From Roseomonas sp. OT10 (GTDB lineage: Bacteria > Pseudomonadota > Alphaproteobacteria > Acetobacterales > Acetobacteraceae), in NCBI RefSeq assembly GCF_020991085.1, contig NZ_CP087719.1, positions 1,756,001-1,820,000 of the forward strand: DNA of 64,000 nt, in the 5' to 3' direction. The notes beneath the pieces are model-generated. The model was given only the letters and a program-made list of their open reading frames with translations. It did not search any database and was not told where the DNA came from. The translations under genes and the position numbers were made by a program. This document shows positions 1 through 64,000 of the stretch, in pieces (the stretch's first letter is position 1; each line of letters starts with the position of its first letter).

Positions 1-176
1 TGCTGGCCGAGGGTCTGCGAGAACTCCTGCGCGAAGATGCGGCCGACGATGTCCGTGCCGCCGCCCGCCGCATAGGGGACGATCATGGTGATGGGCGCGG
101 GGGCCTGGGCCCGGCCGATGCGGGGCAGGGCCAGGACGGCGGCTCCCGCCAGAAGCTGGCGTCGGGGGGTGATCAT
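1..176 (-). CDS. Bug/TctC-family tripartite tricarboxylate transporter receptor (N-terminal fragment)
   Basis: Only the first 58 codons lie in the window; the gene runs off the left edge. The translation begins MITPRRQLLAGAAVLALPRI, a signal peptide with an Arg-Arg pair and an Ala-rich core ending near GRAQA. The segment MIVPYAAGGGTDIVGRI follows, which is the conserved first strand and glycine-rich loop of Bug (TctC) periplasmic receptors that bind carboxylates or other small solutes. Family known, ligand unknown. It is divergent from the next gene. Confidence 0.85.
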   Translation of the reverse strand, partial: MITPRRQLLAGAAVLALPRIGRAQAPAPITMIVPYAAGGGTDIVGRIFAQEFSQTLGQ

Positions 177-424
177 CCGGGATGTCTCCTGTCGGGAGCC
201 GCTGCGGGCGCCTTCCCGCCGAGGATAGGGGGGCGGCGGCCGGCCGCCCAGGCACCTCGTCCCGTACCGGCCGCACGATCCGGGGACACGACATCGTCAT
301 CACAGGCGGCGCGTGCGATAGAGCGCGACGGGATCGGCCCGGGGCGTGGACGGCAGCGCGGGGGATGCCCCGATCCGGGGCGCCCGGGTGTTGCCCGGCC
401 GCTCGCCGAGGGAGGGATGCCGGC

Positions 425-1912
425 GTGTCGACGATGGGATCGGGCCAGGGCGGCGTCACCGTGGTCCAGGCCGCGCCCGCCCGGCTCGATCGGGAGGGCT
501 TGGCGGGCCTGGGCATTCCCTTCCTGCTGCCGCTGATCGAGCACCTTCACGCGCTTCAGGCCCGGCCGTCGGAGCGGACGGGGCGCTGGTTCCAGCGGGA
601 CCTGATCGGCCAGGGCTTCTTCGAGGTCCCGTCGGCCTGGACCGGTGAGCCGGTGCGGACCCGGCAATCCGTCCTGCTCCGCGACAAGTCCGTCGTCTAC
701 CTGTTCGATGGCGAGCCGGATCTCTGGCTCGGCGCCGGCTCGCTGGGCGACGGATGCCCGGTCAACAGCGTCTTCATCCCGTCGCGCCGCCTGTTCCTGA
801 ACCTGGGGCACGAGGTCTGGGGCGCCAGGCCGGAGCAGGTCCTGGGCGCCGAGCGCATCCTCGCCGCGATGGGCCACGCCCCGCCCGCCGGCGACGGGGC
901 CCGCGTGACGGTGGTGAGCGGCGACCCGAGCTTCGCGCACCACGTCTGGAACCAGCTCGGCGCCCTCGACCGCCTCGCCGCGGAGGGATGGCGGGACCGG
1001 CGGCTCGACCTCGTCGTCACGCATGAGCCGCTGGGCCCGATCCGCGGCCTCTTCGCGGACTGCCAGGGCTGGACGGTGACCCACTGCTTCGAGCACGCGC
1101 TGGAGGAGCTGAACGCCCCGGGGCGGCTCTTCGTCCCGCTCGGCGGCGCGCTCGTCACGCGGGGGGCGCGGGAGAGGCTGTTCCGCCATGTCGCCGCCCT
1201 GCCGGGGACGGCGCCGCTGCCGCGCCATCCCCGCGGCTGGCGCTTCTGGATCAGCATCCGCACCCGGAACCGGACGGCCGCCAACCAGATCGAGTTCCTG
1301 ACCGCCCTCTGCCAGGCGCTCGGCGCCGCCTATCCCGGCTGCGAGGTCATCCTGGATGGCCACTCGCTGGCCGAGGACAACGACCGGCTGATGGCTCTCG
1401 GGGATCGTTCGAACCTCGCCATCGCCGCCGCGGACCTGGCGGTCGCGGATGCGGTGGCGGCCGGGCTGCGCCGCCGCCGGCGGGTCCGCGTGACGAAGGC
1501 AGTCGGCCTGCGCATCTCGCAATCCCTGACGCTGGCGCGAGGCTGCGACTTCTACGTCTGTCACCACGGGACGGTGCAGCACAAGATCGGCTGGTTCACG
1601 GACGTGCCTGGCATCGCGCATTCCAACCGCGAGATCACCCTGGCCGACCCGGCGCCGAGCGTGGCGGGGCATGTGGAAGGCGGGGTCGCCCCCGTCTACC
1701 TGCCGGAGCGCCTCATCGGAGAGCTGGGGCCGCGCGTGGAGGGCGATGCGCTGGCCGCCGAGCTGCGCCATGACGGCTATGTCGTGACGGCGCTGGAGGA
1801 GGCCTGCGCGTTCATCGTCGCGGAGGCCGGGCGGCACGTGCCGCCCGCTCCGCCCGGCCTCTGGCAGCGCCTGCGGGGCCGGCTCCGCCGCCTGGGCCGC
1901 GTCCCACCATAG
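425..1912 (+). CDS. hypothetical protein, possibly glycosyltransferase-61-like
   Basis: About 495 residues with no family I can name firmly. The GTG at 425 is preceded at 8 bases by GAGGGAGGG; an in-frame ATG at 434 is the alternative. No signal peptide or membrane helix is evident. Visible motifs are HHVWNQLGAL in the first half and FYVCHHGTVQHKIGW in the second, which loosely resemble motifs of large glycan-related proteins (GT61/DUF563 type). The C-terminus is Arg/Leu-rich. A role in surface glycan synthesis is a guess from these motifs only; neighbours give no support. Confidence 0.6.
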   Translation: MSTMGSGQGGVTVVQAAPARLDREGLAGLGIPFLLPLIEHLHALQARPSERTGRWFQRDLIGQGFFEVPSAWTGEPVRTRQSVLLRDKSVVYLFDGEPDLWLGAGSLGDGCPVNSVFIPSRRLFLNLGHEVWGARPEQVLGAERILAAMGHAPPAGDGARVTVVSGDPSFAHHVWNQLGALDRLAAEGWRDRRLDLVVTHEPLGPIRGLFADCQGWTVTHCFEHALEELNAPGRLFVPLGGALVTRGARERLFRHVAALPGTAPLPRHPRGWRFWISIRTRNRTAANQIEFLTALCQALGAAYPGCEVILDGHSLAEDNDRLMALGDRSNLAIAAADLAVADAVAAGLRRRRRVRVTKAVGLRISQSLTLARGCDFYVCHHGTVQHKIGWFTDVPGIAHSNREITLADPAPSVAGHVEGGVAPVYLPERLIGELGPRVEGDALAAELRHDGYVVTALEEACAFIVAEAGRHVPPAPPGLWQRLRGRLRRLGRVPP

Positions 1913-1916
1913 GGGA

Positions 1917-3017
1917 TCACTCCTCCACGATGCGTGGCCCGTCCGCGGCCGGCGCCGCGGCCTTCTCCCACAGCCGGGCCGCCATGGCCCTGTAGGCCGC
2001 GGCCTCCTCGCTCTCCGGCCGGGCGAGCACGATGGGGGTGCCGGCATCGGCCAGCTCGCGGATGGCCAGGCGAAGCGGCAGCTCGCCGAGGAACTCGATC
2101 CCCAGCCGCTCCGCCTCCGCGCGGGCGCCGCCATGGCCGAAGATCTCCGACCGGTGGTTGCAGTTGGGGCAGCAGAAGTAGGACATGTTCTCGACGATCC
2201 CGAGGACGGGGACGTTGACCTTCTCGAACATCCTCACCCCCCGCCGCGCGTCGATCAGCGCCACGTCCTGCGGCGTGGAGACGATGACGGCACCGCGCAG
2301 CGGCACGCGCTGGCTCATCGTCAGCTGCGCGTCGCCAGTGCCGGGGGGCATGTCCACCACCATGATGTCCAGCGCACCCCATTCGACCTGGGCCATCATC
2401 TGCTCCAGCGCGCCCATCACCATCGGGCCGCGCCAGATCATCGCCGTCTCCTGGTCCACCAGGAAGCCGATGGACATGGCCTTCAGCCCCCAGGCCTCGA
2501 TGGGCCGGATGCGCTGGCCGTCCGTCACGGGCCGGTCCCGCGTGCCCAGCATCTGCGGCAGCGAGGGGCCGTAGATGTCCGCGTCCAGCAGGCCGACCCG
2601 CAGGCCCCGGGCGGCGAGCGCCACGGCCAGGTTGACGGCGGTGGTGGACTTGCCGACCCCGCCCTTGCCCGACGCCACGGCCACGATCGCGCCGACCTGC
2701 GGCAGCAGCATCGCCCCCTGCCCGGGGGCGGGGCGGACGGCGCGCGGCGCGTCGGCGGCGGGGGCGGGGCGCTGCGCGGTCAGGACCACCGTGGCGGAGA
2801 GCACGCCCGGCACGGCCGCCGCCGCCCTCTCCGCCGCGGCCCGGACCGACTCCAGCGACCGGGCGCGTTCGCGCGGCACCTCCAGGGCCAGCTGCACCAG
2901 CCCGTCGCGCACCACCATCCCCTGAACCCAGCCCGAGGACACCACGTCCGCGCCGGTGGCGGGATCGCGCACCGCGGCCAGGGCCTGCCGCACCGCCTCC
3001 CTCAGATCGCCAGACAT
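1917..3017 (-). CDS. apbC: Mrp/ApbC (NBP35-type) iron-sulfur cluster carrier ATPase
   Basis: A 366-residue cytosolic P-loop ATPase that binds and transfers Fe-S clusters to apoproteins. The N-terminal ~95 residues look like the MIP18/DUF59 domain. The deviant Walker A GKGGVGKSTTAVNLA follows at about residue 125, and VDMPPGTGD is the switch region. The cluster-binding CxxC pair is visible as YFCCPNCNH (CPNC). Start ATG at 3017 has AGAGG upstream; upstream in-frame codons lack a good site. It is divergent from hflK, an arrangement common in alphaproteobacteria, with about 230 bases between. Confidence 0.95.
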   Translation of the reverse strand: MSGDLREAVRQALAAVRDPATGADVVSSGWVQGMVVRDGLVQLALEVPRERARSLESVRAAAERAAAAVPGVLSATVVLTAQRPAPAADAPRAVRPAPGQGAMLLPQVGAIVAVASGKGGVGKSTTAVNLAVALAARGLRVGLLDADIYGPSLPQMLGTRDRPVTDGQRIRPIEAWGLKAMSIGFLVDQETAMIWRGPMVMGALEQMMAQVEWGALDIMVVDMPPGTGDAQLTMSQRVPLRGAVIVSTPQDVALIDARRGVRMFEKVNVPVLGIVENMSYFCCPNCNHRSEIFGHGGARAEAERLGIEFLGELPLRLAIRELADAGTPIVLARPESEEAAAYRAMAARLWEKAAAPAADGPRIVEE

Positions 3018-3246
3018 GATGAACCTCTTGTAATCTTTCGCGCCGTGCCCGACATGGGCGCGCACACGCCACGTCGTGATATGGGCCATCCTTTCCAGCG
3101 CAAGCCGCGCCGGCAGGCAAGCCGGCAAGGGTCCGACCGTCCGGGTCGATCAGGCCGGGCCGAACGGGGAACTTCCCCGGGAGGGGGTTGACCCAGCGGC
3201 GCGGAGTGGCCAGCGGTGAGACTTCTCTGAGGAGACGCGACGGCTC

Positions 3247-4446
3247 ATGCCGTGGAACAGCAACGGCGGACCCAGCCCCTGGGGCAATCAGCGCCCCTCC
3301 GGCGGCGGCGGTCCTTGGGGCCAGCCGCCCCAGGGCGGCAACGGCGGACCCTTCGGCGGTCGTGGGCCCGATCTGGATGACGTGATCCGACAGGCGCAGG
3401 ACGCGGTACGCCGCTACCTGCCGCGACGCGGCGGCGGCAAGGGGCTGGCGCTGCTCGGCGTTCTGCTGCTCGCCGGCTGGGCGGCCTCCGGCATCTACCG
3501 GGTGGAACCGGACGAGCAGGGCGTGGTGATGCGCTTCGGCGCCTTCCGCGCCACCACCGGCCCCGGCCTGAACTACCACCTGCCCTGGCCGATCGAGACG
3601 GTGACGACGCCGCGCGTCACCCGCATCAACCGGGTGGACATCGGCTTCCGCAGCGCCGTGGACAGCACCGCCGCCGTGCGGCCGACGCCGTCGCGCGACG
3701 TGCTGGAGGAATCGATGATGCTCACCGGCGACGAGAACATCATCGACATCGACTTCGCCGTGTTCTGGCGGATCCGCGACGCCGGCGAGTTCCTGTTCAA
3801 CACGCGCAACCCCGAGCCCACGGTGAAGTCCGCGGCCGAGAGCATGATGCGTGAGGTGATCGGCCGCACCCCGATCCAGCCCGCCCTGACCGAGGCCCGC
3901 GCCCAGATCGAGCAGGCCGTCCGGCTCGGCACCCAGGCGATCATGGACCAGTACAAGGCGGGCGTTGAGATCACCCAGGTGCAGATGCAGAAGGTCGATC
4001 CGCCGCCTTCCGTCGTGGACGCCTTCCGCGACGTGCAGCGCGCCCAGGCCGACCGCGAGCGCGCCCGCAACGAGGCGGAGAGCTACCGCAACGACATCAT
4101 CCCGCGTGCCCGCGGCGAGGCCGAGCGCCTTACCCAGGAGGCGCAGGGCCAGCGCGAATCCCAGATCGCCCGCGCCCGCGGCGAGGCGCAGCGCTTCGTC
4201 TCGGTGCTCTCCGCCTATCAGGCGGCGCAGGACGTGACCCTGCGGCGCATGTACTTGGAGACCATGGAGGAGATCCTGCGGCGCAACCCGAAGATCGTGG
4301 TGGATGACCGGCTGTCCGGCATCGTGCCGCTGCTGAACCTGGACGGCGCGCGCGCCGCGGCCGCGGCGAGCACCCAGTCGCGCCCGGCCACCCCGCCGGC
4401 CCCGCCCGCCGTGCGGCCCCAGGTCCCGACGGGAGGCGGCCGATGA
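3247..4446 (+). CDS. hflK: FtsH protease modulator HflK
   Basis: A 399-residue SPFH/band-7 protein that with HflC forms a membrane complex around the FtsH protease. The Gly/Pro/Asn-rich N-terminus (about 60 residues, repeated NGGP) is typical of HflK. One membrane helix follows (GLALLGVLLLAGWAAS), then the band-7 domain starting YRVEPDEQGVVMRFG, and a long Glu/Arg/Ala-rich helical region. The start ATG has GAGGAGA upstream. The stop overlaps the hflC start by 4 bases (ATGA), so the two are translationally coupled. Confidence 0.97.
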   Translation: MPWNSNGGPSPWGNQRPSGGGGPWGQPPQGGNGGPFGGRGPDLDDVIRQAQDAVRRYLPRRGGGKGLALLGVLLLAGWAASGIYRVEPDEQGVVMRFGAFRATTGPGLNYHLPWPIETVTTPRVTRINRVDIGFRSAVDSTAAVRPTPSRDVLEESMMLTGDENIIDIDFAVFWRIRDAGEFLFNTRNPEPTVKSAAESMMREVIGRTPIQPALTEARAQIEQAVRLGTQAIMDQYKAGVEITQVQMQKVDPPPSVVDAFRDVQRAQADRERARNEAESYRNDIIPRARGEAERLTQEAQGQRESQIARARGEAQRFVSVLSAYQAAQDVTLRRMYLETMEEILRRNPKIVVDDRLSGIVPLLNLDGARAAAAASTQSRPATPPAPPAVRPQVPTGGGR

Positions 4447-5393
4447 ACCGCCTGATCGCCCTCGGCGCGGCCGCCCTGGTCGCGCTGATCCTGGTCGCCT
4501 CGACCCTGTTCACCGTCCACCAGACGCAGCAGGTGCTGATCACCCAGTTCGGCGAGCCGATCCGCGTGATCCGCGAGCCCGGGCTGCACGCCAAGATCCC
4601 GCTGATCCAGAACGTCATCGCCTTCGACCGCCGCCTGCTGGACTTCGAGGCGCCCGGCGAGGAGCTGATCCTGGGCGACCAGCGCCGGCTGATCGTGGAC
4701 ACCTTCACCCGGTTCAGCATCACCGACCCGCTGCTGTTCTACCAGACGGTGGGCGCGGCGGAGGCCGGCATCCGCGGCCGGCTCTCCTCGATCGTGTCCT
4801 CGGCGTTGCGCCGCGTGCTGGGCAACGAGCCGCTGCTCGCGGTGCTCTCCGCCGACCGGCTGCGGATCATGAACGAGATCCGCCGGCAGGTGAACGAGGA
4901 GGCGCGGCGCTTCGGCATCGAGGTCGCCGATGTCCGCCTCCGCCGCGCCGACCTGCCGGAGGAGAACACCCAGGCGATCCTGTCGCGCATGCAGTCCGAG
5001 CGCGAGCGCGTCGCCCGCGAGGCCCGGGCCGAGGGCGAGGAGATCCGCGCCCGCGTCCGCGCCGGCGCCGACCGCGAGCGCACCGTGCTGCTGGCCGAGG
5101 CGCAGGCACAGGCCGACATCCTGCGCGGCCAGGGCGAGCAGGAGTCGATCGCGATCTTCGCCGACGCCTTCCAGCGCGACCCGCAGTTCTTCCAGTTCTG
5201 GCGGACCATGCAGGCCTACCGGGAGTCCTTCTCCGAGGGCGACAACCGGCTGGTGCTGAGCCCGGAGAGCGACTTCTTCCGCTACTTCCGCCATGCCCCC
5301 GGCAATCTGGTGACCACGGCGCCGGAGCCGCCGGGCGCATCCGCCCCGGCCCCCGCGGCGGCATCGCCCGCGCCGCCGGCCCAGGCGCCGTGA
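4443..5393 (+). CDS. hflC: FtsH protease modulator HflC
   Basis: A 316-residue partner of HflK. An N-terminal membrane anchor (LIALGAAALVALILVASTL) precedes the band-7 domain, with the typical FTVHQTQQVLITQFGEP opening. The long helical stretch with repeated Arg/Glu (about residues 160-240) matches the SPFH coiled region. The Ala/Pro-rich tail is of low complexity. Coupled to hflK by ATGA and to the next gene by GTGA. Confidence 0.97.
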   Translation: MNRLIALGAAALVALILVASTLFTVHQTQQVLITQFGEPIRVIREPGLHAKIPLIQNVIAFDRRLLDFEAPGEELILGDQRRLIVDTFTRFSITDPLLFYQTVGAAEAGIRGRLSSIVSSALRRVLGNEPLLAVLSADRLRIMNEIRRQVNEEARRFGIEVADVRLRRADLPEENTQAILSRMQSERERVAREARAEGEEIRARVRAGADRERTVLLAEAQAQADILRGQGEQESIAIFADAFQRDPQFFQFWRTMQAYRESFSEGDNRLVLSPESDFFRYFRHAPGNLVTTAPEPPGASAPAPAAASPAPPAQAP

Positions 5394-5590
5394 CGGGCGC
5401 CCAGCTCCTGGCGGGGCTGGGCGTCGCCCTGGCGCTGGAGGGCCTGGCCTATGCCGTGGCCCCCGGCCTGATGCGGCGCGCCGTCGCCACCCTGGCCGCC
5501 ACGCCGGAGGAGCGCCTCCGGCTGGGCGGGCTGGTGGCGGCCGTGCTCGGCATCGGCGCCGCCTTCCTGCTGACCCACGCCCATGCCTGA
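5390..5590 (+). CDS. DUF2065 small membrane protein
   Basis: 66 residues, starting with GTG that overlaps the hflC stop (GTGA). Two hydrophobic segments (LLAGLGVALALEGLAYAVAPG and GLVAAVLGIGAAFLLTHA) flank an Arg-containing loop (LMRRAVATLAATPEERLRLGG). This matches DUF2065 proteins, which are regularly found between hflC and degP in proteobacteria. Molecular function is not known; position suggests a part in HflKC/Deg membrane quality control. Confidence 0.88.
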   Translation: MTGAQLLAGLGVALALEGLAYAVAPGLMRRAVATLAATPEERLRLGGLVAAVLGIGAAFLLTHAHA

Positions 5591-5654
5591 CAGCCGGGAT
5601 CGGGAAGGGCCCGCCCGCCCGCCCGCCGGTCCTTCCCGTCCAAGGAACGACATC

Positions 5655-6071
5655 ATGCGCCGCCTCCCGCGCCTTTCCCTCCCTGGCCGGGTCGGCCTGC
5701 GCCAGGCGGCGCTGCCGGCAGCCCTGCTCCTGGTCCTGGCGGCCTGCGGCCGGGCGGAGGTTTCCCCCTCGCTCGCCACCCTCGCCACGGCATCGCCGCG
5801 GGCGCTGCCCCCGCCCATGGCCACGGCCGCCGATGACAATGACATCACCTATGCCTGCGAGGGCGGGCTGCGCTTCACCGCGACCTTCAGGCCGTCGCGG
5901 TCCGACGTGGAGATCGCGCTGCCCGGTGCCGCGCCCATCACCCTGCCGCAGCAGGTGAGCGGCTCCGGCATCCGCTATGCCGATGCGGTCCACGAGCTGC
6001 GCGGCAAGGGCGGCGACGCGACCTGGACGGTCGGCCGCCAGGCCCCGCTCGCCTGCCGCGCCCAGGGCTAG
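5655..6071 (+). CDS. MliC-like lipoprotein (C-type lysozyme inhibitor fold)
   Basis: 138 residues from ATG 5655, preceded by AAGGAA. A hydrophobic signal ends in the lipobox LAAC, so the protein should be lipidated. After a Pro/Ala linker comes DITYACEGGLRFTATF and later SGSGIRYADAVHELRGKG, the pattern of the MliC domain that in E. coli inhibits C-type lysozyme. The characteristic second Cys is present near the C-terminus (APLACRAQG). Lies between the DUF2065 and Deg genes, in keeping with an envelope-defence role. Domain assignment is by pattern only. Confidence 0.75.
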   Translation: MRRLPRLSLPGRVGLRQAALPAALLLVLAACGRAEVSPSLATLATASPRALPPPMATAADDNDITYACEGGLRFTATFRPSRSDVEIALPGAAPITLPQQVSGSGIRYADAVHELRGKGGDATWTVGRQAPLACRAQG

Positions 6072-6231
6072 GCGGCCCCGGGGAGGCAGCCCGGTCCGTT
6101 CGCGGCCCCTCCGTCCCCGGAACGTGACAGGCCCGCCAGCTTCTGTGGTGCTTCGTCACGCTTGTCCCGCTTCCCTCCCGCCCGGGCGCGTTACATATCT
6201 GGGCCACGTCTCCGAACAGGAAAGCTCACAC

Positions 6232-7755
6232 GTGCGTCCCCACCTGCTCGCCACGGCCGCCTTGGCGGCCTGCCTCGCGGCCGTTTCGCCGGCGCCGGTC
6301 CTTGCCCAGGCCCCGATGCGTGACGCCCCCACCTCCTTCGCCCCCCTGGCGCGGCAACTGCTGCCGGCCGTCGTGAACATCCAGACCACGACGACCCTGC
6401 AGGCCCGCGCCGGCCGCCCCGATGCGCCGGAGGTCCCCCAGGCCCCGCCGGGCAGCCCCTTCGAGGAGTTCTTCCGCGACTTCCTGGAGCGCAACCGCCC
6501 CGGTCAGCAGCCGGGCCGCCCGAACCAGCCGCAGCAGCCGCGGCGGGCCCAGTCCCTGGGCTCGGGCTTCGTCGTGGATGCCGCCGCCGGCATCGTGGTC
6601 ACCAACAACCACGTCATCGACGGCGCCGACGAGATCAACGTGGTGCTGCAGGACAACACCTCGATCAAGGCGGAGCTGCTGGGCACCGACCCGCGCACCG
6701 ACATCGCGGTGCTGAAGATCCCGACGGCGGGCCACAGCCTGACGGCCGTGGATTTCGGCGACAGCGACACCGCCCAGGTGGGCGACTGGGTGCTGGCGAT
6801 CGGCAATCCCTTCGGCCTCGGCGGGTCGGTGACGGCGGGCATCGTCTCGGCGCGCGGCCGCGACATCCGCCAGGGCCTCTACGACGACTTCATCCAGACG
6901 GACGCCGCCATCAACCGCGGCAACTCCGGCGGGCCGCTGTTCAACCTCGACGGCAAGGTGATCGGCATCAACACCGCCATCTACTCGCCGTCCGGCGGGT
7001 CGATCGGCATCGGCTTCTCCATCCCGTCCAACCTGGCGCGCAACATCGTCGCGCAGCTTCGCGACGGCGGTAAGGTCCGCCGCGGCTGGCTGGGGGTGAA
7101 CATCCAGCAGGTGACGGACGAGATCGCCGAGAGCCTGGGCCTGAAGGGCGGCGCGCGCGGCGCCCTGGTGGCCCGTGCCCAGGAGGATGGGCCGGCGGCC
7201 AAGGGCGGCATCCGCAACGGCGACGTGATCCTGCGCTTCAACAACCAGGACGTGAAGGAGATGCGCAACCTGCCGCGCATCGTGGCCGAGACCGCGGTCG
7301 GCACCCAGGCCCCCGTGGTGGTCTGGCGCGACGGCAAGGAGGAGACGGTGACCGTCACGGTCGCGGAGCTTCCCGCCGACGTGCAGCAGGCGGCGACCAA
7401 TCCCGGCCAGGCCCGCCCCGGCAGCCAGGTGGTGGAGCTGTCCGGCATGGGGCTGAAGGTCGCGCCGATCACCAGCGAGACGCGCGAGCGCTTCTCCCTG
7501 CGCGAGGAGACGAAGGGCGTCGTGATCACCGAGGTGGCGCCCGGCGGCGCGGGGGCGGAGCGTGACCTGCGCCCCGGCGACGTGATCGTGGAAGTCCAGC
7601 AGGAGCGGGTGAACACCCCGCAGGAGCTGCAAGCGCGCCTGGAGACCCTGCGCAAGCAGAACCGCGCCACCGCCCTGGTGCTGGTGGAGAACGCGCAGGG
7701 CCAGCGCTTCGTGCCGCTGCGCCTGCGCGAGCAGCCGGGCCGCAGCCCGGGCTGA
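6232..7755 (+). CDS. Deg/HtrA periplasmic serine endoprotease
   Basis: 507 residues from GTG 6232 (AGGAAAG upstream). A cleavable signal ends near PVLAQA. The trypsin-like domain carries the triad His127 (NNHVIDG), Asp157 (PRTDIAVLK) and Ser232 (GNSGGPLF). Two PDZ domains follow (about 285-370, including GWLGVNIQQV, and 400-495, including ERDLRPGDVIVEV). The Q-linker loop near residues 75-110 is Pro/Gln-rich. Degrades or refolds damaged envelope proteins. It sits at the end of the hflKC cluster but has its own 160-base upstream gap, so it is probably also transcribed separately. Confidence 0.96.
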   Translation: MRPHLLATAALAACLAAVSPAPVLAQAPMRDAPTSFAPLARQLLPAVVNIQTTTTLQARAGRPDAPEVPQAPPGSPFEEFFRDFLERNRPGQQPGRPNQPQQPRRAQSLGSGFVVDAAAGIVVTNNHVIDGADEINVVLQDNTSIKAELLGTDPRTDIAVLKIPTAGHSLTAVDFGDSDTAQVGDWVLAIGNPFGLGGSVTAGIVSARGRDIRQGLYDDFIQTDAAINRGNSGGPLFNLDGKVIGINTAIYSPSGGSIGIGFSIPSNLARNIVAQLRDGGKVRRGWLGVNIQQVTDEIAESLGLKGGARGALVARAQEDGPAAKGGIRNGDVILRFNNQDVKEMRNLPRIVAETAVGTQAPVVVWRDGKEETVTVTVAELPADVQQAATNPGQARPGSQVVELSGMGLKVAPITSETRERFSLREETKGVVITEVAPGGAGAERDLRPGDVIVEVQQERVNTPQELQARLETLRKQNRATALVLVENAQGQRFVPLRLREQPGRSPG

Positions 7756-7763
7756 GGCCAACA

Positions 7764-7798
7764 CGGCCCCGGGGGAGGCGCCGCCTTCCCCGGGGCCG
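7764..7798. terminator. bidirectional terminator between Deg and SerA-like genes
   Basis: A near-perfect inverted repeat: CGGCCCCGGGGGAGGCG pairs with its complement at 7782-7798 with one G:T position. It sits exactly between two convergent stops (7755 and 7806). No T-tract follows, as is usual in very GC-rich genomes. Confidence 0.75.
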
Positions 7799-7805
7799 CC
7801 GTCCG

Positions 7806-9110
7806 TCAGCGGCGCTCGTACAGCAGCCGGGCGCGGATCGTGCCGGGCAGGGCGCGGAGGTCGGACAGCACGGCCTGCGGGTCCGCCACCTCCTCTGCAT
7901 CCACCACGACGTAGCCGACCTCCGGGTCGGTCTGCAGCACCTGGCTGGAAATGTTGAGCCGGTGCTTGGCGAAGGTGTCGTTGATCGCCGCCAGCATGCC
8001 CGCGATGTTGGAATGCACGTGCATGAAGCGGGTGCCGCGCGCGCGGGCGGGCAGGATCGCCTCCGGAAAGTTCACCGCGCCCAGCGTCGCGCCGGTGTCG
8101 GAATAGCCGGTGAGCTTGCTCGCCGTCTCCTCGCCGATGCGCTCCTGCGCCTCGACCGTGCTGCCGCCGATATGCGGCGTCAGGATGACGTTGCGCAGGC
8201 CCTGGAGCGGGGTGACGAAGGGATCGCCGTTGCGCTCCGGCTCCTCCGGGAACACGTCCACCGCGGCGCCGGAGACGCGGTTGGACTCCAGCGCGGCGCG
8301 CAGCGCGTCGAGGTCCACCACCCGGCCGCGGCTGTTGTTGATCAGCACGGCGCCCTTCTTCATCGTGGCCAGCTCGGCGGCGCCGATCAGGTTGACGGTG
8401 GCAGCGGTGTCGGGGACGTGCAGCGTCACCACGTCGCTCTCGGCCAGCAGCGCGCCGAGGCTGCCGGCGTTCTGGGCGTTCCCGTGCGGCAGCTTGGGGA
8501 TCGCGTCGTAGTAGATGACGCGCATGCCGAAGGCCTCGGCCAGCACGCTGACCTGGGTGCCGATGTTGCCGTAGCCGACGATGCCCAGCGTCTTGCCGCG
8601 CACCTCGTGCGCGCCGGCCGCGGACTTGTCCCAGACGCCGACATGGGCCGCGTTGGAGCGGCCGGGGATGCCGCGCAGCAGCATGACGATCTCGCCCATC
8701 ACCAGCTCCGCGACGGAGCGGGTGTTGGAGAAGGGCGCGTTGAAGACAGGGATGCCGCGGTGGCGCGCGGCGCGCAGGTCCACCTGGTCGGTGCCGATGC
8801 AGAAGCAGCCGATGGCGATCAGCCGGTCGGCCGCCTCCAGCACCTCCTGCGTCACGCGGGTGCGGGAGCGGATGCCGAGCAGGTGGACGCCCTGGATCGC
8901 CTCCTTCAGCGCGGCGGTGTCCAGTGCCTTGGGCTCGCGGCGGATGGTCTCGTAGCCCGCGGCGCGCAGCGTCGCGACCGCGTTGTCCGAGATGCCTTCG
9001 AGCAGCAGGATGCGGATGCGGTCCTTGGGCAGGGAGATGGCGTCGCGGCGCTCGGCCAGCGGCACGACCTGCTGCATCGGCGGGGGGAGGGTGTCCATCG
9101 GCATGTTCAT
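7806..9110 (-). CDS. serA: D-3-phosphoglycerate dehydrogenase (SerA type, ACT domain)
   Basis: 434 residues. Oxidises 3-phosphoglycerate with NAD in the first step of serine synthesis. The Rossmann motif GIVGYGNIGTQ is near residue 170. The catalytic Arg (NNSRGRVVD), Glu (DVFPEEPERNG) and His (LTPHIGGST) are all present. The last ~75 residues are an ACT domain (MHVHSNIAGMLAAINDTF), as in the E. coli-length serine-inhibited type. The extra ~25 N-terminal residues contain three Met codons, so translation may begin slightly later. The start overlaps the stop of the SCO1 gene by 4 bases. Confidence 0.93.
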   Translation of the reverse strand: MNMPMDTLPPPMQQVVPLAERRDAISLPKDRIRILLLEGISDNAVATLRAAGYETIRREPKALDTAALKEAIQGVHLLGIRSRTRVTQEVLEAADRLIAIGCFCIGTDQVDLRAARHRGIPVFNAPFSNTRSVAELVMGEIVMLLRGIPGRSNAAHVGVWDKSAAGAHEVRGKTLGIVGYGNIGTQVSVLAEAFGMRVIYYDAIPKLPHGNAQNAGSLGALLAESDVVTLHVPDTAATVNLIGAAELATMKKGAVLINNSRGRVVDLDALRAALESNRVSGAAVDVFPEEPERNGDPFVTPLQGLRNVILTPHIGGSTVEAQERIGEETASKLTGYSDTGATLGAVNFPEAILPARARGTRFMHVHSNIAGMLAAINDTFAKHRLNISSQVLQTDPEVGYVVVDAEEVADPQAVLSDLRALPGTIRARLLYERR

Positions 9111-9766
9111 CCCAGGATGCGCTTCACGGCCTCGGCAAGTTCCTCGGGTGGCACGCCGGGGCGGAAGAGGCCCCGCACCTGCCCGTCGGGGCCGAGGAGG
9201 TAGGTGAAGGCGGAGTGGTCCATCAGGTAGTCGCCGGCGCCCGGAGGCGTCACCTTGGCGTAGTAGACGCGAAAGGCACGGGCCATGGCGGCGACCTGCT
9301 GCGGCGTGCCGGTCAGCCCGACGATCGAGGGGTGGAACAGGGCGACGTAGTCGGCCAGGCGCGCCGGCTTGTCGCGTTCCGGGTCGATGGTGACGAAGAG
9401 CGGCTGCACCCGCGATGCCTGGACACCCAGCAGGTCCATGGTGGCGGCGATGGTCTGCAGCTCGGTCGGGCACACATCCGGGCAGAAGGTGAAGCCGAAG
9501 AAGACGAGGAGCGCCTTGCCCTGGTAGTCGGCCTCCGTCACCGCCTTGCCCGTGTGATCGGTCATGCTGAACGGCCCGCCGAGGCTGGCTCCGGCCGGCA
9601 GGGTCACGCCGCCCACGGCGGGGGGTGCGGCGCCGGCGCCGGTCGCCAGGCGGGTGAAGGCGGCCGCCCAGCTTTCGCTCGGGGCCCGCGCGAACCATGC
9701 CACGCCCCAGCCGGCGGCCAGCAGGACGACGAGCATCGCAGCGAGGAGGCGCACGAGACGAACCAT
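9107..9766 (-). CDS. SCO1/SenC/PrrC-family copper chaperone
   Basis: 219 residues with an N-terminal membrane anchor (LVRLLAAMLVVLLAAGWGV) and a thioredoxin-like domain facing the periplasm. The Cu-binding CxxxC is FTFCPDVCPTE, and the conserved distal His is in MDHSAFTYL. Family members deliver copper to the CuA centre of cytochrome c oxidase and act in redox sensing. Coupled to serA by ATGA although the functions seem unrelated. Confidence 0.93.
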   Translation of the reverse strand: MVRLVRLLAAMLVVLLAAGWGVAWFARAPSESWAAAFTRLATGAGAAPPAVGGVTLPAGASLGGPFSMTDHTGKAVTEADYQGKALLVFFGFTFCPDVCPTELQTIAATMDLLGVQASRVQPLFVTIDPERDKPARLADYVALFHPSIVGLTGTPQQVAAMARAFRVYYAKVTPPGAGDYLMDHSAFTYLLGPDGQVRGLFRPGVPPEELAEAVKRILG

Positions 9767-9852
9767 GGTGCCGCGATATAGCCCCGCTGGTCTGCGGCGC
9801 GAACGGGGGGTGACGCAGGGCCGGGCTGCGCGCGGGGCGCCCCCGCGGCCGG

Positions 9853-9978
9853 GGCTCCGCCGTCAGGGCGAGGAGGAGGGCTTCACCGTCAGCGTAAGGG
9901 GGAAGGCTCCGCCCTCAGGGCAAAGGCGACGGCTCCGCCTCAGGGCAATGGGGAAGGCTCCGCCTTCAGGCAGCGCAG
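9853..9978. repeat. five-unit 26-bp tandem repeat
   Basis: Five degenerate copies of a unit starting GGCTCCGCC(N)TCAGGGC begin at 9853, 9879, 9905, 9931 and 9956, i.e. periods of 26, 26, 26 and 25. The last unit and part of the fourth overlap the 3' end of the Lrp/AsnC gene (stop codon at 9940-9942). The rest lies in the gap before the SCO1 gene start. In this strand each unit reads as a purine-rich spacer followed by the GGCTCCGCC core. Confidence 0.8.
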
Positions 9979-10392
9979 GGTGAAGGAGGAGCGGGTGTGC
10001 CGCACGCCGGGCAGGCGGTAGATCTTCTCGCGCAGTAACGCCTCGTACCCCGCCGTGCCGCCGACGGCGAGCTTGAGGATGTAGTCGTACTCCCCCGTGA
10101 CGAGGTGGCATTCCAGCACCTCGGGCATCACCCGCACCGCGTCCTCGAAGCGCTTCAGCAGCGTGTCGTCGTGCTTCTCCATCATCACCTCCAGGAAGAC
10201 CGTGTCCGGCATGCCCAGCGCGGCCGCATCCAGCAGGGCGGCGTAGCCCCGGATCACCCCCGCCTGCTCCAGCCGCTTCACCCGGGTCCAGCAGGGGGAG
10301 GGGGAGAGGCCGACCTCCTGCGCCAGCTCGGCATTGGTCAGCCGTCCCTGGCGGGCCAGCGCCCGGAGGATCTTCTTGTCGATCGCGTCCAT
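9940..10392 (-). CDS. Lrp/AsnC family transcriptional regulator
   Basis: 150 residues. The N-terminal helix-turn-helix begins MDAIDKKILRALARQGRLTN and includes ELAQEVGLSPSPCWTRVKRL. A RAM/ACT-like ligand-binding domain follows (VMPEVLECHLVTGEYDYILK). These proteins sense amino acids. It is divergent from the indolepyruvate oxidoreductase gene 111 bases away, which it most likely controls. The C-terminal tail (LKAEPSPLP) is encoded by the 26-bp repeat tract, so the tail length may vary between strains. Confidence 0.95.
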   Translation of the reverse strand: MDAIDKKILRALARQGRLTNAELAQEVGLSPSPCWTRVKRLEQAGVIRGYAALLDAAALGMPDTVFLEVMMEKHDDTLLKRFEDAVRVMPEVLECHLVTGEYDYILKLAVGGTAGYEALLREKIYRLPGVRHTRSSFTLRCLKAEPSPLP

Positions 10393-10503
10393 CGCGGAAG
10401 GGTCTTCCGTGCTTTCGGCGGCGCACAAGGGAAATCGAGGAAGACTTCCCGGCCCCGCATGCCAACATGCTGCATCAGATAGAAGACTCCGGAGACGGCG
10501 GCC

Positions 10504-13500
10504 ATGGGAAGCCTTCAGCGCCCGCAGGCGAGCATCGAGGACCGCTGGGAGCTGGCCGGCGAGCCGGTGCTGATCACCGGCGTCCAGGCGCTGGTCCGGC
10601 TGCCGCTGTTGCAGCGGGAGCTGGACTCTTCGCGCGGGCTGGATACGGCGGGCTTCATCAGCGGCTATCGCGGCAGCCCGCTCGGCACCTACGACAAGGA
10701 GCTGGCGAAGCTCGGAGCGCGGCTGGCGGAGGCGAAGGTCGTCGTCCGGCCGGGGCTGAACGAGGATCTGGCCGCCACCGCCGTCTGGGGCAGCCAGCAG
10801 GTCCATCTCCTGCCCGGCGCGAAGCACCAGGGGGTCTTCGCCATCTGGTACGGCAAGGGGCCGGGGGTGGACCGCTCCGGCGACGCCCTGCGCCACGCCA
10901 ATTCCGCCGGGGTCGGGCCGCTCTCCGGCGTGCTGATGCTGTCCGGCGACGACCCGTCCTCGAAATCCTCCACGGTCACCAACACCTCCGACCACGCCTT
11001 CGTCGATCTGGAAATTCCCTTCCTCGATCCCTCCGGCGTGCAGGAGGTGCTGGAGTTCGGGCTGAAGGGCATCGGGATGTCGCGCTTCTCCGGCCTCTGG
11101 GCGGGGATGAAGTGCGTGGCCGACACGATGGACGCCTCCGCGACCGTGCAGGTGGACGCCGCCGCCTGGGCGCCCGTCATCCCGGAGGGCGTGGACCAGG
11201 GGCCCGACGGTCTGCACATCCGGCTGAAGGACACGCCGCTGTTGCAGGAGGCGCGGCTGCGCCACTACCGGCTGCCGGCCGCGGTGGCCTATGCGCGGGC
11301 GAACGGGCTGAACCGTCTGGTGCTGGATTCCCCCCGCGCCCGCTTCGGCATCGCCGCGCGCGGCAAGGCCTATGCGATGCTGCGGCAGGCCATGCTGGAT
11401 TGCGGGATCGACGAGGCGGAGGCCCGCCGGCTCGGCCTGCGGCTGTGGAAGGTCGGCCTCGCCTGGCCGCTGGACGAGGCGGGGGCGCGCGACTTCGCCG
11501 AAGGGTTGCAGGAGGTGCTGGTGGTCGAGGACCGCCGCCCCCTGCTGGAGCCGCAGTTGCGCGAGGCGCTCTATGCCCTGGACCGGCGGCCCCGTGTCCT
11601 GGGCAAGCGCGACGAGGCGGGCCGGCCGCTGCTCTCCGACCTCACGGAGCTGGACGCTGCCCAGGTGGCACGGGCCCTCGCCGCCCGCGTCCCGCGCGGC
11701 GACTGGCCGGAGCGGATGGCGGCGCGGCTGGCGGAGCTGGACGCCCTGGCCGAGGGCGCGCGGGAGCCTCTCCACCTGCGCGAGCCCTGGTTCTGCCCCG
11801 GCTGCCCGCACAACACCTCCACGAAGCTGCCCGAGGGCTCGCGCGGCATGGCGGGCATCGGCTGCCACTACATGGTCACCTGGATGGACCGGGGGACGGA
11901 GAGCTTCACCCAGATGGGCGGCGAGGGCGCGCCATGGATCGGCCAGCAGCCCTTCACCACCGAGCCGCATGTCTTCACCAACCTGGGCGACGGCACCTAT
12001 GCCCATTCCGGCAGCCTCGCCATCCGCGCCGCGATCGCGGCCGGGGTGAACATCACCTACAAGATCCTGGTGAACGGCGCCGTCGCCATGACCGGCGGCC
12101 AGGCCCCGGATGCGGAGGCCAGCGTGCCGCGCATCGCCGCGCAGATGGCGGCGGAGGGGGTGGCGCGGATCGTCGTCGTCTCGGACGATCCCGCGCGCCA
12201 CCAGGGCGACCCGCTGATGCCGAAGGGCGTGGGCTTCGAGCCCCGCGACCGGCTGGACGCCGTGCAGAAGGCGCTGCGCGAGGTCCCGGGCGTCACCATC
12301 CTGATCTACGACCAGGAATGCGCCACCGAGCGCCGCCGCCACCGCAAGCGCGGCACCGCGCCGGCCGCGGCGAAGCGCGTCGTCATCAACCCGCGCGTCT
12401 GCGAGGATTGTGGCGACTGCTCCACCCAGTCCAACTGCCTCGCGGTCGAGCCGGTGGAGACCGCCTTCGGCCGCAAGCGCCAGATCGACCAGAGCGCCTG
12501 CAACCAGGACTATTCCTGCCTCAAGGGCTTCTGCCCCTCCTTCGTCACGCTGGAGGGGGCGGAGCCCGCGAAGCACGTCCCGGCGGCCAGGGAGCTGGCG
12601 GCGCTGCCGGACGCGACCCTGCCGGAGACCCCTGCCGACGGCTTCAACCTGCTGATCGCGGGCGTGGGCGGGCAGGGGGTGACGGCGCTCTCCGCCATCC
12701 TCGCCATGGCGGCGCATCTGGATGGGCGGCCGGTGCGCTCGATGGACCAGCTCGGCCTCGCCCAGAAGGGCGGCGGGGTCTACGGCCAGGTGCGGATCGG
12801 CCGCGCCGGCGCCTCGCCCGCCACCCTGGCGGGGCCGCGCATCGGGGCAGGGCAGGCCGATCTGGTGATCGCCGCCGACCTCGTGGGCGCGCATGGGCGC
12901 AATGCCCGGCCGCTGCTCGGCCGGACGCGCAGCGCCGTGGTGGTGAACGCGGACCTCGCCCCCACCGCCGCCTTCATCCGCGACGGCGCCACCCGCTACG
13001 ACCGCGCCGGCATGCTCGCCAGCCTGCGTGAGGCGTCGCGCGAAGTGATCGCCCTGCCGGGCGCGGAGCGGGTGGTGGCGGAGCTGGGGGATGCGATCTT
13101 CCTCAACGTCTTCCTCCTCGGCGTGGCGTGGCAGCGGGGGCTGGTGCCGCTGCCGGCCGAGGCGATCCTGCGCGCGTTGGAACTGAACGGGGCACAGGTG
13201 AAGGCCAACCAGGCCGCCTTCGGCCTCGGCCGCGCCGCCGCGCTGGAGGACCCCCAGGACGCCATGGCCGGGCCCCGCGTGCCGGAGACGCTGGACGCGC
13301 TGCTGGCGCGGCGGGGGGCGGACCTGACCGCCTACCAGAACGCGCGTTATGCCCGGGACTATGCCGGCTTCGTCGCGACGGTCCGTACCGCCGAGGCGGC
13401 GGCGGTGCCCGGCGAGGAATCGCTGACCCGGGCGGTGGCCGTCCAGCTCCATCGGCTGATGGCCTACAAGGACGAGTACGAGGTCGCCCGGCTGCACGCC

Positions 13501-13947
13501 GATCCCGCCTGGCAGGCGGAGCTGGCGCGGCACTTCACGGGGACGAAGGCGCAACGGCTGCACCTCGCCCCGCCGCTCCTCTCGGCCGAGGACCCGGATA
13601 GCGGCCGGCCGCGCAAGCGGGAGTTCGGGCCGTGGATGCTGCGTGCCATGGGCTGGCTGCGCCACGGCAAGGTGGTGCGCGGCACGGCGCTCGATCCCTT
13701 CGGGCGGACGGAGGAGCGGCGGATGGAGCGCGCCCTGATCGGCGAGTTCCGCGTGCGGCTGACGGCGCTGCTGCCGCGCCTGACCCCCGCGACGCAGGGC
13801 ACGCTGGTGGAGTGGGTCGAGGCCTGGGGCGGCATCCGCGGCTTCGGCCCGGTGAAGGCGGCGCGGCTGGCGCAGGCGCGGGAGCGGATCGCGGCGGCCG
13901 AGGCGCGGCTCGACGCGCCGGCCGCTCGCGAAAGGCTGGCGGCCTGA
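10504..13947 (+). CDS. fused indolepyruvate ferredoxin oxidoreductase
   Basis: 1147 residues joining alpha and gamma-type domains in one chain. Such enzymes oxidatively decarboxylate aryl or branched 2-oxo acids to acyl-CoA. The pyrimidine-binding part is N-terminal. The TPP motif GDGTYAHSG with NGAVAMTGGQ lies at about residues 495-535. A Cys-rich segment at about 632-680 (VCEDCGDCSTQSNC, SCLKGFCPS) holds one or two Fe-S clusters. The gamma domain starts near 718 (GVGGQGVTALS). A C-terminal extension of unknown role (DUF6537-type position) follows. The Lrp regulator is divergent; GFA and acyl-CoA dehydrogenase genes follow. Confidence 0.93.
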   Translation: MGSLQRPQASIEDRWELAGEPVLITGVQALVRLPLLQRELDSSRGLDTAGFISGYRGSPLGTYDKELAKLGARLAEAKVVVRPGLNEDLAATAVWGSQQVHLLPGAKHQGVFAIWYGKGPGVDRSGDALRHANSAGVGPLSGVLMLSGDDPSSKSSTVTNTSDHAFVDLEIPFLDPSGVQEVLEFGLKGIGMSRFSGLWAGMKCVADTMDASATVQVDAAAWAPVIPEGVDQGPDGLHIRLKDTPLLQEARLRHYRLPAAVAYARANGLNRLVLDSPRARFGIAARGKAYAMLRQAMLDCGIDEAEARRLGLRLWKVGLAWPLDEAGARDFAEGLQEVLVVEDRRPLLEPQLREALYALDRRPRVLGKRDEAGRPLLSDLTELDAAQVARALAARVPRGDWPERMAARLAELDALAEGAREPLHLREPWFCPGCPHNTSTKLPEGSRGMAGIGCHYMVTWMDRGTESFTQMGGEGAPWIGQQPFTTEPHVFTNLGDGTYAHSGSLAIRAAIAAGVNITYKILVNGAVAMTGGQAPDAEASVPRIAAQMAAEGVARIVVVSDDPARHQGDPLMPKGVGFEPRDRLDAVQKALREVPGVTILIYDQECATERRRHRKRGTAPAAAKRVVINPRVCEDCGDCSTQSNCLAVEPVETAFGRKRQIDQSACNQDYSCLKGFCPSFVTLEGAEPAKHVPAARELAALPDATLPETPADGFNLLIAGVGGQGVTALSAILAMAAHLDGRPVRSMDQLGLAQKGGGVYGQVRIGRAGASPATLAGPRIGAGQADLVIAADLVGAHGRNARPLLGRTRSAVVVNADLAPTAAFIRDGATRYDRAGMLASLREASREVIALPGAERVVAELGDAIFLNVFLLGVAWQRGLVPLPAEAILRALELNGAQVKANQAAFGLGRAAALEDPQDAMAGPRVPETLDALLARRGADLTAYQNARYARDYAGFVATVRTAEAAAVPGEESLTRAVAVQLHRLMAYKDEYEVARLHADPAWQAELARHFTGTKAQRLHLAPPLLSAEDPDSGRPRKREFGPWMLRAMGWLRHGKVVRGTALDPFGRTEERRMERALIGEFRVRLTALLPRLTPATQGTLVEWVEAWGGIRGFGPVKAARLAQARERIAAAEARLDAPAARERLAA

Positions 13948-13972
13948 TAGGCTGCGGGCCGGGAGACCGCCG

Positions 13973-14368
13973 ATGCTGACCGGACGATGCCACTGTGCCG
14001 CCATCCGCTACGAGTTGCCGGAGGCGGAGGTCCTGCACCACGCGCTGTGCCATTGCGGCGACTGCCGGCGCCATGCCGGCGCGCCGGTGGTGGGCTGGGC
14101 CATGCTGCCGGCGGAGCGTCTGCGTGTGACGGGGACGCCGAAGGTCTATGCCTCCTCGGAGCACGGGCGACGGCACTTCTGCGCTGGTTGCGGCACCAGC
14201 TTGTTCTACGTGAACGAGGCGATGCTGCCCGGCATGATCGACGTGCAGACCGGCACGCTGGACGATCCGGGCGCCCTGCCGCCGCAGGTGCAGATCCAGG
14301 TGGCGGAGCGGATCGGCTGGATGCGGACGGCGCACGAGCTGCCGGAGTTCGCGCGCTTCCCGGGCTGA
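13973..14368 (+). CDS. GFA family (glutathione-dependent formaldehyde-activating-like) zinc protein
   Basis: 131 residues of the Mss4-like GFA fold. Zinc ligands are visible as GRCHCAA, CHCGDCRR and FCAGCGTSLFY. The founding member was proposed to speed S-hydroxymethylglutathione formation, but most homologues are uncharacterised. It lies 25 bases after the indolepyruvate oxidoreductase and 52 bases before the acyl-CoA dehydrogenase, so probably in one transcript. Confidence 0.9.
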   Translation: MLTGRCHCAAIRYELPEAEVLHHALCHCGDCRRHAGAPVVGWAMLPAERLRVTGTPKVYASSEHGRRHFCAGCGTSLFYVNEAMLPGMIDVQTGTLDDPGALPPQVQIQVAERIGWMRTAHELPEFARFPG

Positions 14369-14420
14369 CGTCCGGGGCCGGAGCGTGACAGCCTGCGCGC
14401 CCAGGGAGGAACCAGGAACC

Positions 14421-15590
14421 ATGCCGCTCGACACGCCTGCCGCTTCTGCGGCCTTCGACCTGCCCGAGGACACGAGGGCCCTGCGCGAGACGGCGCTGGA
14501 CTTCGCCCGCGAGGTCCTGGCGCCGAAGGCCGTGGAATGGGACCAGACAGGGCATTTCCCGGTCGCGGAGATGCGCCAGGCCGCGGCGCTGGGCATGGCC
14601 GCCCTCTATGTCCGCGAGGAATCCGGCGGCGCGGGGCTGACCCGGCTGGACGCGGCGGTGGTGTTCGAGGCGCTGGCGACCGGCTGCCCCACCATCTCCG
14701 CCTTCCTGTCGATCCACAACATGGTCGCCTGGATGATCGACCGCTTCGGCAGCGACGCGCAGCGGGCGGAGCATCTGCCCTCGCTCGTCACCATGGAGCG
14801 CATCGCTTCCTACGCGCTGACCGAGCCCGGCTGCGGCTCCGACGCCGCCGCGCTGCGGACCCGGGCGCGGCGCGACAATGCGGGCTTCGTGCTCGATGGG
14901 GCGAAGCAGTTCATCTCCGGTGCAGGGACCTCCGACCTCTACCTCACCATGGTGCGGACCGGGGGGGAGGGGCCGGACGGCATCTCCGCCCTGCTGGTGC
15001 CGAAGGACACGCCCGGCCTCTCCTTCGGGGCGGAGGAGCGCAAGATGGGCTGGAAGGCGCAGCCCACCCGTACGGTGGTCTTCGAGGAGGCCCGAATCCC
15101 GGCCGCCGCCCTGCTGGGCGAGGAGGGGAAGGGGTTCCGCTACGCCATGGCGGGGCTCGACGGCGGGCGGCTGAACATCTCCGCCTGCTCCATCGGTGGG
15201 GCGCAGCGGGCGCTGGATCTGGCGCTGGACTACGTGCGGGAGCGCCGGGCCTTCGGGAAGGCCGTCGCCGATTTCCAGGCGACGCAGTTCCGGCTGGCGG
15301 ACATGGCGACGGAGCTGGAGGCCTGCCGGGCGCTGCTCTGGCGTGCCTGCGGCAAGCTGGACGCGAAGGCGCCCGACGCCACCGCCTTCTGCGCCATGGC
15401 CAAGCGCTTCGTGACCGACACAGCCTTCCGGGTGGCGGACGAGGCGCTCCAGCTCCTCGGCGGCTACGGCTACCTGTCGGATTACGGGATCGAGAAACTG
15501 GTCCGCGACCTGCGGGTCCATCGCATCCTGGAAGGCACCAACGAGATCATGCGGGTGATCATCGCCCGGCAGATGCTGGGCGCGCGCTGA
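14421..15590 (+). CDS. acyl-CoA dehydrogenase (isobutyryl-CoA dehydrogenase type)
   Basis: 389 residues of the standard ACAD fold. Starts at ATG 14421 after AGGAACC. Signatures are YALTEPGCGSDAAAL (FAD/substrate region), DYVRERRAFGKAV and the C-terminal LGGYGYLSDYGIEKLVRD. The base Glu is expected in the RILEGTNEIMR segment. The IHNMVAWMIDRFG motif resembles isobutyryl-CoA dehydrogenase (valine breakdown). Together with the upstream 2-oxoacid oxidoreductase this suggests a branched-chain or aryl amino-acid catabolic operon; substrate is inferred. Confidence 0.9.
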   Translation: MPLDTPAASAAFDLPEDTRALRETALDFAREVLAPKAVEWDQTGHFPVAEMRQAAALGMAALYVREESGGAGLTRLDAAVVFEALATGCPTISAFLSIHNMVAWMIDRFGSDAQRAEHLPSLVTMERIASYALTEPGCGSDAAALRTRARRDNAGFVLDGAKQFISGAGTSDLYLTMVRTGGEGPDGISALLVPKDTPGLSFGAEERKMGWKAQPTRTVVFEEARIPAAALLGEEGKGFRYAMAGLDGGRLNISACSIGGAQRALDLALDYVRERRAFGKAVADFQATQFRLADMATELEACRALLWRACGKLDAKAPDATAFCAMAKRFVTDTAFRVADEALQLLGGYGYLSDYGIEKLVRDLRVHRILEGTNEIMRVIIARQMLGAR

Positions 15591-15669
15591 CGCCCGCCCT
15601 GGTTGCGGAAGGGTAGCGACTTTCTCTCTCCGCACGCTATCCTCGCCAGGGCATGCGGGAGTCGAGGCG

Positions 15670-16005
15670 ATGCTGCAGCGATGGAGCGGTCCGGCAGGCC
15701 GGGCCCTGGCCCTGGCGGTGATCGCCTCCCTGGCCCTCCCTGCCCGGGCGCAGCGTCTTCAGACCGTCGTGGTCCCTGCGGAAGCCGGCGTCGTCGTCGC
15801 CCCACGCAGCGCCCCGCCCCGCCTCGCCGCCCGGCCGACGCAGCCGGCCGCCACCGCGGCGCCGCGCCTGCCACCGATGCCGGAAACCCGGGAGGCCGAA
15901 ACGCCGCCGAGCGCGCTTCTCCTGCTACCCCTCGCCGCAGCGGCACTCTTTGCGGCGGGCGTGGCGGGCGGCGGCGGCTCCTCCGCGCCAGCCCAGACGC
16001 GCTGA
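15670..16005 (+). CDS. hypothetical small exported protein with C-terminal membrane segment
   Basis: 111 residues. A signal peptide (LALAVIASLALPARAQ) is followed by a Pro/Ala/Arg-rich middle and a hydrophobic stretch LLLLPLAAAALFAAGVAGGG near the end with a Gly/Ser tail. No family recognised. GC-rich low-complexity proteins of this type are easily over-predicted, but the clear signal and spacing support it as a gene. Confidence 0.55.
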   Translation: MLQRWSGPAGRALALAVIASLALPARAQRLQTVVVPAEAGVVVAPRSAPPRLAARPTQPAATAAPRLPPMPETREAETPPSALLLLPLAAAALFAAGVAGGGGSSAPAQTR

Positions 16006-16014
16006 CGGCGGCGA

Positions 16015-16341
16015 TCAGCCTCCCGCGCGCGGCCTTTCCTCGCGCTCCGCCATCTCCGGCGTCAGGGCGTCGCCGAAATCGCGCGCCTCGAAGATCGGGC
16101 GGATCTCGATCTCGCTGGGGCCGGGCATGGGGTTGGGGCCCCGTCTCACCCAGGCCACCGCCTCGTCCATGTCCTGGACCTGCCAGAGCCAGAAGCCGGC
16201 CACGAGCTCGCTGGTCGCGGGGAAGGGACCATCCCGCACGGTGCGCCCCACGCGGTCGAAGGCAACACGCTTTCCCTTCGCCGAGGGCAGCTCCCCGGCC
16301 TCGTTCTCCATCATTGCCTTCACCAGCACCATCACGCGCAT
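16015..16341 (-). CDS. YCII-related (DGPF-domain) protein with internal deletion
   Basis: 108 residues. The start MRVMVLVKAMMENEAGELPS and the end AKGKRVAFDRVGRTVRDGPF, SELVAGFWLWQV, RRGPNPMPG, IEIRPIFEARDFGDAL match the YCII/DGPF family of small dimeric alpha/beta proteins. Family members normally carry about 35 more residues between these parts (a helix with a conserved Asn/Glu and a GEGL-type loop). Here they are absent and the frame is kept. The fold may be compromised. Function of the family is mostly unknown; often linked to ECF sigma-like genes elsewhere. Confidence 0.8.
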   Translation of the reverse strand: MRVMVLVKAMMENEAGELPSAKGKRVAFDRVGRTVRDGPFPATSELVAGFWLWQVQDMDEAVAWVRRGPNPMPGPSEIEIRPIFEARDFGDALTPEMAEREERPRAGG

Positions 16342-16399
16342 CGCCGATCCTTGCCTGGCAGCCTCCGGTGGGACGGGGGCGCCGGCGCGGCTCCGGCCG

Positions 16400-18589
16400 T
16401 CATGCCGCGGCACGGTCCCGGCCCTTCGGCCCCCCGGAGAGTGCGACCAGCCGGTCCAGACCGCCGGCATTCCCGAGGACCGCCGCCTTTTCCGCCCGGT
16501 TGAGGGCGGACAGCGCCTCCTCCAGCGTCGCCGCCTCCTCCACCCGCAGCAGGCCGACCAGCAGCACGGGGTCGATCGGGTCGACCCGCGGGCGCCGCGG
16601 CGGGGGCAGCATGCGGCGATGCGCCTCCAGCAGCACGGGATCGGCCACGAGACGCGCGACGGCCTCCGCCGGGGCGGGTGGCGCCGCGCGCAGCTCCCGC
16701 AGCAGGGCGTTGGCGCGGGCCAGGACCCTCGGCGGCTCGCTCTCCTCCGGGATCAGCAGCAGCCCGAGGCGCCGGAGACCCAGCCCGAGGTCGCGTCGGG
16801 CGGTCAGGGCGGCAAGCGGGATCGCCAGCGCCAGCCCCAGGATCACCGGCGACATCCACAGGGCCAGCCAGGGCGAGACGAGCCAGGCGACGATGCCGAA
16901 GAGCACGCCGAAGCCCGTGTGCCAGCCATAGAGCCGCACCACCTCGCGCCAGGACAGGGAGCCGTCGTCGCGCCGCTGCGCCTGCCAGCCGGAATCGCGG
17001 CCCAGCAGGATGGACACCACGTCCAGCGACTGGGTCAGCATCGTCACCGGCGCCAGCAGCCCGGCGATCACCGATTCCAGCAGCAGGCTGAGCAGCGCGC
17101 GGCCCGCCCCGCCGCTGCCGCGCCGGTCGCGCGGGCGCAGGCACAGGGCGAACCAGGCCAGCAGCTTCGGCAGCAGCAGCAGGGCCATGGAGCCGATGAA
17201 GACCCACATGGCGCGCACCGGGTCGACGGTGGGCCAGTCGGGGAAGAGGCTGTAGCCCTGGGGGAAGTAGCTCGGCCGGATGAAGCGCGACTGCAGCGCG
17301 ATCAGCACGCCGACCACCAGGAAGAGCAGCCAGAGCGGCGCCGTGATGTAGGAGCCGATGCCGGTCAGCAGGTGCAGCCGGCTGACCCAGTGCAATCCCC
17401 TGGCCGGCAGCACGGCCATGTGCTGGAGGTTGCCCTGGCACCAGCGCCGGTCGCGCAGGGCGAGGTCGGTCAGGGAGGGCGGACTCTCCTCGTAGCTGCC
17501 GGCCAGGGCGGGCACCATGTGCACCGCCCAGCCGCCGCGCCGGAGCAGGGCGGCCTCCACGAAGTCGTGGCTCAGGATGTGGCCGCCGAAGGGCTTCGGG
17601 CCGCGCAGCGCCGGCAGGCCGGCCTGCTCGGCGAAGGCGCGGGTGCGGATGACCGCGTTGTGCCCCCAGTAGTTGCCCTCCGCCCCGTGCCACCAGGCGA
17701 TGCCCTGGGCGATGAGCGGGCCATAGACCCGGCCGGCGAACTGCTGCATCCGGGCGAAGAGGGTGGAACCGTTGACGATCAGCGGCAGGCTCTGGATCAG
17801 CCCGACATCCGGGTGCCGCTCCATGGCCGCGGCCAGGCGGATGATGGTGTCGCCCTCCATCACGCTGTCCGCGTCCAGCACCAGCATCTGCGGATAGGCG
17901 CCGCCGAAGCGGCTGACCCATTCGGCGATGTTGCCGGACTTGCGCTCCGTGTTCTTCGGGCGGCGGCGGTAGAAGAGGCGCGACGCATCGCCGCCCCCGG
18001 CCGCGACCCGCTCGCGCAGGCCGAGGAAGGCCGCTTCCTCGGCGATCCAGGCATCGGCATCGGTGGTGTCGCTGAGGATGAAGGTGTCGAACCACGCGCC
18101 GGCACCCCGCGCGGCCAGGGATTCCTGGATCGCCTGGAGGCCGGCCATCACCCGCTCGGGCGATTCATTGTAGACGGGCATCAGCAGCGCTGTGCGGGTG
18201 GAAAGCTCCGGCAGCGGGCCCGCCGGGTCGATCCCCAGCCTCCGCTCGCCGCCGCGCAGCACCACCAGGAAGCCCGCCAGCGCACTGGTGAAGGAGAGCG
18301 CGATCCAGGCGAAGAGGGGGAGGAACAGCAGGAAGAAGGCCAGCTCGAACGGGGTGGGGCGGTCCAGGTCCAGCACCCGGTACATCTCCCACCCGCCGAA
18401 GCCGGTCAGCGCCACGGCACTGCCGATCACAAGCAGGCGGCGCCAGAACAGGCCGCGCGGCTGCGAGGGGCGCACCGGCTGCCGCTGCTCCGGCCGCCGG
18501 CGCAGGGACTGCACCGGCATGGCGAGCGGCGCCTCGGGCGGCAGCGCCGGGGGCATGGCACGCCAGGGATCGGGCGTCAGCGCGTCCAA
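16400..18589 (-). CDS. opgH: glucans biosynthesis glucosyltransferase OpgH (MdoH)
   Basis: 729 residues, a polytopic inner-membrane GT2 enzyme that polymerises the beta-1,2-linked backbone of osmoregulated periplasmic glucans from UDP-glucose. Motifs: MPVYNESPERV, FILSDTTDAD, MLVLDADSVMEGD (DxD), ILSHDFVEAAL, and RDRRWCQGNLQH (the Q/RxxRW site). Several membrane helices lie near residues 50-110 and after 390. The TTG start at 18589 gives an N-terminus with DPWR, a motif seen in E. coli OpgH, and overlaps the opgG stop by 13 bases; ATG 18556 is the alternative. Confidence 0.93.
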   Translation of the reverse strand: MDALTPDPWRAMPPALPPEAPLAMPVQSLRRRPEQRQPVRPSQPRGLFWRRLLVIGSAVALTGFGGWEMYRVLDLDRPTPFELAFFLLFLPLFAWIALSFTSALAGFLVVLRGGERRLGIDPAGPLPELSTRTALLMPVYNESPERVMAGLQAIQESLAARGAGAWFDTFILSDTTDADAWIAEEAAFLGLRERVAAGGGDASRLFYRRRPKNTERKSGNIAEWVSRFGGAYPQMLVLDADSVMEGDTIIRLAAAMERHPDVGLIQSLPLIVNGSTLFARMQQFAGRVYGPLIAQGIAWWHGAEGNYWGHNAVIRTRAFAEQAGLPALRGPKPFGGHILSHDFVEAALLRRGGWAVHMVPALAGSYEESPPSLTDLALRDRRWCQGNLQHMAVLPARGLHWVSRLHLLTGIGSYITAPLWLLFLVVGVLIALQSRFIRPSYFPQGYSLFPDWPTVDPVRAMWVFIGSMALLLLPKLLAWFALCLRPRDRRGSGGAGRALLSLLLESVIAGLLAPVTMLTQSLDVVSILLGRDSGWQAQRRDDGSLSWREVVRLYGWHTGFGVLFGIVAWLVSPWLALWMSPVILGLALAIPLAALTARRDLGLGLRRLGLLLIPEESEPPRVLARANALLRELRAAPPAPAEAVARLVADPVLLEAHRRMLPPPRRPRVDPIDPVLLVGLLRVEEAATLEEALSALNRAEKAAVLGNAGGLDRLVALSGGPKGRDRAAA

Positions 18590-20079
18590 CGGTAGATCCA
18601 GCTTTCCGTCAGCGGGCCCTGCTCGTCCGACAGCACCGCCCGCAGCTCCGCCAGCGGCGCATTGCCGGGGAGAAGCTCGAAGCTGATGCGCCAGCCGCCC
18701 GTCTCCGGGTTGCGCTGCGCGACGGGGTTCTGGATGCGGCCCGGCCCGGCGGAGACATCGAGCTTCGGCCTGGCTTCGGCCGGCAGGTCCTTCAGCCGGC
18801 CGCCCACCGCGTCGAGGACGAAGATCAGGCCGTTCGACCCGGCGGCGCCGGCGCGCGTGCTGACGAAGGTGGCCAGCGCCGGGTTGCCCTGCGGCAGCGG
18901 CAGCCAGTGCATGCGGTAGACGTAGCCGTACTCCCCCTTCGCGCGCAGCGGGTCCTTGGGGCGCCAGAAGGCGACGATGTTGTCGTGGATCTCTCCGCCG
19001 GTCGGGATCTCGACGAGTTGCACCGCGCCCTCGCCCCAGTCGCCGATCGGCTCGATCCAGAGGCTCGGCCGCCGTTCGTAGCGGGCCTCGAGGTCCTGAT
19101 AGGAATCGAAGTCGCGGCGCCGCTGCACCAGGCCGAAGCCGCGCGGATTGGCATCCGCCAGCACCGTCACCTGGAGGTCGCGCGGATTGTGCAGCGGCCG
19201 CCAGAGCTGCTCGCCGCGCCCGGAGGCCAGCAGCAGCCCGTCCGAATCATGCACCGCCGGGCGGAAGTCGTCGACGCCGGCCCGGTCGTTGGGGGCGAAC
19301 CAGAACATGCTGGTCAGGGGCGCGATGCCGGCGGCGGCGAGGTCGGCGCGCGGGAAGACCGTCGCCTCCACGTCGAAGACCGTGTCGTCCCCGGGGCGGA
19401 TGGTGAAGCGGTAGGAGGCGGCGGCGCTCGGGCTGTCCAGCAGGGCGTGGACGACGATCGCGTTCACGCCGGGGCGCGGCCGCTCGATCCAGAAGGCGCG
19501 GAAGAAGGGGAACTCCTCGCCCCCCGGATCGGCGGTCTTGATGGCGAGGCCGCGGGCCGAGAGCCCATAGCCCAGGTGTCGCCCCACCGCGCGGAAGTAG
19601 CTGGCGCCGAGGAAGGCCGCGACCTCGTCGAAATAGTCCGGGCGGTTCAGCGGGGCATGCAGGCGGAAGCCGGCGAAGCCCAGATTTGCATCGGGCGCGG
19701 GCCGCTCGACGGGCCCGAAGTCGAAGAGGTCCGGGCTGTAGGGGATGGGGCGCGAGCGGCCGTCGGCCACCTCGTAGAGATCGACCCGCGCGGCATAGAG
19801 GAAGCCGCGATGGAAGAGCTGCATCTGGAAGGGCAGGTTGTCGCCCTTCCACAACGCCTTCTGCGGATCGAAGCGGATCATCCGGTAGCGGTCGTAGCTG
19901 AGATTGGCCAGCGGCCCGGGCAGCCGCGTATCGGGCGCCTGAAACGGCTTCTGCGCCAGCTCGCGCGCGATCGCCCGCACGTCCTGCGGGGCGAAGGGCT
20001 GCCCGTCCTGGGCGGCGGCGCCCCGCGTGGCCAGCAGGGCGGGGATGGCCAGGGTGGCCAGGACATCGCGTCGCTGCAA
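18577..20079 (-). CDS. opgG: periplasmic glucan biosynthesis protein OpgG (MdoG)
   Basis: 500 residues. Acts in the periplasm on the glucan made by OpgH. The TTG at 20079 is preceded by GGAGG at 6 bases and starts LQRRDVLATLAIPALLATRG, a Tat-like signal with RR. The mature part has the family features RYRMIRFDP, LPFQMQLFHRGF, ASYFRAVG, YGLSARGLAIKTADPGGEEF and PTGGEIHDNIVAFWRP. Forms a two-gene operon with opgH, as in E. coli. Confidence 0.93.
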   Translation of the reverse strand: MQRRDVLATLAIPALLATRGAAAQDGQPFAPQDVRAIARELAQKPFQAPDTRLPGPLANLSYDRYRMIRFDPQKALWKGDNLPFQMQLFHRGFLYAARVDLYEVADGRSRPIPYSPDLFDFGPVERPAPDANLGFAGFRLHAPLNRPDYFDEVAAFLGASYFRAVGRHLGYGLSARGLAIKTADPGGEEFPFFRAFWIERPRPGVNAIVVHALLDSPSAAASYRFTIRPGDDTVFDVEATVFPRADLAAAGIAPLTSMFWFAPNDRAGVDDFRPAVHDSDGLLLASGRGEQLWRPLHNPRDLQVTVLADANPRGFGLVQRRRDFDSYQDLEARYERRPSLWIEPIGDWGEGAVQLVEIPTGGEIHDNIVAFWRPKDPLRAKGEYGYVYRMHWLPLPQGNPALATFVSTRAGAAGSNGLIFVLDAVGGRLKDLPAEARPKLDVSAGPGRIQNPVAQRNPETGGWRISFELLPGNAPLAELRAVLSDEQGPLTESWIYRWTR

Positions 20080-20293
20080 CGAAGACCTCCGGATGGTCCG
20101 CCGGTGATAGCGAAGCCAGCGGGGGAGCGGAGCCGCGGGCTTCCGCGGAAGCAGGGCAATGCACCACACATCCGCGTGTGCAGGATGGCCGGGCCGGCCG
20201 CGTGGGCCCCGCCCGCCGGGGACCTGCCGGGAGCGGCTTTTCATTCCGGATGCTCCGTCGCAGTTTGCGACCGGCCAACGAAGGAGACGGGCG

Positions 20294-21703
20294 ATGGACG
20301 GAATGGCGGGAGCCGGCCGCGAGGGCGCGCTGGCGCGGGCACGGGCGCTGTTCGACGCGGAGTTCCGCGACCGGCTGGCGGCGCTGGTCGCCTATCCGTC
20401 GACCTCGCAGGACCCCGCCCACGGCGAGGACTGCCGCCGCTACCTGGAGGAGGGGCTGAAGCCCTGGCTGGAGCGGCTGGGCTTCGCGGTCACCGTGCAC
20501 GACAACCCCGTCGCCGGGGTCGGCCCGATCCTGACCGGGACGCGGGTCGAGGACCCGGCCCTGCCCACGGTGCTGGTCTATGGTCACGGCGATACGGTTC
20601 GCGGCCTGGACGAGCAGTGGAGCGAGGGGCTGAAGCCCTGGACGCTCACCGAGCGGGAGGGCCGCTGGTACGGGCGTGGCACGGTGGACAACAAGGGGCA
20701 GCACGCGCTGGACATCGCGGCGCTGGAGGCGGTGCTGGATGCGCGTGGCGGCCGGCTGGGCTTCAACGTCACCGTGCTGATCGAGACCGCGGAGGAGCGC
20801 GGCTCGGCCGGGCTGCGCGAGTTCGTCGAGGCCAACAAGGCGATGCTGGCGGCGGACGTGCTGATCGCCTCCGACGGGCCGCGCGTGGAGCCGGAGCTGC
20901 CCACCATCGCCACCGGCACGCGCGGGACGGTGCATTTCGACCTGGCCGTGCGGCTGCGCCCCGGGGGCGTGCATTCGGGGCATTGGGGCGGGCTGACCAA
21001 GGACCCCGCGATCATCCTGGCCCACGCGCTGGCCAGCATCGTGGACCGCAACGGGAAGATCCTGGTCCGCGACTGGCTGCCGCCGGATGGCGTGCCGGCC
21101 AGCGTGAAGCAGGTGCTGGAGGGCTGCCCGGTGGGCGGCGGCGGTGCCGCGGCGACGATCGACGAGGGGTGGGGCGAGCCCGGCCTCAGCTCGGCCGAGA
21201 AGATCTACGGCTGGAACTCGTTCATCGTGCTGGCGATGATCTCGGGCCGGCCGGAGAACCCCGTGAACGCGGTGGCGCCGGATGCCCGGGCGCATTGCCA
21301 GATCCGCTACACGGTCGATACCGATCCGCTCAGCTTCGCCCCCAGCCTGCGCCGGCACCTGGACGCGGCCGGCTTCCCCGAGGTGGCGATCGAGAATGCG
21401 GGCATCCGCATGAACGCCAGCCGCACCGATCCCGCGGACCCCTGGGTGGTCTGGGCGCGGGAGAGCATGGAGCGCAGCCTGGGCAAGCGGGTGCAGGTGA
21501 TCCCGAATGCCAGCGGCGGGCTGCCGGGCGACGTCTTCGTGGATGCGCTGGGCGTGCCGCTGGTCTGGGTGCCGCACAGCTACAACGGCTGCCAGCAGCA
21601 CGGGCCGGACGAGCATGCCCTGCCGGAGCCGCTGCGCGAGGGCATCGCGGCCTTTGCCGGCATGTGGTGGGATCTGGGCGAGGGCGCGCCGAAGCGCGGC
21701 TGA
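20294..21703 (+). CDS. M20 family metallopeptidase (ArgE/DapE/CPG2-like)
   Basis: 469 residues. A di-zinc peptidase. Metal and catalytic motifs: VYGHGDTVRG (His, Asp), GRGTVDNKGQH (bridging Asp), ETAEERGS (base Glu and ligand Glu), and a late His in QQHGPDEHALPE. A central dimerisation domain lies around 215-365. AAGGAGA precedes the ATG well. The class is close to carboxypeptidase G2/dipeptidase-like M20 enzymes; substrate unknown. Stands alone, with a hairpin after it. Confidence 0.92.
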   Translation: MDGMAGAGREGALARARALFDAEFRDRLAALVAYPSTSQDPAHGEDCRRYLEEGLKPWLERLGFAVTVHDNPVAGVGPILTGTRVEDPALPTVLVYGHGDTVRGLDEQWSEGLKPWTLTEREGRWYGRGTVDNKGQHALDIAALEAVLDARGGRLGFNVTVLIETAEERGSAGLREFVEANKAMLAADVLIASDGPRVEPELPTIATGTRGTVHFDLAVRLRPGGVHSGHWGGLTKDPAIILAHALASIVDRNGKILVRDWLPPDGVPASVKQVLEGCPVGGGGAAATIDEGWGEPGLSSAEKIYGWNSFIVLAMISGRPENPVNAVAPDARAHCQIRYTVDTDPLSFAPSLRRHLDAAGFPEVAIENAGIRMNASRTDPADPWVVWARESMERSLGKRVQVIPNASGGLPGDVFVDALGVPLVWVPHSYNGCQQHGPDEHALPEPLREGIAAFAGMWWDLGEGAPKRG

Positions 21704-21713
21704 ATCTAGCCAC

Positions 21714-21743
21714 CCCCCGCAGGCTTTCGGTGGCCTGCGGGGG
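21714..21743 (+). terminator. terminator after M20 peptidase gene
   Basis: CCCCCGCAGGC (21714-21724) pairs perfectly with GCCTGCGGGGG (21733-21743) around an 8-base loop, 10 bases after the stop codon. No T-run. Confidence 0.7.
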
Positions 21744-21846
21744 TGGGGCAGCGGGTCGTCACTCTTCCTCACGCGCGCCGCGTGGCGCCGTTACATGCCC
21801 GGCGCCAGATCCGGCAGGCCACGCACGACCCCGCAAGGAATGCCCG

Positions 21847-22350
21847 ATGAACGCCCGCACCAAGACTCCCGCACTCCTGGCCCTGGCGGCCCTGCTGACC
21901 GCCGGTGCCCTGCCGGCCCTGGCGCAGCCGGCGCCGCGCCCGGACGCCGCTGGCCGCCCGCATGGCCCGGCCCGGCTGTTCGAGGCGGCCGACGCCAACC
22001 ATGACGGTCGGGTGACGCTGGACGAGGCCTGGGCCCTCGCTTCTGCCCGCTTCGCCGAGGCGGATGCGAACCGCGACGGCGCCGTGACGCCGGAGGAGCT
22101 GCGCGACTTCGCCCGGAAGCAGCGCGGCAACCGGCCGATCCCGGTACGGATGGAGCAGCGCGGCGAAGCCATGTTCCGCGCCATCGACGCCGACCGGGAC
22201 GGCCGCGTGACGCTGGCGGAGTTCCGCCCCGTCGCCGAGGCCATGTTCCGCGCGCGTGACCGGAATGGCGACGGCGTCCTGACCCGCGAGGAGCTGCGTC
22301 CGCAGCAGCGGGGTGGCCAGCCGCCGCGGGGTGACGCCCCGGCGCGCTGA
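21847..22350 (+). CDS. exported EF-hand calcium-binding protein
   Basis: 167 residues. The signal peptide (TPALLALAALLTAGALPALA) is followed by four EF-hand loops: DANHDGRVTLDE, DANRDGAVTPEE, DADRDGRVTLAE and DRNGDGVLTREE. Loop positions 1, 3, 5, 9 and 12 fit calcium ligands. Probably a periplasmic Ca2+ sensor or buffer of the CREC/calerythrin-like kind in alphaproteobacteria. AAGGAA precedes the start. The upstream gap shares a GTCAC...GTTACAT arrangement with the Deg gene. Confidence 0.9.
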   Translation: MNARTKTPALLALAALLTAGALPALAQPAPRPDAAGRPHGPARLFEAADANHDGRVTLDEAWALASARFAEADANRDGAVTPEELRDFARKQRGNRPIPVRMEQRGEAMFRAIDADRDGRVTLAEFRPVAEAMFRARDRNGDGVLTREELRPQQRGGQPPRGDAPAR

Positions 22351-22372
22351 GGTCTCGCGGCGAAGGCGACAC

Positions 22373-22398
22373 GGGGGCCGGCGCTGGCGCCGGCCCCC
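22373..22398. terminator. bidirectional terminator, EF-hand and ABC transporter genes
   Basis: Perfect 12-bp arms GGGGGCCGGCGC / GCGCCGGCCCCC with a 2-base centre, lying between convergent stops at 22350 and 22415. Confidence 0.8.
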
Positions 22399-22414
22399 TG
22401 CGGCATCGCGGGGA

Positions 22415-24277
22415 TCAGGGCGGCAGCACCGGCTCCGGTTCCGGCGATGCCGCCGCGGCGCGCCGGCGACGCAGCCGGCTGAAGCGGTCCCGGATGCGCC
22501 GCAGCTTCACCGGTCGCCGCTCGCGGATCTGGAGCTTCGCGCCCTCCGGCCCACGCTCGAGGGTCAGGGTGCGGTCGTGGAAGGCTTCCAGGCCGGGCCG
22601 ATGCCCGATCGACACCAGGGCCGAACCCGGCAGGCGTTCCAGGATGAGCCGCATCATCGCGTCCTGGTTCTGCTCGTCCAGGGCGGCCGTCGCCTCGTCC
22701 ATGAAGATCCAGCGCGGCTTCTGGATCAGCAGCCGGGCGAAGGCCAGCCGCTGCTGCTCGCCCAGGCTGAGCGTCTGGTCCCAGCGATCCTCGACATCCA
22801 GCCGGCTGACCAGCCGCTCCAGCCCGACCGTCTCCAGCGCCTCGACCGCCACGGCGTCGGGGAGGCTGGCCGGCCCCGCCGGATAGGCGAGGGCCGTGCG
22901 GAGCGAGCCGAGCGGAAGATAGGGGCGCTGGGGCATGAACATGGTGGCCTCGCGCGGCGGCATGCGGATCTCCCCGCTGCCCCAGGGCCAGACCCCGGCG
23001 AAGGCCCGGAAGAGGGTGCTCTTGCCCGTGCCGGACTCGCCCTTGATCAGCACGCGCTCGCCGGCATGGATCTCGGCGCTGGCCTCGGCGATCACCACCG
23101 AGCCGTTGGCGAAGGCGACCTGCACGTCTCGGAAGGAGATCTTCTCCTCCCCCTCGCCGGGCTTCGCCACCCCCCGGGTGAGGGTCGGCTGCTTGGGGTC
23201 CTTCACCATGGCATCCATCTGGTGCAGCGCTTCGCGGAAGGTCAGCAGGCGCTCCACGCTGCTGCGCCATTCGGCGAGGCGGGGGAAGTTGTCCACGAAC
23301 CAGTTCAGCGAGGCCTGCACCGACCCGAAGGCGGAGCCAATCTGCATCAGCCCTCCCAGGGTGATGGCGCCGGAGAAATAGGAGGGCGCGGCGACAACGG
23401 TCGGGAAGACCCCCGTCAGCATCCCGTAGGCGCTGGTGAGCCACATCAGCCGGCGCTGGCTCTGCATCAGATCCCGCACCGCATCCGCCGTCCGGCTCAG
23501 CAACCCGGCGAGGCCGCGCCGTTCATCGGCCTCGCCGCCGATCAGCGCGATCCCCTCGCTGCTCTCCCGGGCGCGGACCAGTCCGAAGCGGAAATCCGCC
23601 TCCCGCGAGGCCCGGCGGAAGTTCAGGGCCACCATCGGCCGCCCCACGAAGTAGGTAAGGCCGGAGCCGATCATCGCATAGAGGAGCGCTGCCCAGACCA
23701 TGTAGCCGGGGATCTCGACGTCGTAGCCCAGGGCGGTGAACTTCAGCGAGCCGGAGATGGTCCACAGGATGCCGATGAAGGCGCAGAGCATCACCGCCGC
23801 GTTGAACAGGCCGGTGGCGAAGTCCACGGCCATCTCGGTGCTGATGCGCGCATCCTCGGCGATGCGCTGGTCGGGGTTCACGTCGGCGCCGCCCGCCTTC
23901 TCCAACTGGTAGTGCCGTGCATCGGACATCCAGTCGCCCAGCAGCCGCATGGTCAGCCATTCGCGCCACCGCAGCTGGGTGAGCTGCTTCACGTAGAGCT
24001 GGTAGACCGCGGTGATCATCGATGCGGCGGCGAGGCCCAGGAACAGGACCATCTGCCACATGAAGGCATTGCGGTCGCGGCTTTCCAGCGCGTTGAAGAA
24101 ATCGCGGCCCCAGAGGTTGAAGCGGATCTGGATGCCGATCTGCAGCAGCGTCAGCAGCAGCAGCCCCAGCGCCAGCCCCTGTGCCTTCCGCTCCTTGAGG
24201 AAATACGCCCCTGCCATGCGGAGGAACCCCCGCAGGGCGCTGGTCTGGATCTGCGCCTCGCGGGGTGGCACGGTCAC
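22415..24277 (-). CDS. SbmA/YddA-type ABC transporter (membrane-ATPase fusion)
   Basis: 620 residues. An N-terminal SbmA/BacA-like transmembrane domain (AQGLALGLLLLTLLQIGIQI, NLWGRDFFNALESRD, VGRPMVALNFRRASREADFR) is fused to an ATPase domain. ATPase motifs: Walker A GESGTGKST, Q-loop in FMPQRPYLP, signature LSLGEQQRLAFAR, Walker B IFMDEATAALDE, switch His SIGHR. This matches the YddA/CydDC-unlike ABCD group; possible cargo is peptide, cobalamin or fatty acyl. Starts with GTG overlapping the upstream gene stop (GTGA). Confidence 0.92.
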   Translation of the reverse strand: MTVPPREAQIQTSALRGFLRMAGAYFLKERKAQGLALGLLLLTLLQIGIQIRFNLWGRDFFNALESRDRNAFMWQMVLFLGLAAASMITAVYQLYVKQLTQLRWREWLTMRLLGDWMSDARHYQLEKAGGADVNPDQRIAEDARISTEMAVDFATGLFNAAVMLCAFIGILWTISGSLKFTALGYDVEIPGYMVWAALLYAMIGSGLTYFVGRPMVALNFRRASREADFRFGLVRARESSEGIALIGGEADERRGLAGLLSRTADAVRDLMQSQRRLMWLTSAYGMLTGVFPTVVAAPSYFSGAITLGGLMQIGSAFGSVQASLNWFVDNFPRLAEWRSSVERLLTFREALHQMDAMVKDPKQPTLTRGVAKPGEGEEKISFRDVQVAFANGSVVIAEASAEIHAGERVLIKGESGTGKSTLFRAFAGVWPWGSGEIRMPPREATMFMPQRPYLPLGSLRTALAYPAGPASLPDAVAVEALETVGLERLVSRLDVEDRWDQTLSLGEQQRLAFARLLIQKPRWIFMDEATAALDEQNQDAMMRLILERLPGSALVSIGHRPGLEAFHDRTLTLERGPEGAKLQIRERRPVKLRRIRDRFSRLRRRRAAAASPEPEPVLPP

Positions 24278-24993
24278 GGCCGCTTCTCCGCCGGTCTGGG
24301 CAGGGGGCCCAGCGTTGCAAGGGAATCCCCGATCCGGTCGGCGTCCAGGGAGCGGCCCAGCGGACCCGCCGTACCCTGCCCGGACGCTGCCAGCTTGGAG
24401 CCTGGCGACAGCCGGCCACCCATCGCGGCGGCGACGTCGGGTGGCAGGCGGATCACCATCCCGTCCTGCAGGATCGCGCCCATCGGGTCGCCCTGCGGCG
24501 TGTAGAGGGGGGCCTGCACGTCGCCCGAGACCTCGATGGTCTGCGAGCCGGCATTGAAGCCGGGTATCCCCCAGCGGGGGCGTTCCACGAAGTTCGGCTG
24601 CGCGTTGCTGTCGGTCGCCCAGGCCAGCATGGTGATGACGGGAGCCCGGCGGGCCCGGATCCCCCAGACGATGATGCTTCGCCCTGGCTCCACGGCCTTC
24701 TCGACCTCATCCCCCACCGGCGGGGGCAGGATGACCTGCGGTCCCTCGCGGAACAGCAGGCGCTCGATCTTCCCCTCCGGGTCCATGAGGTAACGCTCCA
24801 CGACGCCGGTGAAGGCGGGGAGCTGGGTCGGATCGAACCAGAGCCTGCTGAAATCGCCGGCACCGGGGCTGCCATTGGTGGAACCGCCACCGGTGCCGCG
24901 CTGTGGCGCGGGAGGCGATGCGGGCTGCCCCATGGCGGTGCAGGACAGCACCAGCATCAGGGCAACTCCGGCTGCGAATACCCCCCCGCGCAT
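24274..24993 (-). CDS. hypothetical exported protein with two tandem repeats
   Basis: 239 residues. A signal peptide (or lipoprotein signal, LMLVLSCTA) leads into a Gly/Ser/Pro linker. Residues 61-112 and 155-206 align with each other: G-V...P-x-G...L...G...I-L-P-P-x-V, then P-G and a final G. The repeats look like small beta-barrel (OB-like) units, which is an inference. No family name recognised. The 4-base overlap with the ABC transporter start implies translation coupling and a shared process. Confidence 0.7.
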   Translation of the reverse strand: MRGGVFAAGVALMLVLSCTAMGQPASPPAPQRGTGGGSTNGSPGAGDFSRLWFDPTQLPAFTGVVERYLMDPEGKIERLLFREGPQVILPPPVGDEVEKAVEPGRSIIVWGIRARRAPVITMLAWATDSNAQPNFVERPRWGIPGFNAGSQTIEVSGDVQAPLYTPQGDPMGAILQDGMVIRLPPDVAAAMGGRLSPGSKLAASGQGTAGPLGRSLDADRIGDSLATLGPLPRPAEKRP

Positions 24994-25001
24994 CGCTCAG
25001 G

Positions 25002-25163
25002 TCAGACCCAGCCTCGGCCCATGACCAGGGAGACGAGGAACAGCACCAGGAAGATGACGAACAGGACCTTGGCGATGCCGCTGGCCGCCGAGGACACGCC
25101 GCCGAAGCCGAGGACGCCGGCCACCAGGGCGATGATGAGGAAAATGACTGTCCAGTATAGCAT
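25002..25163 (-). CDS. DUF1328 (YtjA) small membrane protein
   Basis: 53 residues: [20 protein letters not shown], then a [15 protein letters not shown] middle and a second hydrophobic segment ending MGRGWV. This is a textbook DUF1328/YtjA protein, often induced by stress in proteobacteria. A GCAAC-N17-CGTT element lies 33 bases upstream. Too short for most gene callers but clear. Function unknown. Confidence 0.92.
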
Positions 25164-25195
25164 GGGTCCCTTTCTCCGGTCTGTTGCTGCCGCTC

Positions 25196-25221
25196 AACGT
25201 CGCTTCCATTCGGGCGGTTGC
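25196..25221 (-). promoter_or_regulatory. EcfG-like promoter for the DUF1328 gene
   Basis: Read on the minus strand: GCAAC, 17 bases, CGTTG. The canonical alphaproteobacterial EcfG promoter is GGAAC-N16/17-CGTT, so one base differs. The -10 part ends 33 bases before the ATG. The same variant occurs before csbD and the DUF883 gene. Confidence 0.6.
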
Positions 25222-25290
25222 CGCCGGTCCGGCAATCTGTTGCATACCGGTCGGATCGGCGTGGCGCCCGTGCACCACCTGGCGTCGCCG

Positions 25291-25512
25291 TCAGCCGCCG
25301 AGCCGGTGCTCCCAGTCCCGCAGGCGGCGCTCCGCCTCCTCCTCGCCGAAGCCGTAGCGCTCCCGGATGAGGGAGAGCAGGGCGGTCCGGTCACCCTTGA
25401 TGCCGGCGACCTCCTGCTCGGTCAGGTTGCCCCATTCCTCGCGCACTTTGCCGCTCATGCCGGACCAGTTGCCTTCGACCCGGCTCCAGTCCCCGTCCCC
25501 CTGCTGCGCCAT
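25291..25512 (-). CDS. CsbD family stress protein
   Basis: 73 residues: WSRVEGNWSGMSGKVREEWG and LTEQEVAGIKGDRTALLSLI are the conserved CsbD core; RERYGFGEEEAERRLRDWE follows. CsbD-like proteins are small, hydrophilic and highly induced by the general stress response in many bacteria, with unknown mechanism. A GCAAC-N17-CGTT element sits about 50 bases upstream of the start. Confidence 0.92.
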   Translation of the reverse strand: MAQQGDGDWSRVEGNWSGMSGKVREEWGNLTEQEVAGIKGDRTALLSLIRERYGFGEEEAERRLRDWEHRLGG

Positions 25513-25563
25513 CGCATTGCCCTTCCCGGTTGCGCCCGGGGGCGGCCGCCCCCGCCCGCCGGC

Positions 25564-25589
25564 AACGGAGGCCGGCAGGGCGGGGTTGC
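25564..25589 (-). promoter_or_regulatory. EcfG-like promoter for csbD
   Basis: Minus strand: GCAAC, 17 bases, CGTTG. The same one-base variant of the EcfG consensus as before the DUF1328 gene. It lies between the csbD start (25512) and the phyR stop (25616). Confidence 0.6.
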
Positions 25590-25615
25590 GTCGGCGGGCG
25601 CACCCGCCCCGCCGC

Positions 25616-26338
25616 TCAGTCGAGCCGGATGCCGCCGGAGACCGCCTGGTAGGTGGCGATGGCCAGGGCGATCGGCTCGAAGGGCTTGCTGATGATGAAG
25701 GCCGGCTCCAGCCGCTCCGCCGTCAGCAGCCGCTCCGGATAGGCGGTGACGAAGATGACGGGGATGCTCTGCTCGCGCAGGATCCGCTCCACCGCCGAGA
25801 TGCCGTCGCCGCCGGGGCCGAGGTTCACGTCCGCCAGGATGAGCCCGGGGCGCAGGCTGCGCGCCAGTTCCACCGCCTCGGACTCGCCGGAGGCCATGCC
25901 GACGACGCGGTGGCCGCAGCCCTCGACCAACTGGCGGATGTCCATGGCGATGATGGGCTCGTCCTCGATCACCAGCACCTCCGTGGCGGCGGTGGCCTTC
26001 AGCACGGAGCGGGCGGCCTCCAGCTCCCGCCGGGCGTCCTCGGCGGGCAGGCCCACCACCCGGGCGGCGTCGCCCAGCGTCAGATCCTCCAGCGCCGTCA
26101 GCAGCAGGAGCTGGCGCTGGCGGATCGTCATGGGGGAGTCCGCGTCGTCCCCGGCCGCGGCGACCTGCGCGGTCACTCCGGCGTAGAGGGCCAGATGGCC
26201 CGGCACCTGGGGCAGCCCCGCCTTCAGCGCCTCCGCCACCAGCCGGTCGCCGCGTTCCTGTCCGCCTGCCAGCGCCCTGGCATAGCGCCGCGCATAGGGG
26301 AGGGTACGCACCAGCTCCCCCTGCGTCACAGCGTTCAT
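25616..26338 (-). CDS. phyR: PhyR-type response regulator (anti-anti-sigma)
   Basis: 240 residues. The first ~115 mimic an ECF sigma factor (sigma2-like and sigma4-like helices, with LLLLTALEDLTLGDAARVVG), the rest is a receiver domain. Receiver residues: acidic Glu125/Asp126, phospho-acceptor Asp170 (LILADVNLG), Thr198 and Lys218 (IISKPFEP). When phosphorylated, PhyR sequesters NepR and frees EcfG. Divergent from the sigma gene at 26514, completing the general stress response module. Confidence 0.95.
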   Translation of the reverse strand: MNAVTQGELVRTLPYARRYARALAGGQERGDRLVAEALKAGLPQVPGHLALYAGVTAQVAAAGDDADSPMTIRQRQLLLLTALEDLTLGDAARVVGLPAEDARRELEAARSVLKATAATEVLVIEDEPIIAMDIRQLVEGCGHRVVGMASGESEAVELARSLRPGLILADVNLGPGGDGISAVERILREQSIPVIFVTAYPERLLTAERLEPAFIISKPFEPIALAIATYQAVSGGIRLD

Positions 26339-26513
26339 CGTGCTACGTCCTCCTGCGGCGCGGGCCGGAAGGCGCCGGGCCACCATGTTGAAGCCAAGTC
26401 AGAACGGCGTGCGACACGGCGGCTTCGCCCAGGTCGCGCGCCGGCCACCGGAACAGGGCCGGAGAGGGGCAGCCGAAGCAGGATGGCCGCCCTTGTCCCG
26501 GCGAGGAAGCCCA

Positions 26514-27014
26514 TTGGAACAGGACGAAGACTTCAGGGCCGGCCTGGCACGGCTCCTCCCGGATCTGCGTGCCTTCGGACGGTTCCTGTCCCGGGATGCC
26601 GCCGCCGCCGACGACCTCGTTCAGGAAGCGCTCCTTCGGGCACTGCGGGCGGAATCGCAATGGGAACCGGGAACAAGCTTGCGTGGCTGGGCCTTCCGCA
26701 TCCTGCGCAACGTCTTCTACGAGAGCCGGCGCCGCTTCGCGGTCGAGCGGCGGGTGCTGGAGGCCGTGGGGCAGGAGGAGAGCGAGGAGGCACGCCAGCA
26801 CGCCCGCATGGAGGTGGCCGGCCTCGATGCCGCGCTGGCAGTCCTGCCGGTGGAGCAGCGGGAGGCGCTGGTCCTCGTCGGGGCGCTCGGCTTTTCCTAC
26901 GAGGAGGGCGCGCGGGTCATCGGCGTGGCGGAGGGCACGCTGAAGGCGCGGGTCTCCCGGGCCCGGCGGGCCCTGGCCGAGCGCTTCGCACCGGAGAGTG
27001 ACCCGGTGGACTAG
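26514..27014 (+). CDS. ECF RNA polymerase sigma factor, EcfG-like (copy 1)
   Basis: 166 residues from TTG 26514, which has GAGGAAG 5 bases upstream and gives the usual ECF beginning (EDFRAGLARLLPDLRAFGRF). An ATG at 26385 would add 43 low-complexity residues. Region 2 is DAAAADDLVQEALLRALR and WEPGTSLRGWAFRILRNVFY; region 4 is LPVEQREALVLVGALGFSYEE and EGTLKARVSRAR. It is divergent from phyR and directly upstream of a second sigma gene. Confidence 0.88.
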   Translation: MEQDEDFRAGLARLLPDLRAFGRFLSRDAAAADDLVQEALLRALRAESQWEPGTSLRGWAFRILRNVFYESRRRFAVERRVLEAVGQEESEEARQHARMEVAGLDAALAVLPVEQREALVLVGALGFSYEEGARVIGVAEGTLKARVSRARRALAERFAPESDPVD

Positions 27015-27137
27015 ACATGCGATAATGGAATGTCTGATATGCGATATAAGGCGAGGGCCGCGGCAACGGTTTTTCGGGGTCGTTCATTGATCCCCCGAAA
27101 GCCGGAACCATCCGGCCCAGGCACAGGAGCCCGCCAC

Positions 27138-27785
27138 GTGACTCAGACGGCCCAGATCGATCGTCCCGCCACTGCCGAAGAGGGCTTCGACTTCCACAAG
27201 CTGCTGGCTTCCACCCTGCCGCGGCTGCGCGTCCAGGCGCTGGCGCTGACCCGCAACCGCGCCGACGCCGACGATCTGGTCCAGTCCGCCGTCACCTCCG
27301 CCCTGGCCGCGAAGGAGTCCTTCACCCCTGGCACCAATTTCGGCGCCTGGATGTTCCGCATCCTCCGCAACCGCTTCATCTCCGACATCCGCCGCCGCCG
27401 CGAGACGGTCGACCTGGACGACGTGCCGAGCGGGGCGTTTGCCCGCCCGGGGGCGCAGGAGGACAGCTTGGTGATGCGCGAGCTGCGCATCCACATGGCC
27501 CGGCTGCCCGAGGAGCAGCGCACGGCGCTGGTCATGGTGACCGTGCAGGGCATGTCCTACGAGGAAGTGGCCGAGGCGATGAACTGCGCGGTCGGCACCG
27601 CCAAGTGCCGCGTCTTCCGCGCCCGGCAGACCCTGCAGCGTTGGCTGATGGGCGAGGAGCGTAGCGGTGCGCGCAAGGCAGCCCGCGAGCGCAAGGAGGC
27701 TTCCGCCGCGGCCCGTTCTGCCCGTACGATGCGTGCCGCCGGCCGCGCCGGCGACGAGGGAGACCGGGCAACCCTTTCGGCTTGA
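27138..27785 (+). CDS. ecfG: ECF sigma factor EcfG (general stress response, copy 2)
   Basis: 215 residues from GTG 27138 (AGGAG 8 bases before). Region 2: RNRADADDLVQSAVTSALA, FGAWMFRILRNRFISDIRRR; region 4: LPEEQRTALVMVTVQGMSYEEVAEAMNCAVGTAKCRVFRAR. The C-terminus is an Ala/Arg/Lys-rich tail of about 45 residues, longer than typical. The nepR gene follows at once, so this copy is the likely NepR client. About half identical to copy 1 in the sigma regions by eye. Confidence 0.93.
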   Translation: MTQTAQIDRPATAEEGFDFHKLLASTLPRLRVQALALTRNRADADDLVQSAVTSALAAKESFTPGTNFGAWMFRILRNRFISDIRRRRETVDLDDVPSGAFARPGAQEDSLVMRELRIHMARLPEEQRTALVMVTVQGMSYEEVAEAMNCAVGTAKCRVFRARQTLQRWLMGEERSGARKAARERKEASAAARSARTMRAAGRAGDEGDRATLSA

Positions 27786-27817
27786 TGGACGGCAAACCAG
27801 ACAAGAGGGGACGTCCC

Positions 27818-27991
27818 ATGCCGGTCGAGGGCACGGGAGCGGGCGGGGGGCGCGCTTCAAAAAGCGCGCCCGATGCTGCTTTCAACCTTTGGCTCCAGCG
27901 CGGGCTCCACGCCATCTATGACGATGTGGCCCGCGAGCCCGTGCCCGAGGAACTGCTTCGACTGATCGAGCAGGATCGCAGCAAGTCATGA
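27818..27991 (+). CDS. nepR: NepR family anti-sigma factor
   Basis: 57 residues from ATG 27818 (AAGAGGGG 7 bases before). An ATG at 27785 that touches the sigma stop (TGATG) would add 11 residues. The core FNLWLQRGLHAIYDDVAREP with VPEELLRLIEQ is the NepR signature that binds EcfG and PhyR. Gene order ecfG-nepR-kinase and the ATGA overlap with the kinase start show tight coupling. Confidence 0.92.
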   Translation: MPVEGTGAGGGRASKSAPDAAFNLWLQRGLHAIYDDVAREPVPEELLRLIEQDRSKS

Positions 27992-29742
27992 AGCCAGCTG
28001 GCCTCGCGCAACGCGCGAGGCGGATGGCGAGGTCACTCGGTGGCATTCGCGGACGGATGATCGCGCTGCTGTTCGCGGCCGGTATCCCCGTTCTTGTGAT
28101 TGCGATCGGCAACGCGCTGCAAAGCCGGGACATCGCGTTGCGCGAAGGCATGCAGCGGTTGCTGTCCGCGCGTGAGGTCGCGACCACCCAGGTCGCGGGC
28201 GCGCTGGAAAACCTCGATATCGTCATGCGTACCCTGGCCCGGACCCAGCCCGTCCTCGGCCTAGACGGCGACGGTTGCGCCGAGATCCTGCGTCGCGTCC
28301 TCGACATGCAGCCCGGCCGCTACGGGAATCTCTGGGTCATCGACGTCGGCGGCACGCGCCGCTGCTCGGGCCTGCCGGGCGAGGTGCAGATCCCGCCTCC
28401 CGAATCGTTGCAGTGGCAACGGCCTCTCGTCGCGGGAGAGCTGGCCGTGGGTTTCTTCCTGACGGGCGGCGCCACGGGCCCGACCCTGCTGCCCTTCGCG
28501 GTGCCGCTGGACGCAACCCAGCTTCCGCGGCGTAGCCTGGGCGGCACGCTGATCGTCGAATCCCTGGCGCCGGCCGCATCGCGTCAGGCCGGCGGGGTCC
28601 AGGCCTGGCTGACCGATCGCCGCTCGACCATCATCTCCCTGGGCGGAACCCTGCCCGCCCGCCGCCCGGACCCCCGGAGCCTCGGCAAGGCGATCCGCGG
28701 GGAGGGCGTGGTGCAGGGGCAGGCGGTGAATGGCGAGGACATGGCCTACGCCGCCTCGGCCCTGGGGTCGGAACTGCACCTGGTGGTGGGGATGCCCTAC
28801 GCGCCGGTGCGGGAGGCAGCCTGGGCGGTCCTCCTGCAACGGCTCGCGGAGCTCGCGGCGTTCCTCGTCGTCTGCCTGGCGGCCATCATCATCGGGGCGG
28901 ACCTCGCCATGGTGCGTCCGCTGCGGTCGCTGGCCGAGCGGGTCCAGCGTTGGCGTTCGGGCGTGGTGTTCGAGCGCCCGCCCTCCACCACTGAGCCACG
29001 CGAGGTCATCGAGCTGGAGAAGGCCTTCGACCAGGTCGTCCGCGCCCTGGAGGCGCGGGAGGGCGAGCTTCGCACGGCGCTGGACCATAGCGACGCGCTG
29101 ATGGCCGAGATCCATCACCGGGTGAAGAACAACCTCCAGGTCGTCTCCTCCCTGCTGAACCTCCAGGGCAACCGCATCGCCGATCCGGCGGCGCAGAACG
29201 AGTTCCGCGCGGCACGCAACAGGGTGCGCGCGCTGGCCACGCTGCACCGGCACCTCTACCTGCAGCAATCCTTCGAATCGATCACGCTGCGTCCCTTCCT
29301 GGACGAGCTGGCGGCGCAGCAGTTCAGCTCCCAGGGGGAGGCGCCGGGCGAACGGCTGGCGCTGCGGATCGAGGCGGAGGATCTCGTCATCTCCACCGAC
29401 CAGGCCGTCTCCATCGCCCTTCTGCTGACGGAGACCGTGGGCAATGCCGTCGCCCATGCCTTCCCCGACGACCGCACCGGCACGGTCACGGTGGCGATGC
29501 GCCGCGAGGGCGCGGAGGCGATCCTGACCGTGACGGATGACGGCATCGGCCTGCCCGTGGCGACGCCCCCCACCTCGCTGGGGCTGGGACTGCAGCTGCT
29601 CGACGGCTTCGCGCGGCAACTGGGTGGCCGGCTCGCGCGCGGCCCGGGGCCGGGAACATCGTGGATCGTGCGCTTCCCATTGCGCGAACGCGCGGAGGCG
29701 CGGCACCCTGGCGCTTCCCCCCGCGCCACGAAGATCGCCTGA
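27988..29742 (+). CDS. HisKA_2 sensor histidine kinase (PhyK-like)
   Basis: 584 residues. A membrane helix at about 24-45, an extracytoplasmic sensor of ~240 residues and a second helix (LAAFLVVCLAAIIIGADLA) near 290-310, followed by a HAMP-like linker. The HisKA_2 box is MAEIHHRVKNNLQVVSSLL with the phospho-acceptor His near residue 376. The HATPase domain has ETVGNAVAHAFP, VTDDGIGLP and GLGLQLLDGFA. Position after nepR and family make it the probable kinase for PhyR; signal unknown. Confidence 0.93.
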   Translation: MKPAGLAQRARRMARSLGGIRGRMIALLFAAGIPVLVIAIGNALQSRDIALREGMQRLLSAREVATTQVAGALENLDIVMRTLARTQPVLGLDGDGCAEILRRVLDMQPGRYGNLWVIDVGGTRRCSGLPGEVQIPPPESLQWQRPLVAGELAVGFFLTGGATGPTLLPFAVPLDATQLPRRSLGGTLIVESLAPAASRQAGGVQAWLTDRRSTIISLGGTLPARRPDPRSLGKAIRGEGVVQGQAVNGEDMAYAASALGSELHLVVGMPYAPVREAAWAVLLQRLAELAAFLVVCLAAIIIGADLAMVRPLRSLAERVQRWRSGVVFERPPSTTEPREVIELEKAFDQVVRALEAREGELRTALDHSDALMAEIHHRVKNNLQVVSSLLNLQGNRIADPAAQNEFRAARNRVRALATLHRHLYLQQSFESITLRPFLDELAAQQFSSQGEAPGERLALRIEAEDLVISTDQAVSIALLLTETVGNAVAHAFPDDRTGTVTVAMRREGAEAILTVTDDGIGLPVATPPTSLGLGLQLLDGFARQLGGRLARGPGPGTSWIVRFPLRERAEARHPGASPRATKIA

Positions 29743-29811
29743 GACCGCGCCGCCCCGGACCGGATTCCTGGCGGGAATGCCACGGTCGGGTGCGCGGGAA
29801 GGCAGGCAGGA

Positions 29812-29836
29812 GCAACCGCGTGTCACAGGTCGCGTT
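29812..29836 (+). promoter_or_regulatory. EcfG-like promoter for the DUF883/YqjE-like pair
   Basis: GCAAC at 29812-29816, 16 bases, CGTTG from 29833. The -10 part ends 34 bases before the ATG at 29871. Third copy of the same one-base variant within 5 kb. Confidence 0.6.
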
Positions 29837-29870
29837 GCGACTGCGCCCAACGGCTTCGAGGAGAACACGC

Positions 29871-30152
29871 ATGTCCGGCCAGAGCGAGGCGCGTCAGTTC
29901 GTTTCAGACACCGCCGACGACGCCCGCGCGCAGATCGAGGAGCTGCGCCGCAAGGTAGAGTCTCTGCTGGCCGAGCGCTCGACGTCGCTCTCCCGCGCCG
30001 TCGACAAGGCGGAGGTCTATGCGGGCACCGTCGCTGACAAGGCGCAGCGCGGCTACGACGAGGTCCAGGACCGCGTCCGCGAGCGTCCGGGGTCCTCCCT
30101 CCTGATCGCAGCGGCCGTGGGATTCGTCCTCGGCCGCCTCCTGGGGCGCTGA
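29871..30152 (+). CDS. DUF883 (ElaB/YqjD-like) membrane-anchored protein
   Basis: 93 residues from ATG with GAGGAGAA upstream. A long amphipathic helical part (ADDARAQIEELRRKVESLLA) is followed by one C-terminal helix with small residues (SLLIAAAVGFVLGRLLGR). This is the ElaB/YqjD layout, proteins induced in stationary phase and reported to tether ribosomes to the membrane in E. coli. The next gene is YqjE-like, matching the yqjDE pairing. Confidence 0.88.
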   Translation: MSGQSEARQFVSDTADDARAQIEELRRKVESLLAERSTSLSRAVDKAEVYAGTVADKAQRGYDEVQDRVRERPGSSLLIAAAVGFVLGRLLGR

Positions 30153-30156
30153 GGCG

Positions 30157-30564
30157 ATGCTGCGCGCGCTCCGCCTTGTCGGCATGGCCGCTCAGGCGGA
30201 GAGCCGACGCCTGAAGGTCCAGGCCGGCGCGAAGGTCAGCCAGCTCGGCTTCTATGCCGGCGCCGCGGTCTTCGGCCTCACGGCCTTCATCATGTTCCAC
30301 GTGCTCGGCTACAACGCCGCGCATGCCTGGGTGGGCCCCATCGGCGGCGCGGCGATCGTGCTCGGCGTCGATGTCGTGCTGGCCCTGGTGCTGGCGCTGC
30401 TCGCGTCCCGCGTCAGCGAGCCGCAGGCGGAGATCGAGGCGCGGGCCGTGCGCGACGTGGCCCTGGCCGGCGCGGCCGAGGAGATCTTCCTGGGCGTCGC
30501 CAAGCGCAGCGCGCCCCTCGCCGTCGCGGGCGGGCTGATCCTGACGCTGCTGCGGCGCCGGTGA
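30157..30564 (+). CDS. YqjE-like/phage holin superfamily III membrane protein
   Basis: 135 residues, starting 4 bases after the DUF883 stop. Two membrane segments (FYAGAAVFGLTAFIMFHVLG and GPIGGAAIVLGVDVVLALVL) with a charged tail. The pairing with DUF883 points to the YqjE family. Likely part of the stress regulon through the shared promoter. Role unknown. Confidence 0.78.
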   Translation: MLRALRLVGMAAQAESRRLKVQAGAKVSQLGFYAGAAVFGLTAFIMFHVLGYNAAHAWVGPIGGAAIVLGVDVVLALVLALLASRVSEPQAEIEARAVRDVALAGAAEEIFLGVAKRSAPLAVAGGLILTLLRRR

Positions 30565-30598
30565 TGGCATGGCGGCGGCCGGGAGGCCGTCGCCCGCC

Positions 30599-31429
30599 TC
30601 AGCGCGGCAGTCGGTACACGCGCATCGCCGTGCGCCCCATCACCGCCGTCTGCGCCTCGGCCGGCAGCGGCGCGAGAAGTTCCTCCACCATGCCAACCCA
30701 GTCCGCGTAGCCGGCGGCGAGTTCCAGCACGGGCCAGTCGCTGCCGAACATCAGGCGGTCCGGGCCGAAGGTGTCGAGCAGATGCCCGACCCAGGGCCGC
30801 AGCGCCTCCACCTCGGCCCCCGGCGCGGCTTCCGTCAACAGCCCGGACAGCTTGCAGGCGCAGCGCGCATGCGCGGCCGCCTTCGTGGCGAGCCCGGCCC
30901 AGGGCTGCCATTCGCCCCGGGCGATGGGCGGCTTGCCACCATGGTCCAGCACCACCTGCAGATCCGGGTGACGGTCCAGCAGCCGCAGCATCGCCGGCAT
31001 CTGCGCCGGGCGTACCAGCGCGTCGAAGACCAGGCCCGCCGCCGCCATCTCCCGCAAGGCCGGGTCGAGCGAGGGGCGGGCGAGCCAGTCGGGGTCGGGC
31101 AGGTCGTGCGCCATGGGGCGCAGACCGACGAGCTTCGGCTCGGCCGCCAGGGCCGCCACGCGCCCGGCCGCCATCGGCCCTTCCAGCTCCGTCCACCCGA
31201 CCACGCCCAGCACCGTCGGCTCGTCGCGCGCCAGGTCCAGCAGCCACCGTGTCTCCGCCTCGGTCGGCGCCGCCTGGACCAGCACCGTGCCGTCCAGGCC
31301 GTGGCGCGCCAGATGCGGCACCAGGTCCTGCGGACCGAAGTCGCGGTGGATGTTGGCCAGGTCCGCCGTCAGCCAGCCGTAGTCGCCGCGCGCCAGCGAC
31401 CAGTAGTGCTGGTGCGCATCGACCCTCAT
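30599..31429 (-). CDS. amidohydrolase 2 family (TIM-barrel lactonase-like) protein
   Basis: 276 residues. Metal motif MRVDAHQHYW at the N-terminus, VVLDHGGKPP, and LMFGSDWPVLEL near the end are typical of amidohydrolase-related lactonases such as L-fuconolactonase. The start overlaps the aldo/keto reductase stop (ATGA). With an aldose-dehydrogenase-like reductase and a DHDPS-type lyase next door, a sugar-lactone hydrolase role is likely but inferred. Confidence 0.9.
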   Translation of the reverse strand: MRVDAHQHYWSLARGDYGWLTADLANIHRDFGPQDLVPHLARHGLDGTVLVQAAPTEAETRWLLDLARDEPTVLGVVGWTELEGPMAAGRVAALAAEPKLVGLRPMAHDLPDPDWLARPSLDPALREMAAAGLVFDALVRPAQMPAMLRLLDRHPDLQVVLDHGGKPPIARGEWQPWAGLATKAAAHARCACKLSGLLTEAAPGAEVEALRPWVGHLLDTFGPDRLMFGSDWPVLELAAGYADWVGMVEELLAPLPAEAQTAVMGRTAMRVYRLPR

Positions 31430-32457
31430 GGCGTAGGCGCCTCTTCGGGCAGCAGGCCTTCTGCCTTCAGCTCGGCCCACAGGGAGGCGGGGACGGGGGC
31501 CTCGAGCGCCGCGACGTTCTGCGCCACCTCCGCTGCGGCGACGGCGCCGACCACCACGCTCGCGACGGCCGGATGCGCCGCGGCGAAATGCAGCGCCGCG
31601 CGGGAGAGGGGGATGCCATGCCGGATGCAGACCGCCTCCAGGCGGCGGACCTTCGCCACCACGGCCTCCGGCGCGCGGGCATAGTTGTAGGCCCCGCCGC
31701 CCGAGGCGCCGGTGGCCAGGATGCCGCTGTTGAACACGCCGCCCAGCATCACGCCGACGCCGCGCGCGGCGCAGAGCGGCAGCAGGTCCCCGGCGGCCGG
31801 CTGTTCCAGCAGCGAGTAGCGCCCGGCGATCAGCACCGCGTCCAGGTCGGCGGCCCGGATTGCCCGCGCCGCCGCCGCCGCATCGTTCACCCCGATCCCG
31901 ACCGCCCGTACCACCCCTTCGTCCCGCAGCCGGAGCAGGGCGGGGAAGACGCCATCCAGCGCCTCCTGCATCCGCCCTTCCCAGCCGGGGCCATGGGTCT
32001 GCGGGTCGAGGTCGTGCACCAGCACGATGTCGAGCCGGTCGGTGCCCAGCCGCAGCAGCGACTGCTCCAGCGAGCGGCGCGCGCCGTCGCCGGAATAGTC
32101 GTAGCGGGCGGCGAAGGGCAGGCCGTTCACGTAGCCGGAGAAGCCGGCCGGCCGGCCGGGCTCCAGCACCCGCCCGACCTTGCTCGACAGCACCACGGAA
32201 TCGCGCGGCACGTCGCGCAGCGCGGTTCCCAGCCGGTGCTCCGCCAGCCCGTGGCCATAGAGCGGGGCCACGTCCAGCAGGGTCAGCCCGGCCGCGAGGG
32301 CGGCACGGGCCGCGCCGATCGCCGTATCCTCGTCCAGCCGGGCGAAGAGGTCGCCCAGCGGCGCCGCGCCGAAGCCCAGGCGGGAGACCGTCAGACCCGA
32401 GCGGCCGAAGGGGCGCGGGTCGGCCGCCCGCCAGCCGCGCGGGGGGGCGGCCCGCAT
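31426..32457 (-). CDS. aldo/keto reductase (aldose 1-dehydrogenase-like)
   Basis: 343 residues from ATG 32457. The AKR tetrad is visible: Asp and Tyr in LLDVAPLYGHGLAEHRLG, Lys in VLSSKVGR, His in DIVLVHDLD. The start FGRSGLTVSRLGFGAAPLG and the overall pattern resemble D-threo-aldose 1-dehydrogenase/L-fucose dehydrogenase, which oxidise aldoses to lactones. Lies 7 bases after the DHDPS-like gene and is coupled to the amidohydrolase. Confidence 0.9.
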   Translation of the reverse strand: MRAAPPRGWRAADPRPFGRSGLTVSRLGFGAAPLGDLFARLDEDTAIGAARAALAAGLTLLDVAPLYGHGLAEHRLGTALRDVPRDSVVLSSKVGRVLEPGRPAGFSGYVNGLPFAARYDYSGDGARRSLEQSLLRLGTDRLDIVLVHDLDPQTHGPGWEGRMQEALDGVFPALLRLRDEGVVRAVGIGVNDAAAAARAIRAADLDAVLIAGRYSLLEQPAAGDLLPLCAARGVGVMLGGVFNSGILATGASGGGAYNYARAPEAVVAKVRRLEAVCIRHGIPLSRAALHFAAAHPAVASVVVGAVAAAEVAQNVAALEAPVPASLWAELKAEGLLPEEAPTP

Positions 32458-32464
32458 GGCGGCG

Positions 32465-33367
32465 TCAGGCAGCGCGGGCGGCGAGGAGGCCATCGAGCAT
32501 CCCGCCCAGGCGCCGGACGGCCGCCTCGTCCAGCGGCGCCAGCGGGGCACGGGTGCGGACCCAGTCCGCCTCGCCCGTGCGATGGGCGATGCCGGCCTTG
32601 ATCGCCGGGATGACGGGGAAGGCGAGGAAGACGCCCACCAGCTCCGCGATGCGCGGCTCGTCGCGGCCCTCGCGCACGGCCGGGCCGATCAGCTCGGGGG
32701 CGATGTTGGCCATGCCGCAGATCGTGCCCGACCCGCCGAGGCGGAAGGCGCGGGCGAGGAGGCGCTCGTCGCCGAACAGGAGCTGGAGGTCGCGATGGGT
32801 GGAGAGCAGCGCCTCGGCGTTCGACCAGTCGCCGGAGCTGTCCTTCACCCCCGCCACGGTCCCGGGGAAGGCCGACTTCAGCCGGCCCACCAGGTCGACG
32901 GAGAGCGGCACGCCGGTCATGCCGGGGATATGGTAGAGGTAGACCTTCGTCCGCCCGTGCAGCGGCTTCAGCACCCGGCCGAACCACTCGAACAGCATGT
33001 CGTCCGAGGTCTCGCGGAAGTAGTAGGGCGGGGCGAGCAGCAGGCCGCGGCAGCCGGCGGCGAGCGCCTGCTCCGCCTGGGCGGCCACGTCCTCCTCGCT
33101 GACGGCCAGGATGCCGGCCAGCAGCCGCTCGGGGGCGGGAATCCCCGCCCGGGCCAGGGCGGCGAAGGCCGCCTCGCGCGGGGCCAGGCCGAAGGAGCTG
33201 CCCTCGCCCGTGGTGCCGAACAGGGTCAGGCTGTCGCAGCCCTGGTCGAGGCACCAGCGGGCCTGGGCGGTCAGCCGGGGCAGATCGATCGCCCCGTCCT
33301 CCTGCACCGGGGTGGCGATGGCGCAGCCCAGGCCGAAGCGGGGCGGTTGCTGCTGGCTGTCGGACAT
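32465..33367 (-). CDS. dihydrodipicolinate synthase/N-acetylneuraminate lyase family protein
   Basis: 300 residues. A class I aldolase TIM barrel. The GTTGEGSSF motif binds the 2-oxo acid, Tyr is in VYLYHIPGMTG, and the Schiff-base Lys is in TVAGVKDSSGDW. True DapA is less likely because of the catabolic neighbours; a 2-keto-3-deoxy-sugar-acid aldolase fits better. First gene of a three-gene minus-strand operon. Confidence 0.9.
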   Translation of the reverse strand: MSDSQQQPPRFGLGCAIATPVQEDGAIDLPRLTAQARWCLDQGCDSLTLFGTTGEGSSFGLAPREAAFAALARAGIPAPERLLAGILAVSEEDVAAQAEQALAAGCRGLLLAPPYYFRETSDDMLFEWFGRVLKPLHGRTKVYLYHIPGMTGVPLSVDLVGRLKSAFPGTVAGVKDSSGDWSNAEALLSTHRDLQLLFGDERLLARAFRLGGSGTICGMANIAPELIGPAVREGRDEPRIAELVGVFLAFPVIPAIKAGIAHRTGEADWVRTRAPLAPLDEAAVRRLGGMLDGLLAARAA

Positions 33368-33529
33368 GATCGACGTTCTCCCTCGGTCCGGGAGCGTAGC
33401 AGGCCGCCCCGCGGTCGCCCAGGCGCAGCGGCCGGGTTTGACCGTGGCGCGGCCGCCATCAAGGATGCCGCCGCGACGGCGCCCCGCCAGCAAGGGTGGA
33501 GCCGCGACGATCGGGAATGGAGACAGCGC

Positions 33530-34237
33530 ATGGCCGAGTACCCCTTCACCGCGGCGGATCTGGAGGCGCTGCGGCAATGGGACACGCCCACCATCTGCAA
33601 CGCCCTGGAGCTGGTGGTGCCGCACCGCCGCGGCCATGGGTTCACGGTGCGGCCGATGGTCGCGGCCTTCCCGTCCATGGCGCCGGTCTGCGGCCTGGCG
33701 CGCACCGGCACGATCCGCGCGGCCGCCCCGTCCGGCCGCGCGCCGGAGGTGGACCGCGCGGCGCGGCTGGGCTGGTACGACTACGTCGCGGAGGCGGCGA
33801 TGCCGACCATCGTCGTGCTGCAGGACCTGGACGACACCCCCGGCACCGGCGCCTTCTGGGGCGAGGTCCATTCCAACGTGCACAAGGCGCTGGGCAGCCA
33901 GGGCTGCGTCACCAACGGCTCGATCCGCGACCTCGACATGCTGGCGAGCGACTTCCAGCTCATCGCCGGGGTGGTGAATCCGTCGCACGCCTACGTCCAC
34001 ATGGTGCAGTACGGGCAGGAGGTGACGGTGCACGGCATGGCCTGCCACCACGACGCGGTGGTGCATGCCGACAAGCACGGCGCCGTGGTGATCCCGCACG
34101 ACGCGGTGACGAAGCTGCCGGCGGCGCTCGACCTCTGCGCCCGGCGCGAGGCGCCGATCCTGGAGATCTGCCGCTCCCGCGACTTCTCCGTCGCGGCGCT
34201 GAAGGACGCGCTGAACCGGTCCAGCGAGATCCACTGA
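33530..34237 (+). CDS. RraA-like (HMG/CHA aldolase family) protein
   Basis: 235 residues from ATG 33530 after GGAGA. The core LGSQGCVTNGSIRDLDML is the RraA/HMG aldolase motif with the metal-binding Arg-Asp. The HDAVVHADKHGAVVIP segment is also typical. Such proteins are either pyruvate-releasing aldolases or decarboxylases of 2-oxo acids; the RNase E regulator role does not fit the context. Divergent from the DHDPS-family gene. Confidence 0.88.
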   Translation: MAEYPFTAADLEALRQWDTPTICNALELVVPHRRGHGFTVRPMVAAFPSMAPVCGLARTGTIRAAAPSGRAPEVDRAARLGWYDYVAEAAMPTIVVLQDLDDTPGTGAFWGEVHSNVHKALGSQGCVTNGSIRDLDMLASDFQLIAGVVNPSHAYVHMVQYGQEVTVHGMACHHDAVVHADKHGAVVIPHDAVTKLPAALDLCARREAPILEICRSRDFSVAALKDALNRSSEIH

Positions 34238-34251
34238 CCCGGGCCGGCCCG

Positions 34252-34295
34252 GGGGCAGGCACCGCCGGGGCAGGCACCGCCGGGGCGTCACCGCC
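34252..34295. repeat. 15-bp tandem repeat (three units)
   Basis: GGGGCAGGCACCGCC occurs at 34252-34266 and 34267-34281, followed by a degenerate third unit to 34295. It lies after the RraA stop and covers the stop codon of the convergent receptor gene (34288). Confidence 0.8.
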
Positions 34296-35427
34296 CCCCG
34301 GTGTTCTCCGCCGCCTGGCCGAGGTAGCGGAACAGCGTCTGCTGCCACCACTCGCTGCGCAGGGTCTCCAGCAGCGCCACGTCCAGCCGGTTGCGCAGCG
34401 CATCTCCCTCGGCCAGGGCGATGGCGTAGTTCTGGGTGTCGAGGTTGATGCCCAGCACCTCCAGCGCCGGGAAGTCGTTGCGCACGATCCAGGTCATCAG
34501 CGGCCGGTCGTAGACGAAGGCGTCCAGCCGGTTCGCCTGCACCGCGCGCAGCCCGTCCTGCGGCGTGGGGAAGCCCTGGTTCTCCACCCGCTGCGCGTGC
34601 AGGAACTCCGCCGCCGAGGAGCCGGACACGACGCCGACGCGCAGGCCGCGCAGGTCGGCGAGGTTGCGCACCAACCCCTGCATGCGCTGGGTGGTGAGCG
34701 CCGAGGTGATGCCCGCGATGAAGGTCGCGATGGTCACCACCGAGGCGATCATCCAGATCACCGCCAGGATGCGCCCGGGCAGCGAGCGCGGCCCGTCCTG
34801 CGCCGCCCCTGCCTGCGTCATGGCGATGGCGGACCAGTAGGCGCCGGCGGTCAGCCCGCGCACCGGGCCACCACCATAGGGCGGGTTCTCCCGCCGCTCG
34901 AACACCCAGATCAGCACGCCGACCAGCAGGGCGATGCCCAGCAGCACCAGCACCGCCTGGAGGAAGTTGAAGGAGAGGAAGGTGCGGATCACCGGCAGCC
35001 AGCTTGCCCAGCCCTGGGAGGAGACGGCGACGCCCAGCCCGGTGGCGTAGAAGGGCTGGGTGAAGTCCATGTCCCGCTTGCGGTCGGCGGTGACGGTCAG
35101 CGCCGCCACCGCCACATCCACCTGCCGCCCCCGCGTCGCATCGAGCAGGGCCTGGACGGTGGGATATTCCGCGATCCGGTAGCGCAGGCCGAGCTGCTGG
35201 GCCACGTGCCGCCACAGGTCGATGCTGATCCCCTCCCACGTGCCGCCCTCGCCCTTCATCGAGAAGGGCGCGGCCTCCTTGGTGCCGACCACCAGCTCCC
35301 GTCCGCCGTCGCCGGCAGGCTGGGCGGGGGCCGGCTGGATGGGGGACGGCTGGCCGAGGGCGGGCGCCGCGATCCCGAGCAGCAGCAGGAGGATGGCCAG
35401 GAACCGCGGCGGGGCCATGCGCGTCAT
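34288..35427 (-). CDS. glutamate-receptor-like protein: solute-binding domain with inserted membrane channel region
   Basis: 379 residues. A signal peptide, then SBP family 3 lobe 1 (LVVGTKEAAPFSMKG to DFTQPFYATG). Residues ~155-178 form a membrane helix, 197-213 a re-entrant P-loop-like segment (YWSAIAMTQAGAAQDGP), 218-242 a second helix. The second lobe follows (GLRVGVVSGSSAAEF). This is the architecture of prokaryotic ionotropic glutamate receptors (GluR0). The K+ filter TVGYG is absent; the site reads TQAGA. Coupled to the next gene by ATGA. Confidence 0.88.
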   Translation of the reverse strand: MTRMAPPRFLAILLLLLGIAAPALGQPSPIQPAPAQPAGDGGRELVVGTKEAAPFSMKGEGGTWEGISIDLWRHVAQQLGLRYRIAEYPTVQALLDATRGRQVDVAVAALTVTADRKRDMDFTQPFYATGLGVAVSSQGWASWLPVIRTFLSFNFLQAVLVLLGIALLVGVLIWVFERRENPPYGGGPVRGLTAGAYWSAIAMTQAGAAQDGPRSLPGRILAVIWMIASVVTIATFIAGITSALTTQRMQGLVRNLADLRGLRVGVVSGSSAAEFLHAQRVENQGFPTPQDGLRAVQANRLDAFVYDRPLMTWIVRNDFPALEVLGINLDTQNYAIALAEGDALRNRLDVALLETLRSEWWQQTLFRYLGQAAENTGGR

Positions 35428-37007
35428 TGCTTCTCGACGTTCCAGAAGATCATGACCGGTCCGCCGATCAGCGGCGAGACATTGGCCCGGCGCGCATAGG
35501 GCTGGTCGAACTGGCCGAGCAGGCGGTAGGGCTGCTGCTCCGCCAGGCGCCGGTGCAGCGCCTCGACCGCGGTGCGGCGGGCCGCCTCGCCCACCGCCTC
35601 GACATAGCTGCCGCGCAGCCGCTCCGCCTCCGCGTCGCAGGGCCAGCCGGCCCAGGCGCGCTCGCAGGCCATGTTGGTGCCGATGTTGGTGATGGGCGAC
35701 TGCATCGTCGCACCCGAGGCGAAGGTGACGAAGAGGTTCCACCCGCCCTGGTCCGGCGGGTCGCGGCGCGGCTGGCGGGAGGTGACGCTGCCCCAGTCCT
35801 GCACCTGGAGGTCGACGTTGACGCCCCCCGCGCGCAGCGCCGCCGCGGAGACCTCCGCCATGCGGCCGATCGCGGGGATGTCCGTGGTGGTGATCAGCAC
35901 CACCTTCTCGCCACGGTAGCCCGCCTCGGCCAGCAGGCGCTTCGCCGTCTCGACATTGGGGGTCGCGTAGCCCTCCGCCCCCGCTTCGGTGCCGTTCGCG
36001 CTGCCGCAGACGAAGTAGGAGCCGCAGCGCCTCCACCAGCGCTCCTCGCCCACGCCGGCCGCGAGCGCGTCGCCCTGGTCCACCAGATAGGCCAGGGCCA
36101 GCCGGGCGCGCGGGTCGTTGAAGGGCGGGAAGAGGTGGTTCGGCCGCAGCAGCGCTTGGTTGGTGGTGTAGCGGTCCACCACCACGTTGCGGGCACGCTG
36201 GAGGGTGGGCAGCAGGTCCTGCGCCGGCTGCTCCCAGACGTCGATCTCGCCCGTCTGGAGCGCGGCGGCGGCGGTCGCCGGGTCGGGCATGATGTGCCAC
36301 TCGACCCGGTCCACCTTCACCACGCGGCCGCCGGCCAGCCCGTCCGGCGGCTCGGCGCGCGGGACGTAGTCGGGGTTGCGGTCGTAGACCACCATCGCAC
36401 CCGGTCGCCAGGCGGCGCGGTTGAAGCGGAAGGGGCCGGAGCCGATGGCCTCCGTCACCGGCTTGGACGGGTCGCTGGTCGCGTCCGACTCGCGCATGAT
36501 GGCCGGGATCTGCCCGACCGCGGAGCCGAGCGAGAAGGGCACCGCGCCGTGCGCCTTGCTCAGCCGCAGGGTGAAGCGGCGCTCGTCCGTGGCCTCCAGG
36601 GCCGCGACGTACTCGCGCAGCTTGGTGCCGACCGTGTCGCGTGCCATCCAACGATTGAGCGAGGCGATGACGTCGCGCGTGGTGACCGGCTGGCCGTCGT
36701 GGAAGCGCAGCCCCCCGCGCAGGGTGAAGCTCCAGGTCAGGTTGTCCGGGGTGACCGCATAGCTCTCCAGCATCTGCGGCCGGGCCTCGAGCGTCGAATC
36801 CCAGGAGAAGAGGCTCTCGTAGATCATCGTCCCGTGCATGCGGGTGACGAGGATCGAGGCGAAGACCGGGTCCAGGGTGCGCAGGTCCGCATGCGGCGCC
36901 ACCCGCAGTACCCTCTCCGGCGGGGGCGCGGCGGGTGTCTGGGCCGCGGCGGGCAAGGCGAGCGCGAGGGGCGCGCAGGCGGCGAGCAGTCGGGCGACGA
37001 GGCTCAC
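35424..37007 (-). CDS. ABC transporter solute-binding protein family 5 (copy A)
   Basis: 527 residues. Signal peptide (LLAACAPLALALPAAAQ) then a DppA/OppA-type binding protein: LRTLDPVFASILVTRMHG, YESLFSWDSTLEARPQM, LRFHDGQPVTTRDVIASLNR. Family 5 proteins bind di- and oligopeptides or nickel. Strongly similar along its whole length to the following gene; both end WNVEK. No permease or ATPase genes are nearby. Confidence 0.93.
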   Translation of the reverse strand: MSLVARLLAACAPLALALPAAAQTPAAPPPERVLRVAPHADLRTLDPVFASILVTRMHGTMIYESLFSWDSTLEARPQMLESYAVTPDNLTWSFTLRGGLRFHDGQPVTTRDVIASLNRWMARDTVGTKLREYVAALEATDERRFTLRLSKAHGAVPFSLGSAVGQIPAIMRESDATSDPSKPVTEAIGSGPFRFNRAAWRPGAMVVYDRNPDYVPRAEPPDGLAGGRVVKVDRVEWHIMPDPATAAAALQTGEIDVWEQPAQDLLPTLQRARNVVVDRYTTNQALLRPNHLFPPFNDPRARLALAYLVDQGDALAAGVGEERWWRRCGSYFVCGSANGTEAGAEGYATPNVETAKRLLAEAGYRGEKVVLITTTDIPAIGRMAEVSAAALRAGGVNVDLQVQDWGSVTSRQPRRDPPDQGGWNLFVTFASGATMQSPITNIGTNMACERAWAGWPCDAEAERLRGSYVEAVGEAARRTAVEALHRRLAEQQPYRLLGQFDQPYARRANVSPLIGGPVMIFWNVEKQ

Positions 37008-37071
37008 GGAGCGGTTCCTTGCTGGAGCTGGGTCTGGTTCTGCTCTGGGGGCTGGCGCCGGGGCGGGCCGC

Positions 37072-38661
37072 TCAACGCTTCTCGACGTTCCAGAACACCA
37101 TCACGGGCGCCTGCAGCACCGGGGTGACGTTCGCGCGGTGGGCATAGGGCTGGTCGTACTGGCCGAGCAGGCGATAGGGCTGCTGCTCCGCCAGCCGCCG
37201 GTGCAGCGCCTCCACCGCCGTGGCACGGGCGGCCGCGTCGGGGGCGTCGATGGCGGCGGCGCGCAGGCGCTCCGCCTCCGCGTCGCAGGGCCAGCCGACC
37301 CAGGCGCGCTCGCAGGACATGTTGGTGCCCAGGTTGGTGGCGGGGGACTGCATCGTGGCACCGGAGGCGGAGGTGACGAAGAGGCTCCACCCGCCTTGCG
37401 CCGCCGGCCCCTGGTTGCGCAGCCGCGTGCCCACCGTGCCCCAGTCCATGAACTGGAGGTCGACATTGGCCCCGATGCGCCTGAGCGAATCCGCCGCCAC
37501 CTCCGCCATCCGCGCCATCCAGGGAACGTCGCTGGCGGTGATGATCACCACCGGCTCGTTGCGATAGCCCGAATCGGCCAGCAGCTTGCGCGCCGCGTCC
37601 AGGTTCGGCGCGGCGAAGCGTTCCGTCCCGGCGGTGGTGCCGTTCGGGCCGCCGCAGACGAAATAGGCGTTGCAGCGCTTCCACCAGCGTTCCTCGCCGA
37701 AGCCGGCGGCGAGGAAGTCGCCCTGGTCCGTCGCCAGCGCCAGGGCCTGCCGGGCGAGCGGCTTGTCGAAGGGCGGCTGCATGCTGTTCGGCCGCAGCAG
37801 CGCCTGGTTGGGCAGCGGCGCGTAGTTGGCGATGCGCACGTCCCGTGCCCGGGAGAGGGTGGGGAGGATGTCCTGCGCCGGCTGCTCCCACAGGTCGATC
37901 TCGCCCGTCTGGAGGGCGTTCGCCGCCGTCATCGGATCGGGCATCACATGCCATTCGACCCGGTCCACCTTCACCACGCGGCCGCCGGCCAGGCCGTCGG
38001 CGGGCTCCGCGCGCGGCACGTAGTCCGTGTTGCGGTCGTAGACCACCAGCGCGCCCTGTCGCCAGGCGTCGCGGTTGAAGCGGAAGGGGCCGGAGCCGAC
38101 CGTGGCGGTGATGGGCACGGCGGGGTCGGAGGTCGCGTCCTGCTCGCGCATGATGGCGGGGATGTTCCCCACCGCCGAGCCGAGGGCGAAGGTGACGAGC
38201 CCGGTGGGGCGCTTCAGCGTCAGAGTGAAGCGGCGCTCGTCCAGCGCCGCCATCCCCGCCACGTCGCCGCGCAGCTTGCCGCCCAGCGTGTCGCGCGCCA
38301 TCCAGCGGTTCAGCGAGGGGATGACGTCGCGCGTGGTCACCGGCTGGCCGTCGTGGAAGCGCAGCCCCTCGCGCAGGCGGAAGGTCCAGGTCAGCCCGTC
38401 CGGCGAGAGCTCCGCCTGATCCACCATCTGTGGCTTCGATTCGAGCTTCGAGTCCCAGGCGAAGAGGCTCTCGTAGATCATCATCCCGTGGATCCGGGTG
38501 ATGACGATGGAGGCGGCGACGGGATCGAGCGTGCGCAGGTCCGCGCTGGGCGCGATGCGCAGCACGCGGTTCGGGTCGGGCTGCTGCGCCCTCGCCGCCG
38601 GCGGGGCGGCGAGGGGGAGGAGGGCCGCGCCGGCGAGGAGGATCGTGGTCAGGCGCGGCAT
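37072..38661 (-). CDS. ABC transporter solute-binding protein family 5 (copy B)
   Basis: 529 residues, paralogue of the preceding gene (well over half of residues identical by eye, e.g. WMARDT, GSGPFRFNR, QTGEIDLWEQPAQD, CERAWVGWPCDAEAERLR). Has its own signal peptide (LLAGAALLPLAAPPAARAQ). The two lie in tandem, which points to a local duplication followed by divergence, perhaps of ligand specificity. Thirteen bases downstream of the D-aminopeptidase-like gene. Confidence 0.93.
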   Translation of the reverse strand: MPRLTTILLAGAALLPLAAPPAARAQQPDPNRVLRIAPSADLRTLDPVAASIVITRIHGMMIYESLFAWDSKLESKPQMVDQAELSPDGLTWTFRLREGLRFHDGQPVTTRDVIPSLNRWMARDTLGGKLRGDVAGMAALDERRFTLTLKRPTGLVTFALGSAVGNIPAIMREQDATSDPAVPITATVGSGPFRFNRDAWRQGALVVYDRNTDYVPRAEPADGLAGGRVVKVDRVEWHVMPDPMTAANALQTGEIDLWEQPAQDILPTLSRARDVRIANYAPLPNQALLRPNSMQPPFDKPLARQALALATDQGDFLAAGFGEERWWKRCNAYFVCGGPNGTTAGTERFAAPNLDAARKLLADSGYRNEPVVIITASDVPWMARMAEVAADSLRRIGANVDLQFMDWGTVGTRLRNQGPAAQGGWSLFVTSASGATMQSPATNLGTNMSCERAWVGWPCDAEAERLRAAAIDAPDAAARATAVEALHRRLAEQQPYRLLGQYDQPYAHRANVTPVLQAPVMVFWNVEKR

Positions 38662-38674
38662 GTCGTTGTCCTGG

Positions 38675-40171
38675 TCAGGTGGCGCGGAATTCCAGCACCC
38701 GCGACCGATGCACGGCAAGGCGCAGCCGGCCCGGTTCCGCCAGCCACAGGCAGGGGCGGCTGCGCCAGGGGCCGCGCTGGCGCGAGGCCAGGGCGCGCCG
38801 CCCGGGCAGGGGGGTGAGGGGCAGGGGCTCCATCGGATGGCCCGGCAGGATGACGGTGCCGTCCTCCCGCACCTCCAGCACGCCGCCGAAGGCCGGCTCC
38901 CGCCAGCGGCCGGTCAGGGCGGGGTCGAGCGCCACCCCGTCCGGAACCCGCAGCAGCCGGCGCGGGACGCCGCCGATGCGACCCTCCAGCGCCCCGTCCG
39001 GGGCGGCGCGCAGGGAGAGGGCGAGCGAGCCGGACAGCCCCTCCACCGTGCCGCCGGGCCCGGCGGTCAGCCGGTTCTGCGCGCCCATGAAGACCAGCGC
39101 CTCCCCCGTGCTTTCGGCCCAGGCGCTGCCCTCCTCCTCGGCATAGAGGCCCGCGGGCAGGTGGCCGGGGGCGGGGAGGGGTTCGCCCGTCCAGGCGGAG
39201 AGGACGCGCAGGGCGAGCCAGAGCGGCTCCGCTTCCTCCTGGTTGCAGAGCACCGCGACCCCGATGCCCAGCTCCGGCGAGAAGAGCAGATGGTTCTTGT
39301 AGCCGGGCAGCGAGCCGCCATGGCCCAGCAGACGCAGGCCGCCCAGCGGGGTGACGGCGAGGCCGAGCCCGTAGAAGCCGCCCGCCTCCGGCGCCAGCCG
39401 CTCCAGCATGCCGGCCAGCGGCCCGCGTCCGGCGAGCAGGGCGGAGCCCCAGCGGGCGAGCGTCGCCGTGCTGCCGGCCAGCCCGCCGGAAGCGGAGAAG
39501 TGCAGCCCGTAGCGCCCGCGCCGCCAAGGGCCGCCGGCCTCGCGCCAGTAGCCGGTGGCGAGGTCGGCCACGGGCACCGTCTCGTCCTCGGGGAAGCGGA
39601 TGTCGAGGTCGAGCGGGGCGAGTAGCCGGTCGCGCAGCGCCTCGGCATAGGTGGTGCCGCGCGCCGCCGGGAAGCTGGCCTGGGCCAGGCGCCAGCCGGT
39701 GTTCGAGTAGATCATCTCCCCGCCAGGCGGGTTGTTCAGCCCGGGCAGGAGTCGGCAGGTCTCCAGCAGCTCCGCCTCGGACCAGGAGGCGGAGTAGGGC
39801 AGCCCGGCCAGGACCATGGTCTCCATCAGGTCCGGGATGCCGCCGGTCATCGCCAGCCCCTGGCGCAGCGGGACGGCGGCGACGCGCCGATCCAGGCCGG
39901 GGACGAAGCGGCCATAGGTGTCGTGGAGGTCGAAGCCCTCGGCCAGCAGGGTCGCGGCGCAGAGGTGCTTGCTGATGGAGGCCCAGCGCCCGACCGAGTC
40001 CGGGGTGAAGGGCAACCGGTGCTCCAGCGAGGCGAGGCCGCCCGCCGCCGCCTCCCGCACGCCCTGGGCGTCGAAGAGGACCAGGGCGCCGCCGGGGCCG
40101 CCCGCCTCGCTCCAGGCATCGGCGATCGCGGCGGCCGCGGCGGCGGCGCGGGAGCGGTCGGGGGTGGTCAT
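38675..40171 (-). CDS. beta-lactamase-family serine hydrolase, D-aminopeptidase-like
   Basis: 498 residues, no signal peptide. Class C penicillin-binding fold: Ser65-Ile-Ser-Lys68 (SxxK), Tyr155-Ser-Asn157, His284-Gly-Gly. These positions are very close to those reported for the D-aminopeptidase DAP of Ochrobactrum anthropi. Two C-terminal beta-barrel-like parts (about 330-498) also match that enzyme. Probably removes N-terminal D-residues from peptides in the cytoplasm. It heads the transcript with the two peptide-binding proteins, so a D-peptide (cell-wall or antibiotic peptide) catabolic role is a fair inference. Confidence 0.88.
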   Translation of the reverse strand: MTTPDRSRAAAAAAAIADAWSEAGGPGGALVLFDAQGVREAAAGGLASLEHRLPFTPDSVGRWASISKHLCAATLLAEGFDLHDTYGRFVPGLDRRVAAVPLRQGLAMTGGIPDLMETMVLAGLPYSASWSEAELLETCRLLPGLNNPPGGEMIYSNTGWRLAQASFPAARGTTYAEALRDRLLAPLDLDIRFPEDETVPVADLATGYWREAGGPWRRGRYGLHFSASGGLAGSTATLARWGSALLAGRGPLAGMLERLAPEAGGFYGLGLAVTPLGGLRLLGHGGSLPGYKNHLLFSPELGIGVAVLCNQEEAEPLWLALRVLSAWTGEPLPAPGHLPAGLYAEEEGSAWAESTGEALVFMGAQNRLTAGPGGTVEGLSGSLALSLRAAPDGALEGRIGGVPRRLLRVPDGVALDPALTGRWREPAFGGVLEVREDGTVILPGHPMEPLPLTPLPGRRALASRQRGPWRSRPCLWLAEPGRLRLAVHRSRVLEFRAT

Positions 40172-40438
40172 GCGGCGCGGGCCTCCGGGCGGGTGGGTCG
40201 CCCCCCGGGATGCGCCCGGGGGGCGGGGCAGGGCAAGGGTGCGCGGCCGGCATGGCTGAGCAGCCCCGTGGGGCAGGGCGGCGGGCCGTGCCGCGCTTGA
40301 CCCGGCCGGTGCGGAACGGCTATGGCCCGCCCTCCCGGGACCTGTCCCGAACCCTGGTCGGCCGCCTCGGGCAGCCGGCTCCGCCGCTCCGCGAAGGCTC
40401 GCGCAGCGGCGCGTATGGCATTGGAGTATCCGCGGCCC

Positions 40439-41824
40439 GTGTTCGAGGCGTTGTCAGGCAGGCTGAACGGGGTCTTCGACCGGCTGCGACGCCGTGGCGC
40501 GCTGTCGGAGGCCGATGTCGCCGAGGCGCTGCGCGAGGTCCGCGTGGCCCTGCTGGAGGCCGACGTCGCTCTGCCGGTCGCCCGCGACCTGATCGCCAAG
40601 GTGCGCGAGCGCGCCGTGGGCGCCGAGGTCGTGCGCTCGGTCAGCCCGGCGCAGCAGGTCGTCAAGATCGTCAACGACGCGCTGGTCGAGGCGCTGGGCG
40701 GCGGCGAGGCGGATGACGGCCAGCGTGGGCTAGAGCTGAACGCCCCCGCGCCGGTGCCGGTGCTGATGGTCGGGCTCCAGGGTTCGGGCAAGACGACCAC
40801 CTCGGGCAAGATCGCCCTGCGGCTGCGCACGCGCGAGCGCAAGAAGGTGCTGCTGGCCTCGCTGGACGTGCACCGCCCGGCCGCCCAGCTCCAGCTGGAG
40901 ACCCTGGCGAAGCAGGCGGAGGTCGGCTCCCTGCCGATCGTGCCCGGCCAGACCCCGCTGGAGATCGCCGCCCGCGCCATGGATGTGGCGCGGCGCGAGC
41001 TGTACGACGTGGTCATCCTCGACACCGCCGGGCGGCTGGCCATCGACGAGGCGCTGATGGCCGAGGTCGCGGCGGTGAAGGCCGCGACGAAGCCGCACCA
41101 GACGCTGCTGGTCGTGGACGCCATGACCGGCCAGGACGCGGTGAACACCGCCAGCGCCTTCCAGCAGAAGGTCGGCGTCACCGGCATCGTCATGACCCGC
41201 GTGGACGGCGACGCCCGCGGCGGCGCGGCGCTGTCCATGCGCAGCGTCACCGGCGCGCCGATCCGCCTGCTGGGCGCGGGCGAGAAGCTGGACGCGCTGG
41301 AGGACTTCCACCCCGACCGGATCGCCAACCGCATCCTCGGCATGGGCGACATCGTCTCCCTCGTCGAGCGCGCGGCGGAGACGATCGACCGCGAGCAGGC
41401 CGAGAAGCTGGCCGCGAAGATGCAGAAGGGTCAGTTCGACCTGGAGGACTACGCGAGCCAGCTCAAGCAGATCGGCAAGATGGGCTCGCTGTCCGGCATC
41501 CTCGGCATGCTGCCGGGCATCGGCAAGATGAAGGCGCAGATCGAGAACGCGAACCTCGATCAGTCGGTGCTGAAGCGCCAGGCGGCCATCATCTCGTCCA
41601 TGACCCCGGGGGAGCGGCGCAAGCCCGACCTCATCAAGGCGTCGCGCAAGAAGCGCATCGCCGCCGGCAGCGGCACCTCCGTGCAGGAGGTGAACAAGCT
41701 GCTCAAGCAGTTCGACGACATGTCCGCGATGATGAAGCGGATGAGCAAGCTCGGCCAGAAGGGGCTGATGCGGGGCGGACTCTCCGCCCTGCTGCCCGGC
41801 TCCGGCGGCCGACGACCCTTCTGA
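40439..41824 (+). CDS. ffh: signal recognition particle protein Ffh
   Basis: 461 residues from GTG 40439, which gives the usual FEALSGRLNGVFDRLRRRG beginning; an in-frame ATG at 40415 would add 8 residues. NG GTPase motifs: GLQGSGKTTTSGKIA, DTAGRL, TRVDGDARGG. The Met-rich M domain that binds 4.5S RNA and signal peptides is at the C-terminus (MMKRMSKLGQKGLMRGG). Targets nascent membrane proteins to FtsY/SecYEG. First gene of the ffh-rpsP-rimM-trmD-rplS block. Confidence 0.98.
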   Translation: MFEALSGRLNGVFDRLRRRGALSEADVAEALREVRVALLEADVALPVARDLIAKVRERAVGAEVVRSVSPAQQVVKIVNDALVEALGGGEADDGQRGLELNAPAPVPVLMVGLQGSGKTTTSGKIALRLRTRERKKVLLASLDVHRPAAQLQLETLAKQAEVGSLPIVPGQTPLEIAARAMDVARRELYDVVILDTAGRLAIDEALMAEVAAVKAATKPHQTLLVVDAMTGQDAVNTASAFQQKVGVTGIVMTRVDGDARGGAALSMRSVTGAPIRLLGAGEKLDALEDFHPDRIANRILGMGDIVSLVERAAETIDREQAEKLAAKMQKGQFDLEDYASQLKQIGKMGSLSGILGMLPGIGKMKAQIENANLDQSVLKRQAAIISSMTPGERRKPDLIKASRKKRIAAGSGTSVQEVNKLLKQFDDMSAMMKRMSKLGQKGLMRGGLSALLPGSGGRRPF

Positions 41825-41850
41825 ATTCGAGATCGTAGAGAGGACCCCCC

Positions 41851-42192
41851 ATGGGACTGAAGATCCGCCTCGCCCGTGCCGGCGCCAAGAAGCGCCCCTA
41901 CTACCACATCGTGGTGGCCGACAGCCGCTCGCCGCGCGACGGCCGCTTCATCGAGAAGCTGGGCTCCTACAACCCGATGCTGCCGGCCGAGCACGAGGAG
42001 CGCATCCGCCTGCAGGACGAGCGCATCGCGCACTGGCTGAGCCAGGGTGCCGTCGCGACCGACCGCGTGGCGAAGTTCCTGGGCCGCGCCGGCATCATCG
42101 AGATGCCCGTCTATCCGGAGCAGCCGAAGCAGTCCGCGCCGAAGAAGAAGGCGCAGGAGCGCGCCGCGGCCGCCGCCGCCGCGGCCGGCTGA
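41851..42192 (+). CDS. rpsP: 30S ribosomal protein S16
   Basis: 113 residues: [20 protein letters not shown] is the S16 signature, followed by [15 protein letters not shown] and the helix [16 protein letters not shown]. The C-terminal Lys/Ala-rich extension is common in alphaproteobacteria. GAGAGGA precedes the start, 26 bases after ffh. Confidence 0.99.
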
Positions 42193-42221
42193 GCCTCTGA
42201 GGCGATCCGCCCGGGACCCTG

Positions 42222-42746
42222 ATGGAAGCCAAGCGCATCCTGGTGGGCGAGTTCGGCCGGCCCCATGGCGTGAGGGGGCTGGTCAAGCTGCGCTCCTTCA
42301 CCGCGGAGCCGGAGGCGATCGGCGACTACGGGCCGCTCTCGGATGAGAGCGGAACGCGCCGCTTCGCCATCGAGCTGCTGCCCGGCGGGATCGCGCGCGT
42401 CCAGGGCGTGGCCGACCGCGACGCGGCGGCGCGGCTGACCGGGGTGCGGCTCTATGTCGAGCGCGACGCGCTGCCCGAGGCGGAGGAGGAGGAGTTCTAC
42501 CTCGCCGACCTGATCGGGCTCGCCGCCGTCTCGGCGGAGGGCGCGGCGCTCGGCACGGTGGGCGCGGTGCAGGATTACGGTGCCGGCGCCTTCCTGACGC
42601 TGCGCGACGCGGCGGGGCGGGAGCGGGACATCCCCTTCAACCGCGCCTGCGTGCCCGTGGTGGACCTCGCCGCCGGCCGCTGCACCATCGTCCCGCCGGA
42701 GGAGGTCGTCGTGCCTCCCCAACCCGGCGAGGAGGATGCGGCATGA
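42222..42746 (+). CDS. rimM: ribosome maturation factor RimM
   Basis: 174 residues. N-terminal RimM domain ([20 protein letters not shown]) and C-terminal PRC barrel ([17 protein letters not shown]). Helps late 30S head assembly by binding S19. ATGA overlap with trmD. Confidence 0.98.
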
Positions 42747-43498
42747 GCTGGCGCGCCACCGTGCTGACGCTCTTCCCGGAGATGTTCCCGGGGCCGCTGG
42801 GCCTGTCGCTCGCCGGTCGTGCGCTGTCGCGCGGCGACTGGTCGCTGGAGGCGCGGCAGCTCCGCGACTTCGGCCTGGGCCGGCACAGCAGCGTGGACGA
42901 CACGCCCTTCGGCGGCGGCGCGGGCATGGTCCTGCGTCCCGACGTGGTGGACGCCGCCTGCGACGCCGCGATGGGCGAGGGCCCGGCGCGGCCGCTGCTC
43001 TACCTGACGCCGCGGGGCCGGCTGCTGGACCAGGCGCTGGTGCGGGAGCTGGCGGCGGGGCCGGGGGTGGTGGTGCTCTGCGGCCGCTACGAGGGGCTGG
43101 ACCAGCGGGTGATCGAGGCGCGGCGCATGCGCGAGGTCTCGGTCGGCGACTACGTGCTCTCGGGCGGCGAGCCCGCGGCGCTGGTGCTGCTGGATGCCTG
43201 CGTGCGGCTGCTGCCCGGCGTCATGGGCGGGGCGGAGAGCGCCGAGGAGGAATCCTTCTCGGCGCAGGACTCCGGCCCGCTGCTGGAATACCCGCACTAC
43301 ACGCGCCCGGCCGAGTGGAACGGGATGCGCGTGCCGGAGGTGCTGCTCTCGGGCCATCACGCCGAGGTGGCGCGCTGGCGCGCCGCGCAGTCGGAGGCCG
43401 CGACCCGCGAGCGGCGGCCGGACCTGTGGCGGCGCCGGACGGATCAGGCTTCGGCGGACACACATTCGGTGGCCTGGGCGGCCACCCGCAACGGTTGA
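42743..43498 (+). CDS. trmD: tRNA (guanosine(37)-N1)-methyltransferase TrmD
   Basis: 251 residues of the SPOUT family. Makes m1G37 in tRNAs with G36G37. Key motifs: [38 protein letters not shown] and the knot [17 protein letters not shown]. Coupled to rimM. Confidence 0.99.
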
Positions 43499-43516
43499 GA
43501 CAGAGGAACAACGACG

Positions 43517-43909
43517 ATGAACCTGCTGCAGCAGTTCGAGGCGGAGCAGCTCTCCAAGCTCTCCGCCAACCGCGCCACCCCGGACTTCGATGCCGGCGAC
43601 ACGGTGCGCGTGATGGTGAAGGTGGTCGAGGGCGAGCGCACCCGCACCCAGGCCTATGAGGGCGTGGTGATCGCGCGCTCCAACCGCGGCCTGAACAGTA
43701 ACTTCACGGTCCGCAAGCTGTCCTACGGCGAGGGCGTGGAGCGCGTCTTCCCGCTCTACTCGCCCAACGTGGCGGAGATCGTGGTGGTCCGCCGCGGCAA
43801 GGTGCGGCGCGCCAAGCTGTACTACCTGCGCGGCCGCACGGGTAAGTCGGCCCGCATCGCCGAGCGCACCATCGCGCGCGGCGAGACGGCGGAGAAGGCC
43901 CAGGCCTGA
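43517..43909 (+). CDS. rplS: 50S ribosomal protein L19
   Basis: 130 residues: [39 protein letters not shown] and [20 protein letters not shown] are classic L19. Ends the SRP/ribosome block; a palindrome and a hairpin follow before leuC. Confidence 0.99.
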
Positions 43910-43910
43910 A

Positions 43911-43955
43911 CGTTCGAACGGGGGCCCGTGGCCAGGGGAGTTCGGCGCGGGCCCC
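43911..43955 (+). terminator. palindrome plus hairpin between rplS and leuC
   Basis: CGTTCGAACG (43911-43920) is a perfect 10-base palindrome 1 base after the rplS stop. It abuts a hairpin with arms GGGGCCCG (43921-43928) and CGGGCCCC (43948-43955). Likely terminates the ribosomal block; the palindrome may instead be an operator. No Leu-rich leader ORF is present before leuC. Confidence 0.55.
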
Positions 43956-43980
43956 TCACGATGCTGGAGGAGGAGCGACC

Positions 43981-45399
43981 ATGCCGGAGACCCGGCCCAG
44001 GACCCTGTTCGACAAGATCTGGGATGCGCACGTCGTCGAGACGCTTCCGGATGGGACCTCGCTCCTCTACATCGACCGCCACCTCACCCATGAGGTGACC
44101 TCGCCGCAGGCCTATGAGGGGCTGCGGCAGACGGGCCGCAAGGTGCGCCGCCCGGACGCCACCATCGCCGTGGTGGACCATAACGTTCCCACCGACGCCA
44201 CGCGCTTCACCGGCGTGAACGAGGCGGAGAGCGCGCTGCAGATCGCGACGCTCGAGAGGAACGTGAAGGAGTTCGGCGTCCCCTATATCCCGCTGGACGA
44301 CAAGCGGCAGGGGATCGTCCACATCATCGGCCCGGAGCTGGGCCTGTCCCTGCCCGGCATGACCATCGTCTGCGGCGACAGCCACACCTCCACCCACGGC
44401 GCGATGGGCGCGCTGGCCTTCGGCATCGGCACCTCGGAGGTCGAGCACGTGCTCGCCACCCAGACGCTGCTGCAGAAGCCGGCGAAGAACATGCGCATCA
44501 CCGTGGACGGCCGGCTCGGCTTCGGCGTCACCGCCAAGGACGTGATGCTGGCGATCATCGGCAAGATCGGCACGGCCGGCGGCACCGGCCACGTCATCGA
44601 GTTCGCGGGCGAGGTGATCCGCGGGCTCGACATGGCCGGCCGGATGACGATCTGCAACATGTCGATCGAGGCGGGCGCCCGCGCCGGCATGGTCGCCCCC
44701 GACGAGACGACCTTCGCCTATGTCGCGGAGCGTCCGATGGCGCCGAAGGGCGAGGCGCTGGCCCGGGCCATCGAGTACTGGCGCACGCTGCCCTCCGACC
44801 CCGGCGCGCATTTCGACACGGAGGTCGTGCTGGACGGCAACGCCATCGTGCCGCAGGTCACCTGGGGCACCTCGCCCGAGACGGTGGTGCCGGTGACGGG
44901 TCGCGTGCCCGACCCGGCCGAGCAGGCGGACGAGGCGAAGCGCGCGCAGATGCAGCGCATGCTCGACTACATGGGCCTCACGGCGAACACGCCGATGGAG
45001 CAGGTGAAGATCGACGCGGTCTTCCTCGGGTCCTGCACCAATGGCCGCATCGAGGACATCCGCGCCGCGGCCGCCGTGCTGAAGGGGCGCAAGCTGGCCC
45101 CGGGCGTGCGCGCCATGGCGGTGCCGGGCTCCGGCCTGGTGAAGGAGCAGGCCGAGCAGGAGGGGTTGGACCGCATCCTGATCGAGGCGGGCTTCGAATG
45201 GCGCGAGGCGGGCTGCTCCATGTGCCTGGGCATGAACCCGGACAAGCTGAAGCCCGGCGAGCGCTGCGCCTCCACCTCGAACCGCAACTTCGAGGGGCGG
45301 CAGGGCCCCGGGGGACGGACCCACCTGCTGAGCCCGGCCATGGCCGCCGCCGCCGCGGTGACCGGCCATCTGACCGACGTCCGGGAGCTGATGCGCTGA
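43981..45399 (+). CDS. leuC: 3-isopropylmalate dehydratase large subunit
   Basis: 472 residues of the aconitase family. Isomerises 2- to 3-isopropylmalate with LeuD in leucine synthesis. The 4Fe-4S ligands are in [10 protein letters not shown] and [31 protein letters not shown] is also diagnostic. GGAGGAG precedes the start. Stop overlaps leuD start by one base (TGATG). Confidence 0.99.
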
Positions 45400-46025
45400 T
45401 GCAGCCCTTCACCACCCTGACGGGCATCGCCGCCCCGCTGCCGCTGGCTAATGTCGACACGGACATGATCATCCCGGCGCGCTTCCTGAAGACGATCGCG
45501 CGCACCGGCCTGGGCAAGAGCGCCTTCGCCAACATGCGCTACGCCCCGGACGGGAGCGAGAAGCCGGAGTTCGTGCTCAACCAGGAGCCGTACCGCAAGG
45601 CGGAGATCCTCATCGCCTTCGAGAATTTCGGCTGCGGCTCCTCGCGAGAGCATGCGCCCTGGGCGCTGTTGGACTTCGGCATCCGCTGCGTCATCGCCCC
45701 GGACTTCGCCGACATCTTCCACAACAACTGCTTCAAGAACGGCATCCTTCCCGTCCGCCTGCCCCGCGAGGTCTGCGAGAAGCTGATGGAGGATGCGAAG
45801 CTGGGCGGAAATGCGCGGCTGACCGTCGATCTCGCGCGCCAGGTGATGGTGCGGCCGGACGGGGAGGAGATACCCTTTAACGTCGACCCGCTGCGCAAGC
45901 ACCTGCTGCTCAACGGCCTGGACGATATCGGCCAGACCCTGCAGCACGCCCCGGCCATCGACTCTTACGAAGCCCGGCTGCGCCAGACGCAGCCGTGGAT
46001 GACCGGGACGGAGAGCATCGCCTGA
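45399..46025 (+). CDS. leuD: 3-isopropylmalate dehydratase small subunit
   Basis: 208 residues. The swivelling domain with [14 protein letters not shown] and [14 protein letters not shown], which closes the active site of LeuC. Overlaps leuB start by one base. Confidence 0.99.
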
Positions 46026-47137
46026 TGGCTGCCAACAAGAAGCTGCTGATCCTGCCGGGCGACGGCATCGGGCCGGAGGTGATGCGCGAGGTCCGTCGCG
46101 TCATCGACTGGATGGGCCGCCGCCGCGCCATCTCCTTCGAGATCCAGGAGGGGCTGGTCGGCGGCGCCTCCCTCGATGCCGCCGGCACGCCCTGCTCGGA
46201 CGAGACGGTGGCCCAGGCCAAGGCGGCGGACGCGGTGCTGTTCGGCTCCGTCGGCGGGCCGAAGTGGGATTCCTTGCCCTTCGACAAGCGGCCGGAACTC
46301 GGCATCCTGCGCCTGCGCAAGGAGCTGGGCCTTTTCGCCAACCTGCGCCCGGCGACGGTGCTGTCGCCGCTCGCCAACGCCTCGTCGCTGAAGCCCGAGA
46401 TCGTCACCGGGCTCGACATGATGATCGTGCGCGAGAGCACCGGCGGCATCTATTTCGGCGAGCCGCGCGGCGTCTCTACCGATGCGCAGGGCCGCCGCGT
46501 CGGCATCGACACGGAGATCTACACCGAGGACGAGATCGCCCGCGTCGCGCGCATCGCCTTCGAGCTCGCGCGCGGCCGCCGCAACAAGCTGACGAGCGTG
46601 GACAAGGCGAACGTCATGCAGTCCGGGCGGCTGTGGCGTGCGGTGGTGTCCGAGATCGGCAAGGCGGAGTTCCCCGACGTGGAGCTCAGCCACATGTACG
46701 CGGACAACTGCGCCATGCAGATCGCGCTGAAGCCGCAGCAGTTCGACGTGATCCTGGCCAGCAACATCTTCGGCGACCTGCTCTCCGACCTCGCCGCGGC
46801 GCTGACCGGCAGCCTCGGCATGCTGCCGTCGGCGACGCTGGGCGCGCCCGACGAAACGGGCAAGCGCAATGCGCTGTACGAGCCGATCCACGGCTCCGCG
46901 CCCGACATCGCGGGGAAGGGGATCGCGAATCCCTGCGCCCAGATCCTGTCCTTCGCGATGCTGCTCCGCTGGTCGTTCGGGCTGGAGGAGGAGGCGAAGC
47001 TGATCGAGCAGTCGATCGAGAAGGTGCTCGCGGGCGGATTGCGCACGGCCGACATCATGTCCGCCGGCACCGCGCGGGTGGGCACCTCCGTGATGGGCGA
47101 AGCGGTCGTGCGCGAGCTCGACAAGCTGTCCGCGTAA
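46025..47137 (+). CDS. leuB: 3-isopropylmalate dehydrogenase
   Basis: 370 residues. NAD-dependent oxidative decarboxylation in leucine synthesis. Motifs: [51 protein letters not shown], and the metal site [30 protein letters not shown] follows. Coupled to leuD; a hairpin and a tRNA gene lie downstream. Confidence 0.99.
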
Positions 47138-47151
47138 TCTTTGCGGAAATC

Positions 47152-47182
47152 GGTGACGGTGGGCTTGCGTCCCCCCGTCACC
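47152..47182 (+). terminator. terminator after leuB
   Basis: GGTGACGG (47152-47159) pairs with CCGTCACC (47175-47182); the stem is extended inward by GGG/CCC with one bulge. Starts 15 bases after the leuB stop and ends before the tRNA. Confidence 0.65.
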
Positions 47183-47207
47183 TCGGATATCTCGCCGCCA
47201 CCGGCAA

Positions 47208-47284
47208 GCGCCCGTAGCTCAACTGGATAGAGCGCCAGACTACGGATCTGGAGGTTGGGGGTTCGAATCCTCCCGGGCGCGCCA
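47208..47284 (+). tRNA. tRNA-Arg (anticodon ACG)
   Basis: 77 bases with encoded CCA. Acceptor stem GCGCCCG pairs with CGGGCGC. The anticodon stem CCAGA/TCTGG encloses the loop CTACGGA, so anticodon ACG, reading CGU/CGC/CGA after A34 is deaminated to inosine by TadA. T-arm contains GGTTCGAATCC-type sequence. Confidence 0.97.
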
Positions 47285-47312
47285 GGTCTCCCCGACATTG
47301 CTGCACCACCCC

Positions 47313-47345
47313 AAGGCCCGGCCATCGCCGGGCCTTTGGCGTTTT
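47313..47345 (+). terminator. Rho-independent terminator after tRNA-Arg
   Basis: AAGGCCCGGC (47313-47322) and GCCGGGCCTT (47327-47336) form a perfect 10-bp stem with a 4-base loop, followed by TGGCGTTTT. Confidence 0.85.
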
Positions 47346-47358
47346 GCCGTCCAGGGTC

Positions 47359-47380
47359 CGGCCCCGGCTGACCGGGGCCG
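47359..47380 (-). terminator. hairpin after the DUF1269 gene
   Basis: CGGCCCCGG (47359-47367) and CCGGGGCCG (47372-47380) with loop CTGA, 9 bases after the minus-strand stop at 47389. Convergent to the tRNA terminator. Confidence 0.7.
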
Positions 47381-47388
47381 GGGATGGT

Positions 47389-47877
47389 TCAGGTGCCGGC
47401 CTTCAGCGCGTCCCGCAGGCGCTTCTCCTGCTCCTCGGTCAGGTTGGTGCGCAGCACGGTGCCGCCGAACTCCGCCATGGCGGGCACGACCTTATCCGCC
47501 GTCACCTTGCGGAACAGCACGCAGAGCGCGGCGCCGCCCGGCGGCAGGGCGCTGGCCGCGTCCTTCAGGAACTTGTCGTCGATTCCGATATCGGTGAAGT
47601 AGCCGCTCAGCGCCCCGGCCCCGGCACCGACCGCGGCACCGAGCAGGGGGTTCAGGAACAGCAGCCCCACCAGGGTCCCCCAGAGCGCGCCCGATGCCGT
47701 GCCGGCCGCCGTGGTGTTGATCAGCTGGTTCAGCTTGATGTTGCCGTCCGGGCTGCGCACCGCCACGACGGCGTCGCCCAGCTCGATCAGGTACTCCTTC
47801 TGCAGCGTCAGCAGCTTCTGCCGCGCGGTCTCGGCCGTCTGCTCATTCGGGTAGGCGATGATGACGAGGTCTGCCAT
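47389..47877 (-). CDS. DUF1269 domain membrane protein
   Basis: 162 residues from ATG 47877 (AGGAG upstream). Starts MADLVIIAYPNEQTAET, then a Gly/Ala-rich hydrophobic hairpin (TASGALWGTLVGLLFLNPLL, GAAVGAGAGALSGYF) and DIGIDDKFLKDAASALPPG. This is the DUF1269 pattern. Family members often respond to stress; mechanism unknown. No GCAAC-N-CGTT element is seen upstream. Confidence 0.88.
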   Translation of the reverse strand: MADLVIIAYPNEQTAETARQKLLTLQKEYLIELGDAVVAVRSPDGNIKLNQLINTTAAGTASGALWGTLVGLLFLNPLLGAAVGAGAGALSGYFTDIGIDDKFLKDAASALPPGGAALCVLFRKVTADKVVPAMAEFGGTVLRTNLTEEQEKRLRDALKAGT

Positions 47878-48055
47878 GGGGCGCTCCTGTGGTTGGCGCG
47901 TCGACGCCACCAGGAGTCTAGGGCGGCGTCGGGACCGAACAAGGGAGCGCGCGTCGCAGCACTGTGTCAGCCGCCTTCATTGTCGGCCGCCATGTCTCAA
48001 GCGCTTGTGACGGCTGCAGGGTGACCGGCGCACCGCTGTCGCTCAGTATGGGGCC

Positions 48056-48502
48056 ATGCCCGATCGCGACCTGACCCTGGAACTCACGGATGCCGCGCCG
48101 CCGGAAGCCCGGGATGCGGTGCTGGCGCCGCTGATGGCCTTCAACCTGGAGCAGGCCGGCCCGCCTCAGATGCGGCCCCTGGCGGTGCTGTTGCGGGACG
48201 AGGAGGGGATGATCCAGGGCGGGCTGTGGGGCCGCACCGGCTGGAGCTGGCTCTTCGTGGAGCTGCTGGTGGTTCCCGATCCCCATCGCGGCCGCGGCCT
48301 TGGCACGGCGCTGCTGCGGCAGGCGGAGGAGGAGGCGCTGCGGCGAGGGTGCGTCGGCGCCTGGCTGGATACCTTCAGCTTCCAGGCCCCGGGATTCTAC
48401 CTCAGGCAGGGCTACGAGATCGTCGGCACGATCCGGGGGTATCCGCCGGGCCATTCCCGGCATTTCCTGCGCAAGCGGCTGGTGGAGGGGGAGGACGAAT
48501 GA
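48056..48502 (+). CDS. GNAT family N-acetyltransferase
   Basis: 148 residues. The acetyl-CoA loop is in LLVVPDPHRGRGLGTALLRQ, followed by the conserved FQAPGFYLRQGYEIVG region. Substrate unknown. Coupled to the next small gene by ATGA. Confidence 0.9.
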   Translation: MPDRDLTLELTDAAPPEARDAVLAPLMAFNLEQAGPPQMRPLAVLLRDEEGMIQGGLWGRTGWSWLFVELLVVPDPHRGRGLGTALLRQAEEEALRRGCVGAWLDTFSFQAPGFYLRQGYEIVGTIRGYPPGHSRHFLRKRLVEGEDE

Positions 48503-48732
48503 GGCGCGCAGCTCTGGCCCTGTTGGCCCTGGGCCTGGCATGGCCGGTCCTGGCGGCGGAGCGGGAACCCGACCGGCGGCGCGGAGAGGCCGGTGCGGAG
48601 AGCCTTGAGGAGCGCTGCCGGCGAGAGGTCGAGCGGCGCCATCCCCCCGGTACCTTGTCGCGGAACCGCGGCGAGCGCGGCCAGTTGATCCAGGCCTGCA
48701 TCGCCCAGGGGGGACGGATGCCCGGCGGTTGA
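48499..48732 (+). CDS. hypothetical small exported protein
   Basis: 77 residues: a signal peptide (RRAALALLALGLAWPVLAA) and a charged mature part with two Cys (RCRREVERRHPPGT, LIQACIAQGG) that could form a disulfide. ATGA overlap with the acetyltransferase stop. No family recognised. Confidence 0.6.
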   Translation: MRRAALALLALGLAWPVLAAEREPDRRRGEAGAESLEERCRREVERRHPPGTLSRNRGERGQLIQACIAQGGRMPGG

Positions 48733-48783
48733 CGTGACAGGGCCTGGCTTTCCAGGGCGGGCGAGGCGTGGAAAGAAGGGTGG

Positions 48784-49440
48784 ATGCTGCCGCGGCGCCT
48801 GATTCCTGCCCTCCTGCTGGGCCTCCTCGGTCCCGGGACCGCCTGGGCCCAGGATCCGAGCTTCACCCTGGTCAACCGGACCGGGCAGCCCATCCATGAG
48901 GTCTACGCCTCCCCGTCCAGCGAGCGCAGTTGGGGCCACGACCGGCTGGGCAGCGAGGTCATCCCGCCCGGACGCAGCCACCTGGTGCGCATCCCCTTCC
49001 AGGGCGAGTGCGTCCACGACATCCGTATCGTGACCGCCAGCGGCGCGGCGGAGGAGCGGCGGGGACTGGATACCTGCCGCCTCCGCAGCATCGCCTTCGG
49101 CGCCGGGAGCGAGCCGGCAACGGGCCCCGGGGTGGGGGCCCCCGGGGTGGGGGCCAGGGTGACGGCGCCGAGCGCCATGGGCCGCGAGGGGAACCCTTCC
49201 TTCAACCTGCTGAACCGGTCCCGCCGGGACATCCGCGAGATCTATGCGACCCCGGCCAGCCGCGCCGACTGGGGACCCGACCTGCTCGGCGCGACGATCC
49301 TGCCGCCCGGCCGGAGCCATGCCGTCCGCCTGCCGCTGGGCGAGTGCCGCTACGATGTCCGGGTGGTCTATGACGGCGGGGCGAGCGAGCAACGCCGGGA
49401 CGTCGATACCTGCGGCCTGTCCCAACTGGTCTTCCCGTAG
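48784..49440 (+). CDS. hypothetical exported protein with duplicated domain
   Basis: 218 residues. Signal peptide (LIPALLLGLLGPGTAWAQ), then two copies of an ~80-residue unit at about 26-105 and 139-218. Shared positions: NR...I.E.YA.P.S...WG.D.LG, then PPGRSH.VR.P, one Cys, D-R-V, and RR..DTC.L. Each copy has two Cys suited to an intradomain disulfide. The Gly/Pro/Val linker is encoded by a perfect 15-bp tandem duplication. Family name not recognised. Confidence 0.72.
   Translation: MLPRRLIPALLLGLLGPGTAWAQDPSFTLVNRTGQPIHEVYASPSSERSWGHDRLGSEVIPPGRSHLVRIPFQGECVHDIRIVTASGAAEERRGLDTCRLRSIAFGAGSEPATGPGVGAPGVGARVTAPSAMGREGNPSFNLLNRSRRDIREIYATPASRADWGPDLLGATILPPGRSHAVRLPLGECRYDVRVVYDGGASEQRRDVDTCGLSQLVFP
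49125..49154. repeat. perfect 15-bp tandem duplication in a coding linker
   Basis: CCCCGGGGTGGGGGC occurs twice head to tail (49125-49139, 49140-49154), inside the linker of the duplicated-domain protein, encoding PGVGA twice. Confidence 0.85.
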
Positions 49441-49784
49441 CCGCCGCCGGGCGGCGCGGGCAGGGAGCCCGCCGTCGCCGGTCAGCTCCCTGGCCGCGCT
49501 GGGTGGCGGCTGGCCGGGCTGGTGCCGGCATGCTGGCGGCGGCCGGAACCCGGACTTGTGCCGCACGATGCCACTGCCCTGGCGTCGCTGCACCAACGCC
49601 ATCGCCCCATCTGGTTTCCAAGGAAACTTCCTGTCCGGTCCCAGGATTTGGTTGAGTAGGAAACCAATGACCCGCGCCACGCCGGGCGGAATGCCTCCGG
49701 CCTCGCCCGCCGGTTCCCGCAACCTCGCCGGTCCCTCGGTGGCGATAAGGGGGGAGCGGGAACACGCTCCCCCTGCGAGTCGCC
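49441..49784. other. intergenic region with AT-rich dyads
   Basis: 344 bases between two convergent stops. No ORF with a credible start. It holds an AT-richer patch (about 49612-49670) with GTTTCC-AA-GGAAAC at 49614-49627 and a further GGAAACC at 49659. TGGTTTCC (49612) and GGAAACCA (49659) form an inverted repeat with 39 bases between. Confidence 0.5.
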
Positions 49785-52121
49785 TCAGGCAGCCTGGGCC
49801 AGTGCCTTCCAGACCACCTCGGGCGTCGCCGGCATGTCCAGATGCGTCACGCCGACCGGGGCCAGGGCATCGACCAGTGCGTTCATCACGGCGGGCGGCG
49901 AGCCGACCGCTCCCGCCTCGCCGGCGCCCTTCACCCCCAGCGGGTTGGTGGCGCAGGGGACGGCGATCAGGTCCACCTCGATCTCCGGCAGGTCCTCCGC
50001 CCGCGGCAGGGCGTAGTCCATGAAGGAGGCGGAGAGCAGCTGGCCGCTCTCCGGGTCGTAGGCGGTGCGCTCATGGATCGCCTGGCCAATGCCCTGCGCC
50101 ACGCCGCCATGCACCTGCCCGCGGACGATCAGCGGGTTCAGCGCATGGCCGACATCGTCCATCACCAGGTAGCGCTTGACCTCGGTGATGCCGGTGTCCG
50201 GGTCCACCTCCACCTCGGCGATGTGGCAGCCGTTGGGGAAGGTGCCGAAGGGGACCTTCGCGACCTCGGCGGCATCAAGGGTGGTGGCATCCTCGCCCCG
50301 CGCCTTGGCCTCGCGCTGGCGCTGGGCCAGCTCCAGGATGCCGATGGCGCGGTCCGTGCCGGCGATGGCGAAGCGGCCGCCGCCGGGGCCTGCGGCTTCG
50401 AACTCGATATCCGCCGGCGCCGCCTCCAGCGCCTCGCTCGCCGCCTGCTTGCCGCGCTCCAGCACCGTGGTGGTGGTGGCGAGCAGCGCCGTGCCCTCGG
50501 AATAGAGGGACCGGGCGCCGCCGGTGCCGCCGCCGGTGGGGATCTCGTCGGAATCGCCCTGCAGCACACGGATCTTCTCGATCGGGATGCCAAGCTCGCT
50601 CGCCGTGATCATGGCATAGGCCGTCTCATGCCCCTGGCCGGTGGACTGGGTGCCCACCAGCACCTCGACCATGCCGTCAGACGCGAAGCGCACCTCCGCC
50701 CGTTCGCTCGGCGCGCCGCCCGTCGCCTCCAGGTAGTAGGCGAGGCCGATGCCGCGACGCTTGCCGCGCTTCTCCGCCTCGGCGCGGCGCGCGGGGAAGC
50801 CCGCCCAGTCGATGCGCTCCAGCGCCGAATCCAGCACCAGTCGGAAGTCGCCGCTGTCGTACTTCTGGCCGATCGCGGTGGTGTAGGGCATGGCGCTGGG
50901 CGGGACCATGTTGCGACGGCGCAGCTCGATCCGGTCGATCCCCATCTCCCGCGCCGCGGCGTCGATCAGCCGCTCGACCAGGTAGTTGCTCTCCGGCCGC
51001 CCCGCGCCACGATAGGCGTCGACCGGCGTGGTGTGGGTGAAGACGCCGATGACATGCGCGTGGATCGCCTGGAAGTCGTAGACGCTGGCAAGAACCTTGG
51101 TGCCCGCGCCGGTCGGGATGAAGGGCGCGAAGTTGGAGAGGTAGGCACCCATCCCGGCGACGTTGTGCGTGCGCAGCGCCAGGAACTTCCCGTCCTTGTC
51201 CAGCGCCAGCTCGCCGCGCGTGATGTTGTCGCGGCCGTGCGTGTCCGACAGGAACGCCTCCGTCCGCTCCGAGGTCCACTTCACCGCGCGGCCCAGCTTG
51301 CGGGCGGCGTAGCAGACCAGCGCATACTCGACGTAGAGGAACAGCTTCATGCCGAAGCCGCCGCCCACGTCGTGGGTGACGACGCGGAACTTCTCGGGCG
51401 GCAGCTTGAAGACATGCTCCGCCAGCATGTCCTTCACGTGCCAGGAGCCCTGCGTGCCGGCATGCAGGGTGAACTTCCCCTCCGCCGCGTCGTAGGAGGC
51501 GAGCGCGGCGCGTCCCTCCATGCTGGACACGACGATGCGGTTGTTCACCACCGTCAGGGTGGTGACGTGCGCCGCCTTCTCGAACAGCGCGTCGGCCTTC
51601 GCCTTCTCCCCCGCCTCCCAGTCGAAGACGGTGTTGTTCGCCGCTTCCTCCCAGACCTGCGGCTGTCCCGGGTCGGTGGCGGTGGCGAGGTCGGTCACGG
51701 CGGGCAGGACGTCATAGTCCACCATCACCGCCTCGGCGGCATCCTTGGCCGCCTCCAGGCTCTCGGCGACGATGAAGGCCACCGGGTCGCCGACGTGGCG
51801 CACCACCCCCTCCGCCAGCAGGCCGCGCGGGCCCATGGCCTGGGTCGAGCCGTCGCGGTTCTTCAGCACGGCGACGCAGGGGATGATGCCGATCCCGTCG
51901 GCCTTCAGGTCCTCGGCCGTGTAGATGCCCAGAACCCCCGGCAGCGACGTCGCCGCCGCGGTGTCGATGGACAGGATGCGGGCATGGGCGTGCGGGCTGC
52001 GCAGCAGGGCCCCGACCGCGGCTCCCTGCACCGCCAGGTCATCGGTATAGCGACCGCCACCCACCAGCAGGCGGGGGTCCTCGATCCGGCGCAAGGGCTG
52101 GCTGAGGCCGAACTTCGCCAT
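49785..52121 (-). CDS. xanthine dehydrogenase/CoxL family molybdopterin-binding subunit
   Basis: 778 residues, the large catalytic subunit of molybdenum hydroxylases. Opens with the a/b hammerhead region (LRRIEDPRLLVGGGRYTDDL). Molybdopterin contacts: GGGFGMK, GTQSTGQGHET. The AYRGAGRPE motif near residue 370 is that of form II (not CO-oxidising form I, AYRCSFR). The active-site Glu is in VKGAGEAGAVGSP near residue 730. Neither the FAD (CoxM) nor 2Fe-2S (CoxS) subunit is adjacent, which is unusual. Substrate unknown. Confidence 0.93.
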   Translation of the reverse strand: MAKFGLSQPLRRIEDPRLLVGGGRYTDDLAVQGAAVGALLRSPHAHARILSIDTAAATSLPGVLGIYTAEDLKADGIGIIPCVAVLKNRDGSTQAMGPRGLLAEGVVRHVGDPVAFIVAESLEAAKDAAEAVMVDYDVLPAVTDLATATDPGQPQVWEEAANNTVFDWEAGEKAKADALFEKAAHVTTLTVVNNRIVVSSMEGRAALASYDAAEGKFTLHAGTQGSWHVKDMLAEHVFKLPPEKFRVVTHDVGGGFGMKLFLYVEYALVCYAARKLGRAVKWTSERTEAFLSDTHGRDNITRGELALDKDGKFLALRTHNVAGMGAYLSNFAPFIPTGAGTKVLASVYDFQAIHAHVIGVFTHTTPVDAYRGAGRPESNYLVERLIDAAAREMGIDRIELRRRNMVPPSAMPYTTAIGQKYDSGDFRLVLDSALERIDWAGFPARRAEAEKRGKRRGIGLAYYLEATGGAPSERAEVRFASDGMVEVLVGTQSTGQGHETAYAMITASELGIPIEKIRVLQGDSDEIPTGGGTGGARSLYSEGTALLATTTTVLERGKQAASEALEAAPADIEFEAAGPGGGRFAIAGTDRAIGILELAQRQREAKARGEDATTLDAAEVAKVPFGTFPNGCHIAEVEVDPDTGITEVKRYLVMDDVGHALNPLIVRGQVHGGVAQGIGQAIHERTAYDPESGQLLSASFMDYALPRAEDLPEIEVDLIAVPCATNPLGVKGAGEAGAVGSPPAVMNALVDALAPVGVTHLDMPATPEVVWKALAQAA

Positions 52122-52291
52122 CGTCTCGTTCCTCCGGGTGTTCTGGCGGCATCATCGGCCAAGCGGCCTGGGCCGGGAAGGGGGCTGCGCCTCAAGGGTG
52201 GGCGGATGGCCGGCGCCCACGGCCGCGAAGGGTGCGACGGGCCGCGCCGGATGCGGGCCGGCCCGCGTGACGTCGCGGCGCGCGGGGGCCT

Positions 52292-52918
52292 TCAGCGCGG
52301 CGGGACGAAGGTCTGCTGCACGGCGCGGAAGGCGTCCAGCGCCTCGCAGCGCGCCGCGTGGGCGGAGAGGGCGGGGCCCGGGGCGAAGGCGGGCGTGCCG
52401 GCCTGCGCCTCCCCCAGGAAACGCAGGACGCAGGCCAGGGCGATATCCGCATGGCCCGGCGAATCGCCCCGCCAGAACGGGGCCGGGCAGGTGGCCCTCT
52501 CCGCTTCCAGCACCGCCAGCACGTCGGTGATCTGGGCGCGGCAACGGGTGATCCAGGCCTCGGAGGGCGGATCGTGCAGCACCCGCTCGTAGACCAGGCT
52601 CACCGCCTTGTCGGCCAGCCCGGTGGCCAGGGCGCAGCGCCGGAGGTCGCGGCGACGCTCCGGACCGGCCCGGGCGATCAGCGCCCGCCCGGGGCCGACC
52701 GTCTCGTCCAGGTGGTCGAGGATGGCGCCGCTCTCCAGCAGCACCTCGCCATCCTCCAGCACCAGGGTCGGCACGCGGCGCAGCGGGTTGAAGGCCGCCA
52801 GCCGGTCGGCATCCCCGAAGGTGGACCAGGGCCGATGCTCGACGTCCAGCCCGTAGAGGCGGAGGGCGATGCCGACGCGCCGGACGAAGGGCGAATCGAA
52901 CTGGCCGATCAGGATCAT
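52292..52918 (-). CDS. glutathione S-transferase family protein
   Basis: 208 residues. Thioredoxin-like N-domain (MILIGQFDSPFVRRVGIALR with Ser at the active site, RRVPTLVLEDGEVLLESGAI for glutathione) and a helical C-domain with GDSPGHADIALACVLRFL. Cytosolic conjugation or peroxidase role; substrate unknown. Lies 69 bases after the RND pump gene. Confidence 0.92.
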   Translation of the reverse strand: MILIGQFDSPFVRRVGIALRLYGLDVEHRPWSTFGDADRLAAFNPLRRVPTLVLEDGEVLLESGAILDHLDETVGPGRALIARAGPERRRDLRRCALATGLADKAVSLVYERVLHDPPSEAWITRCRAQITDVLAVLEAERATCPAPFWRGDSPGHADIALACVLRFLGEAQAGTPAFAPGPALSAHAARCEALDAFRAVQQTFVPPR

Positions 52919-52987
52919 GCCTGCCTCCCCTGCCGGGCCGGCTTCCCGCCGGCCTTCCGTCGTCGCTCCTGCCGTCCCCCGGTGGCC

Positions 52988-55900
52988 TCAGGCCGCCGGA
53001 TCGCCCTTGCGCGGGCCCTGGTCGTGATAGCCGATCTTGTCCTTCACCGTCTCCCGCACGCGCTGGAAGGTCACGTAGAGCATCGGGATGACGAAGATGC
53101 CCAGGGCGGAGGCCGCGATCATGCCCCAGAAGACGGGGGTGCCGACGGCGCGGCGCGAGGCGGCGGCGGCGCCGGTCGCGATCACCAGCGGCACCAGGCC
53201 GAGCACGAAGGCGATGGAGGTCATCATCACCGCGCGGAAGCGCAGCCTTGCGCCCTCGATCGCCGCCTCCCGGATCGGCATGCCGCGCTCCCGTGCCTCC
53301 TTGGCGAACTCGACGATCAGGATGCCGTTCTTCGCCGCCAGGGCGATCAGCACCACAAGGCCGATCTGGGCATAGATGTCGAGCGACAGGCCGGAGAGCA
53401 TCACCCCCAGGAAGGCGCCCGCCACCGCGACGGAGACGGAAAGCAGCACCGGGACCGGGATGGTCCAGCTTTCGTAGAGCGCCACCAGGAAGAGGAAGGC
53501 GAAGAGCAGCGCGAGCGCCAGGATGATCGCCGTCTGCCCGGAGGCCAGCTTCTCCTGATAGGCGGTGCCGGTCCATTCGAAGCCGTAGCCGCTGGGCAGG
53601 GTGGTGCGCGACAGCTCCTCCATCGCCTGCAGCGCCTCGCCCGAGGAGACGCCCGGCCTGGGCGCGCCGCTGATCGAGATGGCGCGCAGGTTGTTGTAGC
53701 GGAAGATGGTCTGCGGCCCGAGCACCGTGCGCACGTCGGCGAAGGCGCGCAGCGGCACCATCTCGCCGCGCGTGTTGCGGACATGGATGCGCCAGACATC
53801 CTCCAGCGCGCGCCGGTCCTGGAACTCCGCCTGCAGGTTCACCTGCCAGGTGCGGCCGAACAGGTTGAAGTCGTTGACGTAGAAGCCGCCCAGCGTGGTC
53901 TGCAGCGCGGTGAAGATGGCGCTGATCGGCACGCCCAGCGTCTGCGCCTTGTCGCGGTCCACCTCGAGATAGAGGCTCGGCGTGTTGGCCGAGAAGGTCG
54001 TGAAGACTTGGGTCAGCCGCGGGTCGCTGTTGCCGGCCGCGATCATGCCCATGGCGGTGGCGGCAAGGTCCTCCACCGACCGGCCCTCGTAGTCCTGCAG
54101 GATGTACTCGAAGCCGCCGCCCGTGCCGAGCCCCTGGATCGGCGGCACGTTGAAGGCGAAGATGTTCGCGGTGCGGATGACCTGGGTCTGGCCGAAGACC
54201 CGGCCGATGGCGGTCTGCACGCTGTTCTGCACCCCGGCCCGGTCGGCGAAGGGCTTCATGCGCACCACGACGAAGGCCGAGTTGGACTGCGCGCCGCCGT
54301 CGATCAGGGAGAAGCCGACGATGCTCAGCGTGCCGAGCACGGCGTCGTTGGTGCGGACGATGTCCTCGATCTGCCGCACCACCTCGCGCGTGCGGGAGAC
54401 GCTGGCGGCCGGCGGCAGCTGCGCCTGGATGAAGAAGGCGCCCTGGTCCTCGGCGGGGAGGAAGCCGGTCGGGGTCATCCGGCTGAGCTGCCAGATGCCG
54501 GCGCCGACACCCCCGACGATCAGCACGGAGAGGATGGCGAGGCGCACCAGCCGGGATACCACCCCGGCATAGCGGTCGCGGGTCCAGTCGATGCCGCGCA
54601 GCACCCGCCCCATGATCCCGCGCCGGCCGCCGCCATGCGCCGCATCCGGATGCGGCCGCAGTAGCAGGGCGCAGAGGGCGGGGGACAGGGTCAGCGCGTT
54701 CAGCGCCGAGATCAGCATCGAGGCGGAGATGGTCACCGCGAACTGCCGGAACAGCTCGCCCGACAGGCCGGGGATGAAGGCGATCGGGACGAAGACCGAG
54801 AGCAGCACCAGGGTGATGGCGATGATCGGCGCGGTGATCTCGCGCATCGCCTGCTTGGTGGCGTCGGCGGGGCTGAGCTGCGGGTGCTCCTCCATCACGC
54901 GCTCGACGTTCTCCACCACCACGATCGCGTCGTCGACCACGATGCCGATGGCCAGCACCATGGCGAGCAGGGAGACGGTGTTGGCGGAGTAGCCCAGCCC
55001 CAGCAGCACGACGAAGGCGCCGATCAGGCTGACCGGCACCGCGATGGTCGGCACGATGGTGGCGCGCCAGGAGCCGAGGAAGACGAACACCACCACGACC
55101 ACCAGGACGAAGGCCTCGCCCAGCGTCTTGATGACCTCGTGGATCGTGTCGTTCACGAAGTCCGTGCTGTCGTAGAAGACGCTGGCATCCACGCCCTGGG
55201 GGAAGCGCTGCCGCAGCTCGTCCAGCCGCTGGTGGAAGGCGGCGGACACGTTCACGGCATTGGCGCCGGGCGCCAGGTAGACGCCGAAGGCGACGGAGGG
55301 CTGGCCGTTGTAGCGGTTCTCCGTCTCCATGCTCTGGGCGCCCAGCTCGATCCGCGCCACGTCGCGCACCCGCAGCAGCGAGCCGTCGGGATTGGCGCGG
55401 ATGATGATGGCGCCGAATTCCTCCGGGCTGCTCAGCCGCCCCTTGGTCTCCAGGTTCATCTGGAAGGCCTGGTCGTCCGGCGCCGGGCGGCCGCCCAGCC
55501 GGCCCACCGCCGCCTGCACGTTCTGTCCCTGGACGGCGGTGACCACGTCCGAGGGGGTCAGGTTCAGCGAGATCAGCCGGTCCACCTCGAACCAGATGCG
55601 CATGGAGTAGTCCTGCGCGCCGAACAGGCTGACCTGGCCCACGCCCGGCACGCGGGCGAGGGTGTCGAGCATGTTGATGGTGAAGTAGTTCGACAGGAAC
55701 AGCGGGTCCTGCTCGCCGCTGCTCGAGTAGAGCATGCCGAAGAGCAGCACGGAGGAGGACTGCTTGCGCACGGTCACGCCGGCGCGCTGCACCTCCTGCG
55801 GCAGCCGGGCGAGCGCGGCCTGGACCCGGTTGTTGACGTTGACGGTGTTGATGTCCGCGTTGGTGCCCAGGGTGAAGGACACGTTCAGCGAGTAGGTGCC

Positions 55901-56158
55901 GTCATTGGCCGAGCGCGAGGACATGTAGATCATGTTCTCGACGCCGTTGATCTGTGCCTCGAGCACCTGGCCCACCGTGGATTCCAGCACGGCGGCGTTG
56001 GCGCCGGGGTAGCGGGCGCTGACCGAGACCTGGGGCGGCACGATGTTGGGGAACTGCGCGACCGGGATGCGGGTGAGGGAGATCAGCCCCGCGATGGTGA
56101 TCACGATGGAGATGACGATCGCCAGCCGCGGGCGATCAACGAAGATGGCGGAGATCAT
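52988..56158 (-). CDS. RND multidrug efflux transporter, AcrB/MexB (HAE1) type
   Basis: 1056 residues, a proton-driven inner-membrane trimer. Starts [20 protein letters not shown]. The proton relay is [20 protein letters not shown] (Asp-Asp). Two large periplasmic porter loops and 12 membrane helices are apparent. The C-terminal [15 protein letters not shown] tail is charged. Forms an operon with the adaptor gene 12 bases upstream. No TolC-type outer-membrane gene adjacent. Confidence 0.96.
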
Positions 56159-56170
56159 GGCGCGTCCGGC

Positions 56171-57400
56171 TCAGCCACGCCCGGCCGGGGCGGTCCGGCC
56201 GCCGCCCGGCGCGGCGCCGGGGGTGGCACCGGGTGCCGCGCCGGGGGCCGCACCGGGGGCCTGGGCCGGCGGGGCCGCGTTCACCGGCTGCCCCACACGC
56301 ACACGCTGGATACCCTCGGTGACGACGCGTGTGCCGGGCTCCAGCCCGCCTTCCACCACCACGTCGCCGCCGAGGCTGCGGCCGAGGCGGATGTTGCGCC
56401 GCTGCGCCTTGCTCTCGCCGTCCACGATGAAGACATAGGCGCCCTGCTGGTCCTGCAGCACGGCGGAACGGGGCAGCACGATGGCCTGCACCGGCTCCAC
56501 GCCCTGGACCAGCACGTTCACGAACTGCCCGTCGATGAGGTCCCGGTCGGCGCCGGTCACGGTGGCACCGGAACGGAGCGGGTTCGGCAGCAGGGCCCGC
56601 ACCAGGATCGTGTCGGTGTTGCGGTCGATCTGGTTGTCGATGAACTCGATCCGCCCGACCTGGCCGTAGATCCGGCCGTCGCCCAGGCGCACCCGGACCT
56701 CCACCGCGCGGGCCCCCCCGCGGTCGGCGTAGCGGTCCCGCAGCTCCAGCGCCTGGCGGGTGCTGATGGGGAAGGAGACGCGCATCGGGTCGACCGAGAC
56801 GATGGTCGCCAGCGCCCCCGAATCCGGCCCGACCACGTTGCCGACCGTGAAGTTGGTGCGGCCGATCTTGCCGTCGATGGGCGAGGCGATCTCGGTGTAG
56901 CCGAGGTTGATCTCGCTCGTCCGCACTGCGGCCTGCGCGCCCAGAAGCTGGGCCGCGGCCGTCCGCTCCTGCGCCACCGCATTGTCGAGGGAGACGCGGG
57001 TGCCGGCGTTGGTGCGGACCAGCTCCTGCGCCCGTTGCAGGCTCACCCTGGCATTGGTCAGCTCCGCCTCGGCGGAGGCCACGGTGGCGCGGGAGCGGGC
57101 GAGGTCGGCCTCGAAGGGCGCGCGCTCAAGGCGGTAGAGGATGTCGCCCCGCTTCACCTCGCGGCCTTCGGTGAACGGGCGCTGCTCGATGGTGCCGGTG
57201 ACGCGGGCGCGGATATCCACCCGCTCGACCGCTTCGATGCGGCCGACGAACTCCGTGCTCTCCGTCACGGGGCGCGGATTCACCTGGGTGGCGGTGACGG
57301 CTGGCGGGCCCTGGTTCCCCATCTGGGCCCAGGCCGGGGGAAGGGGCATCACCGAGCCCAGCGTGGCCCCCAGGATGGCCAGGGCAAGTCCCTTTTTCAT
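56171..57400 (-). CDS. RND efflux periplasmic adaptor (AcrA/MexA type)
   Basis: 409 residues from ATG 57400 (AGGA upstream). Signal peptide ends near PPAWAQ. Barrel-sandwich (lipoyl) halves VDIRARVTGTIEQRPFTEG and IASPIDGKIGRTNFTVGNVV flank a coiled-coil hairpin (SAEAELTNARVSLQRAQELV). The C-terminus carries a (G-A-A-P) repeat tail that is variable in family members. No lipobox. Confidence 0.95.
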   Translation of the reverse strand: MKKGLALAILGATLGSVMPLPPAWAQMGNQGPPAVTATQVNPRPVTESTEFVGRIEAVERVDIRARVTGTIEQRPFTEGREVKRGDILYRLERAPFEADLARSRATVASAEAELTNARVSLQRAQELVRTNAGTRVSLDNAVAQERTAAAQLLGAQAAVRTSEINLGYTEIASPIDGKIGRTNFTVGNVVGPDSGALATIVSVDPMRVSFPISTRQALELRDRYADRGGARAVEVRVRLGDGRIYGQVGRIEFIDNQIDRNTDTILVRALLPNPLRSGATVTGADRDLIDGQFVNVLVQGVEPVQAIVLPRSAVLQDQQGAYVFIVDGESKAQRRNIRLGRSLGGDVVVEGGLEPGTRVVTEGIQRVRVGQPVNAAPPAQAPGAAPGAAPGATPGAAPGGGRTAPAGRG

Positions 57401-57757
57401 AATCCTGCCTCCAGGCCAAGCCGCGTGGTGTGGACCGCTGGACGGTGCCTGCCGCGAGGCCGAGCATGGGGAACCACCTTCCAGGGGGAAGCCCACCTCC
57501 TGCGGTTGCTGCTGATGGCTCCGTCGGATGAGAGAGATGGGGCAGGGAACCGGAGGCGGTCAAGCGGCCCTGCTCTGCGGAACGGGATGGCGGGCCCGGC
57601 ATTCCGCCGGGCCGGATCGATCATGCATGGCATCGGAACAAAGATTTCACGGCCCCGGCCGATGAATCGAATTGACACCGGGCGGCCGGCGAAAGGAGGG
57701 TTCATCACGAGCGCGTTATCGCGCCGGTAGCTCCGCGCCGCAGGAAAGAAGAGGGCC
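57401..57757. other. divergent control region, efflux operon and IclR unit
   Basis: 357 bases with no credible gene on either strand. Contains a hairpin at 57593-57613 (GGCCCGGC, ATTCC, GCCGGGCC) and a strong but orphan AAAGGAGGG at about 57694. Promoters for both directions should lie here; I cannot assign -35/-10 boxes with confidence. Confidence 0.5.
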
Positions 57758-57862
57758 ATGGATAGCTGGCACGCCCCGGCCATGCCGAACGGGAGGCTGG
57801 CCATCATGCTGCTCCCGGGGACCCGATGGATGTATGATGTAGAAGGTGGTGGCGGGCGATGA
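57758..57862 (+). CDS. 34-codon ORF coupled to the IclR regulator gene (candidate leader peptide)
   Basis: Starts at ATG with AGAGGG close upstream: MDSWHAPAMPNGRLAIMLLP, then a short Gly-rich end, GGGGR. The TGA overlaps the regulator ATG by 4 bases (ATGA). Good ribosome site plus coupling suggest it is translated and governs regulator expression, but nothing in the peptide reveals a ligand. It could also be chance in GC-rich DNA. Confidence 0.4.
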   Translation: MDSWHAPAMPNGRLAIMLLPGTRWMYDVEGGGGR

Positions 57863-58545
57863 GGCCGGAAGCCACTGGCGTCGCGGCGGTCGATCGCGCC
57901 CTGCTGATCCTGCAGGCCTGGCGGATCGGGGACGGCCCGCTGCCGCTGCGGGAGCTTCACCGCCGCACCGGCCTGTACAAGAGCACGATCCTTCGCCTGC
58001 TCGCCTCGCTGGAGCGGAACCGCTGCGTTCTGCGCCTGTCCGACGGCTACTGGGCCCTGGGCCCGATGCTGCAGCACTGGGGGCAGGTCTACGAGCGTGG
58101 CCTGGACGTCCCGGCCATCGTCCGCCCGGCCCTGGAGCAGCTCGGCTCCGCCTCCGGGGAGCAGGCCTCCTACTGGATCCGGGACGGGGATATGCGGGTT
58201 CGCCTGCTTCGCGTTCCCGCAGGCATCGAGGACAGGGACGAGGTCGGCGCCGACCGGGTGCCGCTCGGCCAGGGGGTGACCGGCCGCGTCCTCGCCGCCC
58301 CGGTCCCGCCCGCCGGCGACCTCGGCGTGGCGGAAGCGGAGCTGATGGAAAGCGGCGAAAGCCCGGAAACCAAGCGTTCCGTCCTGGCCGCCGCGGTCTT
58401 CGGTCCTGGCGGAAGCATCCGGGGGGCGATCACCCTCGCCGGCCCGCCGGAGCGGATCACCTCCGACCTCGATCGCCTCCGGCCGCTCGTCCTCCACACC
58501 GCCCGGTCCGTCTCGCACGCCCTGGGGGCAGGGCTGGCGGGCTGA
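57859..58545 (+). CDS. IclR family transcriptional regulator
   Basis: 228 residues. N-terminal winged helix: AVDRALLILQAWRIG, LPLRELHRRTGLYKSTILRLLASLERN. The GAF-like effector domain follows (QASYWIRDGDMRVRLLRVPA, VPLGQGVTGRVLAAP). Shorter than most IclR proteins (~250). Divergent from the RND pump, which it may regulate; the alternative is regulation of the downstream MFS/aldolase genes. Confidence 0.9.
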   Translation: MRPEATGVAAVDRALLILQAWRIGDGPLPLRELHRRTGLYKSTILRLLASLERNRCVLRLSDGYWALGPMLQHWGQVYERGLDVPAIVRPALEQLGSASGEQASYWIRDGDMRVRLLRVPAGIEDRDEVGADRVPLGQGVTGRVLAAPVPPAGDLGVAEAELMESGESPETKRSVLAAAVFGPGGSIRGAITLAGPPERITSDLDRLRPLVLHTARSVSHALGAGLAG

Positions 58546-58992
58546 TCAGCCTCTTGCCGACGGTGGGATGACCTGTCGCGCTGTGGTGTTCTGGTAGGGG
58601 ACCGGGAGGGGACGCCGGCCTGCGGTATCGAAGCCGTGCGTCGATCCCCGTCCCAGACCCTCCCCTGCCGGGGCCACAAGCGGGCCCCGGTCCCCGCTGG
58701 GAGTCTGGCGCTACAGGGCTGCCGTGAGCCTCCGGGCTCAGCCCTGACGGCGCGCGGACAGGCGGGACTCTGGAAAAGAGTTACAGGCGTCAGCGAGCGC
58801 GGCGGCCGTACCCGCCGAGGAGCCATGCTCCTCGGCGCCGCGACCCCGTCACAGACTGCCGCGCGGCAGCGCTGATCGGGTCCAGGGCCCGCAGGGTCCT
58901 GGCGGAGTGGGGGTACGGGGGCGAGGCAGAGCCTTGCCCCCGGGCCATGGGCTCTACGCCGGCACGGACCGGCGCATTCCGCCGTGTCCGTA
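58546..58992. other. intergenic region rich in inverted repeats
   Basis: 447 bases between convergent IclR and MFS genes without a credible gene. It contains hairpins at 58668-58690 (8-bp stem CCGGGGCC/GGCCCCGG), 58813-58837 (11-bp perfect stem CGCCGAGGAGC/GCTCCTCGGCG, loop CAT) and near 58880 (CCAGG...CCTGG). They may serve as terminators for both genes. Confidence 0.55.
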
Positions 58993-60216
58993 TCAGGCGG
59001 GCCGGCCGGCGCCGCGGGTCAGGAGCAGGAAGCCAAGGGTACAGCCTGCCAGCGCCAGGGCCAGGAAGGTGAGGGCGGCGCCGATTCCCCAATTGGAGGC
59101 AACCAGCCCGGATGCCGGCTGCAGCACCGCCGCCCCGAGGAAGAAGGACAGGTTCACGGCGGAGAGCGCCTTGCCCACCTGGTCCGGCGCCACGGCGGCG
59201 CGGGTGAGGGCGAAGGCCAGGGGCTGGCTGCTGATGGCCAGGCCGAACAGCACCAGCGTCGCCACGTCCCAGGCGGGCGGCAGCGGGCCCGCCGGGCCGC
59301 CGGGGCCCCCCGCGACCAGCAGCAGCAGGAAGCCCGCGGCGAGGAAGTGCCCGAGCGCCAGGATCAGCCGGCGCCGATGGAGCCGGCGATCCAGCACGCC
59401 CGCCAGCGCCGGGCCGACGATCAGCGCCAGCGTCCCCAGGAGCAGCACGTTGCCCGCCGCCAGGCGGGTGAGGCCCTTCACCTCCATCAGCCAGGGTCCG
59501 CCCCACAGGCCGCGCACGCCGATCACGGCGGCGAAGGAGGCGAAGGCGAAGACCACCAGCCCGCGCAGCGCCGGGGAGGCCCCGAGCCGCAGCACTTCGC
59601 GCGCATCGCCCGTCATGCTGCGGCCGGGCTGCGTCGTCGGGCGGTCGCGCACCAGCAGCAGGACCAGCGTCGCCACGAGCAGGCCGAAGGCCAGGGCGGC
59701 CCAGAAGCCGGCGCGCCAGCCCGCCTGCTCCACCAGCCAGGCGAGGGGGGAGGCGGTCAGCAGCATGCCGAGGTTGCCCAGCCCCTGGATCAGCCCGGAC
59801 CACAGGCCGAACTGCGCCGGGGTCAGCAGCTTGGCCGCGAGCGTCATCGGCGTGATCAGCATGCCGGCGCTGCCCAGCCCCATCACGATCTGCGCCAGCA
59901 GGAAGCCCCAGGGACCGCCCGCCAGCGCCGCGATCGCCGCGCCCAGCGAGACGGTCAGCAGCAGGGCGAGCGAGACCGGCCGCACCCCGTAGCGGTCCAG
60001 CGCCACCCCGACCGGCACCTGCGCCGCGGCGAAGGTGAGGTGGTAGGCGCCGGTCAGGCTCGCCAGCCCCTCCGGGCTGACGCCCAGATCCGCGCTCAAC
60101 AGGTCGGCGGCGATGGCGGGCAGGGTGCGGACCGCATTGGACAGCATATGCCCCATGGCCAGCACCACGAGCGGCAGCACGAAGGCTGCCGACGCTTCCT
60201 TCGCGCCGTGGCTCAC
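58993..60216 (-). CDS. MFS transporter
   Basis: 407 residues from GTG 60216, which has GGGAGGAG upstream. About 12 membrane helices. The MFS loop 2-3 region reads VGVALDRYGVRPVSLALLL. The central cytoplasmic loop holds RDRPTTQPGRSMTGDAREVL. Related to nitrate/cyanate-type or general facilitators; substrate unknown. About 100 bases downstream of the FAD oxidase gene and probably co-transcribed. Confidence 0.9.
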   Translation of the reverse strand: MSHGAKEASAAFVLPLVVLAMGHMLSNAVRTLPAIAADLLSADLGVSPEGLASLTGAYHLTFAAAQVPVGVALDRYGVRPVSLALLLTVSLGAAIAALAGGPWGFLLAQIVMGLGSAGMLITPMTLAAKLLTPAQFGLWSGLIQGLGNLGMLLTASPLAWLVEQAGWRAGFWAALAFGLLVATLVLLLVRDRPTTQPGRSMTGDAREVLRLGASPALRGLVVFAFASFAAVIGVRGLWGGPWLMEVKGLTRLAAGNVLLLGTLALIVGPALAGVLDRRLHRRRLILALGHFLAAGFLLLLVAGGPGGPAGPLPPAWDVATLVLFGLAISSQPLAFALTRAAVAPDQVGKALSAVNLSFFLGAAVLQPASGLVASNWGIGAALTFLALALAGCTLGFLLLTRGAGRPA

Positions 60217-60322
60217 GCGGATCTCCTCCCTGGGGCCCTCCGGCCCGGCCGGTTGTCCCGGCTGCTGGTCGTTCTGATGAGGTGGTGCCGGCCGGGCCTG
60301 CAACGGCCCGGCCGCGGCCGGG

Positions 60323-61732
60323 TCAGCCGCGGAACATCTTACCCGGGTTGAGGATGCCCTTCGGGTCCAGCGTCGCCTTCAGCGAGCGCATCACCGCCAG
60401 CGCGTCCGGGCCGTGCTCCTGCTCCAGGAACTCGCGCTTGCCGATGCCGACGCCATGCTCGCCGGAGCAGGTGCCGCCGAGCGACAGGCCGCGCGCGACG
60501 ATCTTGCGGTCCAGCTCCCAGGCGCGCTCCAGCCCGCGCGGATCGTCGGGCTCGACCAGGATCACGGTGTGGAAGTTGCCGTCGCCGGCATGGCCGACGA
60601 TGGGGGCGCTGAGGCCCGAGGCCTCGATGTCCTCCTTGGCGCCAAGCAGCGCCTCGGCGAGTCGCGAGATGGGGACGCAGACGTCGGTGGCGATGCCGCG
60701 CGATCCGGGCTTGCTGGCGATCGCCGCCCAGTAGCCGTCGTGCCGCGCCTTCCACAGGCGGTTGCGCGACTCCTGGTCGGTGGCCCAGGCGAAGCCCAGG
60801 CCGCCCATGGCGGTCGCGATCTCCTCCACCGCCTGCGCCTGCTCCGCGACGCCGGCCGGGCTGCCGTGGAACTCCAGGAACAGGGTGGGCAGCGGCTGCA
60901 TGCCTTCCAACTTGGAGTAGGCGATGCAGGCGGCCATCTGCACCTCGTCCAGCAGCTCGATCCGCGCGACGGGGATGCCCGACTGCATCACCGCGATCAC
61001 CGTCTCCACCGTGCCGCGCAGCGAGTCGAACTGGCAGACGGCAGCGCTGGTCGCCTCCGGGATGCCGTGCAGGCGCAGGCGGATCTTCGTGATGACGCCC
61101 AGCGTGCCCTCGGAGCCGATGAAGAGGTGCGTCAGGTCGTAGCCGTTCGCCGCCTTGCGCACCCGCCCGCCGGTGTTGATGACGCGGCCATCGGCCAGCA
61201 CCACCTCCAGCCCCATGACGTTCTCGCGGATGGTGCCGTAGCGCACGGCGTTGGTGCCGGAGGCGCGGGTCGCGCACATGCCGCCGATGGTGCAGTGGCT
61301 GCCGGGATCGACGGGGAAGAACAGGCCCTGGTCGCGCAGGTGGTCGTTCAGCGCGTGGCGCGACACGCCCGGCTCGATCAGGCAGTCCATGTCGTCCTGG
61401 CTGACCTCCAGGATGCGGTCCATGCGCGAGAGGTCGAGCACCAGCCCGCCGCGCACGGGCGTCACGTGCCCTTCCAGCGAGGTGCCGGCGCCGAAGGGCG
61501 TCACCGGCACGCCATGCCGGTGGCAGAGGGAGAGAATGGCCGAGACCTCCCCCGTGCTGGTGGCGAAGGCCACGGCGGAGGGCATCACCGGCGGGTGGGT
61601 GTCCTCGCCATGGCTGTGCTGCTCGCGGACGGAGGCATGGGTGGAAAGCCGGTCGCCCAGCAGGTCCCGCAGCGCCGTGAGCAGGGCCTCCGGCATGGCG
61701 ACGGCGGGTTCGGGACGGGTCTGGACGTTCAT
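60323..61732 (-). CDS. FAD-linked D-2-hydroxyacid dehydrogenase (GlcD/D-lactate dehydrogenase type)
   Basis: 469 residues. The FAD-binding type 4 (PCMH) domain has VTPFGAGTSLEGHV and the SHCTIGGMCATRASGTNAVR region. The C-terminal domain has VGHAGDGNFHTVILV and SLGGTCSGEHGVGIGKREF with conserved His, and ends LDPKGILNPGKMF. Oxidises a D-2-hydroxy acid such as lactate or glycolate with electron transfer to quinone or cytochrome c. Divergent from an HpcH/HpaI aldolase gene. Confidence 0.93.
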   Translation of the reverse strand: MNVQTRPEPAVAMPEALLTALRDLLGDRLSTHASVREQHSHGEDTHPPVMPSAVAFATSTGEVSAILSLCHRHGVPVTPFGAGTSLEGHVTPVRGGLVLDLSRMDRILEVSQDDMDCLIEPGVSRHALNDHLRDQGLFFPVDPGSHCTIGGMCATRASGTNAVRYGTIRENVMGLEVVLADGRVINTGGRVRKAANGYDLTHLFIGSEGTLGVITKIRLRLHGIPEATSAAVCQFDSLRGTVETVIAVMQSGIPVARIELLDEVQMAACIAYSKLEGMQPLPTLFLEFHGSPAGVAEQAQAVEEIATAMGGLGFAWATDQESRNRLWKARHDGYWAAIASKPGSRGIATDVCVPISRLAEALLGAKEDIEASGLSAPIVGHAGDGNFHTVILVEPDDPRGLERAWELDRKIVARGLSLGGTCSGEHGVGIGKREFLEQEHGPDALAVMRSLKATLDPKGILNPGKMFRG

Positions 61733-62040
61733 GCTCGGCGGCTCCGATGTCCGCAGGGAGGGCGCTCCCGCCGAGCGGCGGGAGAGGGCGGGACGGGGCA
61801 GGGGCCGTCCGGCGGGATGCCCGCGGGAGGGGCGCCGCCAGGCCGGTGCGCCCGGCACCGCGGATGGAGCGGCGAGACTAGACCGGCGCGCGGGCCGGCG
61901 CATCCCCGCCGCACGCATTGCCGCCCGGCGCGCCGCCGGGCCCGCAGCGGGCTGATTTCCGGGCCATTCCAGGCCGCGGCCGGTTCCGGCGCGGGATGTT
62001 CCGGCCTAGCGTGCTGTTCCCTGACATGAGGAGGAAACGA
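61733..62040. other. divergent intergenic region, FAD oxidase and aldolase
   Basis: 308 bases without a gene. Several GC hairpins and three TTCCGG/TTCCNGG stretches between 61950 and 62010. GAGGAGGAAA just before 62041 is the aldolase ribosome site. Promoters for both directions must be here but I cannot define them. Confidence 0.5.
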
Positions 62041-62802
62041 ATGCCCAATGCGGTGAAGCAGGCCTGGAAGGCAGGACGCGGGACGGTCAACGGGTGGCTG
62101 TCCATCCCCTCCGGCTTCAGTGCCGAGGTGATGGCCCAGGCCGGCTTCGACAGCCTGACCGTGGACATGCAGCACGGCGTGCAGGACTACCATTCGATGG
62201 TGGCCTGCTTTCAGGGCATGCAGCCGCACGGCGTCGTGCCGATGGTGCGGGTGCCGTGGAACGAGCCGGGCATCATCGGCAAGGTGCTGGATGCCGGCGC
62301 CATGGGCGTCATCTGTCCCATGATCAACACGCCGGAGGAGGCGCAGGCCTTCGTCGCCGCCTGCCGCTACCCGCCGCTCGGCAACCGCAGCTTCGGCCCC
62401 ATCCGCGCCGGCATCTACGGCGAGGCCGGGACCTATTTCGGGACGGCGAACGACGACGTCGCCGTGATCCCCATGATCGAGACCCGCCAGGCGCTGGACA
62501 ACCTCGACGCCATCCTCGACGTGCCGGGGGTGGATGCGATCTATGTCGGCCCGTCGGATCTCGGCATCTCGCTGGGCCTGCCGCCGCGCATGGACCGCGA
62601 GGAGCCGGAGATGCTGGGCCATTACGAACGCCTGGTGAAGGCGACGCGCAGCCGCGGCCAGGGAATCGGCATCCACTGCGCCTCCGGCGCCTACATCCGC
62701 CGCATGCTCGACATGGGCTTCACCTTCGGCACGGCGGGCAATGACAGCGGCTCGATGCTGCTGTACTCGCGGGCGCAGGTGCAGGCGGCGCGGGGCGACT
62801 GA
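62041..62802 (+). CDS. HpcH/HpaI aldolase family protein
   Basis: 253 residues. A class II, metal-dependent TIM-barrel aldolase that splits 2-keto-3-deoxy sugar or aromatic-ring-cleavage acids to pyruvate. Motifs: GFDSLTVDMQHGVQDY, MVRVPWNEPGIIGKVLDAGA, MIETRQALDNLD (metal Glu), VDAIYVGPSDLGISLG (metal Asp). AGGAGG precedes the start strongly. With the adjacent hydroxyacid oxidase and MFS carrier it suggests use of a hydroxy/oxo acid. Confidence 0.93.
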   Translation: MPNAVKQAWKAGRGTVNGWLSIPSGFSAEVMAQAGFDSLTVDMQHGVQDYHSMVACFQGMQPHGVVPMVRVPWNEPGIIGKVLDAGAMGVICPMINTPEEAQAFVAACRYPPLGNRSFGPIRAGIYGEAGTYFGTANDDVAVIPMIETRQALDNLDAILDVPGVDAIYVGPSDLGISLGLPPRMDREEPEMLGHYERLVKATRSRGQGIGIHCASGAYIRRMLDMGFTFGTAGNDSGSMLLYSRAQVQAARGD

Positions 62803-62820
62803 CCGCCCCGGGCGGGGCGG
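62803..62820. terminator. hairpin between aldolase and antiporter genes
   Basis: CCGCCCC (62803-62809) and GGGGCGG (62814-62820), loop GGGC, between convergent stops at 62802 and 62830. Confidence 0.6.
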
Positions 62821-62829
62821 CTCCCGGCC

Positions 62830-64000
62830 TCAGCTCGCGGCCGTGAGGAGGTGGCGCAGGCGCAGCTCCTCATGGTCCAGCTCCCCGGCCAGGGCCGTCA
62901 GCGTCCGCTCCGGCAGCGGCTGCGCCGAGTGGTAGGTCAGCAGCGCCGACCGCCCGGCCCGCAAGGCCATGAGGCGGAGCTGCAGCCGCGCGGTCAGCTC
63001 GGCGCGCGACGCGCCGCTGGCCACGTTGTCGTATACCCGTTCGATGTCCCGGTAGGGCGGCAGCAGGTCGCGGGCGATGGCACCGTCGATCGGGCTGTCG
63101 ATACGCTCCTCCAGCGCCTGCCGCTCCGCATGGGTCACGATGCGCCGGGCCATGGCCTCGGCCGGCGGCATGCCGGCGCGCGGCGGCTCCTCGACGTCGA
63201 GGGCGCGGATCAGCCAGCCCAGCGTCGTGCCCTGCACGACGAGCGTGGCCAGGATGGTGCCGAAGGCCAGGAAGACCAGCAGCTCGCGCTCCGGCATCGT
63301 GGCCGGCAGGGCCAGCGCGGCCGCCAGCGACACCACGCCGCGCATCCCGGCCCAGGCCACCACCGTGACATGCGCGGCGCGCGGCGCGGGCGAATGATGG
63401 GCGAGGGGCGGCAGGCTGCGGGGGATCCAGTTCGTCGGGAAGACCCAGAGGAAGCGGGCCAGGATGACCGTCAGGGACACCGCCAGGGTCAGCCCCAGCA
63501 GATCCGGCCAGCTCCGCCCCGGCAGCCGGTCCAGGATTCCGTTCAGCTGGAGCCCCATCAGGATGAAGACGAAGCTGGTCAGGAGGAACTCGGCGAAGGT
63601 CCATACCGCCGTCAGCTGCACCCGGGTCTCGGCGCTCAGCCGGTCGCGCGCGCGGCGGACCACCACGAAGCCGCCCGTCACCACGGCGATGACGCCCGAG
63701 ACGCCCAGGGCCTCGGCCGCCGCGTAGATGACGAAGGAGACGAGGAAGGAGAGGGAGGTCTCCAGCAGGGTGTCGTTCAGCCGGGCCACCACCCAGGCCG
63801 CGGCGCGGCCGCTGGCCCAGCCCACCGCCACCCCGCCCAGGCTGACGAGCAGGAAGGACAGGCTGGCCTGACCCCAGGATACGCCCCCGGCCGCCAGCGC
63901 GCCCAGCGCGGCGCGGTAGAGCACGAGGGAGGAGGCGTCGTTGATGAGGCTCTCACCCTCCAGCACCGTCACGATGCGCGCGGGGATGCGCAGCCGTTGC
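62830..64000 (-). CDS. Na+/H+ antiporter, CPA1 family (C-terminal part)
   Basis: The frame is open to the right edge, so the N-terminus is missing (about 390 residues seen). VTVLEGESLINDASSLVLYR is the conserved CPA1 motif with the ion-binding Asn-Asp. At least seven membrane segments follow, then a cytoplasmic tail of ~130 residues (ALDVEEPPRAGMPPAEAMAR onward). The ATG at 63972-side codons are internal, since the homologous sequence RLRIPARI continues upstream. Confidence 0.92.
   Translation of the reverse strand, partial: QRLRIPARIVTVLEGESLINDASSLVLYRAALGALAAGGVSWGQASLSFLLVSLGGVAVGWASGRAAAWVVARLNDTLLETSLSFLVSFVIYAAAEALGVSGVIAVVTGGFVVVRRARDRLSAETRVQLTAVWTFAEFLLTSFVFILMGLQLNGILDRLPGRSWPDLLGLTLAVSLTVILARFLWVFPTNWIPRSLPPLAHHSPAPRAAHVTVVAWAGMRGVVSLAAALALPATMPERELLVFLAFGTILATLVVQGTTLGWLIRALDVEEPPRAGMPPAEAMARRIVTHAERQALEERIDSPIDGAIARDLLPPYRDIERVYDNVASGASRAELTARLQLRLMALRAGRSALLTYHSAQPLPERTLTALAGELDHEELRLRHLLTAAS

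Follow-up and report, generated by a model that had tools for sequence, protein, structure and literature searches.

Promoter-like elements with a GCAAC -35 box surround the general stress locus of Roseomonas sp. OT10, and, judged from sequence comparison, the evidence as a whole is very probably best explained by stress promoters of a PhyR-NepR-EcfG system, a shift of the preferred box across the Acetobacteraceae, and an altered recognition helix in the sigma factor EcfB as its cause. The usual alphaproteobacterial general stress consensus is GGAAC-N16/17-CGTT.

Promoter elements and genes of the phyR locus

A preliminary description of the window (the whole 64-kb stretch of DNA that was analysed) had placed three GCAAC-N16/17-CGTT sites some 33-50 bases from the starts of DUF1328, csbD and DUF883 genes, all reading GCAACC...CGTTG. 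A script run on the sequence recovered the three sites on both strands with the spacers given, returned matching distances, and found the GCAACC...CGTTG reading at 3/3. That list had overlooked a fourth element, GCAAC-N17-CATT, upstream of ecfB. The -35 box starts with GC rather than the consensus GG at all four sites; the AAC core, the 16/17 spacer and CGTT are common to the first three, and the ecfB site has CATT instead. Scanning of the 64-kb window, whose G+C content is 72%, gave no match to GGAAC-N16/17-CGTT.

Table. Genes and candidate promoter elements of the locus, in window coordinates
Feature	Coordinates	Strand	Remarks
DUF1328 membrane protein, 53 aa	25002..25163	-	PF07043, E 5e-16
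Candidate DUF1328 (YtjA-like) promoter element, GCAAC-N17-CGTT	25196..25221	-	32 nt from gene start (site end to start codon)
CsbD-like protein, 73 aa	25291..25512	-	PF05532, E 4.5e-8, under curated cut-off
Candidate csbD promoter element, GCAAC-N17-CGTT	25564..25589	-	51 nt from csbD start codon
PhyR (sigma-like domain + receiver)	25616..26338	-	PRK09191, 253 bits (cut-off 240); start from gene calls
EcfA, ECF sigma factor (first of the tandem pair)	26514..27014	+	PF04542, PF08281; helix GTLKARVSRAR
Candidate ecfB promoter element, GCAAC-N17-CATT	27063..27088	+	49 nt upstream of ecfB (ecfB-nepR-kinase genes)
EcfB, NepR-linked ECF sigma factor	27138..27785	+	PF04542, PF08281; recognition helix GTAKCRVFRAR
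NepR anti-sigma factor	27782..27991	+	PF18557, 27.7 bits (cut-off 25.7)
PhyK-like HisKA_2/HWE histidine kinase	27988..29742	+	PF07568, E 2.6e-24, 85.5 bits
Candidate DUF883/YqjE-like pair promoter element, GCAAC-N16-CGTT	29812..29836	+	34 nt from gene start
DUF883/ElaB-like protein	29871..30152	+	PF19029, E 1e-4, under cut-off (longer ORF from 29661 used)
Protein earlier called YqjE-like, 135 aa	30157..30564	+	

The locus contains the components expected of a PhyR-NepR-EcfG system. Both domains that define PhyR, PF22029 and PF00072, are present in its product; nepR lies directly downstream of ecfB, so that a NepR gene adjoins a sigma gene; and the kinase scores 25 bits against PF07536 (cut-off 22.8), as an HWE/HisKA_2 kinase should, its best NCBIfam match being PhyK at 206.8 bits, under the PhyK cut-off of 750. 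The CsbD-like protein matches NCBIfam PRK10428 with an E value of 2e-17, under that model's cut-off, and the 135-aa protein, whose gene comes after DUF883 in both congeners, had no Pfam or NCBIfam matches. Genes were called with a home-made caller that missed nepR, which is given as the longest ORF with a putative TTG start; the kinase ORF starts at 27988, and the caller starts the gene at 28057. Linkage of the sigma genes to nepR and phyR is as in EcfG systems; unlike EcfG loci, most loci of the family carry a tandem pair of ECF genes that nepR follows.

Since the 5.69-Mb genome holds 46 GCAAC sites, 0.038 would be expected in 4.6 kb (P for three or more, 9e-6), and the three clustered sites exceed chance expectation. 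They also recur in relatives. At the DUF1328 gene, both congeners have GCAAC-N16-CGTT, with the boxes kept and the DNA around them diverged. The csbD gene of congener G003 is preceded by GCAACC-N16-CGTT (no csbD was found at the corresponding place in congener G102), and DUF883 by GCAACC...CGTT in both. Among upstream regions of 20 relatives, exact matches were present in only 4/9 for DUF1328, 2/4 for csbD and 4/6 for DUF883; L092 was left out of the box-conservation alignment at DUF883, and its site was seen in this comparison of upstream regions. Because the elements combine EcfG layout and spacing, the right distance to stress-type genes, and boxes kept amid drifting DNA, the three look like real promoters of general stress genes.

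Position of the motif in the Roseomonas sp. OT10 genome

The genome scan of GCAAC against GGAAC that the preliminary description had proposed says little by raw counts, at 46 GCAAC-N16/17-CGTT sites versus 39 for the pattern read backwards and 42 GGAAC-N16/17-CGTT sites versus 34; position upstream of genes is what is informative. Enrichment there, on which that description had staked its reading, was found: 23 of 45 distinct GCAAC sites have a called gene starting 10-100 nt downstream, compared to 3 of 34 in a wrong-spacer control in which N13/14 separates these boxes (p 7.6e-5), in keeping with the enrichment within 100 nt of starts that marks EcfG-type promoters. One of these three control sites is the ecfB promoter itself. 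The genes downstream of GCAAC sites, identified by Pfam, include CsbD, PRC-barrel, topoisomerase IB, MsrA and BON-LysM proteins and are of the stress type that had been anticipated.

GGAAC sites were in promoter position in 9 of 42 cases, against 1.0 expected under uniform spread (p 5e-7) and 2 of the 31 classified (of 43) in their own spacer control (p 0.10), and one of them precedes another CsbD gene. GGAAC thus persists beside GCAAC in this organism, and GAAAC and GTAAC sites likewise occur in promoter position.

Two non-promoter explanations were weighed against these data. Chance matches in G+C-rich intergenic DNA would account for raw counts barely above the reversed-pattern control, and are scarcely credible given the positional enrichment, the clustering and the conservation in congeners, the last of which already contradicts chance. 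It is highly improbable that the sites are inverted repeats (CAAC...GTTG) for a dimeric regulator: all three first-found sites do end in CGTTG, giving GCAAC...GTTG, but their N16/17 spacing and gene distance are those of ECF promoters, and we rejected the palindrome since a G follows CGTT in only 10 of the 23 promoter-position sites of the genome.

As promoters, the elements resemble the EcfG type in their AAC core, CGTT -10 box, 16/17 spacer, distance of at most 100 nt to the start and type of target gene; they differ at the second -35 base, where the family has C (or A) much more commonly than G. The box itself is already known and is not new with the Acetobacteraceae. As far as the consulted sections of the reports go, GGAAC and GCAAC are described as the two commonest -35 boxes of general stress promoters under EcfG1/EcfG2 in Sphingopyxis granuli, where the GCAAC promoter gsp was transcribed in vitro and CATT is a -10 variant (PMC7083833), and Table 1 of the Sphingomonas melonis EcfG regulon has GCAACC...CGTT sites among GGAAC ones (PMC6599016). 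The S. melonis set shares topoisomerase IB, PRC-barrel and Zn-dependent alcohol dehydrogenase genes with ours (PMC6599016). According to the same sections, however, the S. granuli consensus is clearly GGAAC (PMC7083833), whereas GCAAC is the majority box here, and that of S. melonis, GGAAC-N17-20-GTT (PMC6599016), also differs. Excerpts of a Methylobacterium paper and a Rhizobium etli paper give GAAC-N16,17-C/GGTT and GGAAC-N16-CGTT, respectively; those of a Gluconobacter RNA-seq paper give transcript starts, and an ECF motif was not found in them.

The -35 box across the Acetobacteraceae

Promoter-position sites around phyR numbered GGAAC 10, GCAAC 46 and GAAAC 16 in 63 Acetobacteraceae loci (70 minus 7 duplicates, the unclassified alphaproteobacterial record L211 being counted with the family), compared to GGAAC 156, GCAAC 10 and GAAAC 3 in 41 loci from outside it. 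The G-to-C change is therefore lineage-wide in the Acetobacteraceae. The window itself was excluded from these counts and from those upstream of ecfB. In a family-wide wrong-spacer control (N12, 13, 20 and 21 with CGTT), 14 of 41 GCAAC sites were in promoter position versus 46 of 79 at N16/17 (p 0.02); 12 of those 14 are GCAAC-N13-CGTTCATT, i.e., the GCAAC-N17-CATT element itself, and one further site is GCAAC-N13-CGTTCGTT. Restricted to N20/21, the control gave 1 of 10.

Upstream of the sigma gene, 61 family and 35 outside loci were compared after 2 and 6, respectively, in which no ECF was found had been dropped. GNAAC-N16/17-C[AG]TT precedes ecfB in 49/61 family loci, the box being GCAAC in 45/61, with some matches less than 10 nt from, or overlapping, the called ecfB start; outside the family GGAAC-CGTT gave 27 matches over the 35 loci. 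For EcfB the search covered 260 nt upstream, and for canonical EcfG, where nepR sits in between, 480 nt. Unlike EcfG-type promoters, the family site has N17 and mostly CATT. The aligned site reads GCAAC...CATT in G102 and GTAAC...CATT in G003 and Roseomonas sp. KE2513, and the OT10 element is likely an autoregulatory promoter of the ecfB-nepR-kinase genes.

Elsewhere in the family, csbD upstream regions (n = 69) contained GCAAC 27, GGAAC 10 and GAAAC 4 times; this sample comprised 30 loci plus 40 chosen among the matches listed to cover both helix types, one of the 70 not being found by tblastn. Seventeen csbD regions from outside the family, searched with [CT]GTT within 100 nt, had GGAAC 6, GCAAC 1 and GAAAC 1, and none in 10. 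For topoisomerase IB, included as an independent gene, the picture was mixed: among 30 upstream regions from 31 matching genomes, a box was absent in 17, and the other 13 carried GGAAC (5), GCAAC (5) or GAAAC (3), with a -10 of mostly GGTT.

These counts bear on the possibility that specificity is unchanged, the sigma factor reading G-N-AAC loosely and GCAAC having become common through drift or base composition. The prominence of GCAAC in the consulted part of the Sphingopyxis report (PMC7083833), GAAAC and GTAAC in promoter position in OT10, and the high G+C content of the window all fit this account, which we nonetheless regard as rather doubtful. Ten outside loci with G+C of at least 0.69 (L219, L221, L222, L229, L231, L233, L234, L254, L256 and L258) total GGAAC 25, GCAAC 2 and GAAAC 1; the family's sigma-gene promoter is nearly always GCAAC, to which GGAAC is equal in G+C; and the helix changes described below are clade-specific.

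The EcfB recognition helix and its implications

Residue comparison revealed family-specific residues in the -35-reading helix of EcfB, which is GT(I/V)KSR(V/I)(S/N/A/G)RAR outside the family and mainly GTAK(S/C)RVFRAR within it. The OT10 residues are A155, C157 and F160 (codons within 27600-27617), and C157 aligned without gaps to a serine of sigma-E (2h27) that we take to be S172. In the section of the crystal structure report seen, S172 contacts the second -35 base, G-34 (PMC6713349). Sigma-E/SigW region 4 on -35 DNA has the same helix and layout as EcfB; at the S172 position, Roseomonas-side EcfB has Cys, and the second base of the box is mostly C or A. The C157 clade has a single origin in a quick tree, which leaves very few independent events behind the link between residue and box. 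GCAAC is also dominant upstream of ecfB in the clade that retains serine 157, which makes S157C dispensable for GCAAC use, and two C157-clade genomes have GGAACC-N17-CGTT at topoisomerase IB.

Alternatively, EcfA could read GCAAC and EcfB something else. EcfA lacks the conserved serine (Ala at the sigma-E S172 position in 98% of 44 rows), and ecfA adjoins phyR. We consider this unlikely: the box stands upstream of ecfB itself in most family loci, and genomes G028 and G115, which besides the EcfB positions gave no EcfA match other than a weak one in G028, have GCAACC-N16-CGTT at csbD, suggesting that EcfB could suffice (an EcfA match is present in G157, a congener of both, and the completeness of G115 is just 90%). 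In the same tree, which has long branches and no outgroup, EcfB and 35 canonical EcfG fell on one side and 43 of 44 EcfA on the other. The proposal that the local sigma factors recognise a variant box is thus supported by position, congeners, family shift and helix; exclusive use of that box is not, as GGAAC, GAAAC and GTAAC occur too.

Returning to EcfB as the proposed reader, we suggest that stress would lead the kinase to phosphorylate PhyR, that phosphorylated PhyR would remove NepR from EcfB, and that EcfB with RNA polymerase would then transcribe both the stress genes and the cluster that encodes EcfB. Within the Acetobacteraceae, GCAAC (also GAAAC) appears to have replaced GGAAC as the preferred -35 box, and mainly GCAAC-N17-CATT to have replaced GGAAC-N16-CGTT at the sigma-gene promoter, with the change in the EcfB helix as the proposed cause. 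More tentatively, an early change at 155/160 may have brought GCAAC and EcfB's own GCAAC-N17-CATT promoter, and a later Ser-to-Cys change may have made GGAAC a poor box on the Roseomonas side, leaving EcfG and EcfB partly orthogonal.

The family-wide shift to GCAAC and its sigma-factor correlate appear to be new. If the proposal is true, a general stress master sigma factor has changed its promoter language in one family, and the Acetobacteraceae would provide a natural example of joint change in a regulator and the promoters it reads, with few candidate residues. A search for GGAAC-N16/17-CGTT in OT10 finds 9 promoter-position sites and misses 23 with GCAAC, so the variant box may be of use in predicting stress regulons in Roseomonas and the acetic acid bacteria.

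Putative promoters at the PhyR locus and across the genome

The preliminary description had placed GCAAC-N16/17-CGTT elements upstream of the DUF1328, csbD and DUF883 genes, and all three were found again in the window sequence. They enclose a complete PhyR/EcfA/EcfB/NepR/HisKA_2-kinase locus, in which EcfA and EcfB are the first and second of two tandem ECF sigma factors and EcfB is the NepR-linked one. The Poisson probability of three of the genome's 46 GCAAC sites falling inside 4.6 kb is 9e-6, and no GGAAC-N16/17-CGTT was found in the 64-kb window.

Features of the PhyR locus (window coordinates)
Feature	Position	Strand	Location
GCAAC-N17-CGTT	25196-25221	-	ends 32 nt before DUF1328 start codon
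GCAAC-N17-CGTT	25564-25589	-	ends 51 nt before CsbD start codon
Tandem ECF genes	26514-27785		upstream of nepR
GCAAC-N17-CATT	27063-27088		upstream of ecfB; fourth site, absent from the preliminary description
GCAAC-N16-CGTT	29812-29836	+	ends 34 nt before DUF883 start codon

The boxes upstream of DUF1328 and DUF883 are kept as GCAAC in both congeners (G102 and G003), as is the csbD box in G003; csbD was not found at this place in G102. Across 20 relatives, the exact pattern was present in 4/9 DUF1328, 2/4 csbD and 4/6 DUF883 regions, always as GCAAC, and GGAAC was found in none of these regions. When the DUF1328 and ecfB upstream regions were aligned, spacer and flanks drifted and the two boxes were kept.

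In the whole genome (5.69 Mb, three contigs, window included), GCAAC-N16/17-CGTT occurs 46 times (45 distinct sites) and its backwards-read pattern 39 times; the corresponding numbers for GGAAC are 42 and 34. The surroundings of all 88 sites were gene-called with a codon-usage script, and a site was scored as being in promoter position if it lay between genes, at 10-100 nt from the start of a downstream gene on its own strand. The genome-wide comparison suggested in the preliminary description came out in favor of GCAAC, with 23 of 45 sites in promoter position vs. 9 of 42 for GGAAC. With an N13/14 spacer, 3 of 34 GCAAC sites were so placed (Fisher p 7.6e-5) and 2 of 31 GGAAC sites (p 0.10; 31 of 43 control sites classified), while uniform spread predicts 1.0 GGAAC site in promoter position where nine were observed (p 5e-7). 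GAAAC (5/14) and GTAAC (2/4) were also represented. By these counts, GCAAC is the most-used box of the Roseomonas sp. OT10 genome, and the other boxes have not been abandoned. A second cluster of less than 2.8 kb (C1:1095070-1097802) holds one GCAAC, two GAAAC and two GGAAC sites, including the site that precedes an aldo/keto reductase gene.

Genes downstream of the boxes

Downstream of the 23 GCAAC sites are, among others, genes for DUF1328, two CsbD proteins, DUF883, two PRC-barrel proteins, a BON-LysM protein, topoisomerase IB, peptide methionine sulfoxide reductase, zinc alcohol dehydrogenase, aldo/keto reductase, a diacylglycerol-kinase-domain protein, a BrkB-family protein, a zinc peptidase and DUF3072. 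Of the 20 targets outside the window, three lack a Pfam match and several fall outside the classical stress genes (an EF-Tu-type GTPase, a GFO/IDH/MocA oxidoreductase, a PHB-esterase-like protein). A published table of genes under EcfG control in Sphingomonas melonis likewise lists topoisomerase IB, PRC-barrel and Zn alcohol dehydrogenase (PMC6599016). The nine GGAAC sites precede genes for another CsbD protein, a pyridoxamine-phosphate-oxidase-like protein and a thiamine-diphosphate enzyme, but four of the genes behind them encode proteins with no Pfam match and one is transposase-like.

The -35 box in the Acetobacteraceae

We surveyed promoter-position sites with CGTT up to 10 kb on each side of phyR. 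The survey covered 41 loci from outside the family, two of them Steroidobacteraceae, and 63 loci from Acetobacteraceae, left after 7 duplicates had been removed from 70. The variant -35 box proposed for the stress genes was supported and could be widened to the family: GGAAC, GCAAC, GAAAC and GTAAC numbered 10, 46, 16 and 1 in family loci and 156, 10, 3 and 0 outside. A wrong-spacer control in the family (N12, 13, 20, 21) placed GCAAC in promoter position at 14/41 sites, which at first sight weakens the case, but 13 of these 14 are the ecfB element itself, where GCAAC-N13-CGTT lies inside CGTTCATT or CGTTCGTT; N20/21 alone gave 1/10. The csbD promoters elsewhere in family genomes (69 upstream regions picked from a longer list) had GCAAC 27, GGAAC 10 and GAAAC 4 times with CGTT. 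Seventeen csbD upstream regions outside the family gave GGAAC 6, GCAAC 1 and GAAAC 1, with none in 10.

Alignment pairs the ecfB element of the window with GCAAC...CATT in G102; in G003 and Roseomonas sp. KE2513 the aligned sequence is GTAAC...CATT. A G-N-AAC-N16/17-C[AG]TT match lies upstream of ecfB in 49/61 family loci (45 GCAAC) and upstream of the EcfG gene in 30/35 outside loci; these promoters are orthologous, so the loci are not independent. The 53 family matches comprise GCAAC-CATT 38, GCAAC-CGTT 9, GTAAC-CATT 4 and GGAAC-CGTT 2, and the 31 outside matches GGAAC-CGTT 27, GCAAC-CGTT 2, GAAAC-CGTT 1 and GGAAC-CATT 1. GCAAC with CATT was in promoter position in 31/47 family cases at N16/17, 2/11 at N13/14 and 0/9 at N20/21. 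This family-conserved element is likely an autoregulatory promoter of ecfB. Its likely counterpart is the putative GGAAC-N16-CGTT promoter of Sphingopyxis nepR2-ecfG1, which was read as pointing to autoregulation, a feature described for other cases too (PMC7083833). In the window (27081-27088) and 12 family loci (e.g., L099, L190 and L199), CGTT immediately precedes the CATT (GCAAC-N13-CGTTCATT).

In two Steroidobacteraceae loci (L223, L225), PhyR and an EcfG-like sigma gene occur together with GGAAC promoters, possibly by transfer from Alphaproteobacteria. L211 is a MAG from an unclassified alphaproteobacterium in which the ECF genes are also arranged in tandem; its EcfB helix, GTVKSRICRAR, is intermediate, and it has GGAAC boxes at three places, yet GCAAC upstream of ecfB.

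The sigma factor recognition helix and promoter preference

The recognition helix of the window EcfB reads GTAKCRVFRAR. Among 62 EcfB rows, position 155 is Ala in 87%, position 157 Ser (66%) or Cys (34%) and position 160 Phe in 97%; 35 canonical EcfG rows have Ile/Val155, Ser157 (100%) and Ser/Asn/Ala/Gly160. EcfB aligns without gaps to the sigma-E/-35 structure 2h27, and we take C157 to correspond to sigma-E S172 and F160 to F175, counting along the E. coli sequence. In that structure, S172 touches the G-34 base, at position two of the -35 box, and F175 touches T'-33/T'-32 (PMC6713349).

Around phyR, GGAAC, GCAAC, GAAAC and GTAAC numbered 0, 32, 14 and 1 in 20 C157 loci, 7, 13, 2 and 0 in 40 S157-F160 loci, and 153, 8, 3 and 0 in 35 canonical loci. 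Fisher p values for the two steps in GGAAC share were 1.6e-4 and 1.8e-10, but overstate independence because C157 forms a single clade (SH-aLRT 97). Upstream of ecfB, GCAAC already dominates within the S157 clade; its use therefore cannot be due to Cys157, which at most lowers that of GGAAC. Such lowering is not absolute: topoisomerase IB has GGAACC-N17-CGTT in two genomes that belong to a single genus of the C157 clade (L386, L388), and the window genome is C157 yet has GGAAC in promoter position nine times, including once at a CsbD gene. In nearly all of 44 EcfA rows (43 from relatives), Ala occupies the position of the -35-contacting Ser of canonical EcfG. EcfA could have a part in this. 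At csbD, GCAAC is retained in two genomes that show no separate strong EcfA match, but one of the two is just 90% complete, and EcfA is present in a congener.

Among the literature matches listed, from a library with few subscription journals, none dealt with the EcfG promoter in Acetobacteraceae; a 2021 ECF re-classification paper may hold a prediction of it. For Sphingopyxis granuli, the -35 boxes named as the two commonest are GGAAC and GCAAC, and in vitro transcription was obtained from the GCAAC promoter gsp (PMC7083833). Judged from sequence, the GCAAC elements of the window are very likely general stress response promoters, with a -35 preference typical of the Acetobacteraceae.
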